Positions 1 to 64,000 of a stretch of DNA of 64,000 nt are shown here, in pieces (the stretch's first letter is position 1; every line of letters starts with the position of its first letter). Both the position numbers and the translations under genes were made by a program. This DNA is from Camillea tinctor. Taxonomy: Eukaryota > Ascomycota > Sordariomycetes > Xylariales > Xylariaceae. The notes beneath the pieces were generated by a model that did not search any database, had not been told where the DNA came from, and worked only from the letters and a program-made list of their open reading frames with translations. The stretch covers positions 1 to 64,000 of the forward strand of contig MU394123.1 in the NCBI GenBank assembly GCA_022578605.1. The letters are read 5' to 3'.

Positions 1-95
1 CTAACCCTAACCCTAACCCTAACCCTAACCCTAACCCTAACCCTAACCCTAACCCTAACCCTAACCCTAACCCTAACCCTAACCCTAACCCTAAC
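1..95. repeat. Telomere repeat tract
   Basis: Uninterrupted CCCTAA hexamers run from the first base to about 95, so this is a left chromosome end written on the C-rich strand. The unit is the common fungal (and vertebrate) TTAGGG type. The tract ends abruptly at gtggacc. No second telomere block is seen inside the window. Confidence 0.98.
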
Positions 96-169
96 GTGGA
101 CCTTAAACTTATAACTAGTAACCTAGCATTAAGTTTAAGGTTCAATTCGCTCCAACCAGAGTGGTTTTT

Positions 170-300
170 ATACAAAAAATGTGCCTCCACACCAAAAAAT
201 GTGCCTCCATAACCAGAAAGTGTGCCTCCGCTTCCATATTTTTCAAATGGTATGGAGGGTGACTAGCCTCCATGCTGTTTTTTTATATAATGGTATGGAG
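170..300. repeat. Short subtelomeric direct and inverted repeats
   Basis: The core GTGCCTCC occurs three times at about 20-base spacing (around 181, 201 and 222), twice preceded by an AAAAAAT run. TATGGAGG then occurs at about 250 and 293, with the inverse CCTCCAT between them. These words separate the telomere from the truncated chitin-binding gene next door. Function unknown; they look like eroded subtelomeric repeat. Confidence 0.6.
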
Positions 301-648
301 GCTGGTCAGGCTCCATAACTCCCAAATACTGTTAGAGACGCAGTTGTCGGAGCCACAGAAATCAGGGGAATAACCACAGAACCCAGACTTGCTGCAACAC
401 GCTCCGTTTGAGCACGGAGTGCCGGGTGCGCAAGTTCCATCCCCATCATCTGCAGCACTTCCTATCTTAAACAGCGGGTTCTCGGTCTGGTGGGTTAGGT
501 TTAAGAATCTGGGAGTGGTCTTAGAGTGTGACGCAAATAAAGGGCTGTAGACAGTTTGGTTGTAACGCTTGTGCAGTTGCCCATCTGTTAATAGATTTCC
601 CGCGACTTGCAACTCGCTACTGGCAGTACATGCCAGAGCAATGACCAT
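283..648 (-). pseudogene. Truncated chitin-binding (CBM18) protein fragment
   Basis: The reading frame begins with a short hydrophobic leader (MVIALACTASS) and a spacer of about 60 residues. It then enters one hevein-type chitin-binding domain, with CAPGTPCSNGACC followed by SKSGFCGYSPDFCG and DNC. Just after that domain the frame runs into the subtelomeric repeats and stops with an unrelated tail. The arrangement matches the N-terminus of fungal GH18 chitinases that start with CBM18 and LysM modules, but no catalytic domain is left, so the parent family is inferred. The gene pointed toward the telomere and was probably cut off by chromosome-end loss. A small secreted CBM18 protein is possible but less likely. 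Confidence 0.7.
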
Positions 649-1295
649 AAATAGAAAGAACTTTTTTTTTCTTTTACTAGATGGGGAGAGAGTACAAATG
701 GGAAGGAAATGTCCTTAGGTTGGAGAGGGCATCCAAGATGTAATGTACAGTGTCAAATATAGACCACGAGCGTGGTTACGATATAAGAATCGGAGCTCAA
801 GTTGCCAAATGGCTGAACTTGGTCTGACCAAGATGTTGGTTCACTTAAGTTGGCTGCATACACTCAACACCTTGCGCGTGCATACTTAGACCATATTAAT
901 TACACCGGTGACATGCCATTATCATGGATATCAGGACATAGTTCGTAAAGGTAGTGCCATTGGCGCAGATTTAAGCACCTAGACTAAGATAGGCCAATCA
1001 ATATACCGTATTGTGTAACCCAAAGTTTCAGCATTAGCCTTGGCATTGGTGGTGAAAATATCATCATTGAACCCCTTCAGGAAGGTCTGCCGCACACTCG
1101 TTGGTCTGATTGGTAGCCTCGCCGTGTTATATGCAATGTTCGTCTCACCGTCTACATATAGCCTCAAGTCATCGGTATTCGTGGATCACAGGACTCAACA
1201 GACCCGCATTTTTGATGTAGTCAGTAATAAATCGTATGGTTTTACTGCCTTCTACCAAAGGAGAAAAGTAAGATGAAATACAAATCAAATATATA
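649..1295. other. Gene-poor stretch with a possible coding relic
   Basis: No intact gene is seen. On the minus strand between about 979 and 1240, two adjacent frames read like protein (one contains YIKNAGLLSPVIHEY, the next LYVDGETNIAYNTARL), suggesting a frameshifted relic. I do not recognise the family. The longer frame starts with TTG rather than ATG, which also argues against a live gene. Confidence 0.35.
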
Positions 1296-2135
1296 CCATC
1301 CATCACCACCTTTGGGAACACCCCTACTTTGGGAACACTAAACCCCACTAAAAATTGAAAAATGCTATATTTTTAACATAACGTATTTAATTAAATAAAA
1401 TCGCTATTAATTTACTTTTTTTATTTTTATAGTTTTTAACTATTATTTAATATATTTATATATTAGTTTTAATTTTATATATTTTATTTATTACGTAATA
1501 TGTTAATATATATTATAAAAAATATAAAAAAAATACGTTTTAATATTAAGTTTTTTACTTTAATTTATACGATAAAATTTAAATTAAAGTTAACAATAAT
1601 AATATATATTTATAATATATTAAAATTTAAAAAGTTTTTATTTTTATTATTTTTATTTAATTTTAAATATTAATTATAAATTTTTTTATAAATTATTATA
1701 TATTTAAAATATTAAATTAAATAAAAATGTAAAAATTACGTAATAACTTTAATTAAATACTTTACTTTTTATAGTTTTTAATAATATATAATTTATAATA
1801 TAATTAATAATATTTAAAGTATAAAATTTAAAAGTATTTTTATTATATAAAAATATACCCATTTTAAAAAGTGGATATATTTTTATATAGAAAATATATA
1901 ACTTTATTTTATAATATATATAAGCTTAAAATACTTTATATATTTATAAAAAACCATAATTTTTATTATTATATATTATAATATTTTAAAAATTAATATT
2001 ATAAAAATGAAAAAAGTAAATTAATAGCTATTTTATTTAATTAAATACGTTATGTTAAAAATATAGTATTTTTCAATTTTTGGTGGGGTTTAGTGTTCCC
2101 AAAGTAGGGGTGTTCCCAAAGGTGGTGATGGATGG
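1296..2135. mobile_element. AT-saturated inverted-repeat DNA element (Tc1/mariner-pogo-like MITE or decayed transposon)
   Basis: The element begins CCATCCATCACCACC and ends with its reverse complement GGTGGTGATGGATGG. The terminal inverted repeats extend about 135 bases with only a few C/T-type differences. It is flanked on both sides by TA (1294-1295 and 2136-2137), the target duplication of Tc1/mariner/pogo elements. Each terminus carries two copies of TTTGGGAACAC, which look like subterminal binding sites. The interior is almost pure A+T with no open frame, as expected after RIP. Whether it once encoded a transposase or is a non-autonomous derivative cannot be told from the sequence. Confidence 0.85.
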
Positions 2136-2326
2136 TACGAGAACCACATGCTCATAGACGCCCGTACTACGCGGCAAGCTGACTAGCAACGGCAGCGACC
2201 TGTTCATAGACGGACGCATATTATGACTACACATCTCACGTATCGTAAAAAAGTAAAAGTCGATCACGTCCTACTACGACGTACTGATCCCTCCTGTACC
2301 TAAGCCCCTTGATTGCTTCACCAAGG

Positions 2327-5080
2327 ATGTTTTGCAGTCGCTGGCTAGGCCTCGTCATTGTGATGAGGGTGTCTCTGACGCCGTGCCAGGCTGCTTTCGT
2401 ACTCTATCAGGGTAGAGAACTTGGTCAATTTTCTCGCGAAAGGGGAGTTTCCGAAGCCTGCATGAGCGCATTGTGAGTGCTGTTCTTCGGTCTTGTTTCA
2501 GGATCGAGGTCGCTAACTTCTGGCTCTAGAAACACCACAATCGATTGCGATAGCATGTTTCTGCAGCGAGTTATGCAGCTAGAGTCCTATATGTGGACTC
2601 CGGCTAACATGACCACGGGATGTACCTCGAGCTGCACGACTGATCTACAGAATTGGGTATCCCGGGTCGAGAGTTCCTGCGCGGGAGCGAGCATGAGAAA
2701 CGACGGCGTGTTAATGGCACCGGAAGCCCTACCCCTGATGTTCCAGTATCAATACTCACTGGCTTGTCTGATAGGGGGCAATTCCGGCTGGTGCTGGGTC
2801 GACAGTCAGACTTGGCAAGGAAGTGATATAAAGAAGTACCCTCATGATTTATGCCAGACCGGTAAGTGAAAGGAAAACGCGGCTCTCCCTCTCCAGCGTT
2901 TGATGGTCGCAACTGATGCAGCCAAGGTAATGACATATGGGATGCGGATATCTGCTTCGAGGATGGCTTTGACCAGACTGCCATCGAGCCCGATGACGAG
3001 CGGTTAGGAAGCCTATACAACAAAGATCTTGTGCGTGGATTCATATCAACCACTTTCGTTACTTGCTGATTGAAAGCTTCAAGGTGTGCAGCGACTGCTT
3101 TTTGAAAATATTCCATCAACGCTTGCTCTCGCCTGTTCTTCGGCAAGGCGAGTTCACCGACTATCTTGTCGGGCAGCATGGGGATCTCCAATCATTCTGT
3201 AGCACTAGCATGCCTCTCACCACGGCGAGCAGCACGCTCTACCACGGCACCGTTCCTTTCCCATCAGCAACGACCGGTGGAGCTATAGGGACGGTGACCG
3301 CGCCCGCCACAACGGCGACTTGTGGCGGGACGATAATCGACGTCCCATCATCGCCGATGGACTGTCACCAGTTATCAGAGACATACAACGTTACGACGGG
3401 AGATCTCACTGTTATGACAAACGATTGGAGCTGTGAGGTCACAAGCCCAATATGTATACCGCCTCCCTGTAACATTCAAAAGATCGGCTGGGGAGAGACC
3501 TGGTAGGTGCCCAAAGATGCAAAGTCTATCTCTGACAATGACGGAATTCCCTAGACTGACACAATTAGTGAAACGCTGCGAGCTTCGATCTCCAATAGCA
3601 CCAACAACGTGACTCTTGTACAGTTTTCTGACTAGAACCCTCGTATCATCGGTGCTTGTGATGATGTGCGTGGAGACCAATACATCTGTATTTCGTGAGT
3701 TAACATGTCTTAATACGCATAGCTTGGTGCTAACCTTGTGCAAAGACCACCGGGCGGACAGCATGAAGTGGGAAGTCCTATCTACGCTCCGACTTCAGCG
3801 TCGGCCTACTACACAACGGGTAAGATTATTACAGTCGAGATGGATTTATATTGCCTATCAGATTGAACTTACGAAGATTAGCACATCCGGCGCGGCCGGC
3901 TTCAGACGGCACGATGGAGAACTGCGGTCTATACTACGATGTCACGGCAGGTGATACCTGCCAGAACATTGTGCTGCAAAGGTCCGTTCCCCCGATTTTG
4001 TGCATGTATGCAGATGAAAGCGACTAACTTTGTTGTAGTGGGATAACGCATGATGAATTCCTGAAACTAAATACCCAAATCTATAGCAACTGCACCAATC
4101 TGTGGCTCGACTGCTCTTATTGCATCGCTCCGGGTCAGTACCCCCATATACTCCTAGCATCAGATTCGATCAGCTAATGCGGCATGCAGTGACCGGATCC
4201 GAAGTTAGCACGGACGGCAAATGTGGCCCTGACCACTCGCACACGACTTGTGTCGGTTCAAGTTTCGGGAACTGCTGTTCTTACTACGGAAACTGTGAGG
4301 TCCTCCGCATTTTGTTACAACAGGCAAGTCTACTAATAAATTGATATCTATCGATACCAGGCGGCACCGGAGATTCGTACTGCGCAGTCGGCACCTGTTA
4401 CAGCGGAGGTAAGAAACTAGACCCCTCATTCAGATCTCTCGGTTGAGCTATCTAGGTTAGGTATCATGTAGAGAGAGAGTCTGACACGGCGCCCAACAGA
4501 CTGTGCCGGTTCAGGAGAAGGCATATCGCAAGACGGCTCATGTGGACCCGACCACAACTATTGGCTGTGTGGTGGGATCTGGGGTTCCTGCTGCTCCATC
4601 TACGGCTACTGTAAGCTCCGATACTCTTCTAAAGTCCCGACACACCGCAACCCATCACACGGGTTGCAACAACACATGCTAATGACGTCGAGCAGGCGGC
4701 AGCTCAAAGGACTACTGCGGCGCAGGAAACTGCTGTAAGATGACATCCCTCCTTGATCTGTGAATCAGAGTCGTGTATTGACTGGCTGACTAACATCACC
4801 TCACCATGTAGACAGTGGCAGCTGTGACCCGGATATCGGGGGGCCGAGCCTCGATGGCTCCTGTGGGCCGAACTACGCAGGCAACAAGACGTGCACGGGG
4901 ACTCAGTTCGGGGCGTGCTGTAGCAACTATGGCTTCTGCGGCGATGGGCCAGATTATTGTACGTTTAAGAGCCTGGCATGACGACGATCTTGCTGTTAAG
5001 GAAAGCTACTAACATGCCACTCTGAAATGAAACTAGGTTCAAAGGGGAACTGCTATTCGGGGGCATGTTCATCATCATGA
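2327..5080 (+). pseudogene. Secreted LysM and CBM18 chitin-binding protein, 14 exons, one in-frame stop
   Basis: Exons: 2327-2472, 2530-2861, 2927-3030, 3084-3502, 3569-3694, 3746-3819, 3882-3981, 4039-4133, 4190-4294, 4361-4408, 4500-4610, 4696-4734, 4812-4958, 5037-5080; total 1890 bases, exactly 630 codons. The ATG at 2327 gives a signal peptide (MFCSRWLGLVIVM). A cysteine-rich N-terminal region of the fungal LysM-protein type follows (ALNTTIDCD, DLVCSDCFLK). Then come a LysM (CHQLSETYNVTTGDL), a second LysM (NCGLYYDVTAGDTCQNI) and three CBM18 modules (CGPDHSHTTC, CGPDHNYWLC, CGPNYAGNKTC, each with a CCS..YG.C core). Such proteins bind chitin at the wall or mask it from hosts. Codon 356 is TAG (3633-3635), where the family usually has tryptophan; all other splice sites and frames are intact. 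I therefore call it a recent pseudogene, unless the stop is a read error or is read through. Confidence 0.85.
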
Positions 5081-5218
5081 CTCGTGAGATTAGGGCAAGT
5101 TTAGGTGACAAGGGCGTGAGAAGGCGAAGGGATTCTGTAATCCGTAGATGGAGACTCTAAAGGGCCACGGCAAAGAAAAGAAATAGCTACTGAAGCGAAT
5201 TATATATGTTCTAGTAGA

Positions 5219-6454
5219 TTACACGATGACAGGCACAATCTTTGCCACAGACGTGTGTGCAGTAAACCAGCCATGATCAGTAGAAACACCATTTGCATCA
5301 ACTGTCCACGTGCCGTTTTCAACCAGGGCAGTCCAGTGGTCGAAGAGTTCAGCCAGTCGAGGTTCTCTAGGTGGTCCCCATCGACACGGAAACGAGAACT
5401 CGCAAGCGCTGCAGTGTCCGGAACTAGCAACGAAACGGACCAGGTCCGAGTTGCTTGTGTCGGGCATTGTGTAGAGTCCGCTTTGGCGATTGACAGCGAA
5501 CTTGCCGAAGCCCCAGCTCTGGTCGAAAGAGTTGATGTTTGGGTTCGTGCTGTGTCCGACATTATGAGGCACGGCGCTGATGCCGGGCAGAATCAAGGTA
5601 GGCCAGTCTTCTTCGTCTCCCAGCCAGTGAGACCGGCGGATCGAGTCTGACGCCTCGGCACCATATATTTGGTTCAAGAGGAGCGGCGTTAGCACGCGGA
5701 CCCCGGGCGCGACAAAGGAGAAGTCGGGCCGGTTCGCGGTAGATAGAAATCTGGAAGAAAAGGCGCTCATCTTGAATGGCGCTAGGATTTGAGCATCGAG
5801 TGGTTCTAGGGTTAGGCGAGGGTGGAGATGGGCTTCATTGTCTTCAGATGGCATGCGGAGCTCGATGCTCGAAACAAGGCGATGAAAGGCTGCGACGGAC
5901 TGGTCTACGTCGTGTTGTGTCCAACTTCTCACCTTGATGGTAGCCTCCTGTGCGTCCCAGTAGAACTTTCCCGTGTCCCATGCATCGAGTGCCTTCTGCA
6001 GAACTACCTCCAGCGGTAGCCACTGGTCGGAAGGCGGGAAACTAGGCGAGTTGTCACTGTGCCATACGGCCTGGCACGACTGCAGGTCAATATAGACCCC
6101 GCCGTCCATGGGCGAGCCACCGTTATTTTGACCGTAGAGTAGAACGAAAGACGGCCCGTGGCCTACGCGATCGGTCCAGAACGTGCTCGGGTCTGGCTGA
6201 TACATGAATGGAGTCAGCAGATCCACGCCTCCATTCGCGACCGGCGGCATGGTGCAGGTGTCGAGCAGGCGTAAAAAGCGGTACAGTGGTAAATCGTCCA
6301 GAGAGGGAACTTCAGCGAATTCAGGCGCCATGTCCAAAAAGCGAGCTGCAAGAGTCCGCTCGATCTGAACATTTGGGCTGTGCTCGGTAGCCTTTGCGAG
6401 AAGCTGATTGTGTAGGTCTGCGCAACGTTCTGGTGAGAAGGTTGATGAGTCCAT
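5219..6454 (-). CDS. Conserved-looking hypothetical protein, 411 residues
   Basis: A single uninterrupted frame starts at ATG 6454 (MDSSTFSPERCADLHNQLL) and ends at 5219. It has no signal peptide or membrane segment and reads as a soluble protein with many tryptophans and aromatics. The first half contains a stretch like an SMI1/KNR4-style or metabolite-binding fold (GHGPSFVLLYGQNNGGSP, then GGVYIDLQS), but I cannot place it in a named family. It lies tail-to-tail with the LysM gene, 138 bases apart. Length, codon use and lack of stops support a real gene. Function unknown. Confidence 0.75.
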   Translation of the reverse strand: MDSSTFSPERCADLHNQLLAKATEHSPNVQIERTLAARFLDMAPEFAEVPSLDDLPLYRFLRLLDTCTMPPVANGGVDLLTPFMYQPDPSTFWTDRVGHGPSFVLLYGQNNGGSPMDGGVYIDLQSCQAVWHSDNSPSFPPSDQWLPLEVVLQKALDAWDTGKFYWDAQEATIKVRSWTQHDVDQSVAAFHRLVSSIELRMPSEDNEAHLHPRLTLEPLDAQILAPFKMSAFSSRFLSTANRPDFSFVAPGVRVLTPLLLNQIYGAEASDSIRRSHWLGDEEDWPTLILPGISAVPHNVGHSTNPNINSFDQSWGFGKFAVNRQSGLYTMPDTSNSDLVRFVASSGHCSACEFSFPCRWGPPREPRLAELFDHWTALVENGTWTVDANGVSTDHGWFTAHTSVAKIVPVIV

Positions 6455-7293
6455 CGTAGTTGTGCTTATGCTAGTACCTAGATATAGACAGTGCTAGGTT
6501 AAGCGTCGGTGTGAAGCTGTAGGTTATGCGTTATCATAAATTACTAAGGCCTTAAACATTTGGAAGTACGACGGCATCTCAGCACAAACAAAAGATGCAC
6601 TGTAATGAGTTATGGGTTATATTCTTACATATTTTTCTCTATAAAAATAAATTCGACGTCTCGCTGACCCTCAACCTACCCCTTGAATGTTGGTGGGTTG
6701 TGGCTGAGTTAGGCTGCACTAGCCACATATAAGGCTAGTGTAGGTAATATGGGGGTGTGGCGCGGCGACGCCACTGGGGCTAGTACGGTGGCTGAGCCAC
6801 CTATATATAGCTATCTTAGTTTACGGTCCTTTATTACTGATCTTAATTACTCTATACTCATTATTTATAATCCTAAACCAACCAATGAAATCCTGATTAG
6901 TACCTAGGTAGGTATATATATGGTACTTATTACTTAGCAGCTATACCTAAGTTACAGATATACACACTTGCTAATTGACAGGCCAATTCCCCTTAATCCC
7001 GAATCGTACCTTTTTATTCTAAATAAATGCCCTGTGCGGCATTAAGCACGCCATTACCCCTGATTATTTAGCTGCACATTCGGCTTTCTTTGCCCGGCGC
7101 ATCGGCCGATGTCAAGGGGGGGCTAAAGTGAATAGGTCATCCTACCTTTTTACTCCTTCACATTAAGTTATTCAGCTCAGGTATCATATGTAAATCAATT
7201 TAATTACACGACTATAGTTTAAACTTGCATACAAGGCCGTTGAAATCCAGCTATCATGACCAGTAACAGCCGTCTCGCTTCATATTGGAGGCC
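6455..7293. other. Intergenic region upstream of the methyltransferase
   Basis: No gene is seen. It holds a possible solo LTR (6688-6884, listed separately) and several short palindromes. The remainder is A+T-rich spacer serving as promoter for the gene on each side. Confidence 0.6.
6688..6884. mobile_element. Possible solo LTR (about 197 bp)
   Basis: The stretch begins TGTTGG and ends CCAACCA, the TG...CA form of an LTR. It is flanked by TTGAA and ATGAA, a 4-of-5 match for a 5-base target duplication. Inside are a TATATATAG box near 6803 and GC-rich hairpins (CACTAGCC/GGCTAGTG and GGTGGCTGAGCCACC). No primer-binding site, coding region or second copy is visible, so this is a weak call that needs other copies in the genome. 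Confidence 0.35.
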
Positions 7294-8199
7294 ATGGTCA
7301 CTTATCTGGCCATCTATTTGTCGTAAATTATCCCTCCTGATTCTTAATTTCATTTTACGTGCTGAGCTTTAAGTATAGTACACTGGGATGTTCTCAAAGC
7401 AGCTATTCGCAAAGACGGTCTCAGCGCACTCGCACATCCACGACAAATTCGAAACGCCGCCTTGGCCGAGCTACTAAGTGTGACCTGTAAGCTCCATCCC
7501 CCTCACCCTCCTTATTACCCACTTCTTGTTAATTATCAAGATAAGCTCACGGCTTTATCGCGTACGAAAATACAACCATTGTTCCCACTCTTGTCAAGGC
7601 CGCCCGAGGTGTGATTCTTGACCTGGGTCCCGGGCCAGGGAATCAAGTTCACCGTTTTGAACTTTCAAATGTGGAGTTCATATATGGTGTTGAACCAAAC
7701 GCACACTACAAGAAAGGAATGGACAGAAAGCTTGCGGAATCTGGCTTGTCAGCCCGGTATCAATTTATACCCTGTGGCATTGAAGATAGCGATGTCCTCA
7801 GAAACTCGGGAGTTAAAGAGGGGAGCATGGATACCGTCTTGAGTATTCAGGTCATGTGTGCAGTAGAGGATCCAAGGCTAGTGATGAAAGAAGTCTACAA
7901 GTTGTTGAAGCCAGGAGGGAGGTTCATATTCTGGGAACATGGCTGGAGCAAGGACTCTGTAACCAATGCGGCCCAAGGTACGTTGTTATTTACTCTAGAG
8001 CTTATGCGGAGTGATTAACGTGAATACAGCCTTTTGGAATCCTGCTTGGAGCACCTTTGTAGGCTGTAGTATGATTCGAGATGTCAAGGCAGACATTCTC
8101 AGTGCAGGAGAGTGGGAAAACCCTGGTGAGATCGAGGAACCTGTTGATCCATGCAGCTGCCTGCCGAGAATTCAGGGAGTTCTCATCAAGAGATCTTGA
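7294..8199 (+). CDS. Class I SAM-dependent methyltransferase, four exons
   Basis: Exons 7294-7322, 7374-7486, 7546-7977 and 8030-8199 join to 744 bases, giving 247 residues. Motif I is VILDLGPGPGNQ and the acidic loop is GVEPN. Motif II is SMDTVLSIQVMCAVEDP, and the post-II motif is LLKPGGRFIFWEHG. The last exon, PAWSTFVGCSMIRDVKADI, matches the C-terminus of fungal METTL7/UbiE-like methyltransferases. The substrate is unknown; such enzymes methylate small molecules, thiols or lipids. The first exon (29 bases) was chosen because an in-frame stop lies just upstream of it and its splice gives a family-like MVTYLAIYLSIVHWD start. That start is the least certain part; the catalytic core is clear. 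Confidence 0.8.
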
Positions 8200-9103
8200 T
8201 TTTGAGCCAGCGGCCTGGACTATCGAGAAGCCTGAGATGGAATATTAAGTTTAAAAGGGAAACCGGAGTGCGATAGCTATATACAATATTGAGAGCCTAA
8301 GCTAGAAAACAGCCTTCCCCTAAATCAAAGGGGCAGCCAGGGGTACCTGAAATGCCCAGTAACTATTACCCCTCACCTGGCTCCTGCACTAGATATCGCA
8401 AAGCGTCACGTGAGTTCAACGTTTCCCAACAAGACCTTATTGTCTGCATCATGTATGTATGATAGCTATTCCATGGATAAGACTTACTGAAATTATTAAA
8501 AAGGCTTTAGCCTTTTTTAAGTTAAGGTCGGGCTTTAGAAATGTATCTATACCAAACATGGGAGGAATAAAGGTCTTGCTCGAACTTTAATCGCGCGTTA
8601 CAAGTGTTAGCACTCTTCTTATTAGCTAGATGGTTTATCGGAATGATTTTATTAGCCAGTTCCTTATTTACTCTGTACATAAAATCCATAAAGAAATAAT
8701 AAAAAACGAAATATTGGTACTTCTTTTTTTATGCTGTAGCTATAAATGTAGCGCAATGAAAAAAAAAAAATTTTAAGAAACGAGCGAAGCGTGGCGGGGG
8801 GGAAGGGATAATTTAAATGAAGAGGAAAGAAGGAAGTTGATGAACTCGAGACGTTGGCTTAAAAGCATGATGAAGCTTTAACCTATTGCAGGACTCAGAA
8901 TCTGCTTCGTGGCATGGGAAGAAGAGGTATTCCAAGAGATGCTTCCCTTGTACAACTATTAGACCTTTTAAAGATTTTCATCCTAAGGACTGTTAAAGTG
9001 AATGGTCTATACGCCCCACATTTATACTTTATTTATAAGTTGTTAATACTACCTAGTAAACTCTTAAGGCCTACTATCTTCGGTCCTATAACTAATACAC
9101 CTT
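8200..9103. other. Non-coding spacer
   Basis: I see no gene. The stretch is A+T-rich with an A-run near 8759-8770 and a short palindrome aaaaggctttagcctttttt near 8500 that may be a 3' hairpin. The frame at 8914-9120 shows no domain and is probably chance. Confidence 0.5.
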
Positions 9104-9457
9104 ATGAAAACCTACCTTAAATCAACCAGGACTGTGGTGGACAGTTCTGTGAGTGGGTTGAAAGATGCCGATCTCCGAAAGGAGCCTATCGACAAGAATG
9201 CCCGCAACAAGGCGTCTCTTTGGAACTGCTATGAGATAGTACGAAATTATCAGCACATATCGGGTGCTGAGGAGGTTATGCATCGACAAACCTTGGGGAA
9301 GATTAGGGCTACGATGATGGAGAAGTTCGTAGCTGACATTCTGGGAACACCAGTTGAACATGAACAGGTAGTAGAAATCATCTTCAGTGGTGGCCATAAT
9401 ATTCCTGCCAGATTGAGAAACATAAAGCGCAGCCATTGCTCTCTTACTTTATGCTAG
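9104..9457 (+). CDS. Small hypothetical frame, doubtful
   Basis: An ATG-started frame of 117 residues (MKTYLKSTRTVVDSS..., ending RSHCSLTLC) has a mixed, protein-like composition, including FVADILGTPVEHEQVVEII. There is no signal peptide and no family I know. It sits alone in a 4-kb gene-poor stretch. It could be a piece of a decayed gene or a chance frame; kept at low confidence. Confidence 0.25.
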   Translation: MKTYLKSTRTVVDSSVSGLKDADLRKEPIDKNARNKASLWNCYEIVRNYQHISGAEEVMHRQTLGKIRATMMEKFVADILGTPVEHEQVVEIIFSGGHNIPARLRNIKRSHCSLTLC

Positions 9458-11892
9458 TAATTGAGTATCACACAGGGTAAGAAAGGAAAAACCACTTTGG
9501 GTTTACTGTTTGAGTCATAGGTAGCCATTGATGATAATGATGCCTATCAGTGAATGACTTCATATGCTGGAGCCTAATGAACACATATAGCTGTAGTGGC
9601 TCATTAGACCGCATAGCCACATCCTGATCTTTCCATAGTAAAAGGCTCAGACTACAGTTGCCCAGTAATGCCTTTCATGCTATCATCTGCTCCATATTTG
9701 GTTGGTTATTACTCTACACGCGATAATTGATGCTGCTTATCCACATATGAAAACGAATTTGATTTCTTTAGTCCCTGGGCGGAATGAGCCACTGAATGGG
9801 CTGATGTATAGGCTATGAAAGAGCGAGAAGCTATTCTTAGCTCGCGAGTCTTGGCAACTGAGGTAAGCTTTCCAGGTCAGGAGGCGTGCTGGGCATGGTG
9901 GGTTTCTTGGCGTCCCTCCCCCCCTCCTTGGATACTGAATGCGCCTTAGTATGAAGGGCAGATTTTCTTATCTCCCCCTTCCTCCAACTTACAAAACAAA
10001 ATACATAATTTGATCTCTATTTCCGGAGAAGGATTTTAATGAATCTCGTTGCCATGTTGCCAAGAAATCAAAGCTATGTCTCGAGGCCCGGGCCCCGGAG
10101 GGTTAGAGGACAGTATTGTATGGTGAATTGAGTATATGTGATTCTCGTGTGACTAGTTGTATAATAAAGCATCGTGGTACAAGGTAGATTATATAGGCAA
10201 ACACAGGAGTACACGGCCGTGTAACCACATATTTCATCATGGGACAGGTTCGTGTCAGCCACGGACATCCCGGAAGGGTCCCGTGGCTAAGTCCAATTAT
10301 GGCTTTATTTTATGCCCGACTCGGAAGAGTTGGTGTTCTTGTGACAATGACAAGGCATCAATATCACGGCTCCATATAGGTATAGACTAGCGAATCACAA
10401 CAACAGTTTACTACGAAGGTGACACAAGCCCAAATACTTACCCCATACGAAAGCTGAACGCAACCCCCATCCACCGTATCGGTCATGTAAATACCTTCGG
10501 GGAGTATATATCTTTTTCTCCCTATTAGAAAGCATCCTTCGCCGAAGCCTCGTATGTTTCCGACGCTCTAAGAAGTTCCAGGGTTGTAAAAGTCAAATTT
10601 TCAGTCGCATAATGAGTAGAAGTAGGATGCATTTAGCTTATGACTTGCCAGCCATTACGTCCAAGTGAAACGATAGTGCCCTCTATTCATTGCAGTTAGC
10701 AGTAGCGTGCCTTTGTCCTCCCCAAAACGTGATAGAAAACTTTAGTTAGAGATATAATTGGTTCGAAGCCGTGATAGGCTTGAAGACTTGCTGACTGGGG
10801 TGCTGCAGGAGCTTAGGAGACAGTGGTTCATTATCAACAATGGATGTCAGAGGCGCGGGGAAAACTTTCTGGGGACTTTTACGAGTACCATAAACTACCT
10901 ACTTTCTTCCATATTTATGAATACATTGTGAATATGTGCACTCATTTTAAAGGCAGTGAAAGAAGGGGGCATGATTTTATACCGGAAATCTTATAATTAA
11001 GCAGCTACCTCGTTAGGGAGTTTTATAACAATGAAACCTGTAAAAACTCATAAAAATAAAAATATTTTATAGAGAAGTTAATTAAATTCATTCGTTGTTA
11101 GTTTCATTCTTACCCAGGTAACTATACCGATATACATGTAATATTTAAAGTGTGTAATCTATAATATTTAAGCAACAACTTTAACCTAAGATTATTTTTT
11201 ATTTTCAAGAAACCCTGAACATTACAATAACTTGCCTAAAAAGGGAAGTTTACTGCTTTACGCGATCGATGCGTAAACCATGCGTATAACGTATCTGGGT
11301 AGGTAGGTACCGACCGGTCGTTTTATCACCTTTATCACCGATATATGTTTGCCATCTGCTTACGCGGTATTTTCCCATTTTTAACTATATCGGATTTTGT
11401 CCTTTGCCCTTCCTATTTGACATTTAGGCTACTAAAGAGTTGAGTCTGCAATTAGTAGAGGATGAGCCAATCGTTATTCTATATTTCTCTTGTGTTTGTT
11501 TCTAGCTGAGGAGTAAAAGGTTTTCTGCTGATATAAGATGGTGCTATTTCAATCAATAGAAATCTAGTTTGTAGGCTAATTGAAGATAACAAAAGCTTGG
11601 CCATTGACCTTAAAGCTCTTCTTAGCGAACATATTGGTGATATTTCTAGGGTCGGAGAAGACGGCCGTCAGCCCCGCTTCCAGAAGTTCGGGCTTGACGA
11701 GCTCTAGATTTCGTTCTACTCTACAATTATACCCATAATCTGGATGAGCTTACTGTCCCTGTGGAGCTGACCATGCTGACCCCTGCACGCCACGAGGCAG
11801 TCGTGTAGGAATCACGCTACTGCTTCAGCTTCCTTCAGCTGCACACATGATCACGGCTGAGTGTGAAGAGGCGAAGACTAGTGGCTTAAGCA
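9458..11892. other. Gene-poor accessory spacer with faint relics
   Basis: No intact gene. GC-rich hairpins occur near 10081-10098 (cccgggccccgg) and near 10258-10290 (gccacgg...ccgtggc). On the minus strand at about 11590-11740 a frame reads LVKPELLEAGLTAVFSDP and continues in a protein-like way before stops, probably a decayed coding fragment of unknown family. The remainder is A+T-rich and shows nothing. Confidence 0.4.
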
Positions 11893-12165
11893 TATATTTG
11901 AGAAATGGGCTTTTATGAGCCGCCCTAGCTCGGGAATCAAGGCCAAGAAGTTGGTGGGATGCGAAGCCTCAATTATTCAAGGTCCAAAGCAAAGTTGGAT
12001 GTAGAGAAGCGAGGCATGATGGAGGGAATGCTAATCACCTGGGTTTGTATTTTGAGAAAATGGCTTTTTGCCAGTCCTAGCTCGGGTAATATCAGAGCTA
12101 TCAAGCTGTGTGGGATACAGGGCCTCATTTGTTTGAAAACCGAGGGAAGCTTGGATCTAGAAAAC
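11893..12165. repeat. Diverged tandem duplication upstream of tyrosinase
   Basis: Two copies of about 115-120 bases, offset by about 152, share an ordered series of words: TTTGAGAAA(A)TGG, CCTAGCTCGGG, a GGGAT.C..GCCTCA block and GGATGTAGA/GGATCTAGA. They lie directly in the promoter region of the tyrosinase. They may be a duplicated regulatory segment or an old repeat. Confidence 0.5.
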
Positions 12166-12303
12166 ATCCCCGTTAACCATGTATAAGTGAAGCTATCCCT
12201 CACCGGTGTTGATCTTCATTTGAATAGATCACCATTCTCATTCGCCTTCTTCAACTATCTAACTAGAGCACTCACATTCGAGAAAACTTCGTTGTAATTC
12301 AAA

Positions 12304-13531
12304 ATGCACTTTTCTACAGCTCTCAGAGCCTCTCTTCTATTCCCCATTACTCATGTTCTGGGAGGACCAATCACTCATGTTACGCGGCAAAACCAGACCT
12401 CTACACCACAATGCACCGAGGATACAGCTATCCAGCGCAAAGAATGGTCTTCCATGACCGAATACGAGCGCCTGGCCTACGTATCTGCCATTGAATGCTT
12501 GATGAACCAGCCACCAGAGTGGGATGTCCCTGGTAGTACTTCTGCTTATGACGATTTTGTTGCTACTCACATTAGAGTAACAACTTCAGTTCATCTGAAT
12601 GGCGTTTTCTTGTCATGGCACCGGCACTTCGAACATCTCCTTGAGGGCCAAATGCATGATAAATGCGGCTACCCTGGGTACCTTGGCCTTCCTTATTGGG
12701 ATTATCCTCTATACCTAGATAAGCCTTTGAACCAAAGCCTCTTGTTCGATGGTACACCTGACTCCCTGGGAAGTGACGGGACTTTCATACCCAACCGTCC
12801 GGATATTGTGGTGACCCCTGAATGGGACGCTAACTTACAGTTCCCACACGGACCGACCTTGCCGAGAGGCTCTGGTGGCGATTGTACCTGTAAGCTCATA
12901 TCTTTATTTTTTATTACATTTTTTGATATGGCCGTTTTAACCCTAACCATTGTCGATATAGATACCGGTCCATTTGCCAATCATACCGTCAGTTTTGGCC
13001 CCATCTCTAGGAGCGTTATCCCAACTGGTCTCCCTGCCAACTGGACTCAACCCAACCCACACTGCCTTGTCCGTGACCTGAATGATTGGTTCCTCAGGCG
13101 GCTCAATAATCAGACAGCTATGGATAACCTACTAGCTTCTTCAGACATTCTGGAATTTCAGACTCGCCTTGAGCCGATCCACCAAGGTGGCCATCTGACA
13201 ATAGGAGGAGCTATGCAGGACTTCTTTTGTAGCCCCCAGGTGAGTCCATACTATTCTGAAAGGCTTTTCCAAACCCATGATTAACGGTTCCAAGGACCCT
13301 ATCTTCTGGCTCCACCATACAAACCTCGATCGTCTCTGGTCGATATGGCAGGCTGCAGATCCTGCGAGACGCTCCCAATTCAATGGCACTAGCACTTACC
13401 TGAACCCGGTCGGCTACACACCAGAGGTCAATAATGACACTCAAATAACGTTCCCCGTGTTGGGTGCGAACGTCACGACGGGTGATGTTTCGAACCCGAT
13501 GGCTGGCCCATACTGCTACGTCTATGTTTAA
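12304..13531 (+). CDS. Secreted short-form tyrosinase
   Basis: Exons 12304-12889, 12962-13239 and 13295-13531 give 366 residues. A hydrophobic N-terminus (MHFSTALRASLLFPITHVLGG) suggests secretion. The CuA site is H89, H97 and H106 within ATHIRVTTSVH and FLSWHRHFEHLLE, followed by LPYWDYP. The CuB site is HQGGH and then DPIFWLHHTNLDRLW, whose core is only completed across the last intron. Type-3 copper enzymes of this sort oxidise mono- and diphenols, in pigment formation or phenol modification. The length fits the short secreted fungal class that lacks the C-terminal lid domain. Both introns have clear branch sites. Neighbours do not form a pathway with it. Confidence 0.92.
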
Positions 13532-13959
13532 GGTAGCAGATGCCAGGATGTCGCAACACACCGTAATTAAAACGCATTTGCTTTGCTTCATTGTATTTAA
13601 GTATTTTGGAGGATGTATTACTACCAGACTTGTATGCTAGTAAGGTGGAATTTGCTATTTATATTGATTTTTAAAGCACATAAGTTAAGATTTTATACGG
13701 TCTATTCAGATAAACCCACTCTTTTCACTTTTTGTTGGTTTAATATTATTTATGTGACGATAGTATCAAAAACAATGTACTAGACCCGAAGCTATGAAGT
13801 AGTATACGTCATTGTATAATGTAGCAAAAAAAAAGTGTTTTATGTATACCTAACGATATTGGGGTGAATTGTAGTTCAAATCCTTTGCTAAGGCACTCAC
13901 GATATGGAGTGTAACCAATATCATGTTAGCAATCTGACTTAGCGACTGGACCGGAGCAG
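13532..13959. other. A+T-rich spacer
   Basis: No gene, repeat or RNA is recognisable between the tyrosinase stop and the transporter relic; presumably the tyrosinase 3' region. Confidence 0.5.
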
Positions 13960-14731
13960 CTGTAGTAGAGAGCATCACCTGGGAAGCCTATTATGATAAT
14001 AGTGAAGATCGGTAATTCCAGAGGAAGCTGATATGAGGCCAAGTTCCATGCCTTTTCGAGCAATAAACCATTCGTTCAGCATGCTGACGATTGGATATGT
14101 AAGGGTTACGAAACTAAGGCCATAGAGAAAGCCTTGGGTAATGATGAGAGCATCCACCGAATTCGCAAACGAAGCCGCCAGCATACCCAGAACGCAAAGC
14201 GGCCAGCCGGCCCATATTTGCTGCCGCTGACATTTGGGGTATCACCTAGCTAAAAGAGCAGAGAATGGAGCTCCAACATAGTAGAGGTCTTGCGCCAAGG
14301 TACTGATCATGGGGATATTGGCCGAATTCTCGTTGAATTCAAGTACTTCTGAATAATAATTTTGGAACACCACAAAACACATGGGGAATCCTAGATAGAG
14401 AGTTCATTTTGCGGTACAGAGATCAGTCTACGCCACATGATTGCCGAACGAAGGTACAATATTCTCTGAGGTTTAGGTATAAACATACTGTCACGGACTA
14501 TATATATGAGCTAATAGCCAAAAGCTATCAGCATTTGCTTTTTAGCTTTACACATACCCCGAAACAGCGCTTCAATAATAAACCCGGCGATGAGGACGGT
14601 CCAAGCGTCCCGTCCTCTATCGATGGGGTTTGGTTCATGCGGTGTCCATTCTCGCTGGTGACTACTGGAATGGTCACCAGATGAGCCTAAAAAGGGCGAA
14701 AGGGTTTGGAAATGGGTAAATGATAACATGG
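13960..14731 (-). pseudogene. Decayed MFS transporter (monocarboxylate-transporter-like), N-terminal part
   Basis: Reading leftward from an ATG near 14729, the frame shows DRGRDAWTVLIAGFIIEALF (first membrane helix). A spliced join across an intron of about 160 bases with a gtatgt donor leads to GFPMCFVVFQNYYS. After ENSANIPMISTLAQDLYYVG there is an in-frame TGA. The sequence resumes as WAGWPLCVLGMLAASFA and GFLYGLSFVTLTYPIVSMLN, then EWFIARKGMELGLISASSGI. These are the conserved first five helices of fungal MCT-type MFS carriers. After that the frame is lost and nothing of the C-terminal half remains. A dead, truncated gene. Confidence 0.75.
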
Positions 14732-15113
14732 TTGTTATCAATTCCTGGATCTCTGTTGGTATTTGGCTAATCGATGTGATGACAGAAGCAACTCCTAGTC
14801 GCGCTAACCTAGATAGGTCCAATGAAACCTCTGGCCAACTTGAATTATAGGTTGTTGTTAGTATTGAAGAAAATTCTACCTTAACATAATGAGTATGGAG
14901 ATACCTACCTCTCATTGATAGGGCCAAGATCTTCGTACGAAGTGTCTTTAAGCCCATGAAAACGCTTTAGGTGTGTTGCGTATATATCCACTCGAGACCA
15001 TAACCTAGATACGCAACTATATCGAAGTACATTCCTCGCTGTCAAAGAACAGTTCCATATAGCCCTGTATCGTCATTTACATTAAGACCCGTTTTGATAA
15101 GTTCATCGCAGTG
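14732..15113. other. Spacer between relics
   Basis: Nothing recognisable; the open frame here is the upstream extension of the transporter relic and shows no domain. Confidence 0.4.
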
Positions 15114-15640
15114 TTAGTTTGCGCTCATTGACCATTCGGAGACATCAGTAGACAATGAGCTTAGAAAGACATGAAGGATCATGATCGGCATGCCCCTAGC
15201 GGCTAACACTCTGAGCATAGGATTGTCAAAACTTGGGCATAAAGTTTCATTCAACCGCAAACCTGATCTATCAGGAACGATGCCGGCGCTTTTTATCCCC
15301 TCTCGACTATCGTCTTGGGGAACCTGGCAGAATATTTTGTAGCCTAGGACAGCCTTTAAACTTGGCATTGAAGCATTGAATTGAAGACTGGCCAGTCTTT
15401 AAAAATGTGAACCGGAAGTTTAAAAACGCGATCTAATGGATCCTTGAGTATTATGTTGTCCGGGAGCAAGCTTGAAATGTCACAATGGGGTTGGAAGATA
15501 GAGCTGAGAAGGGCGAAGAGGTGGGATGAAAGGATCCAGGAGTTCCGTAGAAGATCACGAGTTATGTATAATATTGTCAGCATGAGAATTGACTGATTCT
15601 TCAGTATCTCCGTATTGCTCAACCATTCCCAGGCGACCAC
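15114..15640 (-). pseudogene. Decayed fungal protein with ubiquitin-like-type domain
   Basis: The minus-strand frame from about 15640 contains LLPDNIILKDPLDRVFKLP and HIFKDWPVFNSMLQC, which resemble the ubiquitin-like domain found in many fungal STAND/ankyrin-associated proteins (typically DALGR..LP, then W..F..ML...F). At the expected next residues the frame shifts: KFKGCPRLQNI appears in another frame, and stops surround it. The rest (LGYKIFCQVPQDDSREG onward) is weakly protein-like. Family assignment is tentative, but the frame breaks are visible. Confidence 0.5.
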
Positions 15641-16584
15641 GATTCGAGGTATGTTGTGTCGATGCCGCTGATCTTCAATGCCTATTGCTGAATCCGGGAG
15701 CCCATCGTTAGGTCTTATATCTGATATTATTTGATCTTAAATCATCTGAAGACTGCTCTCTAGGTTGTGAATCATAAGATGACAAGATAGCCGACATAAC
15801 TGGGTTATTCAACTTACGTGTTTATATATCACACTGCGTTGCACTTCCTACCAGCAGCCAATGGATTGGCAGGCGGTTAAGCCTATGGAAGAGAATCACA
15901 CTTTTGTCAGCTTCGGTATGGAGGGTGGCTGTGCTAGCACTGCCCAACCCCGAAGTAGTGGTAGGGAAACTGTACCGTATATCAACCTTGACACAATAGT
16001 GTTAGCTAGGTAACATGGCTGGCCGGGTTATCAAGTCGGGCAGGTGGACGTAAAGGGTACTGCTGACGTTGAAAGCGGGGCCACTCTCCGGCCGACAACT
16101 CCGAGACTGCACTAGCTTGACTAGATCCGGAGGAGCTGGGATGTCAACAGATCTAACGATGGCCCGTGTAATACATACGGGGGTGAGTTAGATGCGAAGT
16201 TGTTGTCTAAAAATGCCCTTATTATTAATTTGGACCCCATATCAATTGTTTACATGTCCCACGCAATCGTAGTAACACTGCACTTCGAAGATGCATATAA
16301 CGTGCGTGATCCCGTAGCGACCTCGTTTCATAATCTTGCAAGAATATGAGGCTACAGGTTGTCATTGAAACTGAAAAGCTTGACGTCGAATCGTCAGGAT
16401 GTTTATTAACCCTGAAATTTCATTATGATCGAAGCGCATTACCAGTATACATAAGTAAACACTCCGGCTCTTAACAATCCTAGATCTGTCCGTTGATCAT
16501 TTTCCATTTACCCAATTTCACGTGTCAATTTCTGTTCCCTGCTCTGCTCTTATTCTCATCCCGCATAGACATCCTGGTCCTTAC
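15641..16584. other. Spacer downstream of the viperin gene
   Basis: No gene is seen. A GC-richer block at about 15850-16190 contrasts with its surroundings and could be an old repeat. It contains GGTATGGAGGGTG, a 13-base word also present near the telomere (about 249). No coding potential or terminal repeats were found. Confidence 0.4.
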
Positions 16585-17637
16585 TCACCAATCCAACGAC
16601 GTTTTATCCACGGTCCCGCACCCGCCCTCGGTCTCTGCTCCATCTTCTACAAGCTCTTTCGTCCACTCGTATACCCCTCCACGCTGCTCGAATACCTCTT
16701 GATCCCAGCGAACCTCGCTGAGCGCCTTCTGAACCCCAACGTCTAAAATCGATCGCGACTGTTTCACGACGCCGCCACCCTTGTCCAGGAAGCAGAGATA
16801 TTCGTCGAGGAGAAGATAGCTTGCTGCCATGACTGAATTCGGCTCAGGTATGAAGCATTCAAGGTGTTGATGCTTTTCACAGAATGTATTGTATTGCTCA
16901 TCTGAGATAAGAAGTTTCTTGGCATTCCGCTTCCGCTTGTTGAGTCGAGTGTCTTTCTCGTCGGCATCGTTCTCTCCCTCGACGTACAGCACTTGAAAGG
17001 CCTTCCACCGGAACGGGTCTAGCTGCTTCACTATGTCGGCCATGTCCTCCTGCCAATTATAAATGCACACCACTGTGTTGAGCTTGAATTTGATGCCTAG
17101 CTGGCGGCACCAGTCGCGGATACGGAAGAGCTGCGTGACGTTCTCACCGGTACCGCGGCCGATGGCGATATTTGTTTTCTCGTCGAAACTGTCACAGCTC
17201 ACTCCTATGACGTCCACCCACCGGCCGTGCTGCTCCAGCCACTTCTGTGTGACTTTTGTGCCGTTGGTGATAATACTAACGCTCTCGAGACCGAGGTCGA
17301 CTTTGCAGAAGCGGCAGAGCATGGCCAGCTTATCGGGGTAGAGAAAGGGCTCGCCGCCAGCGAAGTTGATCTTGCGCATGCCTGCTTCTCTGAGAAGGCG
17401 GAGCCCACGCTTCATGTCGTCCTCTGATGCGACATAGGAGCTTTTCTCGGTGTGGAAACAAAACGCACACTCCTTATTGCATTTCCGTGAGAAGAAAAAG
17501 TTGACTGAGACTGGTTTGATGACATCGTCGTGGTAGTATTTCCAGTATAGGAGGTAGATGCCTATGCCAATCACAGGGATCCAAGCAATCCCGACTATAC
17601 GCGACGTCCAATTCGAATAGAAGAGACTCAGTAGCAT
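16585..17637 (-). CDS. Viperin (RSAD2) homologue, radical SAM enzyme
   Basis: A single exon starts at ATG 17637 and gives 350 residues. A membrane helix at about residues 12-32 matches the N-terminal anchor of viperins (ER or lipid droplet). The radical SAM cluster motif is C53-N-K-E-C57-A-F-C60, followed by FHTEKSSY. The SAM-binding motif is GGEP (94-97) in KINFAGGEPFLYP. Later viperin signatures are SCDSFDEKTN, IGRGTGEN, FRWKAFQVLYVEGEN, PEPNSVMAASYLLLDEY and SILDVGV. The protein ends in LDW, as animal viperins do; the terminal tryptophan there helps iron-sulfur cluster delivery. Viperins turn CTP (some homologues use UTP) into a 3'-deoxy-3',4'-didehydro nucleotide that terminates viral RNA synthesis. 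An extra stretch of about 15 residues precedes the final LDW. It is divergent from the kinase gene at 18898. Confidence 0.93.
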   Translation of the reverse strand: MLLSLFYSNWTSRIVGIAWIPVIGIGIYLLYWKYYHDDVIKPVSVNFFFSRKCNKECAFCFHTEKSSYVASEDDMKRGLRLLREAGMRKINFAGGEPFLYPDKLAMLCRFCKVDLGLESVSIITNGTKVTQKWLEQHGRWVDVIGVSCDSFDEKTNIAIGRGTGENVTQLFRIRDWCRQLGIKFKLNTVVCIYNWQEDMADIVKQLDPFRWKAFQVLYVEGENDADEKDTRLNKRKRNAKKLLISDEQYNTFCEKHQHLECFIPEPNSVMAASYLLLDEYLCFLDKGGGVVKQSRSILDVGVQKALSEVRWDQEVFEQRGGVYEWTKELVEDGAETEGGCGTVDKTSLDW

Positions 17638-18897
17638 GGTTAATATCTCTCTCTGTCTCTCCCCTCTTTTCTCTTTTTCTAATTCACTACAAGGCTAAGT
17701 TGTTGCAGTGCACTCCCATCCGGCAGTGATAGGGCTAATAGATGAACCAAGACAATAGAGTAAATAAATGACAGGTATGTGGAGGAATCGGGGGTGCTTT
17801 GGAGTTTATATGTGCAGACGCGGAGGGAAGATGGTAGGTACTTAAGTACTACTATGTAGTCCTATTGATACAAATTGACCTATTGACTGTATCTATAACG
17901 CATATCGGGATGCATTTGATTGGACCGACACACAGATAACATTGCTTTACGCAACCTTCCAAACTTTCCCCATACCGATCGTTTGCCAACAAATAGACCC
18001 CAAATGAAAGGCTGGGGTACATGCACCCAACTAGGTTAACTGATACCTACAGTAGCGCTGTGCGCTAGGTTCAAATAAACAACCCCAACCCCGCCTACGT
18101 ACTGTACATGTGTACGCACTTACATATATGTTTGTATGATATAAGTACCTATTGGCCTATCTATTTACAAGTTACCTACCTACCTAGGTACATATATGTG
18201 AGCACGTAAATAAGTACCGTACCTACCAACGCAGCACCCCACAACCTTTGCGGATAGCAGATCCCTTCCGCATAGTTCAGCTCCTTGCTACCTAGGTATG
18301 TCCCAAGTCTCCATCATCACTTTATGAATAGTGGTAGGTAACTACGGAAACGCTACATACGAAATGTGATGCGCTGGCAAACTGAACAAATCTGCGCAGC
18401 TAGATCAAGTAAACAGATATTGACTCTAATAGGCGAGATTGTCAGTTTGTCCTTTTCTTTCCCATTCGCTTATTCTTCTCTTTCAAACTCACTCGCCTGC
18501 ATTATAATCATGATCAATGACATTAGATGCAGCGAGTTTACACGACTTCATGTTACCAAACCTCTAACTACCTACCCGAGCTAAATTACTAACATGCGAC
18601 TAGTGTTCATCACAGTCACAGTACAGGCCCCCAAATAAGGATACTACCTAACCTACCTACCTAGGCTTGTTGGTGTCATCGGGCAAAAGTCACACTACAT
18701 ATTTTGTTTGCCTAGACTGCTCCTGTTTACGCCAAGACTCCTCCATACAGTACCTCGCTGCCAGGTTACTTATTCCGTGCCTAGAAGCTCAAGTAGGTAT
18801 CAAAAGCTGGCGTCCTTTCCGAACACTTTTAGTACCATAAAAATAAGGAACAGGGTAGGATAAAAAGAGCGTAATCAACATTTCCAAAGACAATAAA
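17638..18897. promoter_or_regulatory. Shared divergent promoter region of viperin and nucleotide kinase
   Basis: The 1260 bases between the two opposite start codons contain no other gene. A pyrimidine-rich tract (17646-17680) lies next to the viperin start. The middle is dotted with ACCTACCTAGGTA-type palindromic words (around 18172-18190, 18290 and 18650-18665). No known stress or interferon-like element can be named from the sequence. Co-regulation is inferred from the head-to-head arrangement. Confidence 0.55.
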
Positions 18898-19668
18898 ATG
18901 GCAAACCCGGCCCAGCCATGCTATCGTAGCATTATCTTCGTCCTTGGACCCCCAGGTAGTGGCAAGGGCACCCTCTGCAAGCTTGCCACCAATCAGCTCG
19001 ATATGCCTGGTAACAACTACCGTCACCTTTCGGTAGGAGACTACCTACGAGAACTATCTACAACCGAGTTACCCTGCGACGCCGGGAGCTTCGATTGCAC
19101 CGCCATCTCTGAGAGCATACGAAATAATAAGCTTTTACCCTCTGAAGCGCTTATTCCTCTGCTTGGACACAAGCTTAGTTCAGTTCCGGAGAGCAGCAGA
19201 ACGGCCACTTCTTGGTTGATCGATGGGTTCCCCCGCAACATGGAGACCACACTAGTATTTGAGGAGAAGGTGGGTGAGCCCTTTTGGACTAACAGCAAAA
19301 CTGCCGTCCGGATCGTGTAACAAGTGCTGAAGCATCGCAACACTAGATTGGCAAGCCGACGAAGGTCATCGTCCTAGAATGTGCGCATGACATCGCACAA
19401 CATCGGTACCTCGGTCGTGCCAGAGAGGACATCGACGATGTAAGTCGCTTTGAAAAGCGATACGGGGACTATATCGAGAACATGAAGTCGATTCATGAGC
19501 ACTATAAGGGCATTATTGAAACAGTGCGTATTTTATTCCCGCATGATTGTTGTATTAGTCAATTACTTACTGGGAATTTGGCAGGTTACCGTCGATGGGC
19601 CCCGTGAGGAGTGCCTTGACAAGTTCATCAGTGCATTGTCACCGACTAGTACAGACTCAAAAGATTAA
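18898..19668 (+). CDS. UMP/CMP-kinase-type nucleoside monophosphate kinase
   Basis: Exons 18898-19269, 19347-19523 and 19585-19668 give 210 residues, the usual size of this family. The P-loop is GPPGSGKGT (17-25). The NMP-binding part has HLSVGDYLRE and IDGFPRNMET. After the first intron come KVIVLEC and an arginine/aspartate-rich lid (RYLGRAREDIDDVSRFEKRY), then the C-terminal VTVDGPREECLDKF. No mitochondrial leader is seen (MANPAQPCYR), so it is probably cytosolic. These enzymes phosphorylate UMP or CMP (some AMP) with ATP. Sequence alone does not fix the base preference; UMP/CMP is favoured by overall resemblance and by the viperin neighbour. It probably feeds the CTP/UTP pool used by the divergent viperin. 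Confidence 0.85.
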
Positions 19669-21039
19669 GGATAGTGTGATCCGAGGCTAGGGAATTTAGG
19701 AGCAATGCACAGCTGGTAATGCAGAGACAGTGTTTGACAAATCCATGGAAAGTCTCATGCGGACATGAAGGGAGTCATCCGACCCTATTTTCTGGCAGGG
19801 GATTAGAAAAGGAGCCAGCGTAGGGCCCGCCAATTGTCTTTTAAACCATTACACTGCTTTAAGTAACGAATCGGTAATAAATGAACAGACATGCCCCCGT
19901 ATCTTCTGGAGAAAAAAATTTCGTTCGAGGGAAATGCATCATTAGGATATCTACTTCGAAAGTAATGCATAGCATATTAAGTCTTGGTGTAAGAGATAAT
20001 GGCCCTTGCGAACCAATCTACCGAGTTTGGTCTTACACTCTCTAAGCATGCTCCATTTCATATCATTTCCCCTAGTTATCTCTAATGTATTTTAATGTTT
20101 TGCTAAAGCTTCTATCAGAGGTGGTGGAACAAATGGAGCGTGTCTATATATATCAACATAACGGTATAGCGTGTGATTGTGACACCTAACTTATTCCTAG
20201 GTCCCTCATGGCACTATGTAGGCACTTTTGGAGAGGAAACGAAACAAGAGAAGATCTAGTAACATAAATATAATAAGATATGAGATAGTATTGTGGGTAT
20301 AGGTACCTAAGTAGCGTAGAAGAGAAGTATAAAATAGGTAAAAGAGTACTTTTATCAGCCCATGGGATCTAGACATGAGCTAGTACTATATATTAATTTT
20401 ACACATAATTATTAGTCCAATACCAGCCCTATAGATTATGGGTTATAAACAGAGTCTATCGATCAAAAGAACTGGAAGGTTGGGCCTGGGGGGAGGGAGA
20501 CTTGTCAGAAACTCGAGGATTCCTTAAGACAGTCTATTTGTACAGTGTGGTACCCCATCCGCTATATTTGAAATACATTTGGTCTTTTGGGTCACCAAAA
20601 TATTGGTCCGAAATAATACAGGTCAGTTGTAGGCATTTGAGTTGGGTTCATGTTAGGAGATTAAGTACTGATATTGAGCGGTTAGGGGCTGTGTGTGAGA
20701 GGACATACTCTAAAACAAATCAACGATTCGCTCAAACCCGGCGTCAATATCAGGATTCCAATTGGTAAGGGAAAGGAGGGTGAACTAGTAGGCTGATTGG
20801 TTAAACGAATACAACCTGAACAACCCATTATAACCAGTACGATAACTCCTTACTGAAGGTTCTACAAGAATGTGATATTACATACTATGACTAACGCATT
20901 TACAAAGCTGCAAGAATGAAAATAAACCACCAGAGAGGCAAAGCAAGGCAGTAAATTTATCTTCTACAAATTGGTGGACACACTTGCCCTCCCTTTTCCT
21001 ATACCTTTAATAAGCCATCTGTCTCTTATACTTGCTCCT
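19669..21039. other. Spacer downstream of the kinase
   Basis: No gene recognised. The ATG frame at 20502-20768 (MSETRGFLKTVYLYSV) shows no domain and is treated as chance. Otherwise A+T-rich sequence. Confidence 0.45.
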
Positions 21040-21757
21040 CCACAATGCCTTCTATGCTGAGCTTCCATATGAGTTGGTAGCTTTTATTCTATCCAATCTG
21101 GGTAACATCCAATATCTACCTATTGTCCGCTAGATCTCCTGCCGCCGTTCTACTTGTCATTCAATGAGTGACTCAACATCAAGAATGAGGTTCTTGAACG
21201 CCATGTCAATCAGGAATACCCACATTTGTAACCGCTCTTTCCCAAGCACACACTATACTGCACCCTCATTCTGCCATTTCAGTCCAATCGCTGCTTGATG
21301 CTCTGCACAATGAGCCGGCTATGCTGGCTGACAGTCTTTCTCTGAAGCCTCTCCCAACCCTATTGGAGATTGGACATATTCACTACATAGTTCGAAACCT
21401 TATGACATAACTCAAAGCCTTGCGACCGTTCCATTGATGCTTGAACTCTTTTGGTCACGGACAATCCCAAATTTCCCGATGAATTAGTCCTCTCGCCGAC
21501 CGAGTCCATACGGTTTCAACGAGCTTTTCTTATCGTCAAGCTCCGTCTCGTCCCATTTAAATCAGACGACGGATCATACAGAAATTCAGAGGAGACTCAT
21601 TTGAGCGGGTATGTATCTAATTATCTGCCCTGGGAAAACGAGCAACTAGGCTGTAACCATGATATTCTGGAGAAACGGGTATCTGAAGGTCAGTATTCCG
21701 AAAAGCGATATGTTGTATGGGTATCGGACGTCAACAGTTATTTGATAAATACCTAAC
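21040..21757 (+). pseudogene. Decayed F-box-like fungal protein
   Basis: Pieces in different plus-strand frames line up in the order seen in a common ascomycete F-box family. LPYELVAFILSNLGNIQYLP (about 21062) is F-box-like. RFY/FYLSFNE with EVLERHVNQEYPHL follows, then QSLLDALHNEPAMLADSLSL and PTLLEIGHIHYIVRNL, and finally ELVLSPTESIRFQRAFLIVK. In-frame stops and frame changes separate them, so the gene is dead. The C-terminal part survives as the longest frame (21451-21756). Family is inferred from the order and spacing of these motifs. Confidence 0.55.
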
Positions 21758-21983
21758 CGATCTATGTGGTTTCTAGAGACGTCATCTCTCATGATATTGA
21801 ATTTAGAAGAATACCAAGCAAGCAAGTTCATATTCAATCGGAGATCCTTACTAGAGAGCTCTTCCACGATGCTTTTTTTTGTAATAGGGTAGTACCCACG
21901 GGATTGTATGCTGTGTCTAGGTACCTACCCATTTAACAATGGGCCATCATTCCCCCAAGTAGACCGTTACAGTATATTTGCCT

Positions 21984-24675
21984 TTACCAGGTTTTTGGTC
22001 CGAAAGTGCCCCCTTCAGGAACTATTTTGAGATAGGCTGTATACGAGGCATCCTGTACAATAGTCAACCAGTTAAAACACGCTACCACAGTCACCTTCAA
22101 GTATGAGTCTTCAACTTACAAGAGTATTCATAACATCTACGTTCCCCCACCACTGCGGAATGGTGACCCCAGGAAGGGTTATCGCAAAGAAAATGACGAT
22201 GGTTGAAATAATGAGTCCAGCATCTAGACCAGCCGCTGTAACGTAGTTATAGGTATGCCACCAGCCGTTAAACGACTTACGGATGCCGTAGTTAAATACC
22301 AAGCCCATAATACCCCATGACGAAAAGCTCAACGGCGTTGCAGGAGGCAGCCAAGCCATGGCACCCAGCATGATCGGTGCATTAAAGTGGCCAGCGAAAC
22401 CGATGCGCAGCTTATGGATTAGGACCCATAGTAGGATTGGGAAGCACGCACCAATCAACCAGAACCAGTTGAAGTTCACGTAGACCGAACCCGGACCGAA
22501 CATTCGCTGCGGGCCGATCACACCCCATACGATGGAAGCCGAGAAAAATGCCCGGCCGTTAGGACAGGTGAAGTGGGCTGGTTGCGTGCTTATTATGCGG
22601 TTAGCTCTACGATCAGACCCACTCGTTTAACCTTGGTGATATCAAGAGACGGATATGTCATAATTACCTCTCACACACATGGGGTATATTTCCCAAAGTC
22701 CAGTTCATGACAGCAATCTGTACGAAAACAGCCCAGATGGAAGCGACTACCTGACACCAGAAGGTGATTCGTGGCGGTACCTTCATATAATGGGCAAGCT
22801 TGAGATCACCGCTGTAGGTTTGCGCCTGTCCTAGGGTGATCGTACTGAATACCTTGAATACCATCACACCAACGGGGCGACCAGGGATCATAAATCCGGC
22901 GAGATACGGCGAGATGACGTTCAATGAGAGCAAAATGTTGGATATGGCCAGCACCATGCCGGTAGGGATGACAAATACCAATGCTATAATTATCGAAACG
23001 AAGAACGCCCACCACGGTAACTGCGAGTCGTATCCTAGGGTCGTTCCAAGCCCTAGAGCAACCGAACTGACACAAAGGGTGATGTACCACCAATCTGGAG
23101 CGTCTTGGTACTTCTTGATCATCTTTAGGTGGATGTCTGGCTCCTGGTTCTGCGCGGCCCTGAATCTATACCAGATTTCCTTCCCGTGGAATAACCCCGT
23201 GTGTACTAACGCGGCCGTCAGAGCAGCAAACGAGAGTCCATAGTTGAGTGCGAGTGTTGGTGACAAAAAGAGAGGCGAGTAGTTCTTGTACTTTTCCAAG
23301 TCGAATGTGAACTGGTCCCCGAGAATGCGACTGACATTATAATACTGCTGCGTATTGTCATAAGTTTGCGAGGTTACCAGAGGAAGGTAGTCAGCATAGC
23401 TATGGACACGTCAGACATAGCCAATGGATCTTTATCTACCAAAACTGACATAGGTATGTTATAAGAGGAGGTATAGAAGGGGAAAGATGTAAAGGAAAAC
23501 TAGACTCACATAGCGCCTGAGTACGTTATCCCAATGGTAGTGATAATAACGAACAAAAACAATCCAAGCAAGGTATTCACATGTGCATGAGTCGGAGCCA
23601 GGAGAGGGTCATCGAGATAGGCTGTCACGTATGTCCAATCGAAAGTGATGGGAATGAGACTCAATCCTGTGAAGCCTCCAAACAGCTGATTTAATACTAC
23701 ATTGTTTGGCCGAATCCAAGTGACAAACGCGAACACTGAAAGGCCCTGCCAGATGACCCCTGGAAGCCAGTAGTAGCAGAACATGCTGATGAGAACATAG
23801 AAGAAATATCGATACCGACTAATAGTCCAGCCACTGGCAGCGGAGGAGTCACTCTTGCTCTTATCGTGGAGGGCATAGAACAGACTGGTCTTGGAGAATT
23901 GGTTCGGCCACATCATCGCGGATGGCCAGACGAGAAAACGCCGGAACATACCGGCTAGCGAGATGCCGATGAGCTGCGAGCTGAGAGTGAAGACGAGCGA
24001 GAACCCCCAGCCGAAGTTGATGTCGTAAAAAGGCTTGCCCTGCAGCGCAAGCAAGGCGTCCGTGCTATACGCGTACCCAATCGACACGTTAGCCATGAGT
24101 GTAATGACGACGTGTTCCTTGATGGTGAAGGGACCGGTGTTGAGGGTCCATTCGACGCCGAAAGTGTTGAACACCCGGGTGGGCATGGTCTTGGCCCATA
24201 GACAACCCAGTGGGTAGCTTAGAAGCAGGACGACGATGGCGGGGAAGTTGATGGCCGGGCTCCTCATGGACAGGAACATGTTCAGCCCACTGCCAATAGT
24301 GACGAAAAACATGCCCAAGACCCAGGCGCGGACGGTGTTAGCCACCTCGCCGCCATCCGTATTGCGCACGGCAGCACGCACTTCCTCGTAAGGAGAGTCC
24401 TCGGTGAAGAGGATATCGGCCTCGGCAATATCGGCGGCATTGCCATCCTCAATGGCCTTCTTGACAGCAGCCCGTGTCTCCTTGGGCAGGTTTGGGTCCC
24501 ATTGGTGGGCGTGTTGAATCTGTTCCAGGTCTGCAGTGGCTGTGGCAATATCTACCCCGTGTTGTTTTTCCTCAGACCAGTTTGGGCGACTCACCTCGAC
24601 CGGGCTGATCTCCGAGGATCCCAGGTCTGACGAGGACGACGGCGCTGGTGGACGTTTCTGAAATGGGAACCGCAT
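21984..24675 (-). CDS. OPT-family oligopeptide transporter
   Basis: Exons, 5' to 3' on the minus strand: 24675-23510, 23399-22668, 22588-22120 and 22052-21984, joining to 2436 bases and 811 residues, typical for the family. About 110 cytosolic residues with SPYEEVRAAVRNTD precede many membrane helices. Signatures are WTLNTGPFTIKEH (the usual NPGPF with P replaced by T), AYSTDALLALQ, the central ADYLPLVTSQTYDN, FHGKEIWYRF and CPNGRAFFSASIVWGVIGP. The small last exon ends VPEGGTFGPKTW, a classic OPT terminus, which supports the final intron. It should be a plasma-membrane proton-coupled importer of small peptides, glutathione-like compounds or metal chelates; substrate not predictable. Confidence 0.93.
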
Positions 24676-26374
24676 GGCTCTGATGCTTGGAGTACGGACA
24701 GGAAAGCCAGGAAGTTCGGTAGAAAGCCAACATGGCTGTCTGGCTCAAGGTTATACTTCGAGACCATACCATACCTTGAGATAACTACGTACTACTATGG
24801 AGGTAGTACTAGGTTTGTATCTTCTTATCTTCTTTCCCCGAGGAAGGGGGTTTTGATCAGGTGTTTGCCGTGTCAATGGACCACCACTTACACCCTTCTC
24901 GCATGTCTTACAAGGACCGGGAAATGGCCCTATCATGCTAAGTTACTATGTAGTACTACTTACTCCGTACTACCTATCTACCTAGATAGGTACTTCTCGG
25001 TTCAGGTCTCCACCCGGGTGGTAACTCGTACTACGTTGCAGTCTATATCGACCTTCCAAGTCTGATCAAGCATTTCTATATCGCAGCCAGTGACAGCTTG
25101 GCGGAATGTGGGGTGAGAGTTTAGGTTCGTAGTGTACTAACCTAGGTATGTACTCCGTAGATTAGACCAACCTGGTTATCAAGGTTGGACAAAACATACC
25201 TAACCTAGGTAGGTATGAGACTACTTCGGCATCAGCTATCCGGTTATCTCAATCGCAACAAAGCATTTCATACATACTATTGACTTTAATCGGCTTATCT
25301 ATGATATTCCGTGTAATCCAATTTATTTCCGCACGGATATCATCCTACCACAATTCTCCAAATGAGGTATCGTGAATGTCTTCCAGTGCAAAGGAGGAGC
25401 ATGAACTTAAGCTTGAGCTTGAATTTGAGCCTAACTGAGCATCTTCAAGAAGAAATGCAGCACCTAGGACACTAGGTTGGGTTAGTACCTTTCACAGGTC
25501 AGAAGGCTGAAAGACGTAGTAGAATAAAACAGGTACCTACTATACAGCCTACTTAACATATTCACTTTCTGGGTTTCAGGATAATGATACCACTGTTATT
25601 ATCACTTTTTTTTTTCAAGTGATATGATATGCTCATGATAGTTACAACTGGTTACTAGCTTATTAACCTACTAAGTACCTATCAATATCGAGGAGATGGG
25701 TGGGCGGGGTTTGGGCGGGGTTTTGAAAACTGGACCGGAGTTTATCCGCCATTTACACACAGCACAGGCCTTGGCACTGAAAGTCCAAGTCCAGACTTAA
25801 GTCCCAACTGGAATGAAGATGCCCCGATAGATGGATCTGACAGGTGGAGGTGGATCCCCCAGGAGATGTGTTCCAATAGGTAGATGAATGTAACTCTTTT
25901 AGCCCCCTCCTTCTCCCCCCCCCTCCTGCAACTAGGTAAGTAATGCTCTCTAACCTTCTAATCTCCCTAACCTAATACTCTAACTAGGTTACTACTAGGT
26001 AGTAATTTTCGGCGGGGTATTCAAAGACTTGTGCATTTGTTCATTCCACTGAACATAGAGACATCTGTGACAATCCCTATCAATCTCTATCCTCTATCAC
26101 TGATAAAGGATATCGCCGATCTTTTAGAAGAAGAACCAAAAAAAAAAGGAAAGAAAAAAAAAAGTCAATTCACAGCATATACCATTTCTCTCTCTCTCTC
26201 TCTCTCTCTCTTCTTCTGCAAAATCATTCGTCTGGTTATTGGCACTACGTTACCCTCACTCATAGGCTACTACAATACAATACACTAACCTAGACAAATA
26301 CAACACCATACATCATCCATACCACCTACCACACACCACACATACCACATACACGGCTCTCCCCTTCGCCGACC
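24676..26374. other. Intergenic promoter region (1.7 kb)
   Basis: No gene. It contains many TACCTAGGTA-type words (about 24950-25210, 25540, 25670 and 25980), a pyrimidine-rich stretch at about 25900-25925 and a (TC)n microsatellite at about 26187-26211. The region separates the OPT gene (minus) from the RGG-rich gene (plus) and must hold both promoters. The frame at 26031-26288 overlaps the microsatellite and is not a gene. Confidence 0.6.
26187..26212. repeat. (TC)n microsatellite
   Basis: About 12 dinucleotide units lie about 165 bases upstream of the RGG-rich protein's start codon, probably in its promoter or 5' leader. Confidence 0.9.
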
Positions 26375-27700
26375 ATGGATGACCAATTTAATGGCCGTAC
26401 AGATGATGATCTCTTTGCAGATGATTTTGAGCCTGTCTATCAGGAAGAGCAGGTAGTCGAGGTCCCTCCTGTTCCCGAATCCATTGTCGCCGCCACTCAA
26501 TCTACACCTCCACCTCAAGCTTCAGCTCAACCTCAAGCGCAACCCGTCACATCTAGTGCTCTAGAAGCTCCTCAACCTATTCCCACTCCAGCTGCTGCTC
26601 CCGCCACTTCTGCGACGCCCCCTCTGAGTGCGCCTAAGTCCCTCAGCCAATCCCGCCACGCGAAGGGAGCGCATCAGTCCCGACCACGCAAACATTCGCC
26701 CAAGCAGGCCCCTCCGCCTGCTGCCTCTCTCGAGTCCCCCCAGCCTTTGACGTCGACAACTGCCGAGTCCAACGATGGCGCAGCCACTACCCCTACTCCC
26801 AGCTCAACTGCCAACACGGCCACCTCGGCAGCATCTGCTACCACCTCCTCCCCCATCCGCCCCGGATCCAACACCGCACTAGCTGATCGGCTGGCCTCAG
26901 GCGCGAACCCTCGCACCAAGCTTACCGATTCGGAACTCGCGGCCAAGATGGAGCGCATGCGCATTCTAGCTGCGGAGAAAACGCGCAAGTTCGAGCAGGC
27001 CGAGCAGGACAGCCGGTCTCACGCCCTCGCCTACGAACGCGGCATGGAGGAGGCGCGCCGCCGCCGGGCCGAGGAGGCCGAACGACGCCGCAAAGGCGAG
27101 GAGGAACGTCGCCGCATGGACGAAGAGCGCGCCGCTAACCGCGAACGGAAACTCAAGGCCATGGGTGCGAAGCAGGACGCGTGGGACGAAGGCAAGAATA
27201 TGGACGAGGAGCCGAGACGGTTCCGAGGCGCCAATGGTGGCGTGCGCGGCTCGCGACATGCCGGTGGTGCAGGTATCGCAGGAAGCCGGTTCGCCCCACC
27301 CGACCCAGATGACGTCCCGGTGCGGGAATTCAGCGCAGACGAGTTCCGCGGTCGAGGACGCGGACGAGGCAGAGGATCCTCGCGCGGTGGGCGCGGTGGG
27401 CGAGGAGGTGGCGGCAGTGGTAGCTTCTACGATGGCGATAGAGGTAGTGCCCGAGAAAGAGGCCCCCAAGCTACCGCGCAGAACGGCACTTCCAAGCCCA
27501 AGGAAACCCAAGTTGTGCCATCTGCGGAAGACTTCCCTGCTTTGCCGTCTTCCTCCAACCTAGAGAAGTTGGATACCTCGAGAAAACCTAACGATGTCGC
27601 GAAGCCCGCCCCTCTTCCTATTTCGCTCCCGTCACCGCTAACAGGCCGATGGGACGACGAGATGGAGGCGCTGGACGCCTCTATGAAGAATGGCGCGTGA
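26375..27700 (+). CDS. RGG-rich, coiled-coil, disordered RNA-binding-type protein
   Basis: An uninterrupted frame of 441 residues starts at ATG 26375 (MDDQFNGRTDDDLFADDFEP). Residues about 40-170 are Pro/Ala/Ser/Thr-rich and disordered. LTDSELAAKMERMRILAAEK opens a strongly charged coiled coil (about 185-280) rich in Arg and Glu. An Arg/Gly block (FRGRGRGRGRGSSRGGRGG) follows near residue 325. The end carries short conserved-looking motifs: VVPSAEDFPALPSSS, then PSPLTGRWDDEMEALD. The layout resembles RNA-binding or translation-associated fungal proteins, but I cannot name the family with confidence. GC-rich codon use like its housekeeping neighbours suggests a conserved, well-expressed gene. 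It converges with LUC7. Confidence 0.85.
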   Translation: MDDQFNGRTDDDLFADDFEPVYQEEQVVEVPPVPESIVAATQSTPPPQASAQPQAQPVTSSALEAPQPIPTPAAAPATSATPPLSAPKSLSQSRHAKGAHQSRPRKHSPKQAPPPAASLESPQPLTSTTAESNDGAATTPTPSSTANTATSAASATTSSPIRPGSNTALADRLASGANPRTKLTDSELAAKMERMRILAAEKTRKFEQAEQDSRSHALAYERGMEEARRRRAEEAERRRKGEEERRRMDEERAANRERKLKAMGAKQDAWDEGKNMDEEPRRFRGANGGVRGSRHAGGAGIAGSRFAPPDPDDVPVREFSADEFRGRGRGRGRGSSRGGRGGRGGGGSGSFYDGDRGSARERGPQATAQNGTSKPKETQVVPSAEDFPALPSSSNLEKLDTSRKPNDVAKPAPLPISLPSPLTGRWDDEMEALDASMKNGA

Positions 27701-28093
27701 ATCCCAAGCCCTGATTAGTGAGAAGGAATTCGTGGGTCAAATAATCGGAGAATTGGAAATGAGTTTTTATTTTTCAATCTAGCATATGGTGGTGGATCGA
27801 TTACGAGAGATGCGTTTCTGCATTAGTTCACGGCAGATATTTGGTTTGTAGGATCATAGGAAGTAGGAAAGGAACTGGACCCTTAAGTTGAGAGGGCTAG
27901 ATCTATCCCATTCGCGGGAAGGGAAGGGTAAAAGAGGATTTGCCTAGTTGATCATGATCATGATGAGGACGATGCTGGTCAGGATACTTACATACATTTG
28001 TAGGTGCCCAGGAAAATCAGGGATGGCCATTGACGGGACACATGAGAAACCGGATATACCACAGAGCAGGAAATCAAGAGGAATCGGAATTAT

Positions 28094-28127
<34 letters not shown>

Positions 28128-28386
28128 TACAAGTGACCCCAAACTTAACATATTCGTCGGTACCGGACATGTACGCCGTGATATTTTGTGTTTCTGTATA
28201 CGGTCACCCCTAGGTATTTGATCTGCTCATAAAAACCCCTTTACTACCGCTAAACACCGTGACTCCGCCATATGCAGGTTGAAAAAAACAAAGCAAAACA
28301 AGGGAATGAAAAGCCTGTAGGTGGAATGCTTGGAAAGGGGATAGATGCCGAGGGCGGTGATGAAGACGATGCTGATTTCCCTAGAA
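27701..28386. other. Convergent 3' region with microsatellite
   Basis: Space between the stop codons of the RGG-rich gene and LUC7. It holds an (AC)n(AT)n microsatellite at 28093-28128 and otherwise 3' UTR-like A+T-rich sequence. No gene. Confidence 0.6.
28093..28128. repeat. (AC)n(AT)n microsatellite
   Basis: A compound dinucleotide repeat, AC followed by AT, in the convergent intergenic space. Confidence 0.9.
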
Positions 28387-29385
28387 TTACCAACCACTTC
28401 GGAAGCTTCGCCCACTCCTGCCTCCATATCCGCCGCGTCTGGGGCCCCGGGGACCGCCCTTCCACCCACCATCACCCCCATATCCACCGTCGTCGCCGCG
28501 CATACTCTCATCCTGCATGGGCAAGGGCTGGCGGCCGCCACCACCACCACGACCGCCGCGCAACTCCTTGGAGAGGGTATCGTAGGTCTTGCGCATCTGG
28601 GCGTACCCGAGGTGCATCTTTCCGTAGAAGTGGTCGGCGAGGCGGCGGTCGTTGTCGAGACGGGAGAGATAGGCACCGCAGACATCGCAGACCTGGAGCT
28701 TCTGGTGGCCCGAGGGGCCGCTCGTGTCGGAGAGGGCCTTGAGCTCGCGCTCGCGCTCGGCCTTGGCCTGGGCGGCCTGGCGGGCACGGAAGAACTCTTC
28801 GTAGGCGCGGCTCACCTCGCCCAGCTCGCCGAGCACGCGCACCTCCGCGAGGCCGGCGTTCACGGTGGCGCCGAGGTCGGAGATAGCTTTGAGGAGGACG
28901 TGGGTCTGGCGGATCTCGTCGGGGGTCTTCTCCAGGCGTCGCTGGGCTGTGTCGATGCGCCGGTTGCACTCGTCAATGTATTTCTGTAGGTCACGTAGGT
29001 AGTCGTTCTCGAAGCCGTACTTCTGGCGCGCAGGCTCGGGGAGCGACTCGTACTCGGTCTTGAGGGCCTCTGCGTGCACTTTTGGACAGGACCCCAGGTC
29101 TTGCTTCGTGTTGGTGAACAGGTCGTGGGGACAGGTGCCGACGAGGAACGAGCGGCAGACTTTGGAGTCGGTCAGGGAGAGCTGAGCGGCGCGAGAGGTT
29201 TGGGGACCGCCCATAAGCTGCTCTGTAGGTTGCAGAGGGGGGTGGGATTGTTAGTTTCAAGCGATGATAGAAGACCAATTCGTATCATAAGTATCTAAGG
29301 AGGGAGAGAGAGGTAGGGTAAGGTATACGATATGGAGAGGACGGTGAACAGACGTACCTAGCAGCTTGCGCTGTTCCGCAGCCAT
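28387..29385 (-). CDS. LUC7: LUC7 family U1 snRNP component
   Basis: A 28-base first exon (29385-29358) encodes MAAEQRKLL. After a 135-base intron the second exon (29222-28387) continues EQLMGGPQTSRAAQLSLTD; together 287 residues. The N-terminal CCCH finger is CRSFLVGTCPHDLF ... LGSCPKVH. A helical middle follows (RIDTAQRRLEKTP). The C-terminal C2H2 finger is CDVCGAYLSRLDNDRRLADH with FYGKMHLGY. The protein ends in a Gly/Arg-rich tail. LUC7 sits in the U1 snRNP and contacts the 5' splice site region. Placing the start in the tiny first exon restores the canonical family N-terminus; the internal methionine in LMGGPQ would lack it. Confidence 0.95.
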
Positions 29386-30175
29386 GATGAATGACTACCT
29401 AGTACTTAATGCCCCAAATTCTTCTTCTTCTTCTTCTTTTTTAAGTCTCTGTATAGAAGTATTATTTGATCTTTAGAGGTTTCAGAGATGAAAGGTGAGG
29501 CTTTGTGTGTGCGTGTTGATATGAGTTGGGACGTTGTAGTTATGGTTGTGATTGTGGTTGTTGTTGTTGTTGTTGTTGTTGTTGTTCTTGTTATTATATG
29601 GTGAAAATTAAAAAGGTTTACGAAATGCGACGAGGCTGGAAATTTTCCATAATTACCTACCTACCTAGGTAGGTATGTACCTACCTAAACCTAGGTACAC
29701 ACCTACACCTAAACCTTATTTTTTTTTTGCGGGGACCAATTAGCAGACTTACTTACTTAGTGGTCAAAGGTCGGGGATACCCTCCCCCGGTCATCATCTC
29801 GTCACCTAGCCGCGCTGCAATGTTGCGCCAAGTCAGGTACCTGTCAACGTATACTACCTACATCATGGATGTATGTATCTAGGTACCTAGGTAACTAATT
29901 ATAGGGCCAATTCATTACCTAAGTCAGATATTCTAGTGCATACCTAGGTACATACCTATATTTACACTAGACTTAGTACAACTATTCTATTCTGTCCTCT
30001 CTCATCTCGTCTCATCCCATCTCTACCTTCTCACCCCAATCCTCCTCAACACAATCAATGGTAGAAAAAAGAAGAAAAACAAAGCCAAGAGAAAAAGGGA
30101 AAGAAAGAAAGAAAGAAAGAAAAATTTACAATCGAGGTCCCCATGGACTTTCGACCACCACAACGATAACCCGCC
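29386..30175. promoter_or_regulatory. Divergent promoter region between LUC7 and GPI16
   Basis: This 790-base region holds (TTC)n at about 29420-29438, (GTT)n at about 29556-29586, a dense block of ACCTACCTAGGTAGGTA-type words at 29655-29705, and more near 29878-29892 and 29940-29955. An (AAAG)n purine tract at about 30099-30122 lies next to the GPI16 start. No gene. Confidence 0.6.
29556..29586. repeat. (GTT)n microsatellite
   Basis: About ten trinucleotide units in the LUC7/GPI16 divergent promoter. Confidence 0.9.
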
Positions 30176-32080
30176 ATGCTTCTACTCACAATACAGTCTT
30201 TCTTTTCTTCCTTGATACCCATTTTTCTCTTTCTGTTCTGCCACGTCCGTGGCGTCTCTGCTTCTGATTATTTCGAGCAATTGAACCTCAAACCTCTACC
30301 GCACCTATCTCTCCTCGCCAGCTTTGATTTCCGATCCAACACTACCTTTTCCCAGTTCGAGGCTCAGAGCTACCGCTACTTCCCCCGGTCTCTAGGCCAG
30401 ATCCTGCAGCATGTTGGTACGAAAGAGCTGCACTTGCGCTTCAGCTTAGGTCGGTGGGATGCCGAGAGTTGGGGCGCCCGTCCATGGGATGGCACGAGAG
30501 AGGGTGGCACCGGTGTCGAGCTCTGGGCCTGGCTGGAGGCCGACACCGACGAGGAGTAGGTTTCCATTCCCTCTCCTATCACAGCTTTACCTTCTCCCTC
30601 TAACTAGTATCCCTCCTCTAGGGCTGATCACAAGTGGCTCACCTTGACCAATGCTCTGTCTGGCCTCTTCTGTGCCTCGCTGAACTTCATCGACCAAACC
30701 CGCACCATCCGTCCGGCCATGTCCTTTAGGCCCGAAGGCGATCATCCCAACTCGACCTTAGAGAACACCCATCTCCTACATGGAGTTCTGCCGCACGAGG
30801 TTGTCTGTACCGAAAACCTAACCCCCTTTCTCAAGCTGTTGCCGTGCAAGGGCAAGTCTGGCATTTCCAGTCTGCTGGATGGACACAAGCTCTTTGATGC
30901 GTCGTGGCAGAGCATGGCCATTGATATCCGCCCCGTCTGCCCTCCTTCCGGCGGAGAATGTGTCCTGGAGATTGAGCAGACCATCGATATGGTCTTGGAT
31001 ATTGAGAGATCTAAGAGGCCACGGGGCAACCCTATCCCCCGCCCACCGCCGGGCCATGATTTGAAATGCAATACTTCGAAGCCATATCACAGCGGCGACA
31101 CTTGTTTCCCTGCCGATTTATTAGATAGCCAGGACTGGACCTTAGATCAGGTGTTTGGCAAAACCATGAAGGGTACTTGTCCTCTCACGGATCCCAACGT
31201 GCCTCCAGTCTGTATCCAGGCCCCAGAAAGGCGCGATGTCTACACCACTGGCGGTGTTACCGAATACAAGGACCCCAGCGGTCTTTCGCGGTGCTATCAG
31301 ATCCCTCCAGACTCCGAGTTCTCGTTGGTTCTCCCTCGCATGCCCCGCGAGGGAGAGAACGCTAAAACGGATGCTGACGAGATGGTCGTGCCGGAGACCC
31401 CCCTACTCTATGCCGAGCGCAGCTTCACCGGGCATGGACAGGAACGAGGCGGTGTTCAGTCTATTCTCACCAACCCCAGCCCAGATACCGAGGTGGAATT
31501 CATTTACATGGAGAGCTTACCGTGGTTTATGCGTATCTATCTACACACCCTAAAGACCCGGATAGAGGGCATATCGGGGAACAACGAGGATGTGATCGAA
31601 GAGATCTACTACCGCCCAGCCCTGGATAGAGCCCGTGGCACGCAACTCGAGTTGCGCATGCGAATCCCTCCAGCGAGCACGGTATTCCTTACCTACGATT
31701 TCGAAAAGACCATTTTGCGGTATACCGAGTACCCCCCAGACGCAAACAGAGGTTTTGATGTTGCTGCTTCCGTAATCACCATCCTCCCTTCTTCTGATCC
31801 CAACGCACCACCTGCGCGTCAAAAAACCTCTAATCTCCGTACAACGAGCTTACTCCTAAGCTTGCCAACCCCTGATTTTAGCATGCCCTACAACGTAATC
31901 ATCTTCACCAGTACAGCCATCGCACTCGCCTTCGGTGGACTGTATAATATCCTAGTGCGGCGCTTCGTAGCAGCTGATGAGGGACCGGAAGTTGACGTCA
32001 CCGGGATAAAGGGCAAAATCATTCACGGCGTGATGGGGCTTTTAAAGAAGATCAAAGGCGCAAAGGGGAAGCTTGAATGA
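30176..32080 (+). CDS. GPI16: GPI transamidase subunit GPI16 (PIG-T)
   Basis: Exons 30176-30555 and 30622-32080 give 612 residues. A signal peptide (MLLLTIQSFFSSLIPIFLF) precedes the luminal region with PLPHLSLLASFDF, HYFPRSLGQ-like RYFPRSLGQIL and LHLRFSLGRWDAESWG. After the intron come ALSGLFCASLNFID, the conserved HGVLPHEVVCTENLTPFLKL and LPCKGKSGISSLLD. Further on are YIESLPWFMR-like YMESLPWFMRIYLHTL and PPDANRGFDVAASVI. One C-terminal membrane helix (YNVIIFTSTAIALAFGGLYN) and a short basic tail follow. The protein is part of the ER complex that attaches GPI anchors. The intron ends in ctctag with a ctctaac branch. Confidence 0.96.
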
Positions 32081-33084
32081 TTGACAGTCGTACCTATATT
32101 TATTTTAATGAAGTACAGCATGTAAACCATCGGTTTTGGTCATCCCTACGATTTCGATACCCTTACCGAGAAGACCATGCAGACGACCATGCTACCGCTA
32201 GAGTTAATGGATGTTGAAAGCTACACCCAGAAATGCTGGTGAAGAATAGAAGCCCGAAACTAGCTCTTACCTCAAAAGAGGGTCTTCCTCGGCGAGATTA
32301 TAGCAGTTGTTGATATGCCATCATATAAGCGAGCCACTAGTCACAAGGATAGGATATCTAGGTAGGTTTTATTAGATATGCCCGAGGTCAAGCTGCACGG
32401 CGTAGCATTAAACAGTTGAACCTGTCTTAGACATTGTGTTACTAATATTTAGCGAGAAGGAACATCAGTTGGCGAATCCTAGTAAAACCGTGAATCTCCA
32501 GCCGTTGATATGGAACGTCGTGATAGACGTGGCAACGTGGGTAATAACCCAAGTCTCTACTAACCCCTAACCCCTATTTGACATGAGAAGTCTAGGAGAA
32601 CGAAATTAGTACCACGTCGTAAACATCCACGTTATTACAGTATCGAGAATGTGTGATGCTCCCAGCTTCTCCAAAGTAGTTCGCTGTGTCATCCATATAT
32701 ACTCTCATGAAGGAGAGCTGTCAAATCAAGGTAAGCCAGTCCAGGATTGGTACAGCCTAATATAATGAATTTCGCTTCTTGCTATTTGATTAAAAATATT
32801 TGTATGATTGTAACTAGCTAGACAGGTACATTCGTTGTGATATTCACCACTGACGCAGCGTAGGAGATCGATCACTCGATAAACTCGAATTAACCCAGAG
32901 TTAAATAGCCAATTATACCAGCTAGTAAACACTATAAATATTTTCATTTGATTCAACTTGCATTTCTTGAAGTAACATAAAGACCGACCCCAATATCGAC
33001 ATTCTGCATCCTCTGAATCACGGTATGTATTACCCTAAACGTGGAACCTCCTTCGTTACTCTCCTGGCTCCCAGAACTATGTCT
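32081..33084. other. Convergent intergenic region (1 kb)
   Basis: No gene, repeat or RNA recognised between the 3' ends of GPI16 and the small secreted protein gene. The minus-strand frame at 32726-32956 has no domain. Confidence 0.5.
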
Positions 33085-33603
33085 CTAAGCGCTGGTGGTA
33101 GTATTCCATGGGCGACATCTGCTAGCAGCACAGAAACCGTTACAACATGGTCCAATGTACTGGCCATCAGTGCCGTAGCATTGCCCATAGGTTGGGACAC
33201 ATGATCCTTGGCAGCTAACACTGATGATCGGCTGGGGTGGTCCAACGATGATCTGCTGGACTCCTTCGGGCGAGATGCCGCTGACGAGCGCCTTCTCTCC
33301 CGCGGTGTTGAAGGTACATTGCGAGATGGCGTTGTAGTCAGGGGTATCGATAATGTTGACAGAGATGTCATTGTCTATACACCAACATTGTTAGACCAGA
33401 TTAGAGAACTGTGATAGGATCTGGTATGCATAGAACGTACTGGTTGGCACTACAGATCCATCGGCTGGCACATCAAGAGTGTACGAAGCTGGACCACCGT
33501 GGAAGGTGAGATGGGCGACTTGTACATCGCGCTCATCGAGAGGATGGGCCAATGACTCGGAAAGGAGGCCAAGGGCGAGAATAAGCGGCTGGGAGAACTT
33601 CAT
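33085..33603 (-). CDS. Small secreted cysteine-rich protein
   Basis: Exons 33603-33441 and 33374-33085 give 150 residues. I chose the ATG at 33603 because MKFSQPLILALGLLSESLAH is a good signal peptide, whereas the longer frame adds nine residues in front. The mature protein starts near a PLDERDV processing-like site and has HLTFHGGPASYTLDVPADG. The C-terminal cysteine cluster runs VGPPQPIISVSCQGSCVP, YGQCYG, GPCCNGFCAASRCRPWN. This is a recognisable ascomycete SSCRP-type layout, effector-like or cell-wall-associated. Function unknown. The downstream exon carries all the cysteines. Confidence 0.82.
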
Positions 33604-34448
33604 GGTGAAAGTAGGCTCAGAAAGTCTCAACTAGTAAATGAATCGTGGCAGGTATATAGCTATGTAGACGATGGTATGCTATCTGGTGCTCAACCTAACG
33701 ATGGCGTGCTACTCGCAGCATTCTTATAGTTTTTTTCAATGCTGTGACCGGACTCAAGAGTAGCCTAACTACCATCATGGCAAGGCTACAATACACAATT
33801 CAACGTACGTTGGTGACACGACCTCGACCATGAAGGTGTAGTTCGTGGCAAATACGAAGTCAATGTTTCCATATACGAGGCGTCCAGCCTTACAGCCACT
33901 TCAATCATAGCTTACTTCCCGTAAGCATCTTACCACCTGGGCGGGCTGAGGTTGCCCAATCGTATAAGTTCTGATGTATCCGTGTTCCCAAGATCCCGTT
34001 CGAAGGCAGACTTTTGAGGTCACGAGTCTAATAAGTTGTCTAGAAGTTGTGATATCACCACGACATTGTCAATACACTAAAGCGTTTACCTCCTAGATGT
34101 GTTCCATTGGCCACTCTAGTAATTCGAAGTGAAAGATGTGTTAGAGAATCATCGTCGATCAATAAACTATAGCTTCTCCTCCGTCAGCTTGGGTAAGCCT
34201 CCACAGACACCTCAGCTGACATTCACATTTTGATCGGGCTGAGAGCGGGGAAATAGCCGGGCTCAAAGTCTTCGTATCGTGAAGGTTAATTCCACCTCGA
34301 CGGTGGTGTTGGCACAATGCCTAGCTTAGTACGATGCTCTCGCCACGATGTACCAACCACAGCTTGTCTACGTTAGTTTCTCGTAATAGCCTAGTGACAC
34401 TCATTAGGCTAATAAAATATGTATTAAGATGACAGTCAAACAGCCACT
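33604..34448. other. Spacer between small secreted protein and BBE oxidase
   Basis: No live gene. On the minus strand short pieces look protein-like (VYGNIDFVFATNYTFMVEVV near 33850; LGTRIHQNLYDWATSARPGG near 33980), perhaps a decayed gene, but I cannot join them or name a family. Confidence 0.35.
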
Positions 34449-36263
34449 CTAGTCGTAGCCTTTGATGAGACTTTCATTGATATCACGTTGTAGTTTGGCC
34501 TGGCAGCTGAACCTCTCGCTTTCCGTCTCTGCATCATCGAACCCGACACATTTCCAACATTTCAACAACCCGTCCGGATCGTACTTTTGTTTGATTTCAA
34601 GCAACCTCGGGTAGTTGTCCGCCCACCACGACTCACGCCAGTTTTCAGTAAAGGGGTTAGCCTCGTTTGGATAAGTCCCACCCTCTATTCCTGTTAGCTC
34701 TTCAGCAAGTAACGTAGCTTTAGTTAGAGCTGTGAGGTTCTGTAGCCTAACAGCATATGATGCGTTCCAAGGGATGGATAAGCTTGCTCCCCCCATCGAC
34801 CACAGAGATTGGTACCAAGCCGGGTTGACGGCAGTCTCGCCTACCTCATAGCTGGTTACCGAGTCAGCTACGAACGGAGTGTCCACTGGACAATAAAACC
34901 CGCGCGGGTCAAACCCCAGGTCTCTAGCCGCAGCAAAATATCCCATTAGCTTCACGATACCCTCGTCGCTTGCGAAGAGGCTTCGTGGAATTAAGCGCGA
35001 CGACAGCACGCGCACTTGCCCTGCCGTCTGCTGAGCCCCTGGCACGACGTACTTCTTCCACACGTCAATGAAATCAGGAAGTATCTCGATGACACTAGTC
35101 CCGCCGATGGACGTTGCAAAGTCAGTTGCGTTCTTCATTGCTGCTAGCGCAGCCAGGCCGCCATCTGATAAATTCGCTATCGCGGGGAGTGGGTTCATAT
35201 ATGTGAGGTACATTCCGGCCGCATGTCCACCCCATCCTTGTCTTCCCCAGTCCAGGGACTGTCTCGCCACCAGCTCGATCCACTGCATTGCGGTATCAGC
35301 CGTGATATTGGATGGCAAGGTGATACCAGCTACGGCGACAGGGCCAGCCGGTTCGACGCGATGAGTCGCTTCAAGTACAACCCCAAAAGTACCGCCTCCG
35401 CCTCCACGTAGAGCCCAAAACAGATCAGCATGATGGCATTTGTTCGCAACTCGCAACACGCCGTCCGGGGTGACGATCTTGAACTGCACGACGCGATCCA
35501 CCCCCAGCCCGTAAGCCGGAGATAACACACTGTGGCCTCCTCCCAGCACCCAACCCCCAGACACGGCAATCGTGGGCGCATACCCTACGATAGCTGTGCT
35601 ATCATGCGCCGCCGCGAACGTTACGACGTCCGCGGAACTCGCCCCCGTCCCTGCCGTCACGGCCCTGCCCACACTCGCATTCCGGGTGCACCCTTCAGGC
35701 ACGAAATTGCTGTGGAATTCGAGGCCCTTGAGCCCGTGCACCCACAGCGCCAAAGCGCCTTTCCCGCTATTCCTCGTCATGTAGTCATGACCGCTGTTTT
35801 TTATGACCAGCGGCACGCCGCCGTGCTCCTTGGCGAAAGCGAGCGCAGCACTGACGTCCGCGGCCTCCGCCACCTCGAGACGATGCGTCGGCACGCTACC
35901 CTGATTGCACGGCACGTAGGGCGGAGGCTCCGGAGCCGGCGAAGCCGTGTTGTCGAGGACGCACTGATCTGCGGGGGAAGACCAGCACTGCTCGCTTTGG
36001 AGGTTCATGTAGGCGCTTGCTTGGCCGGCACGGAAGTCAGCGTTAGTGTAGTTCTCGCGCACCGCCGCGCACTGGGCCTCGTCCACGGTTGCGGGCTGGC
36101 CATTGTAGAGTGAGAAGCAGGGGAGAGCTAAGGGGACGGTCTGGTGGAGGCGCCCTTGAACAGAGACGTTGAGGGTACGCCATGCGTGCCCATCTTGGGA
36201 TAGGCTCGGGCGGAATAGGGTTGCGAGTAGGGGGAGAGCTTTGTGGAGCGAGGGAGGCTTCAT
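34449..36263 (-). CDS. Secreted FAD-linked oxidase (berberine-bridge-enzyme-like)
   Basis: A single exon of 604 residues starts at ATG 36263 with a signal peptide (MKPPSLHKALPLLATLF). The PCMH FAD domain is clear: RLEVAEAADVSAALAFAKEH, then PLVIKNSGHDYMTRNSGKGA with the histidine that carries flavin, GAVTAGTGAS-like TAGTGASSADV, SGGWVLGGGHSVLSPAYGLG, and LFWALRGGGGGTFGVV. The BBE C-terminal motif is NEANPFTENWRESWW ... YPRLLEIKQKYDPDGLLKC. The position that gives a second, cysteinyl flavin link in some BBE enzymes appears to lack cysteine (SGGWVLGGGH), so single covalent linkage is likely. Several Asn-X-Ser/Thr sites suit secretion. These enzymes oxidise sugars, alcohols or secondary metabolites; substrate unknown. 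Confidence 0.92.
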   Translation of the reverse strand: MKPPSLHKALPLLATLFRPSLSQDGHAWRTLNVSVQGRLHQTVPLALPCFSLYNGQPATVDEAQCAAVRENYTNADFRAGQASAYMNLQSEQCWSSPADQCVLDNTASPAPEPPPYVPCNQGSVPTHRLEVAEAADVSAALAFAKEHGGVPLVIKNSGHDYMTRNSGKGALALWVHGLKGLEFHSNFVPEGCTRNASVGRAVTAGTGASSADVVTFAAAHDSTAIVGYAPTIAVSGGWVLGGGHSVLSPAYGLGVDRVVQFKIVTPDGVLRVANKCHHADLFWALRGGGGGTFGVVLEATHRVEPAGPVAVAGITLPSNITADTAMQWIELVARQSLDWGRQGWGGHAAGMYLTYMNPLPAIANLSDGGLAALAAMKNATDFATSIGGTSVIEILPDFIDVWKKYVVPGAQQTAGQVRVLSSRLIPRSLFASDEGIVKLMGYFAAARDLGFDPRGFYCPVDTPFVADSVTSYEVGETAVNPAWYQSLWSMGGASLSIPWNASYAVRLQNLTALTKATLLAEELTGIEGGTYPNEANPFTENWRESWWADNYPRLLEIKQKYDPDGLLKCWKCVGFDDAETESERFSCQAKLQRDINESLIKGYD

Positions 36264-37767
36264 GGGCAGAGGGTGTAATATGACGGTATATTTAATAGCA
36301 AGACTTTCTTGATAGTAAATTCGGATATTCTAAACTTCCTCCAGGAAAACCGGGATATCCAACTAGGCGAACTTATACAATCGTATAAGCTAAGTAAGAC
36401 AGTCCAGGGAGAGGAATCGTAGTGTCGATGGTTCTCGCGACATCTTCCAGATAGAATAATGACTATTTCTACAATTACTCTGCAATCAATCAGCTGAAGT
36501 AGTTATCCGACCAACTCCGTTGTCAGCATCATTTTGGGGAATAACCCAGAAGTTGCTTAACCCGGATATCTCAGGGATACCTAACCCAACCTTTACTTAA
36601 CCGGGTAAAGCCATGACTCCTCAAATACGACTGTCTTAGATAGCTGCCACAGTATTAAAGCATGGCCGCCGCGCAAAAGCTGCATGTAATATTCATTACC
36701 TAGTACATACATGCCCACATGACCTGTGAACGGTATGGTTATGTGCGGTCTTTCGATCTAGGTAATTTTGATCCTGCCTCTCGATAGTGTTGCATTCTAC
36801 GCGGACAGGATCGATTTTCTGAATGTCGACATACCCGTCTCAACTATACTATATTACACAACCAAAAAATAGAGCCCGGTCGTTTCGATTATATCTACTG
36901 CATGCTGAAGTTTTTCAGGTATCCGAAGCGTATAATCTCTAGCTTGATTAGCTAATATATAGCTCTGTTTTCACCGTGGTATAGGGACAATTCGATATAA
37001 AGCTGCTTGAACCTGGATCAAGTTTTTTTTTTAAAACAATTCTTGTCGATGCATAATATGGACCTTAGTTAGAAATATTCCATGATTTCAGCCTGCGATT
37101 TTCTTATTAGATAATGGTATGCGGATTAGGGTTACATTATCCAAGTGTCTTTCTAGTACATGCGCAGGGCTAGATGAGATCAATGGAAATACTTTGATAA
37201 GTATCTGCAAATAAAATGTATGGTCTGAATTAGGCGCGCTACAATAGATGCGATGCAGGCCATCGCGGGGTGTAGTGTTCCTCTACGACTTATTCTATAG
37301 TCCATTCTTGTTTACGCTCTATGTCTTCGTCTATCCCAATACGTAATCAAACAAGACTCTTTCGGAGAAAGAACCAGGCTCGGACGATATCCGCAAAGTC
37401 TCACGATAAGGACTCCCCTGTCAACTACGGAATATAAGTCAGTGCTTATCGACCTGCTGAATGGAGATAGTTTCTTTGTAGACCTGCCAGGTACGGGGTC
37501 CCTGATTTTTTATGATATCCATTCTGCGCCAATAGGGTATCACCGCCTACCAGGTCTTAGGCTCGGCAGATTTCAAAATAATATACAGCAAGTCTGCCAA
37601 GAATGAAAGCTGGCTTGTGCCTAGGCTTCTGTTCGATCCAACTTCCCGATTAACCTAGCGTGCCATGATGTGAAAATGCTCGATACGGATATATAACAGA
37701 GCAGCTTGACTCATTCCTGGTTCTTTTCTCGTCACCACTCCTCTCTTTCCAGCATCAAGACGCGAAA
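36264..37767. other. Intergenic region (1.5 kb), divergent promoters
   Basis: No gene recognised. It lies between the divergent BBE oxidase and M14 carboxypeptidase genes. A+T-rich, with a T-run at about 37022-37031. Confidence 0.5.
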
Positions 37768-39078
37768 ATGAAGTGGTCAAAAGCTAGAAGGCTCCTCTGC
37801 CTCGCTGAGCTAGCGAGCGCATGCTTACTCCCAGAGGAACGCGAAGGGGGCCATGTTGCTCGGTCAGGAAATCTTCACACTCGAGATAACGGCAAAGCCA
37901 TTGGCACTGGTGACAGGTTCAATGGTGGGAAGCTTTTCCCAAGGGGGCTAGGCTCTGGCAATGAGACCGACTTGAGCACCATCCTAAACGTGAACGAAGT
38001 CAATTCTGCTCTGCAGGGCCTGGCAGCTGAATATGGTTTCGAGACATTCACCACCCCATACCAAACTTACGAAGGCGCAACGATCTCAGGGGGTAAGGTT
38101 GGGGGCCAGGGGACCGGAAACGATGCGTACCATATCTATTTGAACGGGGCGATCCACGCCCGTGAACGCGGGTCTTCTGACAACATAATCTACTTCATAT
38201 CGGATCTTCTCTACGCCAACAAGCACAACACAGGTCTCTCCTACGGCTCCAAAACCTACACCAACGCAGATGTAGTTCAGGCGCTTAATGCAGGTATCGT
38301 GTTTGTACCTTTAAGTAATCCGGACGGCGTGGCATATGATCAGTCTACCAATAGCTGTTGGCGCAAAAACCGCAACCCTGCGGCTGCGACGAGCGACAGC
38401 ACGATTGCCATTGATCTGAACCGGAACTTTGACTTCGTGTGGGACCTTTCGAAATGGGCGTCGTCGGTGAGGAGCAGTGTCGCATCGAGCAGTCCTGGAT
38501 CAGAAGTCTACCACGGTGCTTCTGCGTTCTCGGAGCCAGAAACTAAGAGCATCAAGTGGGTGATGGACACATTCAGCAAAATTCGGTGGTTCATCGACTT
38601 GCACTCATATGCCGGTGATATTCTGTACAGTTGGGGCAGCGACACTGACCAGACCGCGAATCCCTACATGAACTTCTTGAACTCGACGTATGACCGCGTG
38701 CGTGGTAGGACATCAGACTCGACAACCACAGGGTACGGCGAGTACATACCCCAGGCCGATTTAAACAACATTAGAAATGTCGGAACGCAAGTTGGCAAAG
38801 CAATGGATGCCTCCACTGGTCGGAGCTACACGGTGATGCAGTCAGCGTACTTATACCCTACTTCGGGCGCCAGCGATGACTATGCTTTCTCACGTCACTA
38901 CACGGACTCGAAGCTGAATTTAATATACGGCTACACGATTGAGTTTGGCTTTGGCAACAACGCGGCATCGTGCCCATTCTACCCTTCGGATTCGCAGTAT
39001 CTATTGAATTTGCAAGAGACGAACGCTGGCTTCATGGAGTTCCTCCTGGCAGCGAGCCGTGTTGGCCTTAGTGACTAG
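37768..39078 (+). CDS. Secreted zinc carboxypeptidase, M14 family
   Basis: A single exon of 436 residues. The N-terminus (MKWSKARRLLCLAELASACL) is a signal peptide; about 60 residues of possible propeptide follow. Zinc ligands are H130 and E133 in GAIHARERGSSDN and H279 in WFIDLHSYAGDILYSWG. SNPDGVAYD, WRKNRNP and AIDLNRNFDFVWD are the usual substrate-site motifs. The catalytic glutamate is E392 in YGYTIEFGFGN. The common HAREW is HARER here. The enzyme should remove C-terminal residues from extracellular peptides; specificity cannot be told. It overlaps nothing and converges with the GH47 gene. Confidence 0.93.
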   Translation: MKWSKARRLLCLAELASACLLPEEREGGHVARSGNLHTRDNGKAIGTGDRFNGGKLFPRGLGSGNETDLSTILNVNEVNSALQGLAAEYGFETFTTPYQTYEGATISGGKVGGQGTGNDAYHIYLNGAIHARERGSSDNIIYFISDLLYANKHNTGLSYGSKTYTNADVVQALNAGIVFVPLSNPDGVAYDQSTNSCWRKNRNPAAATSDSTIAIDLNRNFDFVWDLSKWASSVRSSVASSSPGSEVYHGASAFSEPETKSIKWVMDTFSKIRWFIDLHSYAGDILYSWGSDTDQTANPYMNFLNSTYDRVRGRTSDSTTTGYGEYIPQADLNNIRNVGTQVGKAMDASTGRSYTVMQSAYLYPTSGASDDYAFSRHYTDSKLNLIYGYTIEFGFGNNAASCPFYPSDSQYLLNLQETNAGFMEFLLAASRVGLSD

Positions 39079-39280
39079 TGTACTGGCTAAATAGATAGTA
39101 TCATATATATTGAGCAAATGGTGTTTCCAGTTACTTAACCGGTTGAGTAAATGAGTAAAGGCTTCTTGAGACCGCAGGCGGTGCAATAGTCATACTGAAT
39201 TCAAAGGCCTTTCCCATGGCAAATTGTAAAGTCATCTCTGGGGTAACATGGGCTGACGTTTCAAAACTATCCCATTGCCT

Positions 39281-41208
<1,928 letters not shown>

Positions 41209-42689
41209 TATGCAACAGATATGAAGAATAAAAGACTATTACTTCTCAAGTCAAGTTTATAGCACCTGAAAATATGATATCGAACGTGAACGGAATTGGA
41301 CTCTCTGTTCCGGAAGCCAGCAAGAGAATACATGACCACATCGATAGGAATTTCAAATCAAGCATAGCCCTATCCCTTTTCATCTCCTTTGGGAACCGCT
41401 TTGCTGCCATGTACGATCAAACAACTCAACCAACAGTTACACAAGTGGATATGATTGGTAGCTTCAAGACCTAACCAGAATGATCTAAACTGCCCCTTGC
41501 TTCGCAAGCCAGGGACCCGTGCCTCCATGTTATTGGAAAATGAAGGTCTAAGAAATCAAGGCGCTTAATATTCCCAGCATCACCATAATACACAGAACCA
41601 TTGCTGTCTGATAGAGTAGTACACTACAGTAGTTTCAAACACCCATCCAGCTCCAAGTTCATCCCACATCCCGGTATTATTCAAACCAGGCTAATGTATG
41701 GCTCCTTATATATGAGTAATGATTCACTCACTATTATAAATCGAAATGTTTGCTCCATGTAGGTAGCCTCATATTGCCGGGTAGCAGCAAGCTTCCCATG
41801 CCTATAGTACTACCAAGTATTCTCAGACCGGACGCTTTATTAGTTCACTGATTGATTCCGAGGCAAGTGCTTAACATGAGATAGTTAATTTCTATAAACA
41901 GTGAAAATCCACCTAACGACAGTGTTAGTTTATTCTAGTAGTATAACTTAGGTTGATGGGACAATATCAACCAATAGACATCACAAGTGAATAGATCAAT
42001 TCATGAGCTAATTTTGTCTTCTAGGCACTACAAAGATAGGCTATGGCCCCAGAATGGTGCTGAGTATTTCAACAGTTCACGTGCGTATTTCGCATCCCCC
42101 TTTATGTTACATTTAAATTATGTAGTTAGGCTCGTTCACTCTTATTCCAGAATCAGTTATCTCCAAGTCATGTTAAATGCAAAAGTCTTCATATATGCTG
42201 AAATAGGTGATAAGAGGTATCTGTCAAGGTACAGGTACAAGGTGTATATGCAGTTACGTGCAGGTATATAAAAGACAGGTCCTCCCATCATCCAGAAATA
42301 AAATTTCACCTAACCAAGCAACCTCATAATCTCAATTCAACGATATATACCTAGATACTGAGCTGCGTTGCATACTACCAAAGTGTACATAAGGCGCAAG
42401 TCCCTCCGCCCAAACTAAGAAAATAATCAACCTATTGACAGATTAATCTTCTGAGGGGAATACACTACTTGGGAAATTTGATTCGTACCACTGAATGTCA
42501 AAGATAGCATTTCTTCCGACTCATTGTGGAATATTTCGTTTCAACTAACCTAGGTCAATCCTATATCTAAAGGCTCATCCCGCCACCCGCTATGCATGTA
42601 TACGATATTATACAAGTATAAGACTCAAGAAAGATATTTACCATTAATTGACCTTTCCACAATGGGTATCCTAACGAATAATCATACAA
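41209..42689. other. A+T-rich intergenic region (1.5 kb)
   Basis: No gene recognised; the frames here (41274-41474, 41987-42271, 42596-42799) show no domain. Presumed promoter of GH47 and 3' region of the surface-protein gene. Confidence 0.5.
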
Positions 42690-43910
42690 TCACCCTCCGT
42701 ATAGTTCGACAGGAGACTGTCGCTTGGCTGGAAGTCCCTGGAGCTCAATCTCTGACCACTCAACATGATGACTGGCAAGTTCAGATTTCGCAACATTAGG
42801 CGGTAATTCTTGTATGTGCCACTGCGTTGCAGCCTGGTTTGTTGGTGGGTAGTATCTATTCACGGCCACGGAGCCCATGTTGTCAATCAGTGCTCTTCTC
42901 TTTCGGCGTCTCGTTATGCACATCGCTACTAGAAGAGCGATGACACCCACTAGGGCAAGGCCAGCCCCGATTCCAATACCAGCTGCTGCGCCCGTACTAA
43001 TTCCGCTAGATTGGTTAGAAGTGTTAGTAGGCTGCAGAGGCATAATCATACTACTTGATGCCGTAGGATTTGACGAGGTTATGCTAGCTAAAGTGGTAGT
43101 AGGAGAGGTAGGATGGGACGTCGTTGTCGGAGTGGATGATGTTATATAACTAGTACGATGTATATTCCACTATAACAATGAGAGTCAGTAATTGCCATAT
43201 TGTGTAATTCTTTCACTCTTAAGACCGTGTCTCGGGAGTTAAACCTCTCACGAACTCATACGCTTAGCAGGATTTTGACTCCCAGGCTAACCCAAGAAAA
43301 ACAAAAAACGACTCCAAAAAAATACTCACTCCTACTACGGCAATCGCGCCTACAGAAGAGTCACTTGCGAGATCTGTTGTCGCAGTACTCCATGACTCTG
43401 AGTTATCTGGTGACGTTGATGCGAACCGGATCGTCGCCCCAGAGGGAACGTCAGACAAACAATCCCCTATAACAGAACCTGGTATTCCGTTTTCTAGATG
43501 GTAATCTCTGGTTCAAAAATACCTAAGTTAGATATATTTTCCTCACATTGTGATCGGCAAAGAACTTACGGTGGACAACACATGACTAGGGTGCTCGAGC
43601 TGTCTTTGACTGACGAGGCAACCGTTGGCCATTTGTCAGGGCATGTTAGAGGGCCTATGCTAACAGCTGTATGAGCCCCGTCACTTGCATCTCCGAAACG
43701 ACCCTGCTCCCACCATGTCGTTACCGCTGATGGTAAACATCTCACATTGGTGTCTATGTCAAGACCATATCCGGGGTCGAAGGCTACAAGACTTGGTCCG
43801 TTGAGTCTAAAGAAATCCGAACAGCCAGCTGACGGAGTGAAAGTGGTCGTAAGTGGAATGAAAGAAGTGACAGTGCCGCTCAATGTTTCTGCTGGATAGA
43901 TATCGGTCAT
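42690..43910 (-). CDS. Single-pass cell-surface protein (Mid2-like layout)
   Basis: Exons 43910-43570, 43507-43330 and 43169-42690 join to 999 bases, 332 residues. The extracellular part has LTTTFTPSAGCSDFF, CLPSAVTTWWEQGRFG and ISIGPLTCP-like AVSIGPLTCPDKWP. MCCP|PDYHLENGIPG is joined over intron 1, and AVVG|WNIH over intron 2. A Ser/Thr/Pro-rich stalk precedes one membrane helix (AAAGIGIGAGLALVGVIALL) and a basic cytosolic tail (ITRRRKRRALIDN). The layout is that of ascomycete wall-sensor-like surface proteins; ligand unknown. No ATG giving a signal peptide was found; the one at 43910 (MTDIYPAETLSG) is the first in frame, so an upstream exon may be missing. Confidence 0.72.
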
Positions 43911-44553
43911 CGTGATAAATGGCCTAGACCTATAGTCTGAAGCACGTATCAAACAGAAATGTGCTGTGAGCCTGTTGAGTATTGGTAATCACGATATCGG
44001 CATCCGCTCAGAGGCGAGGGATAGGAAGTTGCCTTGAACTGAAATAAAAAAAATTAGGATATTATTACTGACTTTGCCTGCAAGTAACAGTAGGAACTGT
44101 CTAAACCACTTGGAAGACTACGGGGCCTACTTGGGAGATTATATGGGAAGACTCGATGATACAGTCTCTCTTTGATCAACGAGAGCAGGGGTCACAAGTA
44201 ACGTATCAGATGCTGCGCCAGCATGGACACTGAAGCGCTTCGACCGGTTATGCTAATGGCCCAAAGTTTTTTACGCTAACAAAGAACATCCCTTACTTCC
44301 ATTCTAACCGGAGGTTTCTGAAGAGTTAACCTTCATCTACATCTAAAGCGGCTAAGTGATCCATCCTCTGTTAGAATACACATTCCAGTGTAACCAACGC
44401 CTGACCATCTTTGTATTGTTAAAGACCTCTGGAGAAAGGCCTTTGTGTGCAGACACAGCTGATTTGCCCACGGGGATTTATAACTTGTGACTGGGCAGGG
44501 CTATCTTACATATATTATATGTAATTATCAACTGATTTGTCTTTTGCTTGAGG
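43911..44553. other. Spacer upstream of the surface-protein gene
   Basis: No confident gene. A short T-rich intron-like segment (about 44042-44070, minus strand) hints at a possible 5' exon of the surface-protein gene, but no convincing start exon was found. Confidence 0.4.
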
Positions 44554-45315
44554 TTAGGTCTTGGCCTTCGTACCAAGGCCTGCAAATTCCTGAGCTGCGA
44601 CACCGAATATACGTTTTACTATTCGTCATTAGTATAGGTTATAGCACATGATGGAGTGCCAGGTCTATGGTCACTTACCATCATTCCAACGTAAAGGTTC
44701 CTCCTTCTCTTCAGCTGAATCATGCCATATACGCAAACACCACATGGCAACTAGAGCGTCCAAGGTTTCCTGCTGCAATGCTGCTGTAACCACAAGTCTA
44801 TATTGTTCATCTGCTCCATCTTCAACAGCAACCATTCTCTCATTAAAATCTAGCCATTCGTATTTTTTATTCTTCTGCTTTATTTCGAATAACACGCTGT
44901 CCTCTCCCCCAGATCGGCTGATATGCATAGCCTTGAATCCACGTCTACTCACGTGAGATTTCTTGAGGCCTATATTGCCCAGTGTCTGCTTTGAGACTGA
45001 TTGAAGAAAATATGAGTACTTGGATGTCGAAATGACACTAGGCGGGTGCTTCAATTCGAAAATATGTCGATCACGACGCACAATCCGGGGGTTACCATCT
45101 TGACTCGTTTTGACATTGTGCTCAAGTCGGAGAAATGTCGCAGATTGATCCGTATGAGAGAGTGAGCTTACGCCACGAGATAATTCGTAGAGTGGAGCCG
45201 AATTCACCGATTCGGAGTGGATGAAGTGCCCTGCAAGCACCAGGATTACCGGTTGAAGAACGTCGCCGGCACTGTCCCGCTCCCGGTCTCCATCATCATA
45301 GGGAGGAGGATCCAT
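44554..45315 (-). CDS. Conserved fungal hypothetical protein
   Basis: Exons 45315-44679 and 44618-44554 give 233 residues. The first true ATG is at 45315 (MDPPPYDDGDRERDS); the frame further upstream lacks an ATG. The Pro/Tyr-rich start, then LILVLAG-like VILVLAGHFIHSESVNSAPL, YELSRGVSSLSHTDQSATF, RHIFELKHPP, SKQTLGNIGLKKS, and LVVTAALQQETLDALVAMWC with RIW are the repeated features of a widespread uncharacterised ascomycete family. I added the second exon because the splice (tactaatgac branch) gives a tidy short end, FAGLGTKAKT. No signal or membrane segment. Function unknown. Confidence 0.75.
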
Positions 45316-47370
45316 TGAGATTTGAAATTGACTGAACGTTTCTGGTCTTGAGCATATATGTGTAGTAATTACTCGCAAGAACTCTAGGTGGCCAGTGATA
45401 TCCAATATAGGAAAAGAACAGTGGATAGCAGCATGCTAGATATTAATTGCTACAAAATAGAGAGAGGGCAGCTTTACAGTTATAGAACCTGACAGGTCTT
45501 CAATGTTGAACTTATTTGGAATTGATCGATGCTAGCTCGCAAGGCGCAGTCTTAACACTACCATGGCTTATCAAACGAGGCGCAGATGCCAAGCGTTGCG
45601 AAGTTGTTATTTTTTATTGGACGGCGATTCCTTGTGTGCAAAAAATCACTACTATGATGCGGTACCTCAAGAAATCACATATCCTCTTGGCGTGTCCTGC
45701 AAACTAAATCTACACTACTACATAAGTCATTGATGCTAATCACCGGATGAGGTTTTAAATAGTGGATACTGTGTAGATAAGTAAGCTCATAGAATTAATT
45801 GGCTAGGCAATATATCTACAATACATTTAAACGTTTCACCTCCTTGTATTTATAATAAGACAATTACAAGATAATATCGTAGCAGAATTTAGTTCATCGA
45901 TACTACATAATTCCCGAAATGAAAGTATTGACACAAGCACTTATATCTTCCTGATGCTAGGTATTTCTTGCGATCCCTGTGCTATGGGTAGTAGTATAAA
46001 CAACTTCTAGATTACATAAGAAAGCATTATATACTCTGATCTAGATGTCTTGTGCAATTGCAGTTTTTTATATCTTATTGTAGTCTCGGTCGCATGGTAG
46101 GCATTTCTAGCCTCTGAACGGCCCTTTTATAAGTCCACGATGAAAGACGAATATCAAGTTCAATATAGTAGTAGAAAGTCTATTAAGTTGACTTAGCGTC
46201 AGACCAACTTGTAAGAAATCGCGATTGGATAATCAACTATATGCTAATCTGTCGCGTTCAAGTCAATTAAAATACGAGTCAGATGGCTAGAAAGAATTCG
46301 ATATCTGGGATGAATGATCTCTCATTGGGTGAGTAAGCCTGATAAAAGTAGCTATTATGATATCGAGATCTTTAATAACGCTGGATAGGATAAAGTCCAA
46401 GTTTTCATTCGGAATTGCGCAGTTGTATACTATACCATCTCCGTTCGATGCATCGATACGGAGAAAATGTTCACCATAGAAAGCAGGGCAACTTTGACTC
46501 TTTCACTACTAAGTGAGAAGCATCCAATCACAAGTTATCAGGGGTTAGAAAGGAATAAACAATGTTCCTGTGTCACGGCTCTATAAGAGCTAATTGTCAA
46601 ACGACAATTGGCATATGTCTTTTGTCTCCACAATTGATTACCTAAGCACTTGCTTGGTCCCTAGGTCATGACAGTCTACAGAAGTATTCCGGGACCCATC
46701 TTTTGAGAGGTCCTCTTCTGGCCTACAAGTATCATACAGGAACGGCATCGTCTGTATCGAAGTAATAAGTGTTGTACATTCTTCTGTTTCATCTTAAATT
46801 GACTTCATAGAGCCATGATCGATAATAAGCTAGAAAGGGGAGCATATAACTTATATCAGCGGTGGATTCTGCTAGGATCTTGCTGCCTTTCCCATCAAGA
46901 ATCACACGAGTCGGCAACTTCACAAGATCAATATTTTCTATAAGACGATAGTATGATAATATTTGCCATAATAAGCCGATGTCATCTTACTATAGTATTA
47001 ATTTGATATAATACACATGGTATGTAGTGGCGTTCCTCGCAGAAAGCCTTGAAATGTCAAAGCTCGGTCAGAATATTTGTTTAGTTCAGGGGAAACAACA
47101 TCAACTCAATGACAATTCAAAATGTTACACAACATTGGGGAATCTCTAGCTCACGAATCTAGATGAGAAAAATACCCGTCTGACATGATTACACCGTTAC
47201 AGCGAGAATTATTTCTCTCATCTATTTCAATTAGTGTAGGTAATTAAGCTGGTACATAATATCTAAGTCTGACTGTATCCTGCACCCGTAAGAATCAAAT
47301 CAATCACGGAACTCCAGATAGTCATAAAACCTGTAATAAGTACATAGTCAACGTCTTCTCTTTCATGCCG
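45316..47370. other. A+T-rich gene-free region (2 kb)
   Basis: Nothing recognisable. The frame at 45516-45707 shows no domain. No terminal repeats or RNA genes seen. Confidence 0.5.
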
Positions 47371-48861
47371 TCAGACTTTTGCAAGTTCTTCTTCGATCTT
47401 TGCCCATTGCCCCTGATTCAGATACCCAGATAGCCAATAGTTCCCTTCATTGTCTTTTCCAATGATAGGGAAGCCGTTGGGAAGGATCAGACCGAACTGG
47501 TTATTCTGTACATATGTCGGCTTACAGGTGCTCCCTGTTGTCTGACATGGTGTGGTGATAGCATTAGAAAAGTCCAAATCGTATAATTTCGCTTTACTCC
47601 AATTAGAGTATGTAAGCATATGCATGTTACCGTCGCCAAAAAACGGGGGCAACTTTCCAACAGCTTCACGCCACATCCCGGTAAATGCCTCGACCTGAGC
47701 TCGCGTCCCAAGGCTTGAAATTGCTCGCCGTATTTGTAGGGCCACGTAACCAATAGGCTTCTCGAAAACATCCTGCACCGTCAACAACACAGGAATGAAG
47801 GAAATAGCATTCGACACGTACGACGACCCCTTTCCGGGAAGTAGATCCGCAGCCAACGTATTACGCATAGAATACGCATTATTCAGTACAACACTCCTTT
47901 GAGAGTCGCGGGGTAAATGGGAAATAACGATTCGCGTCCACCAGGCACAAAGGACGTCCCCTTCAGTCAAGAAAGGTGTTTCATGTCCCCCTGCGGCAAG
48001 CTGGGTAAGGGCCATTTCTCGCAGACTTGTCAGAAAGCCTGAAGGAACACAAACTATACGGTTCTCCTGGCTCCGAAGAAAGTCAAACACATTGCCAAGC
48101 CCGTATTTAGCTAAACCGAATGTCGACATACGCTGAAGACTAAGCTTATGTGATTCTGTCGGGTGCTTGCCAAGGTTTGCGAGAGGGTCAGGGTTGGCGT
48201 CAGCACCATGTGGTATGGGGATCTCGTCATCACGTCCCGCAAGCATTAACATCCAAGCATCAAGTAGGGCTCGTTTACCCATTGCGTCCATGAGAGTGTG
48301 CGGCCAGTATATAGTTACAAGTGTTTTGTCCGTGAATGAAACAATATGAAGCCCAATCTGTGGTACATCTCTTGCTAGATAATCGTCAAGCTTCACGGGG
48401 CCTCCTTGGGGAAGAAATAATTCACGAAACGTATCAGGGTCGCCGACAGTGGCCGGCCGCGAACTCGCCCTCGGCAGCCGTGATGCGATGGGGTGGTCGG
48501 CAGAACAAGTGTCGTGGTTGACATGGGAATAGTTGAGCGCTACACGCTCCTCTGTGAACTCGGACGGAATATGATATTCGAGGCTTCCGGTTTGCTATAT
48601 ATGTTTAGCATTTGGTAAAGGGACAGACTATGGTTTGGGAGTATTTACTGTACGCCTCATACGAGCCCCGAGTTTACGCCAACCATTGCGCTTGGCTAAA
48701 GCCTCTAGACTGTTTCGAAGCTTCTTTGGGTCAAGCACATTGTCGAAGACAAACATGGAATATAAGATAAAGGCCCTCCATAGTGGCGTGTCATCAAAGA
48801 AGTGTAAAGGGACGACAGTGTCCGTAGGCACTTTGGCTGGTGCGGCAGGTTTCCGGAACAT
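47371..48861 (-). CDS. BAHD-type (HxxxD) acyltransferase
   Basis: Exons 48861-48649 and 48594-47371 give 478 residues. The N-terminal PLHFFDDTPLWRAFILYSMF and the central WPHTLMDAMGKRALLDAWM carry the HxxxD catalytic motif. The usual DFGWG structural motif is weak, present only as YDLDFSNA. FLTEGDVLCAWWTRIVI and SYVSNAISFIP are the expected mid-protein motifs. Fungal members of this transferase family move acyl groups from CoA onto secondary metabolites (trichothecene 3-O-acetyltransferase is an example). No partner biosynthetic gene lies beside it, so the substrate is unknown. The intron (54 bases) has a gctaaac branch. Confidence 0.85.
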
Positions 48862-51157
48862 TTTGATCCTCTTGGTTATGTGTTACCTCAGATGTATGAG
48901 CCGACATGGTGGTTATCTAGTAGAGTATTTATCATTATATGGACAGACGGCACAGTCGACTGAACATCGGGGTACCACAAAGGGGGGACATAACAAAAGC
49001 TCCATCAACCAGTACTAAACTAGGGCACCAATCAAGGAGCTGTACGACGCAAGGCTCGATGTCCTATCTTATTCTTGACCAGGTATCCATAACCGCATGC
49101 TGCTGTACACATAGTAAGAGCCAATCACACCCGTAACCGACGTTCATCAGCAGAATCCACAACTTCACTTTGCAAAAAAAGGGAAAGCAAATAGTGACTA
49201 TTGTCAAGCTAAACAAGATGGGCACCGCTGAAATTATGAGGATTTCCTCTTGCAAGTTGCCCCAATTCTGAACACGCGATCATTTCATCTTATGTCATCC
49301 TCCTCCCTTCCCAGACACATGATAAGATCCAGATTCGAGAGCTCTAGGGGAACCACAGCGGGACCAGACCAAGCTATGAAGAGAAAGCCAAAACGACTAG
49401 GTTGTTTAAATTTGGTGTACTTTTGTATTTGGCCATAAGAGATCTGTGATATTATGCAGTAAGCCGCGGTAACGTCTGGTTCAGGTACGTGATAGAGATT
49501 ACCACGATTCTACAACCAGTGGCTTCCCTCAGCCGAGACAACCGACCCCTGATTGTATGTGGGTGGCGTATGTCGGCGGCGGACACATGTCTAGGAACGC
49601 CACTTGATGCGACGAATTGATACACCGTAAAATGTACATATGTGCAAGTATATTCCATGATGTGGCCGCAGCATTCTGCTGTAATACGGCCCTCATGAAC
49701 ACCGTTATTGCGGCTCTGCAGTTAAGAGGCGCGACTCGATTGGTTATCATGCGCTACGATGTGCGTCATCTGACACACAACGAATGAGCAGACTCCATAG
49801 AGGACTACAAGTTGTCGTCCTCTTAAAAGGCTCGATGGCGGTGTAAGTAAGCTTCATGTATCTGTTTCCAATTAATTTGACTGTGCCTTGTCCCCGTCAG
49901 CTCTTAGTACATTTCCAAATTGGCTCTTACCCACATATGCCGACATAGTCACTCATAGGTTGTCAGCTTTTCCTCTTTTTTTTTCCTCGGTGTATTTTAG
50001 TGCAGATATGTAGCGTATAATACGCACAATATTATGGGATATCTATAACCCAGTCGCCCCTCAAATAAGAAAACTTGGTTACATGGTCCGGTCATCTCGC
50101 AACGGCCCGCCAATTTCAGATGTTCGGTACCTAAATGTTAAAAGATGTCGTGAGCCCTAAATTCGATAGGCCCTCTTTTATAAATCTATAGATATCTGGG
50201 CCACCCGTTCTTCTTGACTCGACGTCGTGTTAATCTATCTGATCCTCTCGTTTCTCTCCCCACACATTATCCTCATCTCGTAAATCCCTATACGGTCTAC
50301 CGTAATTGGGTCGTCCTTTGTAATGAGGAACCTATTAGAGTGTGAAACGCCTTAGAAGCCGCAATTCCGTTTTTGTTTCTTTCGGAACTCCCATTTACAA
50401 GGCGCCTAACTTCCCGGTCTCTCCATCTAGTGGCTCCCGAGTGAACTTCTGCTGCTCCCGGCTCAACCTTAATAAATAATGTGTAACATTTCGGGATAAT
50501 GGAGGCTAATATCCACAGGGGGCCAAGTAAGAAATAAGAAACGTTGCAGTGTTGGTAATTACCCCCCTTTTCTCCCGTGTTACACCATCGTCGAATCGTG
50601 CCGATGGTCTTCATATCATCCAATCTTGTAGCGGACTGGTCCACTGGGTGTGCTCAACACGACCAATAGGGGCCCTCGCGGCCTCTGCCTAGATAACCCA
50701 GATCTGTTTGATATGCTCGCATGAACATTAACACTCCTAGCCTTGTAATTCTATACCTATGGGAAATCTCCCCCAACGCCTCCAAGATATGTTTGTTGAT
50801 AGATCACCGAAGGGATACCGTACGGTTCGTCGACAAATTGTGACATGTGATATATGCTGCAGGACCATGGATGAGATGCTTAATTCATGAGCACTATTAC
50901 CACGATACTCCACCAAGCCTCATGCAGAACGAGGGACCTTCTCTGGGGGGATACCTCAAGAGAGTTTGTCTGATTATTCCCCGGATGGGACCCCAGACTC
51001 CTGCAGTCTTATTACGCTTGGGAGAAAAACACGCAATAGACGTTGTGCTATACTTATTACAAGCTGATGGCCCCCGATTTCATGTTCCTCTGAAGTTCGA
51101 TTTTTTCCTCCTGCAGACTCTCTTTTTTTACACAGAAGCTGACACCAATTTGTTAAC
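48862..51157. other. Gene-free region (2.3 kb)
   Basis: Several chance frames, none with a domain (for example 50297-50644 minus and 50847-51269 plus, the latter overlapping the next gene). No repeats or RNA genes recognised. Holds the promoters of the acyltransferase and the rhodopsin-like gene. Confidence 0.5.
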
Positions 51158-52432
51158 ATGGCGTCTTCCCAAACTGACCCTAGTACTGCTCAGATGTCCC
51201 CCGCCGAAATGGGGGCCATGCTCTCTGCAGCAGCTTATGCCGAACCACCAATCCAACCTCATGGCTTAGCGTTGGCGCTTATGGTAATACTCATTGTTCA
51301 AGCCACCATTGCCTCTATTGTGATTGTGCTTAGAGCATATGCTCGGTTATGGCTTGGTCGAAAATCGAACGCTTGGGGTTGGGAAGATGTTTTTGCTATA
51401 CTCGGTTATGTAAGGAGAACTTTTTCTTTCCTTCGGTTTTTTATCATCACAAGCAACTAGACTAATCCAAGGCAACATTTACTGCACTAGGTGGCTTTTC
51501 TCTCAAGCACCATTTTTGCTATCCTCGCTGCACACTATGGCTTGGGTACGCAGGATGATAAGTTGAATGACTATCTCAAGGTCAGATGTACCGAATACCT
51601 ATTATACTGTCAAATTCTATATGGGTTCTCGGTGCCTTTCATCAAAGCTTCCGTTGTGTTCACACTACTACGTGTGACCAGGGAAGCCTTGTATCGCTGG
51701 CTGTTATATGCCATGTTACTTGTGGCAAGTTTAATGGCAATGGTGGGCATTCTCGCCTCTCTTCTCTATTGCCGACCTACACGAGCCTACTGGAACCCCC
51801 TTCTTGGCACCTGTGGTGATTTCATGGTAGTTGTCAATATCGGTTATGCTTGGACTGCAGTTGGAATTGTCACCGACTGGATGTGTGCTATTCTTCCGTA
51901 CTTCATCGTGAGAAAGCTTCAAATGGCCAGAAGAACCAAGATGGTTGTCATGGGAATTTTGAGCCTCGGCGCCCTAGCAAGCACAGCTACCGTCATCCGT
52001 GCCCCTTATCTTCAGTACTACCTTGCCAAGACGGACCAATTATGTGAGTGTTCTTTAATAGCAATTACTCCGATTATAAACCTAATAGTTCTAGATTGGA
52101 ACGGTCACATTATGCTGTGGTGTGAACTTGAGAGCGGCATTGGTCTCACTGCTGCGTGCCTTCCCGCTCTTCGATTGCTTGCACGCCAGTACTTTGAAAC
52201 TCGAAATGGATCCAATGCCCAGAGCAAAGGTTACGCATATGGAAGCGGTCGAGATGGCAAAACTCACGATACTCCTATGGACAACCTATCAAGAACTGGG
52301 AAAACCACCGTCACTGCAGGCAGATGGGAACGGTTGGACGACGAAAACTCGAGCACCAAACATATTATCCAGGAAACATCAGTATCTGTGGAAACGGAGT
52401 ATATACACGACAAGGAGCACCACATGGTATAA
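51158..52432 (+). CDS. Fungal rhodopsin-like seven-helix membrane protein
   Basis: Exons 51158-51409, 51491-52043 and 52095-52432 give 380 residues. Seven hydrophobic helices are spaced as in the fungal 'rhodopsin domain' integral membrane family (not retinal opsins). Motifs are VLRAYARLWLGRKSNAWGWE, DDVF-like EDVFAILGY, YGLGTQDDKLNDYLKV, LYGFSVPFIKASVVFTLLRV, GFxCxP-like LLYCRPTRAYWNP, NIGYAWTAVGIVTDWMCAILP and YWNGHIMLWCELESGIGLTA. The last needs the second intron to be removed, which supports that splice. The tail is hydrophilic and Ser/Thr-rich. Related proteins include PTH11-like receptors, but no CFEM domain is present here. Ligand unknown. Confidence 0.88.
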
Positions 52433-55127
52433 TATTCACTACATAGGTACAAGATCGAGTTTTGTAAGCGCACATGGGATAGCGAGATGATTCAGTTCAA
52501 AATAATGGGATACAAAAGAGGGTAGAGGCACTTGGTTGGACAGGTATGATTAGAATCGAGCTTGTATTAATATGGATTTCTTCGTACGATACTCGAAGGC
52601 TTTTCATAGGGTATATTCAAATTCATTGTAAGAATAATTAAGATCATCTTGTATTTTACAACATAATTGAAATAAGCATCCTTTTCATGACCTTTTCGCC
52701 TCTAGTGTCAAAACTAATGACAAGATATGACAACCTCATATATATAATTACTGGAACTTCCTTCTTTTTGGTCCAACTGGTAGCTGAATTGATTCTCATT
52801 TCTAACCATGACTCGTTTTGCTAATATTTTGTACCTAACACATGATAGCCCGTAGAAACTCACCAGGAATATATTATACTGAACACCCTACTGGGGCAAA
52901 TAACTGAGATGCGATCTGTATCAGATAAATAAAACGGGATTTACATGATCTTAGTTTGCCATTCTATACTTTCTTCAATTATTATGTACCATGATTTGCT
53001 TACGCTGAAAATGTTTGTATCATGACATTTTCCAACGTCCTATTTTCTTTCTCACCGCCCCCAAAAATCCCTGCCATTTACTGTATAATTATCCACGGAG
53101 TAATTCTAGTTGCAAATGTTCAATACCTCCTTACATGGAAAAATCGACTCACTACCGAATGTGTTACCTTGGGAGCAAGGGAGAGAATAAAACAGCATGG
53201 GGTCTAATTCCTTTCCTAACCCTATACCGATCTACTACTGCTAGGTAAACCAACCCCCATATATACCATCAAATTACCCAGGTAGTCAAGAATTTAAGCT
53301 AGAACTTATGGCGTGTTAAAATCAAATCTACACATAGTTGAACGGATAAAAAAGCTATTATAATGCTCTAAATTAAAATATAGGTTTCGATACTGGACGG
53401 GAAAAGGCCCTCGAATTAAATTCAAGCAATAACAAACCAAATTTTCTGGTGACATCAGAATCCCCCCGCCGCAAGGGCTTTAGAGACCGACATACCTCAT
53501 GTATACAACCGTCGAAACGCATTCATATTACTATGTACCTTACGTGATCAGAGCGTTATAACGAGGGACATATAGTCAGGCAAGGCCCTGCTGTGCGATG
53601 TTAAGCATACGCATATGGGGGCGATGGAGAACCGGGACTGTGGGATATTAGTCACACATCCAGGGTCTTGGGGCGTCTGGTGGTCTTCGACCTATCATCC
53701 TTCTTATCACGCCCGTTTTATTATGTCACTACTTCATGCCTGTGGGGATGAAACGATGGGCCAATGGGCAAAGTTACTCTGTCGTGGATCAAGGTATACA
53801 TTGACTACATATTGCAATAGGGTTTGGGAAATTCCATTCGGTATCGTGAAATACGGACATCTGTAGTAGCCGTCTCTCCTGATTATACGATGATTTTCAT
53901 GTGCACACGTATGATTGATTCTCCGCAACAGCATCGAATTGCAGAGTCAAAGAACTCCACATCATATTGAACAACCAATCGGGTACCTTGTCAACTAGGT
54001 ACTTGTAAACCCTTGTTCTCAAAGTAAGGCGGTTTTCTTTACTTCAGCCCAACCGCCTATCGTGGGATAGATGTTTCTCCCTATTCCATGCAGTATTTCA
54101 TATACGTCTTGCTTAGTGAGTTGTTATCTCGCAACCACGAATTGATTAGGCTAGGCTGCTAGGGTACATTATGTCGAACATTTGTAGGAAGTAGAACCTT
54201 TCTTCTTTGTCTTATATTGGGATGAGGTTGAAATCCTAGACTCGAGCAAGATATGAACTCTCGAATTTCCTCTCCTTCATCTAGCACCGCGACGACTTGC
54301 ACACCCACACGCCCCACCCCACACGCACAAAGCACACATCACATGGAAAAAATGCCGGTTGCCCTTGCGTGAGCCGTTTAACGGAAGGGAGATATCATCC
54401 TGTCAACGGAGAAGCTTGATTGTATGAAAAATGACTTGCCACCCACATAGGTCCCTGCACCTGGGGGGCAACCTGGTACGTGTGGCTGATATGTTAAAAG
54501 AAACTTGGGAGGAAAAAGGAAAAAAAAGGTATGGGTCTCTTGAAGAAGATGAGCCATCCTGTGTATTTAGGTAGTGCCTGCACAGTATGTCTTATCTTGC
54601 CATGCTATGCCATGCCGTATCCTCGACAGAGTACTAGTAACAACTACTACATTGCCTAACCTAGCAAGCCTAGGTAGATTGCTACCTATTTTCTTTGGTG
54701 TAGGCAAGTTTTACGAGGCATCTCGATAGTTAGTTTATTGTCCCTCCTTTCGACACGAAGCTTGGCCATTTTGCTGTTCTCATTACAACCCCTGCCCAGT
54801 ATCCTTCGGAACATCGGTAGTGCACCTACCTAGGTACTGCTTACCTACCCTAACGTACTGTGGTGTAGTGTAAAATGGAAATCCCGAGCCAGTGTCAAAT
54901 TTGGGTCAGGTAGCATCCTTCCGTGATCCGAAATATGCGAGATTGGCCCTAAGTCAATACTGCAGAGGGTTCTGGGAGTAGCTATCTCCACAGAGGCCTA
55001 GGCTTTGCCGTAGTCATACCGACAGCGGACGTGATCGTCTAAGTCCAACCCGCTATTTGAAATTTGCGGTACCCTAAAAAAAGATCACCATCTTGTCATA
55101 AGTTTGTGCGTATTATACACTACTAAA

Positions 55128-55207
55128 CAGGCTGGCGTCAAAAAACACCACCCATTTGCACTGCACAGGCCACCTCTGGATGGGGCGTGTTTTTTGACGC
55201 CGGCCTG
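55128..55207. mobile_element. Miniature inverted-repeat element or large hairpin
   Basis: Left arm CAGGCTGGCGTCAAAAAACA continues into CCACCC. The right arm is its near-perfect reverse complement (GGGGCGTGTTTTTTGACGCC then GGCCTG). Arms are about 26 bases with three or so mismatches, separated by about 28 bases. No clear target duplication is seen. It could be a tiny MITE or a foldback relic in otherwise plain A+T-rich DNA. Confidence 0.6.
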
Positions 55208-57221
55208 CTAGTTGTAGACTACACATCTACCTACCTAGTACAGAATCCCTACCCCAACCTAGGTAGAAGATTTGTCTGGGTTCCACTTATCCACTTAGTC
55301 TAGAGTCTTCCATGGAAAGATGATCCCCCAGACAAAGCATGGACGGTACACTTATGCTACTGGATAGAGTCTCAAATGACTTACATACGACGAGCATCCA
55401 AGCGTATTGTCAGATGGACCTACGCGAGTTGTTAAACTAGTAATCAGAGGTCCCCATGTATGACTTGATCCTTAAGATTGCTTCTTTGTACGGGCTACGC
55501 TTATTTTGATTATATCATTTTTCTTTTTCCTTTCCCCGAGTAGAGGACTTATTTTGATACACCATATTGCATGCACAAGCTGTGGGATTAAGATCGATTC
55601 TGGACAGGAATCGAGGGTCGGATCAGTTATTGAGCATATTCATAGCTCTAGACAGGGGGTGATCAGCTTGATGTGTGAGTACACAGTAAATGTGGCACTT
55701 CCGTAAATCTGTAATCTAAATAAAGTTAACCAAACCTAGTACGAATTCGATTGCTATATGTATGCTGTCTCCCCAACTGTGAGGCGATGTGCACAGGATG
55801 GATTACATCCACACAACTCTGGTGGGAGATCCTTCCCGCAGAAGGGATCACGATATACAACCACCAATGTATGGCTCGCATCAAAGGATGTAGGCATTGA
55901 AATATGACCCCTGATAAGTTTAGGCTTACAAGGTCTTTGTTCTAGCGCGCTCACTAACTAGTAAGTCATTTCTTTAGTATAAAAATAGGGGAGGGGGATA
56001 AAATGAAGATTCCTATCGTATGCGCACATAATGTTGACCTATTACCTTTAAGATGGTACTGGCCTAGGGCAATGTGCATTCGTAGTGTAGGTAGTGCTTT
56101 CATTGGCATCTATCTACTAGTATCAGCAAATTTCAGTGTGAAGCCTGGGACCCTTAGTATCATGGGCTCGGAACCTATCCCCGTTACCTCTCGACCTCGT
56201 TTAATGGTACGAAAGGTTTTTTTTTTTTTTTGACAGCGCGGGAGGAGAAAGGGGGAAAGGGTCGCGAGCTTAGTGGGGGATCATGATTTCAGAGGACAGT
56301 TTCGTTAACGGCAATCCTAAAACGGACATGGGAGGAAGACGAAGGAATGCTAGAGGCACGGATCATCAACTGGTATTATACACAGAGGGATTCGTTAAAA
56401 GACTTCCTAATCGATCAGTGTTTAAGGATTTGGGTGTTTTGGCAGAAAGCGCTCAGACAGCAGCATCTAGAGCTAAATCCCGGGAGAGCATAGACACGAT
56501 ACAAGGGAAGCAAAGTAGTTATAGAGTAAGTATGATTTCATCCTAAACCGACTATCATCTCATCTCCGGGGTAAAGACAAGAGGATCTCACACGAAAAGG
56601 GAAAAAAACAAGGGGGTTTCCAGGAACCTTTTCTCTAGCGAGCCAGAATATATTCCATACATGTTAATGAGAGTCGCATCTTAGGCAGCGATGTCGTCTT
56701 CTCTCGGAGAGGTCTCCGGCGAATCATTTTAAATGAGTAAACAGCTCAAATACTACCTGCCAAGTTGGAACGCCTAGAAGAATCCGTGCCACACTATTGG
56801 GTACACACCTAAGACCTACCTATACTCGCTCGTCCCTGACGCAACCTACTGGCCTTATATTCATGGCAGCGTAGCAGTGTAGCAGCAGTAGTCTATCACC
56901 AGCCCCACGGGTTCTCTTCACCTAGGTGAGCCAGTAGGGTTGCGCTCACATCATCGTCGTCACTTCGTCGAGGTCTCCGACACTGACACTTCGTCCCCCC
57001 TGCTATTATTAGCGATAATATCGACACCCAATTGTAACAGGCGTAACTCCTTCCTGCTTAAGGCATGGACTAGCTAGGCCCTCCAGACCAGGAGACGACC
57101 CTGCGATTCCAAGACAGCGGAACTCGACGCAGCTCTTCCAGAGCATGTTAACCGTAGGAAGCAATGACATCAACTAGTGTCATGGGCCCCGGTCGCCTAG
57201 AAGGATCGTACTTCTCTATTT

Positions 57222-57242
57222 GTATATATATATATATATATA
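57222..57242. repeat. (AT)n microsatellite
   Basis: About ten AT units, about 100 bases upstream of the terpene synthase start. Confidence 0.9.
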
Positions 57243-57341
57243 AAGAGCATGTATGAGAGTTTCGTCGCTGAAGGAGGGGGCAAGTAAGAACGAACGAACA
57301 AAAGTCCAGCGAACATACCCTTCTTGATCCCTAAAAAGAAA

Positions 57342-58854
57342 ATGTCAAAAAGGATACATATCCCCGATTTCGAGGCAAACTGGATGTGGCCTCGACGAAT
57401 GAACCCGCACACAGAGGAAATCAGACAGGAATGCCAGGACTGGGCCGCGAGCTTCGGGGCCTTTACACCGAAAGCGCAGCGAGCCTTCGACAAATGTGAC
57501 TTCGGTGCGTGCAACAACCACGTTCCTTGCTAACTGTACCCCTATAGGGGCCGTGCTAACAACTCTATCCCATCAAAGCTCTTTTGGCAGGTCTTTCATA
57601 TCCATGGCTGACCAAGGGTAAGGTTTCCCATATTCCATCTTGTATCTATCCGCCTCCTTAATTCTCTAAATCTCTCGGGGAAAAGAGGAAGAAAGAAACA
57701 CCTGCTAACCCAATGGACTTTAGAACAGCTCAGGACGGGATGCGAGCTGATGAACGTGTTCTTTATGTTTGATGAGCACTCAGACAAGTGCAGCGCAGCT
57801 GAGGTCTGGGAGCAGGTCGACATCCTCATGGATGCCGTGGGCGATCCGACGAAGCCGCGCCCAGAAGGAGAATGGGTCGGTGGTGAAATCGTGCGACAGT
57901 AGGAACTCCCACACCTCCTTTCCTTTTCATAACGCAAAGCAATTTCAGCGCCGTTTTAACACACTCTTCATAGGTTTTGGGTCCGCGCCATCGCGGGCTC
58001 GAGCAAATCATTCCAGCGACGCTTCCTTCAGACGTGGGAGGAATTCTTGCACGGTACAGCACAGCAAGCCGAGGACCGGTGCTGTTCGTACATCCGCGAT
58101 TTTGACAGCTATATGCAGGTGCGGCGACGGACAGTGGGGACACTTCCGTCGTTCAGGGTGCTAGAAATGGCCCTGGAAATACCAGATGAGGTCATTGAAC
58201 ACGCCGTGATCCAGGAGCTTGAGCTGCTTGCAACAGACCTCACAATCTTCTCCAACGTGAGTAACCTCCACCGGGCCATCCCTTAATAAGCTGAAGGTTT
58301 GCCCGAGGACTGACTCGTGCCGCGCTATACCAAATAAATAGGACATCCTATCTTATCCCAAAGAGTCCGCCAACAATGATTCCGATCATAATCTCGTCAC
58401 CATCGCCATGTCGGAGCATGGCTTCGATGTGCAAGGAGCTGTGGATTGGATCGGGTCGCTGCACGCCCGAGCGGTGCGACGCTTCAACCAGCTGTATGGG
58501 GTGATACCGCGGTGGGGCGGGCCCGTCGACTTGGACGTGCAGTCGTACCTCAACGGCGTGGCACATTTCACCGTTGGAAACGTGCACTGGAGCTTCGAGA
58601 GCTCACGGTACTTCGGAGTCCGAGGGCTTGAGGTCAAGGAGAGCCGACAGATGCACCTGCTGCCGATGCCGATGCCGCCAGGCCCCCTCTCTCAGAGGAG
58701 CAAGGCTAAAGGAGACGGAAGAGGGAAGATGGCGGGCGAAAGCACTACCTCTTGCCACCAGGCTATCGGTCCGATCGTCATGGATGAGGACGCGGTCATG
58801 CGCAGTCAAGCAGCGACGATTTTGAAAGGCCGGGAGAAAGTGTTGTGCGGGTGA
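57342..58854 (+). CDS. Class I terpene synthase (sesquiterpene-type cyclase)
   Basis: Exons 57342-57504, 57579-57617, 57724-57898, 57974-58256 and 58342-58854 give 390 residues. I start at ATG 57342 ([10 protein letters not shown]); the frame extends upstream only to a TTG. The N-terminal [10 protein letters not shown] and [14 protein letters not shown] match fungal cyclases. The metal-binding Asp-rich motif is D84-E-H-S-D88 in [12 protein letters not shown]. The NSE triad is N220-D221-I-L-S-Y-P-K-E228, completed only across the fourth intron. An RY pair follows in [10 protein letters not shown] near the end of the domain. All catalytic motifs are intact, so it should cyclise farnesyl (or geranyl) diphosphate. 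No P450, transporter or regulator lies beside it in this window. The C-terminus has a long charged tail. Confidence 0.93.
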
Positions 58855-59619
58855 TTGAGAATACTGTTTGGCCAAGGATACGTAGATGGTTTGGTCAAGT
58901 AGGGCCATGTAAGTGTATTATATTGCTGTGCATCTGGCTTTCGATGTTCCCTATTCTCCTATTGCTAGTTATAGATGATAGATTCTCTCGAAGCCTTTTC
59001 ATAGAGTCGGATGGGAAGCGGTTGACGGGCCCGCATTCGTTTTACATAACCTAACCTAGAATATTATATGTCCAGATAGAGATACGGAGTAATATCTCGC
59101 TACATGTGACTTACAAGTGCTTGGATGTCCACTACCTGGTATGTTATTAAGTTCTCCATTCCACGAACCAGGGAGTCCCGACAAGCTGGAACCGTCCTGT
59201 TGGGAGATAACAAAACAAACTATGCTACCCCTGATAGGCCGCCTCGGCCCTTGATCGTGGATCTGCACTGAGCAGGTGCATGGGTACTTCAAGTAAACCC
59301 TTAAAATAGGGAAATAATTCTTGGTGTTGGTTATTGCGTGTGTATGTGTATATGTGTAGGTATGCGCGCGCGTAAGGTGTTATATATATTTTTTTAGTTG
59401 TTTCTAAAGATGGAGTCAGAATGGAATTTTGTTGTATCAGATTCCTCGACTATCTACGGCAACACAATAGCAACAGCGGTACGATGGCAGCTATAAAAAC
59501 AACTCACCATGTGAATGTGGCAAGAGTCAGAAGAACAATCATCTCTTCCCATCTGACTCATTTTTTCTTCTTTCTTTTTTCCCCCCTTGCTATTTTTCTC
59601 CCTTCGCCCCTTTCAAGAA
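58855..59619. other. Intergenic spacer with pyrimidine-rich leader
   Basis: No gene. A TG/TA-rich run (about 59335-59370), a tatatatattt box near 59381-59391 and a long T/C tract (59560-59612) lead up to the RBR gene and probably form its promoter and 5' leader. Confidence 0.5.
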
Positions 59620-60679
59620 ATGGGTTGGGCTCGCCTATGCGATGATACCGTGTTGTACACGGACAAAAACACTTTCAAAATGATAGAAAACCCACCTAAT
59701 ATAAAACGAACAGACGATCTGTGCGCAAGCAAACAGCTGGAATGTGCCATTTGTATGGGTATTGTTTCCCTGGATGATCTCACAACGATTTCTCTAGATT
59801 GCAGTGGCAGCTGTGCCTATCACCAAGAGTGTCTGCAGGGCGTCTTTCGCAACGCCACGACGTGCAGTGTTTACTTCCCGGCGAGATGCAACTGCAGGAT
59901 TGTTATCGATTTGACCGAAGACATAAAGGATTTTCTTGGAGACCTCGTGACGGATGAGTATTATGATAAGCAGTGGAGGTATCTCAACTCAGACCGAGTC
60001 TACTGCTGGGGACCAGACTGCCAGGCTTTCATTCCACCATCTGCAAGATCAGACGGATGCGGGCAATGTGCTGTGGCGGGCTGTGGTAAAAAGACTTGTG
60101 TCATATGCGGCAGAGAGATGCACGAAGATGATTGCGAGGAAGACACGAGCGAGGCGGCACTTGCGGAGCTGGGCGAAGGAGAAGGGTGGCAGAAGTGTAG
60201 ACACTGTGGGCGATGGATAGAACATGCAGGAGGTTGCAATGACATCGAGTAGGTCTTAGAAACCCAAGGACTTTCCATGCTGCGAGTCGTGGCCGAGCTA
60301 GGTACATAACTAACCAACCGGACCTCTCTCTAGATGCGTATGCGGCTTCAGGTTCTGTTATGTGTGCGGGAAGCCCAGCGGGGAATGTGAGTGCAAGGAA
60401 CTTCCTAGAGAGGTGATCATGAGGGAGAGCGCGTTGCACAATGCGAGACTGAACTACTCGGGCGAGAAAGCGTCGAGGTACAAAGAGAGCGAGCAGGCTG
60501 TTGACCAAGCTGTCTGTGACCACTCGGGGACGTTTAAGGGGCTTGAAGGGACGATGCAGTGCGAAGGATGCGAGCATCTATCAAGCGATAGTTACCAGTG
60601 TAGGAGGTGCAACAAGGTGGCATGTTATGACTGCTTCAGAAACAGGCCGCATCCTCGTGAGCAGGTGCAGACCGGTTAA
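59620..60679 (+). CDS. RBR (RING-between-RING) E3 ubiquitin ligase
   Basis: Exons 59620-60248 and 60334-60679 give 324 residues from ATG 59620 (MGWARLCDDTVLYTD); the frame upstream lacks an ATG, and a second ATG is at 59677. RING1 is LECAICMGIVSLDD ... CSGSCAYHQEC ... ARCNC. The IBR part is RVYCWGPDCQAFIPP ... QCAVAGCGKKTCVICGREMH. RING2 is QKCRHCGRWIEHAGGCNDIE joined over the intron to CVCGFRFCYVCG, with the catalytic cysteine in GGC. RBR ligases form a ubiquitin thioester on that cysteine before transfer. After RING2 comes an extra cysteine cluster (QCEGCEHLSSDSYQC, RRCNKVACYDC), not usual for short fungal RBRs. Substrate unknown. Confidence 0.9.
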
Positions 60680-60961
60680 CTTATATGAGGGAAGGGCACC
60701 TAGGGTTATGATGTTTCAAGAAGAAGCTCATGTGAGTTGAGCTGGGATGAGACTGATGAGAGATCATGAGGTTAGGCTTTAGAAAGAATGTCTGGATAAA
60801 TGTATAGCTTATAAGATTTAACAAGTTTTAAGACTAAATCGGTTAGGTGCTTATCTACCTAGGTACATACGGTTAGGTGGGTTGTAGGTTAAAAAAAAAA
60901 AGGTCATCATTTGGAAGTTCCAACCAGGTTGAGACGGGAATTACCTAGGTTAGGTTAGGTA
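60680..60961. other. 3' region of the RBR gene
   Basis: No gene. Contains CTACCTAGGTACATA (about 60855), an A-run (60890-60900) and TTACCTAGGTTAGGTTAGGT just before the element at 60962. Confidence 0.6.
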
Positions 60962-61402
60962 CAGTGGGTGGAAATTGAAAACGACCAATTTTTCCCACCT
61001 CACTTCAACTATATAACCTTACTTATTTAAATAGCTACAACTTTTAAAGTATAACGTATTAAAATAAATAAAAAATATATTTATTAATATTAAGCATTAA
61101 ATTTTATTAATATAGCTTTTATTTATTTTTTATATTTTTATATATAAAGTTATATTTAAAAATAAATATACGGTTATTTTAGCCATTGTTTTTAATATTT
61201 AAATTTAATAGGATAAAAAAATGTTTTTTATTATTTATTAATTAAAAAAAAAATGTAAAAAATAAAATAAAAGCAGTACATACTTAAATAAATATTATAT
61301 ATTACATAAATTATTTTTTATCGTTTTAAATACTTATAGTTGTCAAATAAACTGGTGATTTCGAGGGGGAAAAAATTGGTCGTTTTCAATTTCCACCCAC
61401 TG
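60962..61402. mobile_element. AT-rich 441-bp MITE with TA target duplication
   Basis: Terminal inverted repeats start CAGTGGGTGGAAATTG and stay identical for about 35 bases (through GAAAACGACCAATTTTT). TA flanks each side (60960-60961 and 61403-61404), as for Tc1/mariner/pogo elements. The interior is almost pure A+T with no coding capacity. The termini differ from those of the 1296-2135 element, so it belongs to another family. Confidence 0.85.
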
Positions 61403-61453
61403 TAAGTAACCAATCGACCTTTAGGTAACCTACCCACTAACCTGACCTAATCA

Positions 61454-61496
61454 ACTTCCCTGCTCTACTTCCCTTGCTCTACTTCCCTTGCTCTAC
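61454..61496. repeat. Short tandem repeat, 14-base unit
   Basis: CTTCCCTTGCTCTA repeats about three times (first copy one base shorter), about 115 bases upstream of the stomatin-like gene start. Confidence 0.8.
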
Positions 61497-61608
61497 CTAA
61501 TCCTCCCAGCTTTTTTAACTTCTCTCTTTACACTCGACATTGACATAGCAGCAGTCCAATAATCCACGAACACGGGTTTTAGATCTGATCTGCAATCCAT
61601 ATCCACTC

Positions 61609-63020
61609 ATGTCGTTGATACGGGCGGAGAAGGCCCTGGCGCCCAGCATACGGCGTGCAGGAAGAAGAGTAGCTGCAACCACGGCAGCATCAGCAGCAAA
61701 CACGCGAGCACAAACGGGAATAGCCTCACTTAGACTGCGCAACTTGACCACAACCACCACCACTACCAATACTCTCACCCCCGCCCTAACCGTCGGAGCC
61801 CTGCGATCATTCCATAATACTCCTCGGCCTCTCGCCCCCCTCCCGAACCCCGCCGGCGGTATCCCGCCCTCCTACTTCCAACGCCCCTCTCTCCCCGCCA
61901 ACACCATCGTCCGCTTCGTACCTCAACAGACTGCCTGGATTGTCGAGCGCATGGGCAAGTTCAGCCGTATTCTAGAGCCCGGCCTCGCCATTCTCGTGCC
62001 CTTCCTCGACCGCATTGCCTATGTCAAGAGTCTGAAGGAGGTTGCCATTGAGATACCTAGCCAGAGTGCCATCACTGCCGACAATGTCACCCTCGAGCTC
62101 GACGGCGTGCTCTATACCCGTGTCTTTGACGCCTACAAGGCTAGGTAACCCATCCGTTACCCTTACCTATTTGTATCTATATATAGGTCTACTGCTTGTT
62201 GCTGACATTGCCTTCTCTCCTCTTTACCAGCTATGGCGTGGAGGATGCCGAGTACGCCATCTCCCAGCTCGCCCAGACCACCATGCGCAGCGAGATCGGC
62301 CAGTTGACCCTCGACCACGTGCTGAAGGAGCGCGCCGCACTCAACACCAACATCACCGCCGCCATCAACGAGGCTGCCCAGGCCTGGGGCGTTACCTGCC
62401 TACGGTATGAGATCCGGGACATCCACGCCCCTGCCCCCGTTGTCGAGGCCATGCACCGCCAGGTTACCGCTGAGCGATCCAAGCGCGCCGAGATTCTCGA
62501 CTCCGAAGGCCAGCGTCAGAGCGCCATCAACATCGCCGAGGGTAAGAAGCAGAGTGTCATTCTAGCCTCCGAGGCCTTGCGTGCCGAGCAGATCAACCGC
62601 GCCAGTGGTGAGGCCGAGGCTATCCTCATGAAAGCCACTGCCACCGCCTCGGGCATCGACGCTATCGCCCGCAGCATTGGCGAGGGCGGCGCCTCCGCTC
62701 AAGGCGCCGTCAGCCTCAACATTGCTGAGAAGTATGTCGATGCCTTCAGTAAGCTCGCCCGCGAGAGCACCGCTGTCGTCGTCCCCGGTAACGTCGGTGA
62801 CATTGGAGGCATGATCGCTGCCGGTCTCAGCGTCTATGGTAAGGTCGGCGAGGCCCAGGGCCGCGCTATGGCCAAGGACTTGCTTGCTGCAAAGACCGGT
62901 GGCAACAATGCCCCAGAACCGGAGGAAGAGCAGGTCCAGTTGTCTTCATCCAAGCCGTCCAACAGCAGCGTGATCGACTCGGTGGTTCGCGAATTCGATA
63001 ATACGACCGGGCAAAGATAA
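61609..63020 (+). CDS. Mitochondrial stomatin-like protein (SLP2/STOML2 type)
   Basis: Exons 61609-62144 and 62231-63020 give 441 residues. The N-terminus is long, basic and rich in Ala, Arg and Thr, as in a mitochondrial leader. The SPFH/band-7 domain shows NTIVRFVPQQTAWIVERMGK, GLAILVPFLDRIAYVKSLKE and the conserved SAITADNVTLELDGVLY. Across the intron come YGVEDAEYAISQLAQTTMRS, EIGQLTLDHVLKERAALN and RYEIRDIHAPAPVVEAMH. A helical, Ala/Glu-rich coiled coil and the conserved C-terminal SLNIAEKYVDAFSKLA follow. SLP2 proteins scaffold inner-membrane microdomains and respiratory or protease complexes. GC-rich codon use matches a well-expressed housekeeping gene. Confidence 0.95.
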
Positions 63021-64000
63021 CTACCCCATGTTCTGTATTACTGAATTATCTCTAGTCAGGGAAGTTACGGGTAGGTGAATCCCGTATTTTTGCGTTAAAA
63101 AAACCCCGATCGATCACCGTCCTGGTATGCAGCGATATAATAAAGTAGACAATTAGGTGATGATTTGGTCATGACGGTATAAAAAAGGGGGTGGGAAGGG
63201 GTAGGTAAGGGAGGGCAAGAAAAGGTCGATTAGTTGGTTGGTTTGAGGAATGAGGAAGGAGGTTATTTCTGTAAAACTTCAAAAAGGGCCTATCAGGAGG
63301 GCAGAACTGGAAAGGGAAGGAGAAGGGGCTGTATCCGGATTTCTCAGCTCCTTCTGTGTCTATCTTGTGCTTCTGTACTATCTGTTTTACTAAAGAAATA
63401 TCTATGCAAACAAAAAGGAAATAAAGAAAAAGGGAACGGAACGGAATGGAACGGAGGAAAACTCTCCACTCAACGTCTTGAGAGAGAGTACGAAGTCGGG
63501 CTGGAGGGCCTGGTTTTGATGAAAGAAGGGAGGGGGTGCAGAGAGGGACTAACGACATCAGTAGTTGAGAATCAAAAGAAGCCAAATACAAATAAAACCA
63601 GTGTGAAATCAAGTTCTCTTCATAAGAGGAAGAAAGGACTTGAGCGACGGAGAAGCAAGAAATGGGTTTCTGACCTATAGGCTATACCCGCCTACCTACC
63701 TATGCGCTTTAGATCTTAAGGGGAAGAAGAACTCAACACAATCCACCACCTATCAGTAGGTGGTGGATTGATCAAAAATATGTTATGTATACGTGGGCCC
63801 TACGGAATACACAATGGTATATAATCTGCCTATCTGCATAATGTACGTGCTTATTAAAGAGGAATGAAAAGTGGTTATATAACATCGTATTGCATTCGCA
63901 CTCTGCCACCTATACCTAGAAAGGTAGCCTATATTAAAGTCATAAGTCATCCTTTTACTGATGAACAGGAAATATAAACACTACTAGGTTAGGTAGGCGC
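63021..64000. other. Downstream region to the window end
   Basis: Frames on both strands here (for example 63169-63612 minus, 63234-63680 plus) are purine/pyrimidine-rich and show no domain, so I call no gene. It holds a perfect 14-base inverted repeat at 63739-63770 (listed separately). Confidence 0.5.
63739..63770. repeat. Perfect 14-bp inverted repeat (hairpin)
   Basis: CAATCCACCACCTA is followed by a 4-base loop (TCAG) and the exact reverse complement TAGGTGGTGGATTG. Such a hairpin could act at the RNA 3' end or be a foldback relic. No poly-T tract follows it. Confidence 0.7.

Follow-up and report, generated by a model that had tools for sequence, protein, structure and literature searches.

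A viperin gene and a nucleoside monophosphate kinase gene lie head to head in Camillea tinctor and share a contig in other ascomycetes

Results

Organization of the locus

The window, the whole stretch of 64,000 nucleotides analyzed here, is part of a contig of 203,330 bp (C73) from Camillea tinctor (Xylariales, Sordariomycetes), whose genome assembly comprises 44.7 Mb in 154 contigs. It contains a gene for a viperin homologue and, on the opposite strand, a gene for a nucleotide kinase (Table 1). A preliminary description of this DNA had the two genes starting 1.26 kb apart, head to head and with nothing between them, and this arrangement was confirmed, as an ORF scan found no ATG-, GTG- or TTG-initiated frame of 80 aa or more lying fully within the 1,260-bp gap. 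An artefact or a pseudogene was ruled out because the viperin and kinase reading frames are both intact.

Table 1. Positions of the viperin–kinase pair and its features in the window
Feature	Position	Strand	Remarks
Viperin (radical SAM, RSAD2-like)	16585..17637	-	Single exon, 350 aa
Divergent intergenic region, candidate shared promoter	17638..18897	.	1,260 bp between starts
Kinase exon 1	18898..19269	+	P-loop GPPGSGKGT, HLSVGDYLR, DGFPRNMET
Kinase exon 2	19347..19523	+	Short LID, RAR...DD, EKR
Kinase exon 3 and stop	19585..19668	+	

Two kinds of repeat were noted in the C. tinctor gap, the one sequence analyzed. A 15-bp element, ACCTACCTACCTAGG, occurs at 18174–18188, 18282–18296 and 18651–18665 (two exact copies and one of 80%), and 18096–18131 and 18190–18225 form an inverted repeat of 36 bp that is imperfect. 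Ten other ORFs of the window were run against Pfam, and the matched ORFs closest to the pair encode a tyrosinase (12298–13281) and a piece of an OPT transporter (23509–24744). Tailoring-type genes in the window comprise this tyrosinase, a methyltransferase (7545–8015) and a berberine-bridge-type FAD oxidase (34452–36329). No backbone synthase was found among the ten ORFs, which are a subset of those in the window.

The viperin homologue

The viperin ORF is uninterrupted, with the CxxxCxxC cysteines at C53, C57 and C60, GGEP at residues 94–97, a C-terminal LDW and, as judged by eye, an N-terminal hydrophobic segment. Its score of 243.5 bits against the viperin model NF038283 exceeds the cut-off of 180, which bears out the earlier identification of a full-length viperin from motifs that included these three. 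Against TIGR04278, a model of type "exception" that was probably fitted to animal viperin, it scored 335.5 bits, below the stricter cut-off of 450. The solved relatives ranking best by sequence were two viperins (6b4c and 7n7i, the latter presumably from Trichoderma virens) along with four proteins labeled "radical SAM core domain-containing", all with E values from 3e-111 to 3.3e-109. Excerpts of PMC8124187 tabulate 6B4C under viperin for mouse and T. virens. Just one sequence in the C. tinctor genome exceeded the viperin cut-off, the runner-up on contig C14 reaching 67 bits, and the cluster cysteines are kept in 41/41 aligned viperins from the linked pairs described below.

Fungal viperin could act on another substrate, so that the pair would serve secondary or lipid metabolism and not antiviral defence. 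The Thielavia terrestris viperin is called promiscuous and an apparent modification of isopentenyl pyrophosphate by viperin is reported in excerpts of PMC8124187, and the methyltransferase, tyrosinase and berberine-bridge-type oxidase of the window would suit such a role. This reading is nevertheless considered very unlikely: according to the same excerpts, every viperin assayed to date seems to make ddhCTP from CTP, UTP being a further putative substrate of fungal viperin (PMC8124187), the linked gene encodes a nucleotide kinase, and the ten window ORFs examined include no backbone synthase.

The kinase gene and its family

The kinase gene (18898–19668 overall) has three exons separated by GT–AG introns, and its spliced product of 210 aa is identical to a public C. 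tinctor protein (P0001); the preliminary description was thus right to place an intact kinase opposite viperin. A 207-aa version lacking three residues scored 66.3 bits against PF00406, the adenylate-kinase-like NMP kinases (cut-off, 26.8), and this score, the P-loop and the catalytic arginines place the protein among NMP kinases of the PF00406 type. The UMP–CMP family model TIGR01359 gave 91.0 bits for the 210-aa protein and 68.6–108.3 bits for five linked relatives, all below the cut-off of 207.6, compared with 217.6 bits for the URA6-like gene of the same genome. Of the earlier label "UMP/CMP-kinase-type", the fold therefore stands but the family does not. No match at E 0.001 was obtained between the 207-aa version and PF02223, the thymidylate-kinase family of CMPK2, and no PADLOC model matched the fungal kinase.

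Identity with the housekeeping UMP kinase was ruled out, as that gene lies on contig C94 and in another branch of the kinase tree. The six other adenylate-kinase-family loci of the C. tinctor genome are all on contigs without viperin, and the one thymidylate-kinase locus found is on contig C18. Contigs C113, C17 and C90 carry three more adenylate/UMP–CMP-kinase-like genes, each with its own sequence after GFPR, in addition to the URA6-like gene and the long-LID adenylate kinases.

Active site and base pocket

The P-loop lysine, R51, D109, R113, R150 and R162 are present in 41/41 linked kinases and R148 in 40/41, so the catalytic residues are kept. The base pocket is changed. The residue after GFPR that aligns with Q101 of AK1 and N97 of the slime-mould UMP/CMP kinase is Thr117 in C. 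tinctor, and across 44 linked or own kinases it is T in 32, S in 5, Q in 3 and N, A, C or G in 1 each; we take this column to be the base-reading site, the role known for it in those two enzymes. V46, which corresponds to T39 of AK1, is V in 40/41 kinases. The C. tinctor kinase hence has neither the Asn nor the Gln that marks UMP–CMP kinases at this position, and the UMP/CMP substrate implied for it in the preliminary description is not supported, given the prevalence of Thr or Ser among the linked kinases and a score below the UMP–CMP family cut-off.

The altered residues at 117 and 46 are consistent with a kinase that handles another base or the viperin product itself (ddhCMP/ddhUMP, AMP or several NMPs) and would keep that product charged instead of supplying viperin with substrate, as is the roughly equal fit of adenylate kinases and UMP/CMP kinases to the kinase model. 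Since a changed contact does not reveal the substrate, and the solved uridylate kinase 1uky ranks first by sequence, with adenylate kinases not far behind, this reading is regarded as possible, if on the doubtful side.

Three linked kinases have an altered P-loop, namely P0028 from Astrocystis (GPPRSGK), P0029 from Xylaria digitata (GPPASGK) and P0257 from an anonymous contig (GPPACGK); they are perhaps drifting or specialized enzymes. A neighboring kinase group (P0264, P0266, P0269 and P0258, from Elsinoe, Sphaceloma, Myriangium and one anonymous source) has Gln at the base position; the 120 viperins listed, out of 1,596 found, include none from these Elsinoe, Sphaceloma or Myriangium species.

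Linkage across fungi

Linkage was called when a kinase row and a viperin row from protein searches had an identical longest-contig size. Kinase homologues were collected by single-query and profile searches (159 rows listed, 154 with a size and five without), and 120 of the 1,596 viperins found were listed; clusters at 90% identity hide members in these protein lists. At least 43 of the 154 kinase homologues share the exact contig size of one of the 120 listed viperins, and at least 43 of these 120 viperins accordingly have a kinase partner, to which the pair in the window adds one more. The tally is a raw same-contig count and includes any general synteny of the Xylariales. When sizes were shifted by 1–50 bases, 0.38 matches were obtained on average with the 154 rows (0.08 in an earlier offset control with 77 rows only). 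With genes placed at random in a 45-Mb genome, a shared contig is expected for ∼0.6 of the linked genes that bear a name (40), or for ∼1.2 when 74 of the 75 named genes are counted. A first tally used 126 kinase rows, to which P0078–P0106 (mostly unnamed or bacterial adenylate kinases, with one insect row), P0239, P0245, P0246 and P0260 were then added; none of the 28 added rows with a size matched any of the 120 listed viperins.

Gene distance in other fungi is known from locus tags and contig size alone. Serial locus tags make kinase and viperin neighbors in 6/6 pairs (E0Z10_g4920/4921, PG986_000199/000200, O1611_g450/451, NUW58_g802/803, RRF57_012443/012444 and ANO14919_043260/043270). Many Xylariales show the linkage, as does Apiospora (Amphisphaeriales); three named Dothideomycetes (Dothistroma, Zasmidium and Polychaeton) show it at the same-contig level only, on contigs of 0.5–2.8 Mb. 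The preliminary description had named a lack of conserved adjacency beyond close relatives as grounds for refutation, and the linkage seen here did not refute it.

No contig match was seen for 111 of the 154 kinase rows, one being P0001 from the window itself; many of the others are short pieces, members of other subfamilies or from species without a viperin among the 120 listed. Likewise, 77 of the 120 listed viperins, including every one from Mycena, have no partner in the kinase lists. The two genes lie on different contigs, each represented by one sequence, in Jackrogersella minutella (P0005/P0111) and Hypoxylon sp. FL0890 (P0240/P0120). Ustulina deusta (P0019/P0137), in which the contigs also differ but the rows are clusters of several sequences, may be a third genome with separated genes.

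Three anonymous contig sizes, 4,460, 7,371 and 8,629 bp, are common to a kinase and a viperin. Chance alone would give 0.37 such matches among the 79 anonymous rows, so no single one of them is proof. The 4,460-bp kinase groups with that of Dothistroma (support 100/99, 60% identity), and the closest of the 119 other listed viperins to its viperin is also that of Dothistroma (84%). The 8,629-bp kinase groups with Zasmidium (support 100/99, 44% identity), and the best of the listed matches to its viperin is another anonymous sequence (77%), with that of Zasmidium at 72%. Compared in this way, the 4,460-bp pair is coherent and the 8,629-bp pair less clear. Tight linkage in the Dothideomycetes is likely, although not certain.

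Adjacency could also reflect inherited gene order, the two genes being metabolic neighbors by descent that have no joint function. The linked species are mostly Xylariales, in which general synteny could produce linkage, a partner is missing for 77 of the 120 listed viperins, and the three named Dothideomycetes show a shared contig of 0.5–2.8 Mb and nothing closer. Gene order between fungal classes is usually scrambled (mesosynteny), however, and the linkage recurs in a second class; the 4,460-bp size shared by a Dothistroma-like kinase and viperin suggests that it is tight there, and the other adenylate-kinase-family loci of C. tinctor sit elsewhere in the genome. On balance, inheritance of gene order by itself is judged unlikely.

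Phylogeny of the kinases and joint descent

A midpoint-rooted tree was constructed from 89 kinases, omitting two linked kinases shorter than 180 aa. A single clade with 73 rows (support 100/91) takes in all 42 linked kinases of at least 180 aa, including that of the window, and the four C. tinctor paralogues put into the tree fall outside it. None of the linked kinases is found in the neighboring groups of nine and three rows or in the group of four that contains the URA6-like gene. The contrast with the nine- and three-row groups is not very informative, since none of the 120 listed viperins comes from their named species; the C. tinctor genome itself, with its six other loci of the same family on viperin-free contigs, makes a better control. 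Tree places are unsure for the long rows P0268 (Polychaeton) and P0265 and for the C. tinctor genes on C113 and C90.

Inside the 73-row clade the linked rows do not form a single group, with 19 label changes compared with a shuffled mean of 30; frequent loss of linkage, or frequent failure to detect it, would give such a pattern. Over 41 pairs, distances between kinases are correlated with those between viperins (r = 0.81, with 0/1000 permutations as high), which indicates joint descent and not joint function. Mean pairwise identity is 0.475 for the kinases and 0.704 for the viperins, and the faster evolution of the kinase, together with the altered P-loops, fits both weaker constraint and an arms race.

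Discussion

A proposed nucleotide module

The pair is real and conserved, and probably functional. It is best explained as a two-gene nucleotide module in which the kinase is a dedicated partner of viperin that supplies or recycles nucleotides, a reading to which we give a probability of about 0.6. In such a module viperin would carry out the reaction described for it in the literature and convert CTP or UTP to the 3'-deoxy-3',4'-didehydro form (ddhCTP/ddhUTP), which would halt viral RNA polymerases. The kinase, from a dedicated, non-housekeeping clade of the adenylate/UMP–CMP family, would phosphorylate nucleoside monophosphates, and could feed viperin by raising the pyrimidine diphosphate pool or re-phosphorylate spent ddh-monophosphates.

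A bolder form of this proposal is put forward tentatively and is, if anything, doubtful. The kinase would be an ascomycete "viperin-associated kinase", dedicated and fast evolving, whose remodeled base pocket handles the didehydro-nucleotides of viperin or a mix of bases other than UMP/CMP. The gene pair would then be a defined nucleotide-based antiviral system of fungi, and viperin immunity would have independently recruited a kinase family beyond the one already known.

The antiviral defences known from fungi are chiefly RNA interference and incompatibility, and a conserved viperin–kinase pair offers a concrete two-gene candidate for chemical defence. It also points to pairings of viperin with kinases whose family differs from lineage to lineage. 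In addition, the clade provides NMP kinases whose base pocket is unusual and which may be of use in making chain-terminating nucleotides.

Comparison with known viperin–kinase systems

Eukaryotic viperins are reportedly genetically linked with nucleotide kinases (Shomar et al. 2024), so the fungal pairing may already be in print, in part or as a whole. No description of a fungal viperin–kinase pair was found in the titles and abstracts searched, a coverage that lies mostly outside subscription journals. The viperin-like enzymes of T. virens and T. terrestris are close relatives of the C. tinctor viperin that have been solved or assayed (PMC8124187), and the excerpts of that paper make no mention of a kinase partner for them.

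The vertebrate RSAD2–CMPK2 pair resembles the fungal locus in that a viperin gene adjoins a nucleotide kinase gene. CMPK2 is an enzyme of the thymidylate-kinase family, whereas the fungal kinase belongs to the adenylate/UMP–CMP kinase family. Among bacteria, 15% of viperin genes adjoin a gene for a CMPK2-like kinase, as stated in excerpts of PMC11249213. The prokaryotic viperins (pVip and the pVip–kinase fusion of PADLOC) likewise share with the fungal system the viperin family and a kinase neighbor, and the C. tinctor viperin matches the PADLOC models for kinase-associated viperins, for the fusion and for the class without kinases.

For comparison, 75 prokaryotic viperin loci, some of them cut by contig ends, were scanned for ORFs of at least 110 aa, a P-loop pattern and the fungal-kinase profile. 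This gave 17 candidate ORFs, all of which were run against Pfam. Nine are of the thymidylate-kinase type, lying beside viperin in eight loci (L037, L040, L041, L042, L050, L058, L073 and L078) and ∼1.1 kb from it on the opposite strand in L052. Another seven proved to be unrelated proteins or P-loop proteins of a different kind, and a 123-aa piece in L080 has no Pfam match and, by eye, a thymidylate-kinase-like P-loop. None of the 17 candidates is of the adenylate-kinase type. A prokaryotic-type kinase was therefore rejected for the fungal locus, as the nucleotide kinases identified next to prokaryotic viperins are of the thymidylate-kinase type, in contrast to the adenylate/UMP–CMP-family enzyme in fungi. 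The earlier suggestion that the same logic is built here with another kinase fits this result. The partnership of viperin with a kinase is already known, and the fungal pair is a variant of it, apparently with another kinase family.
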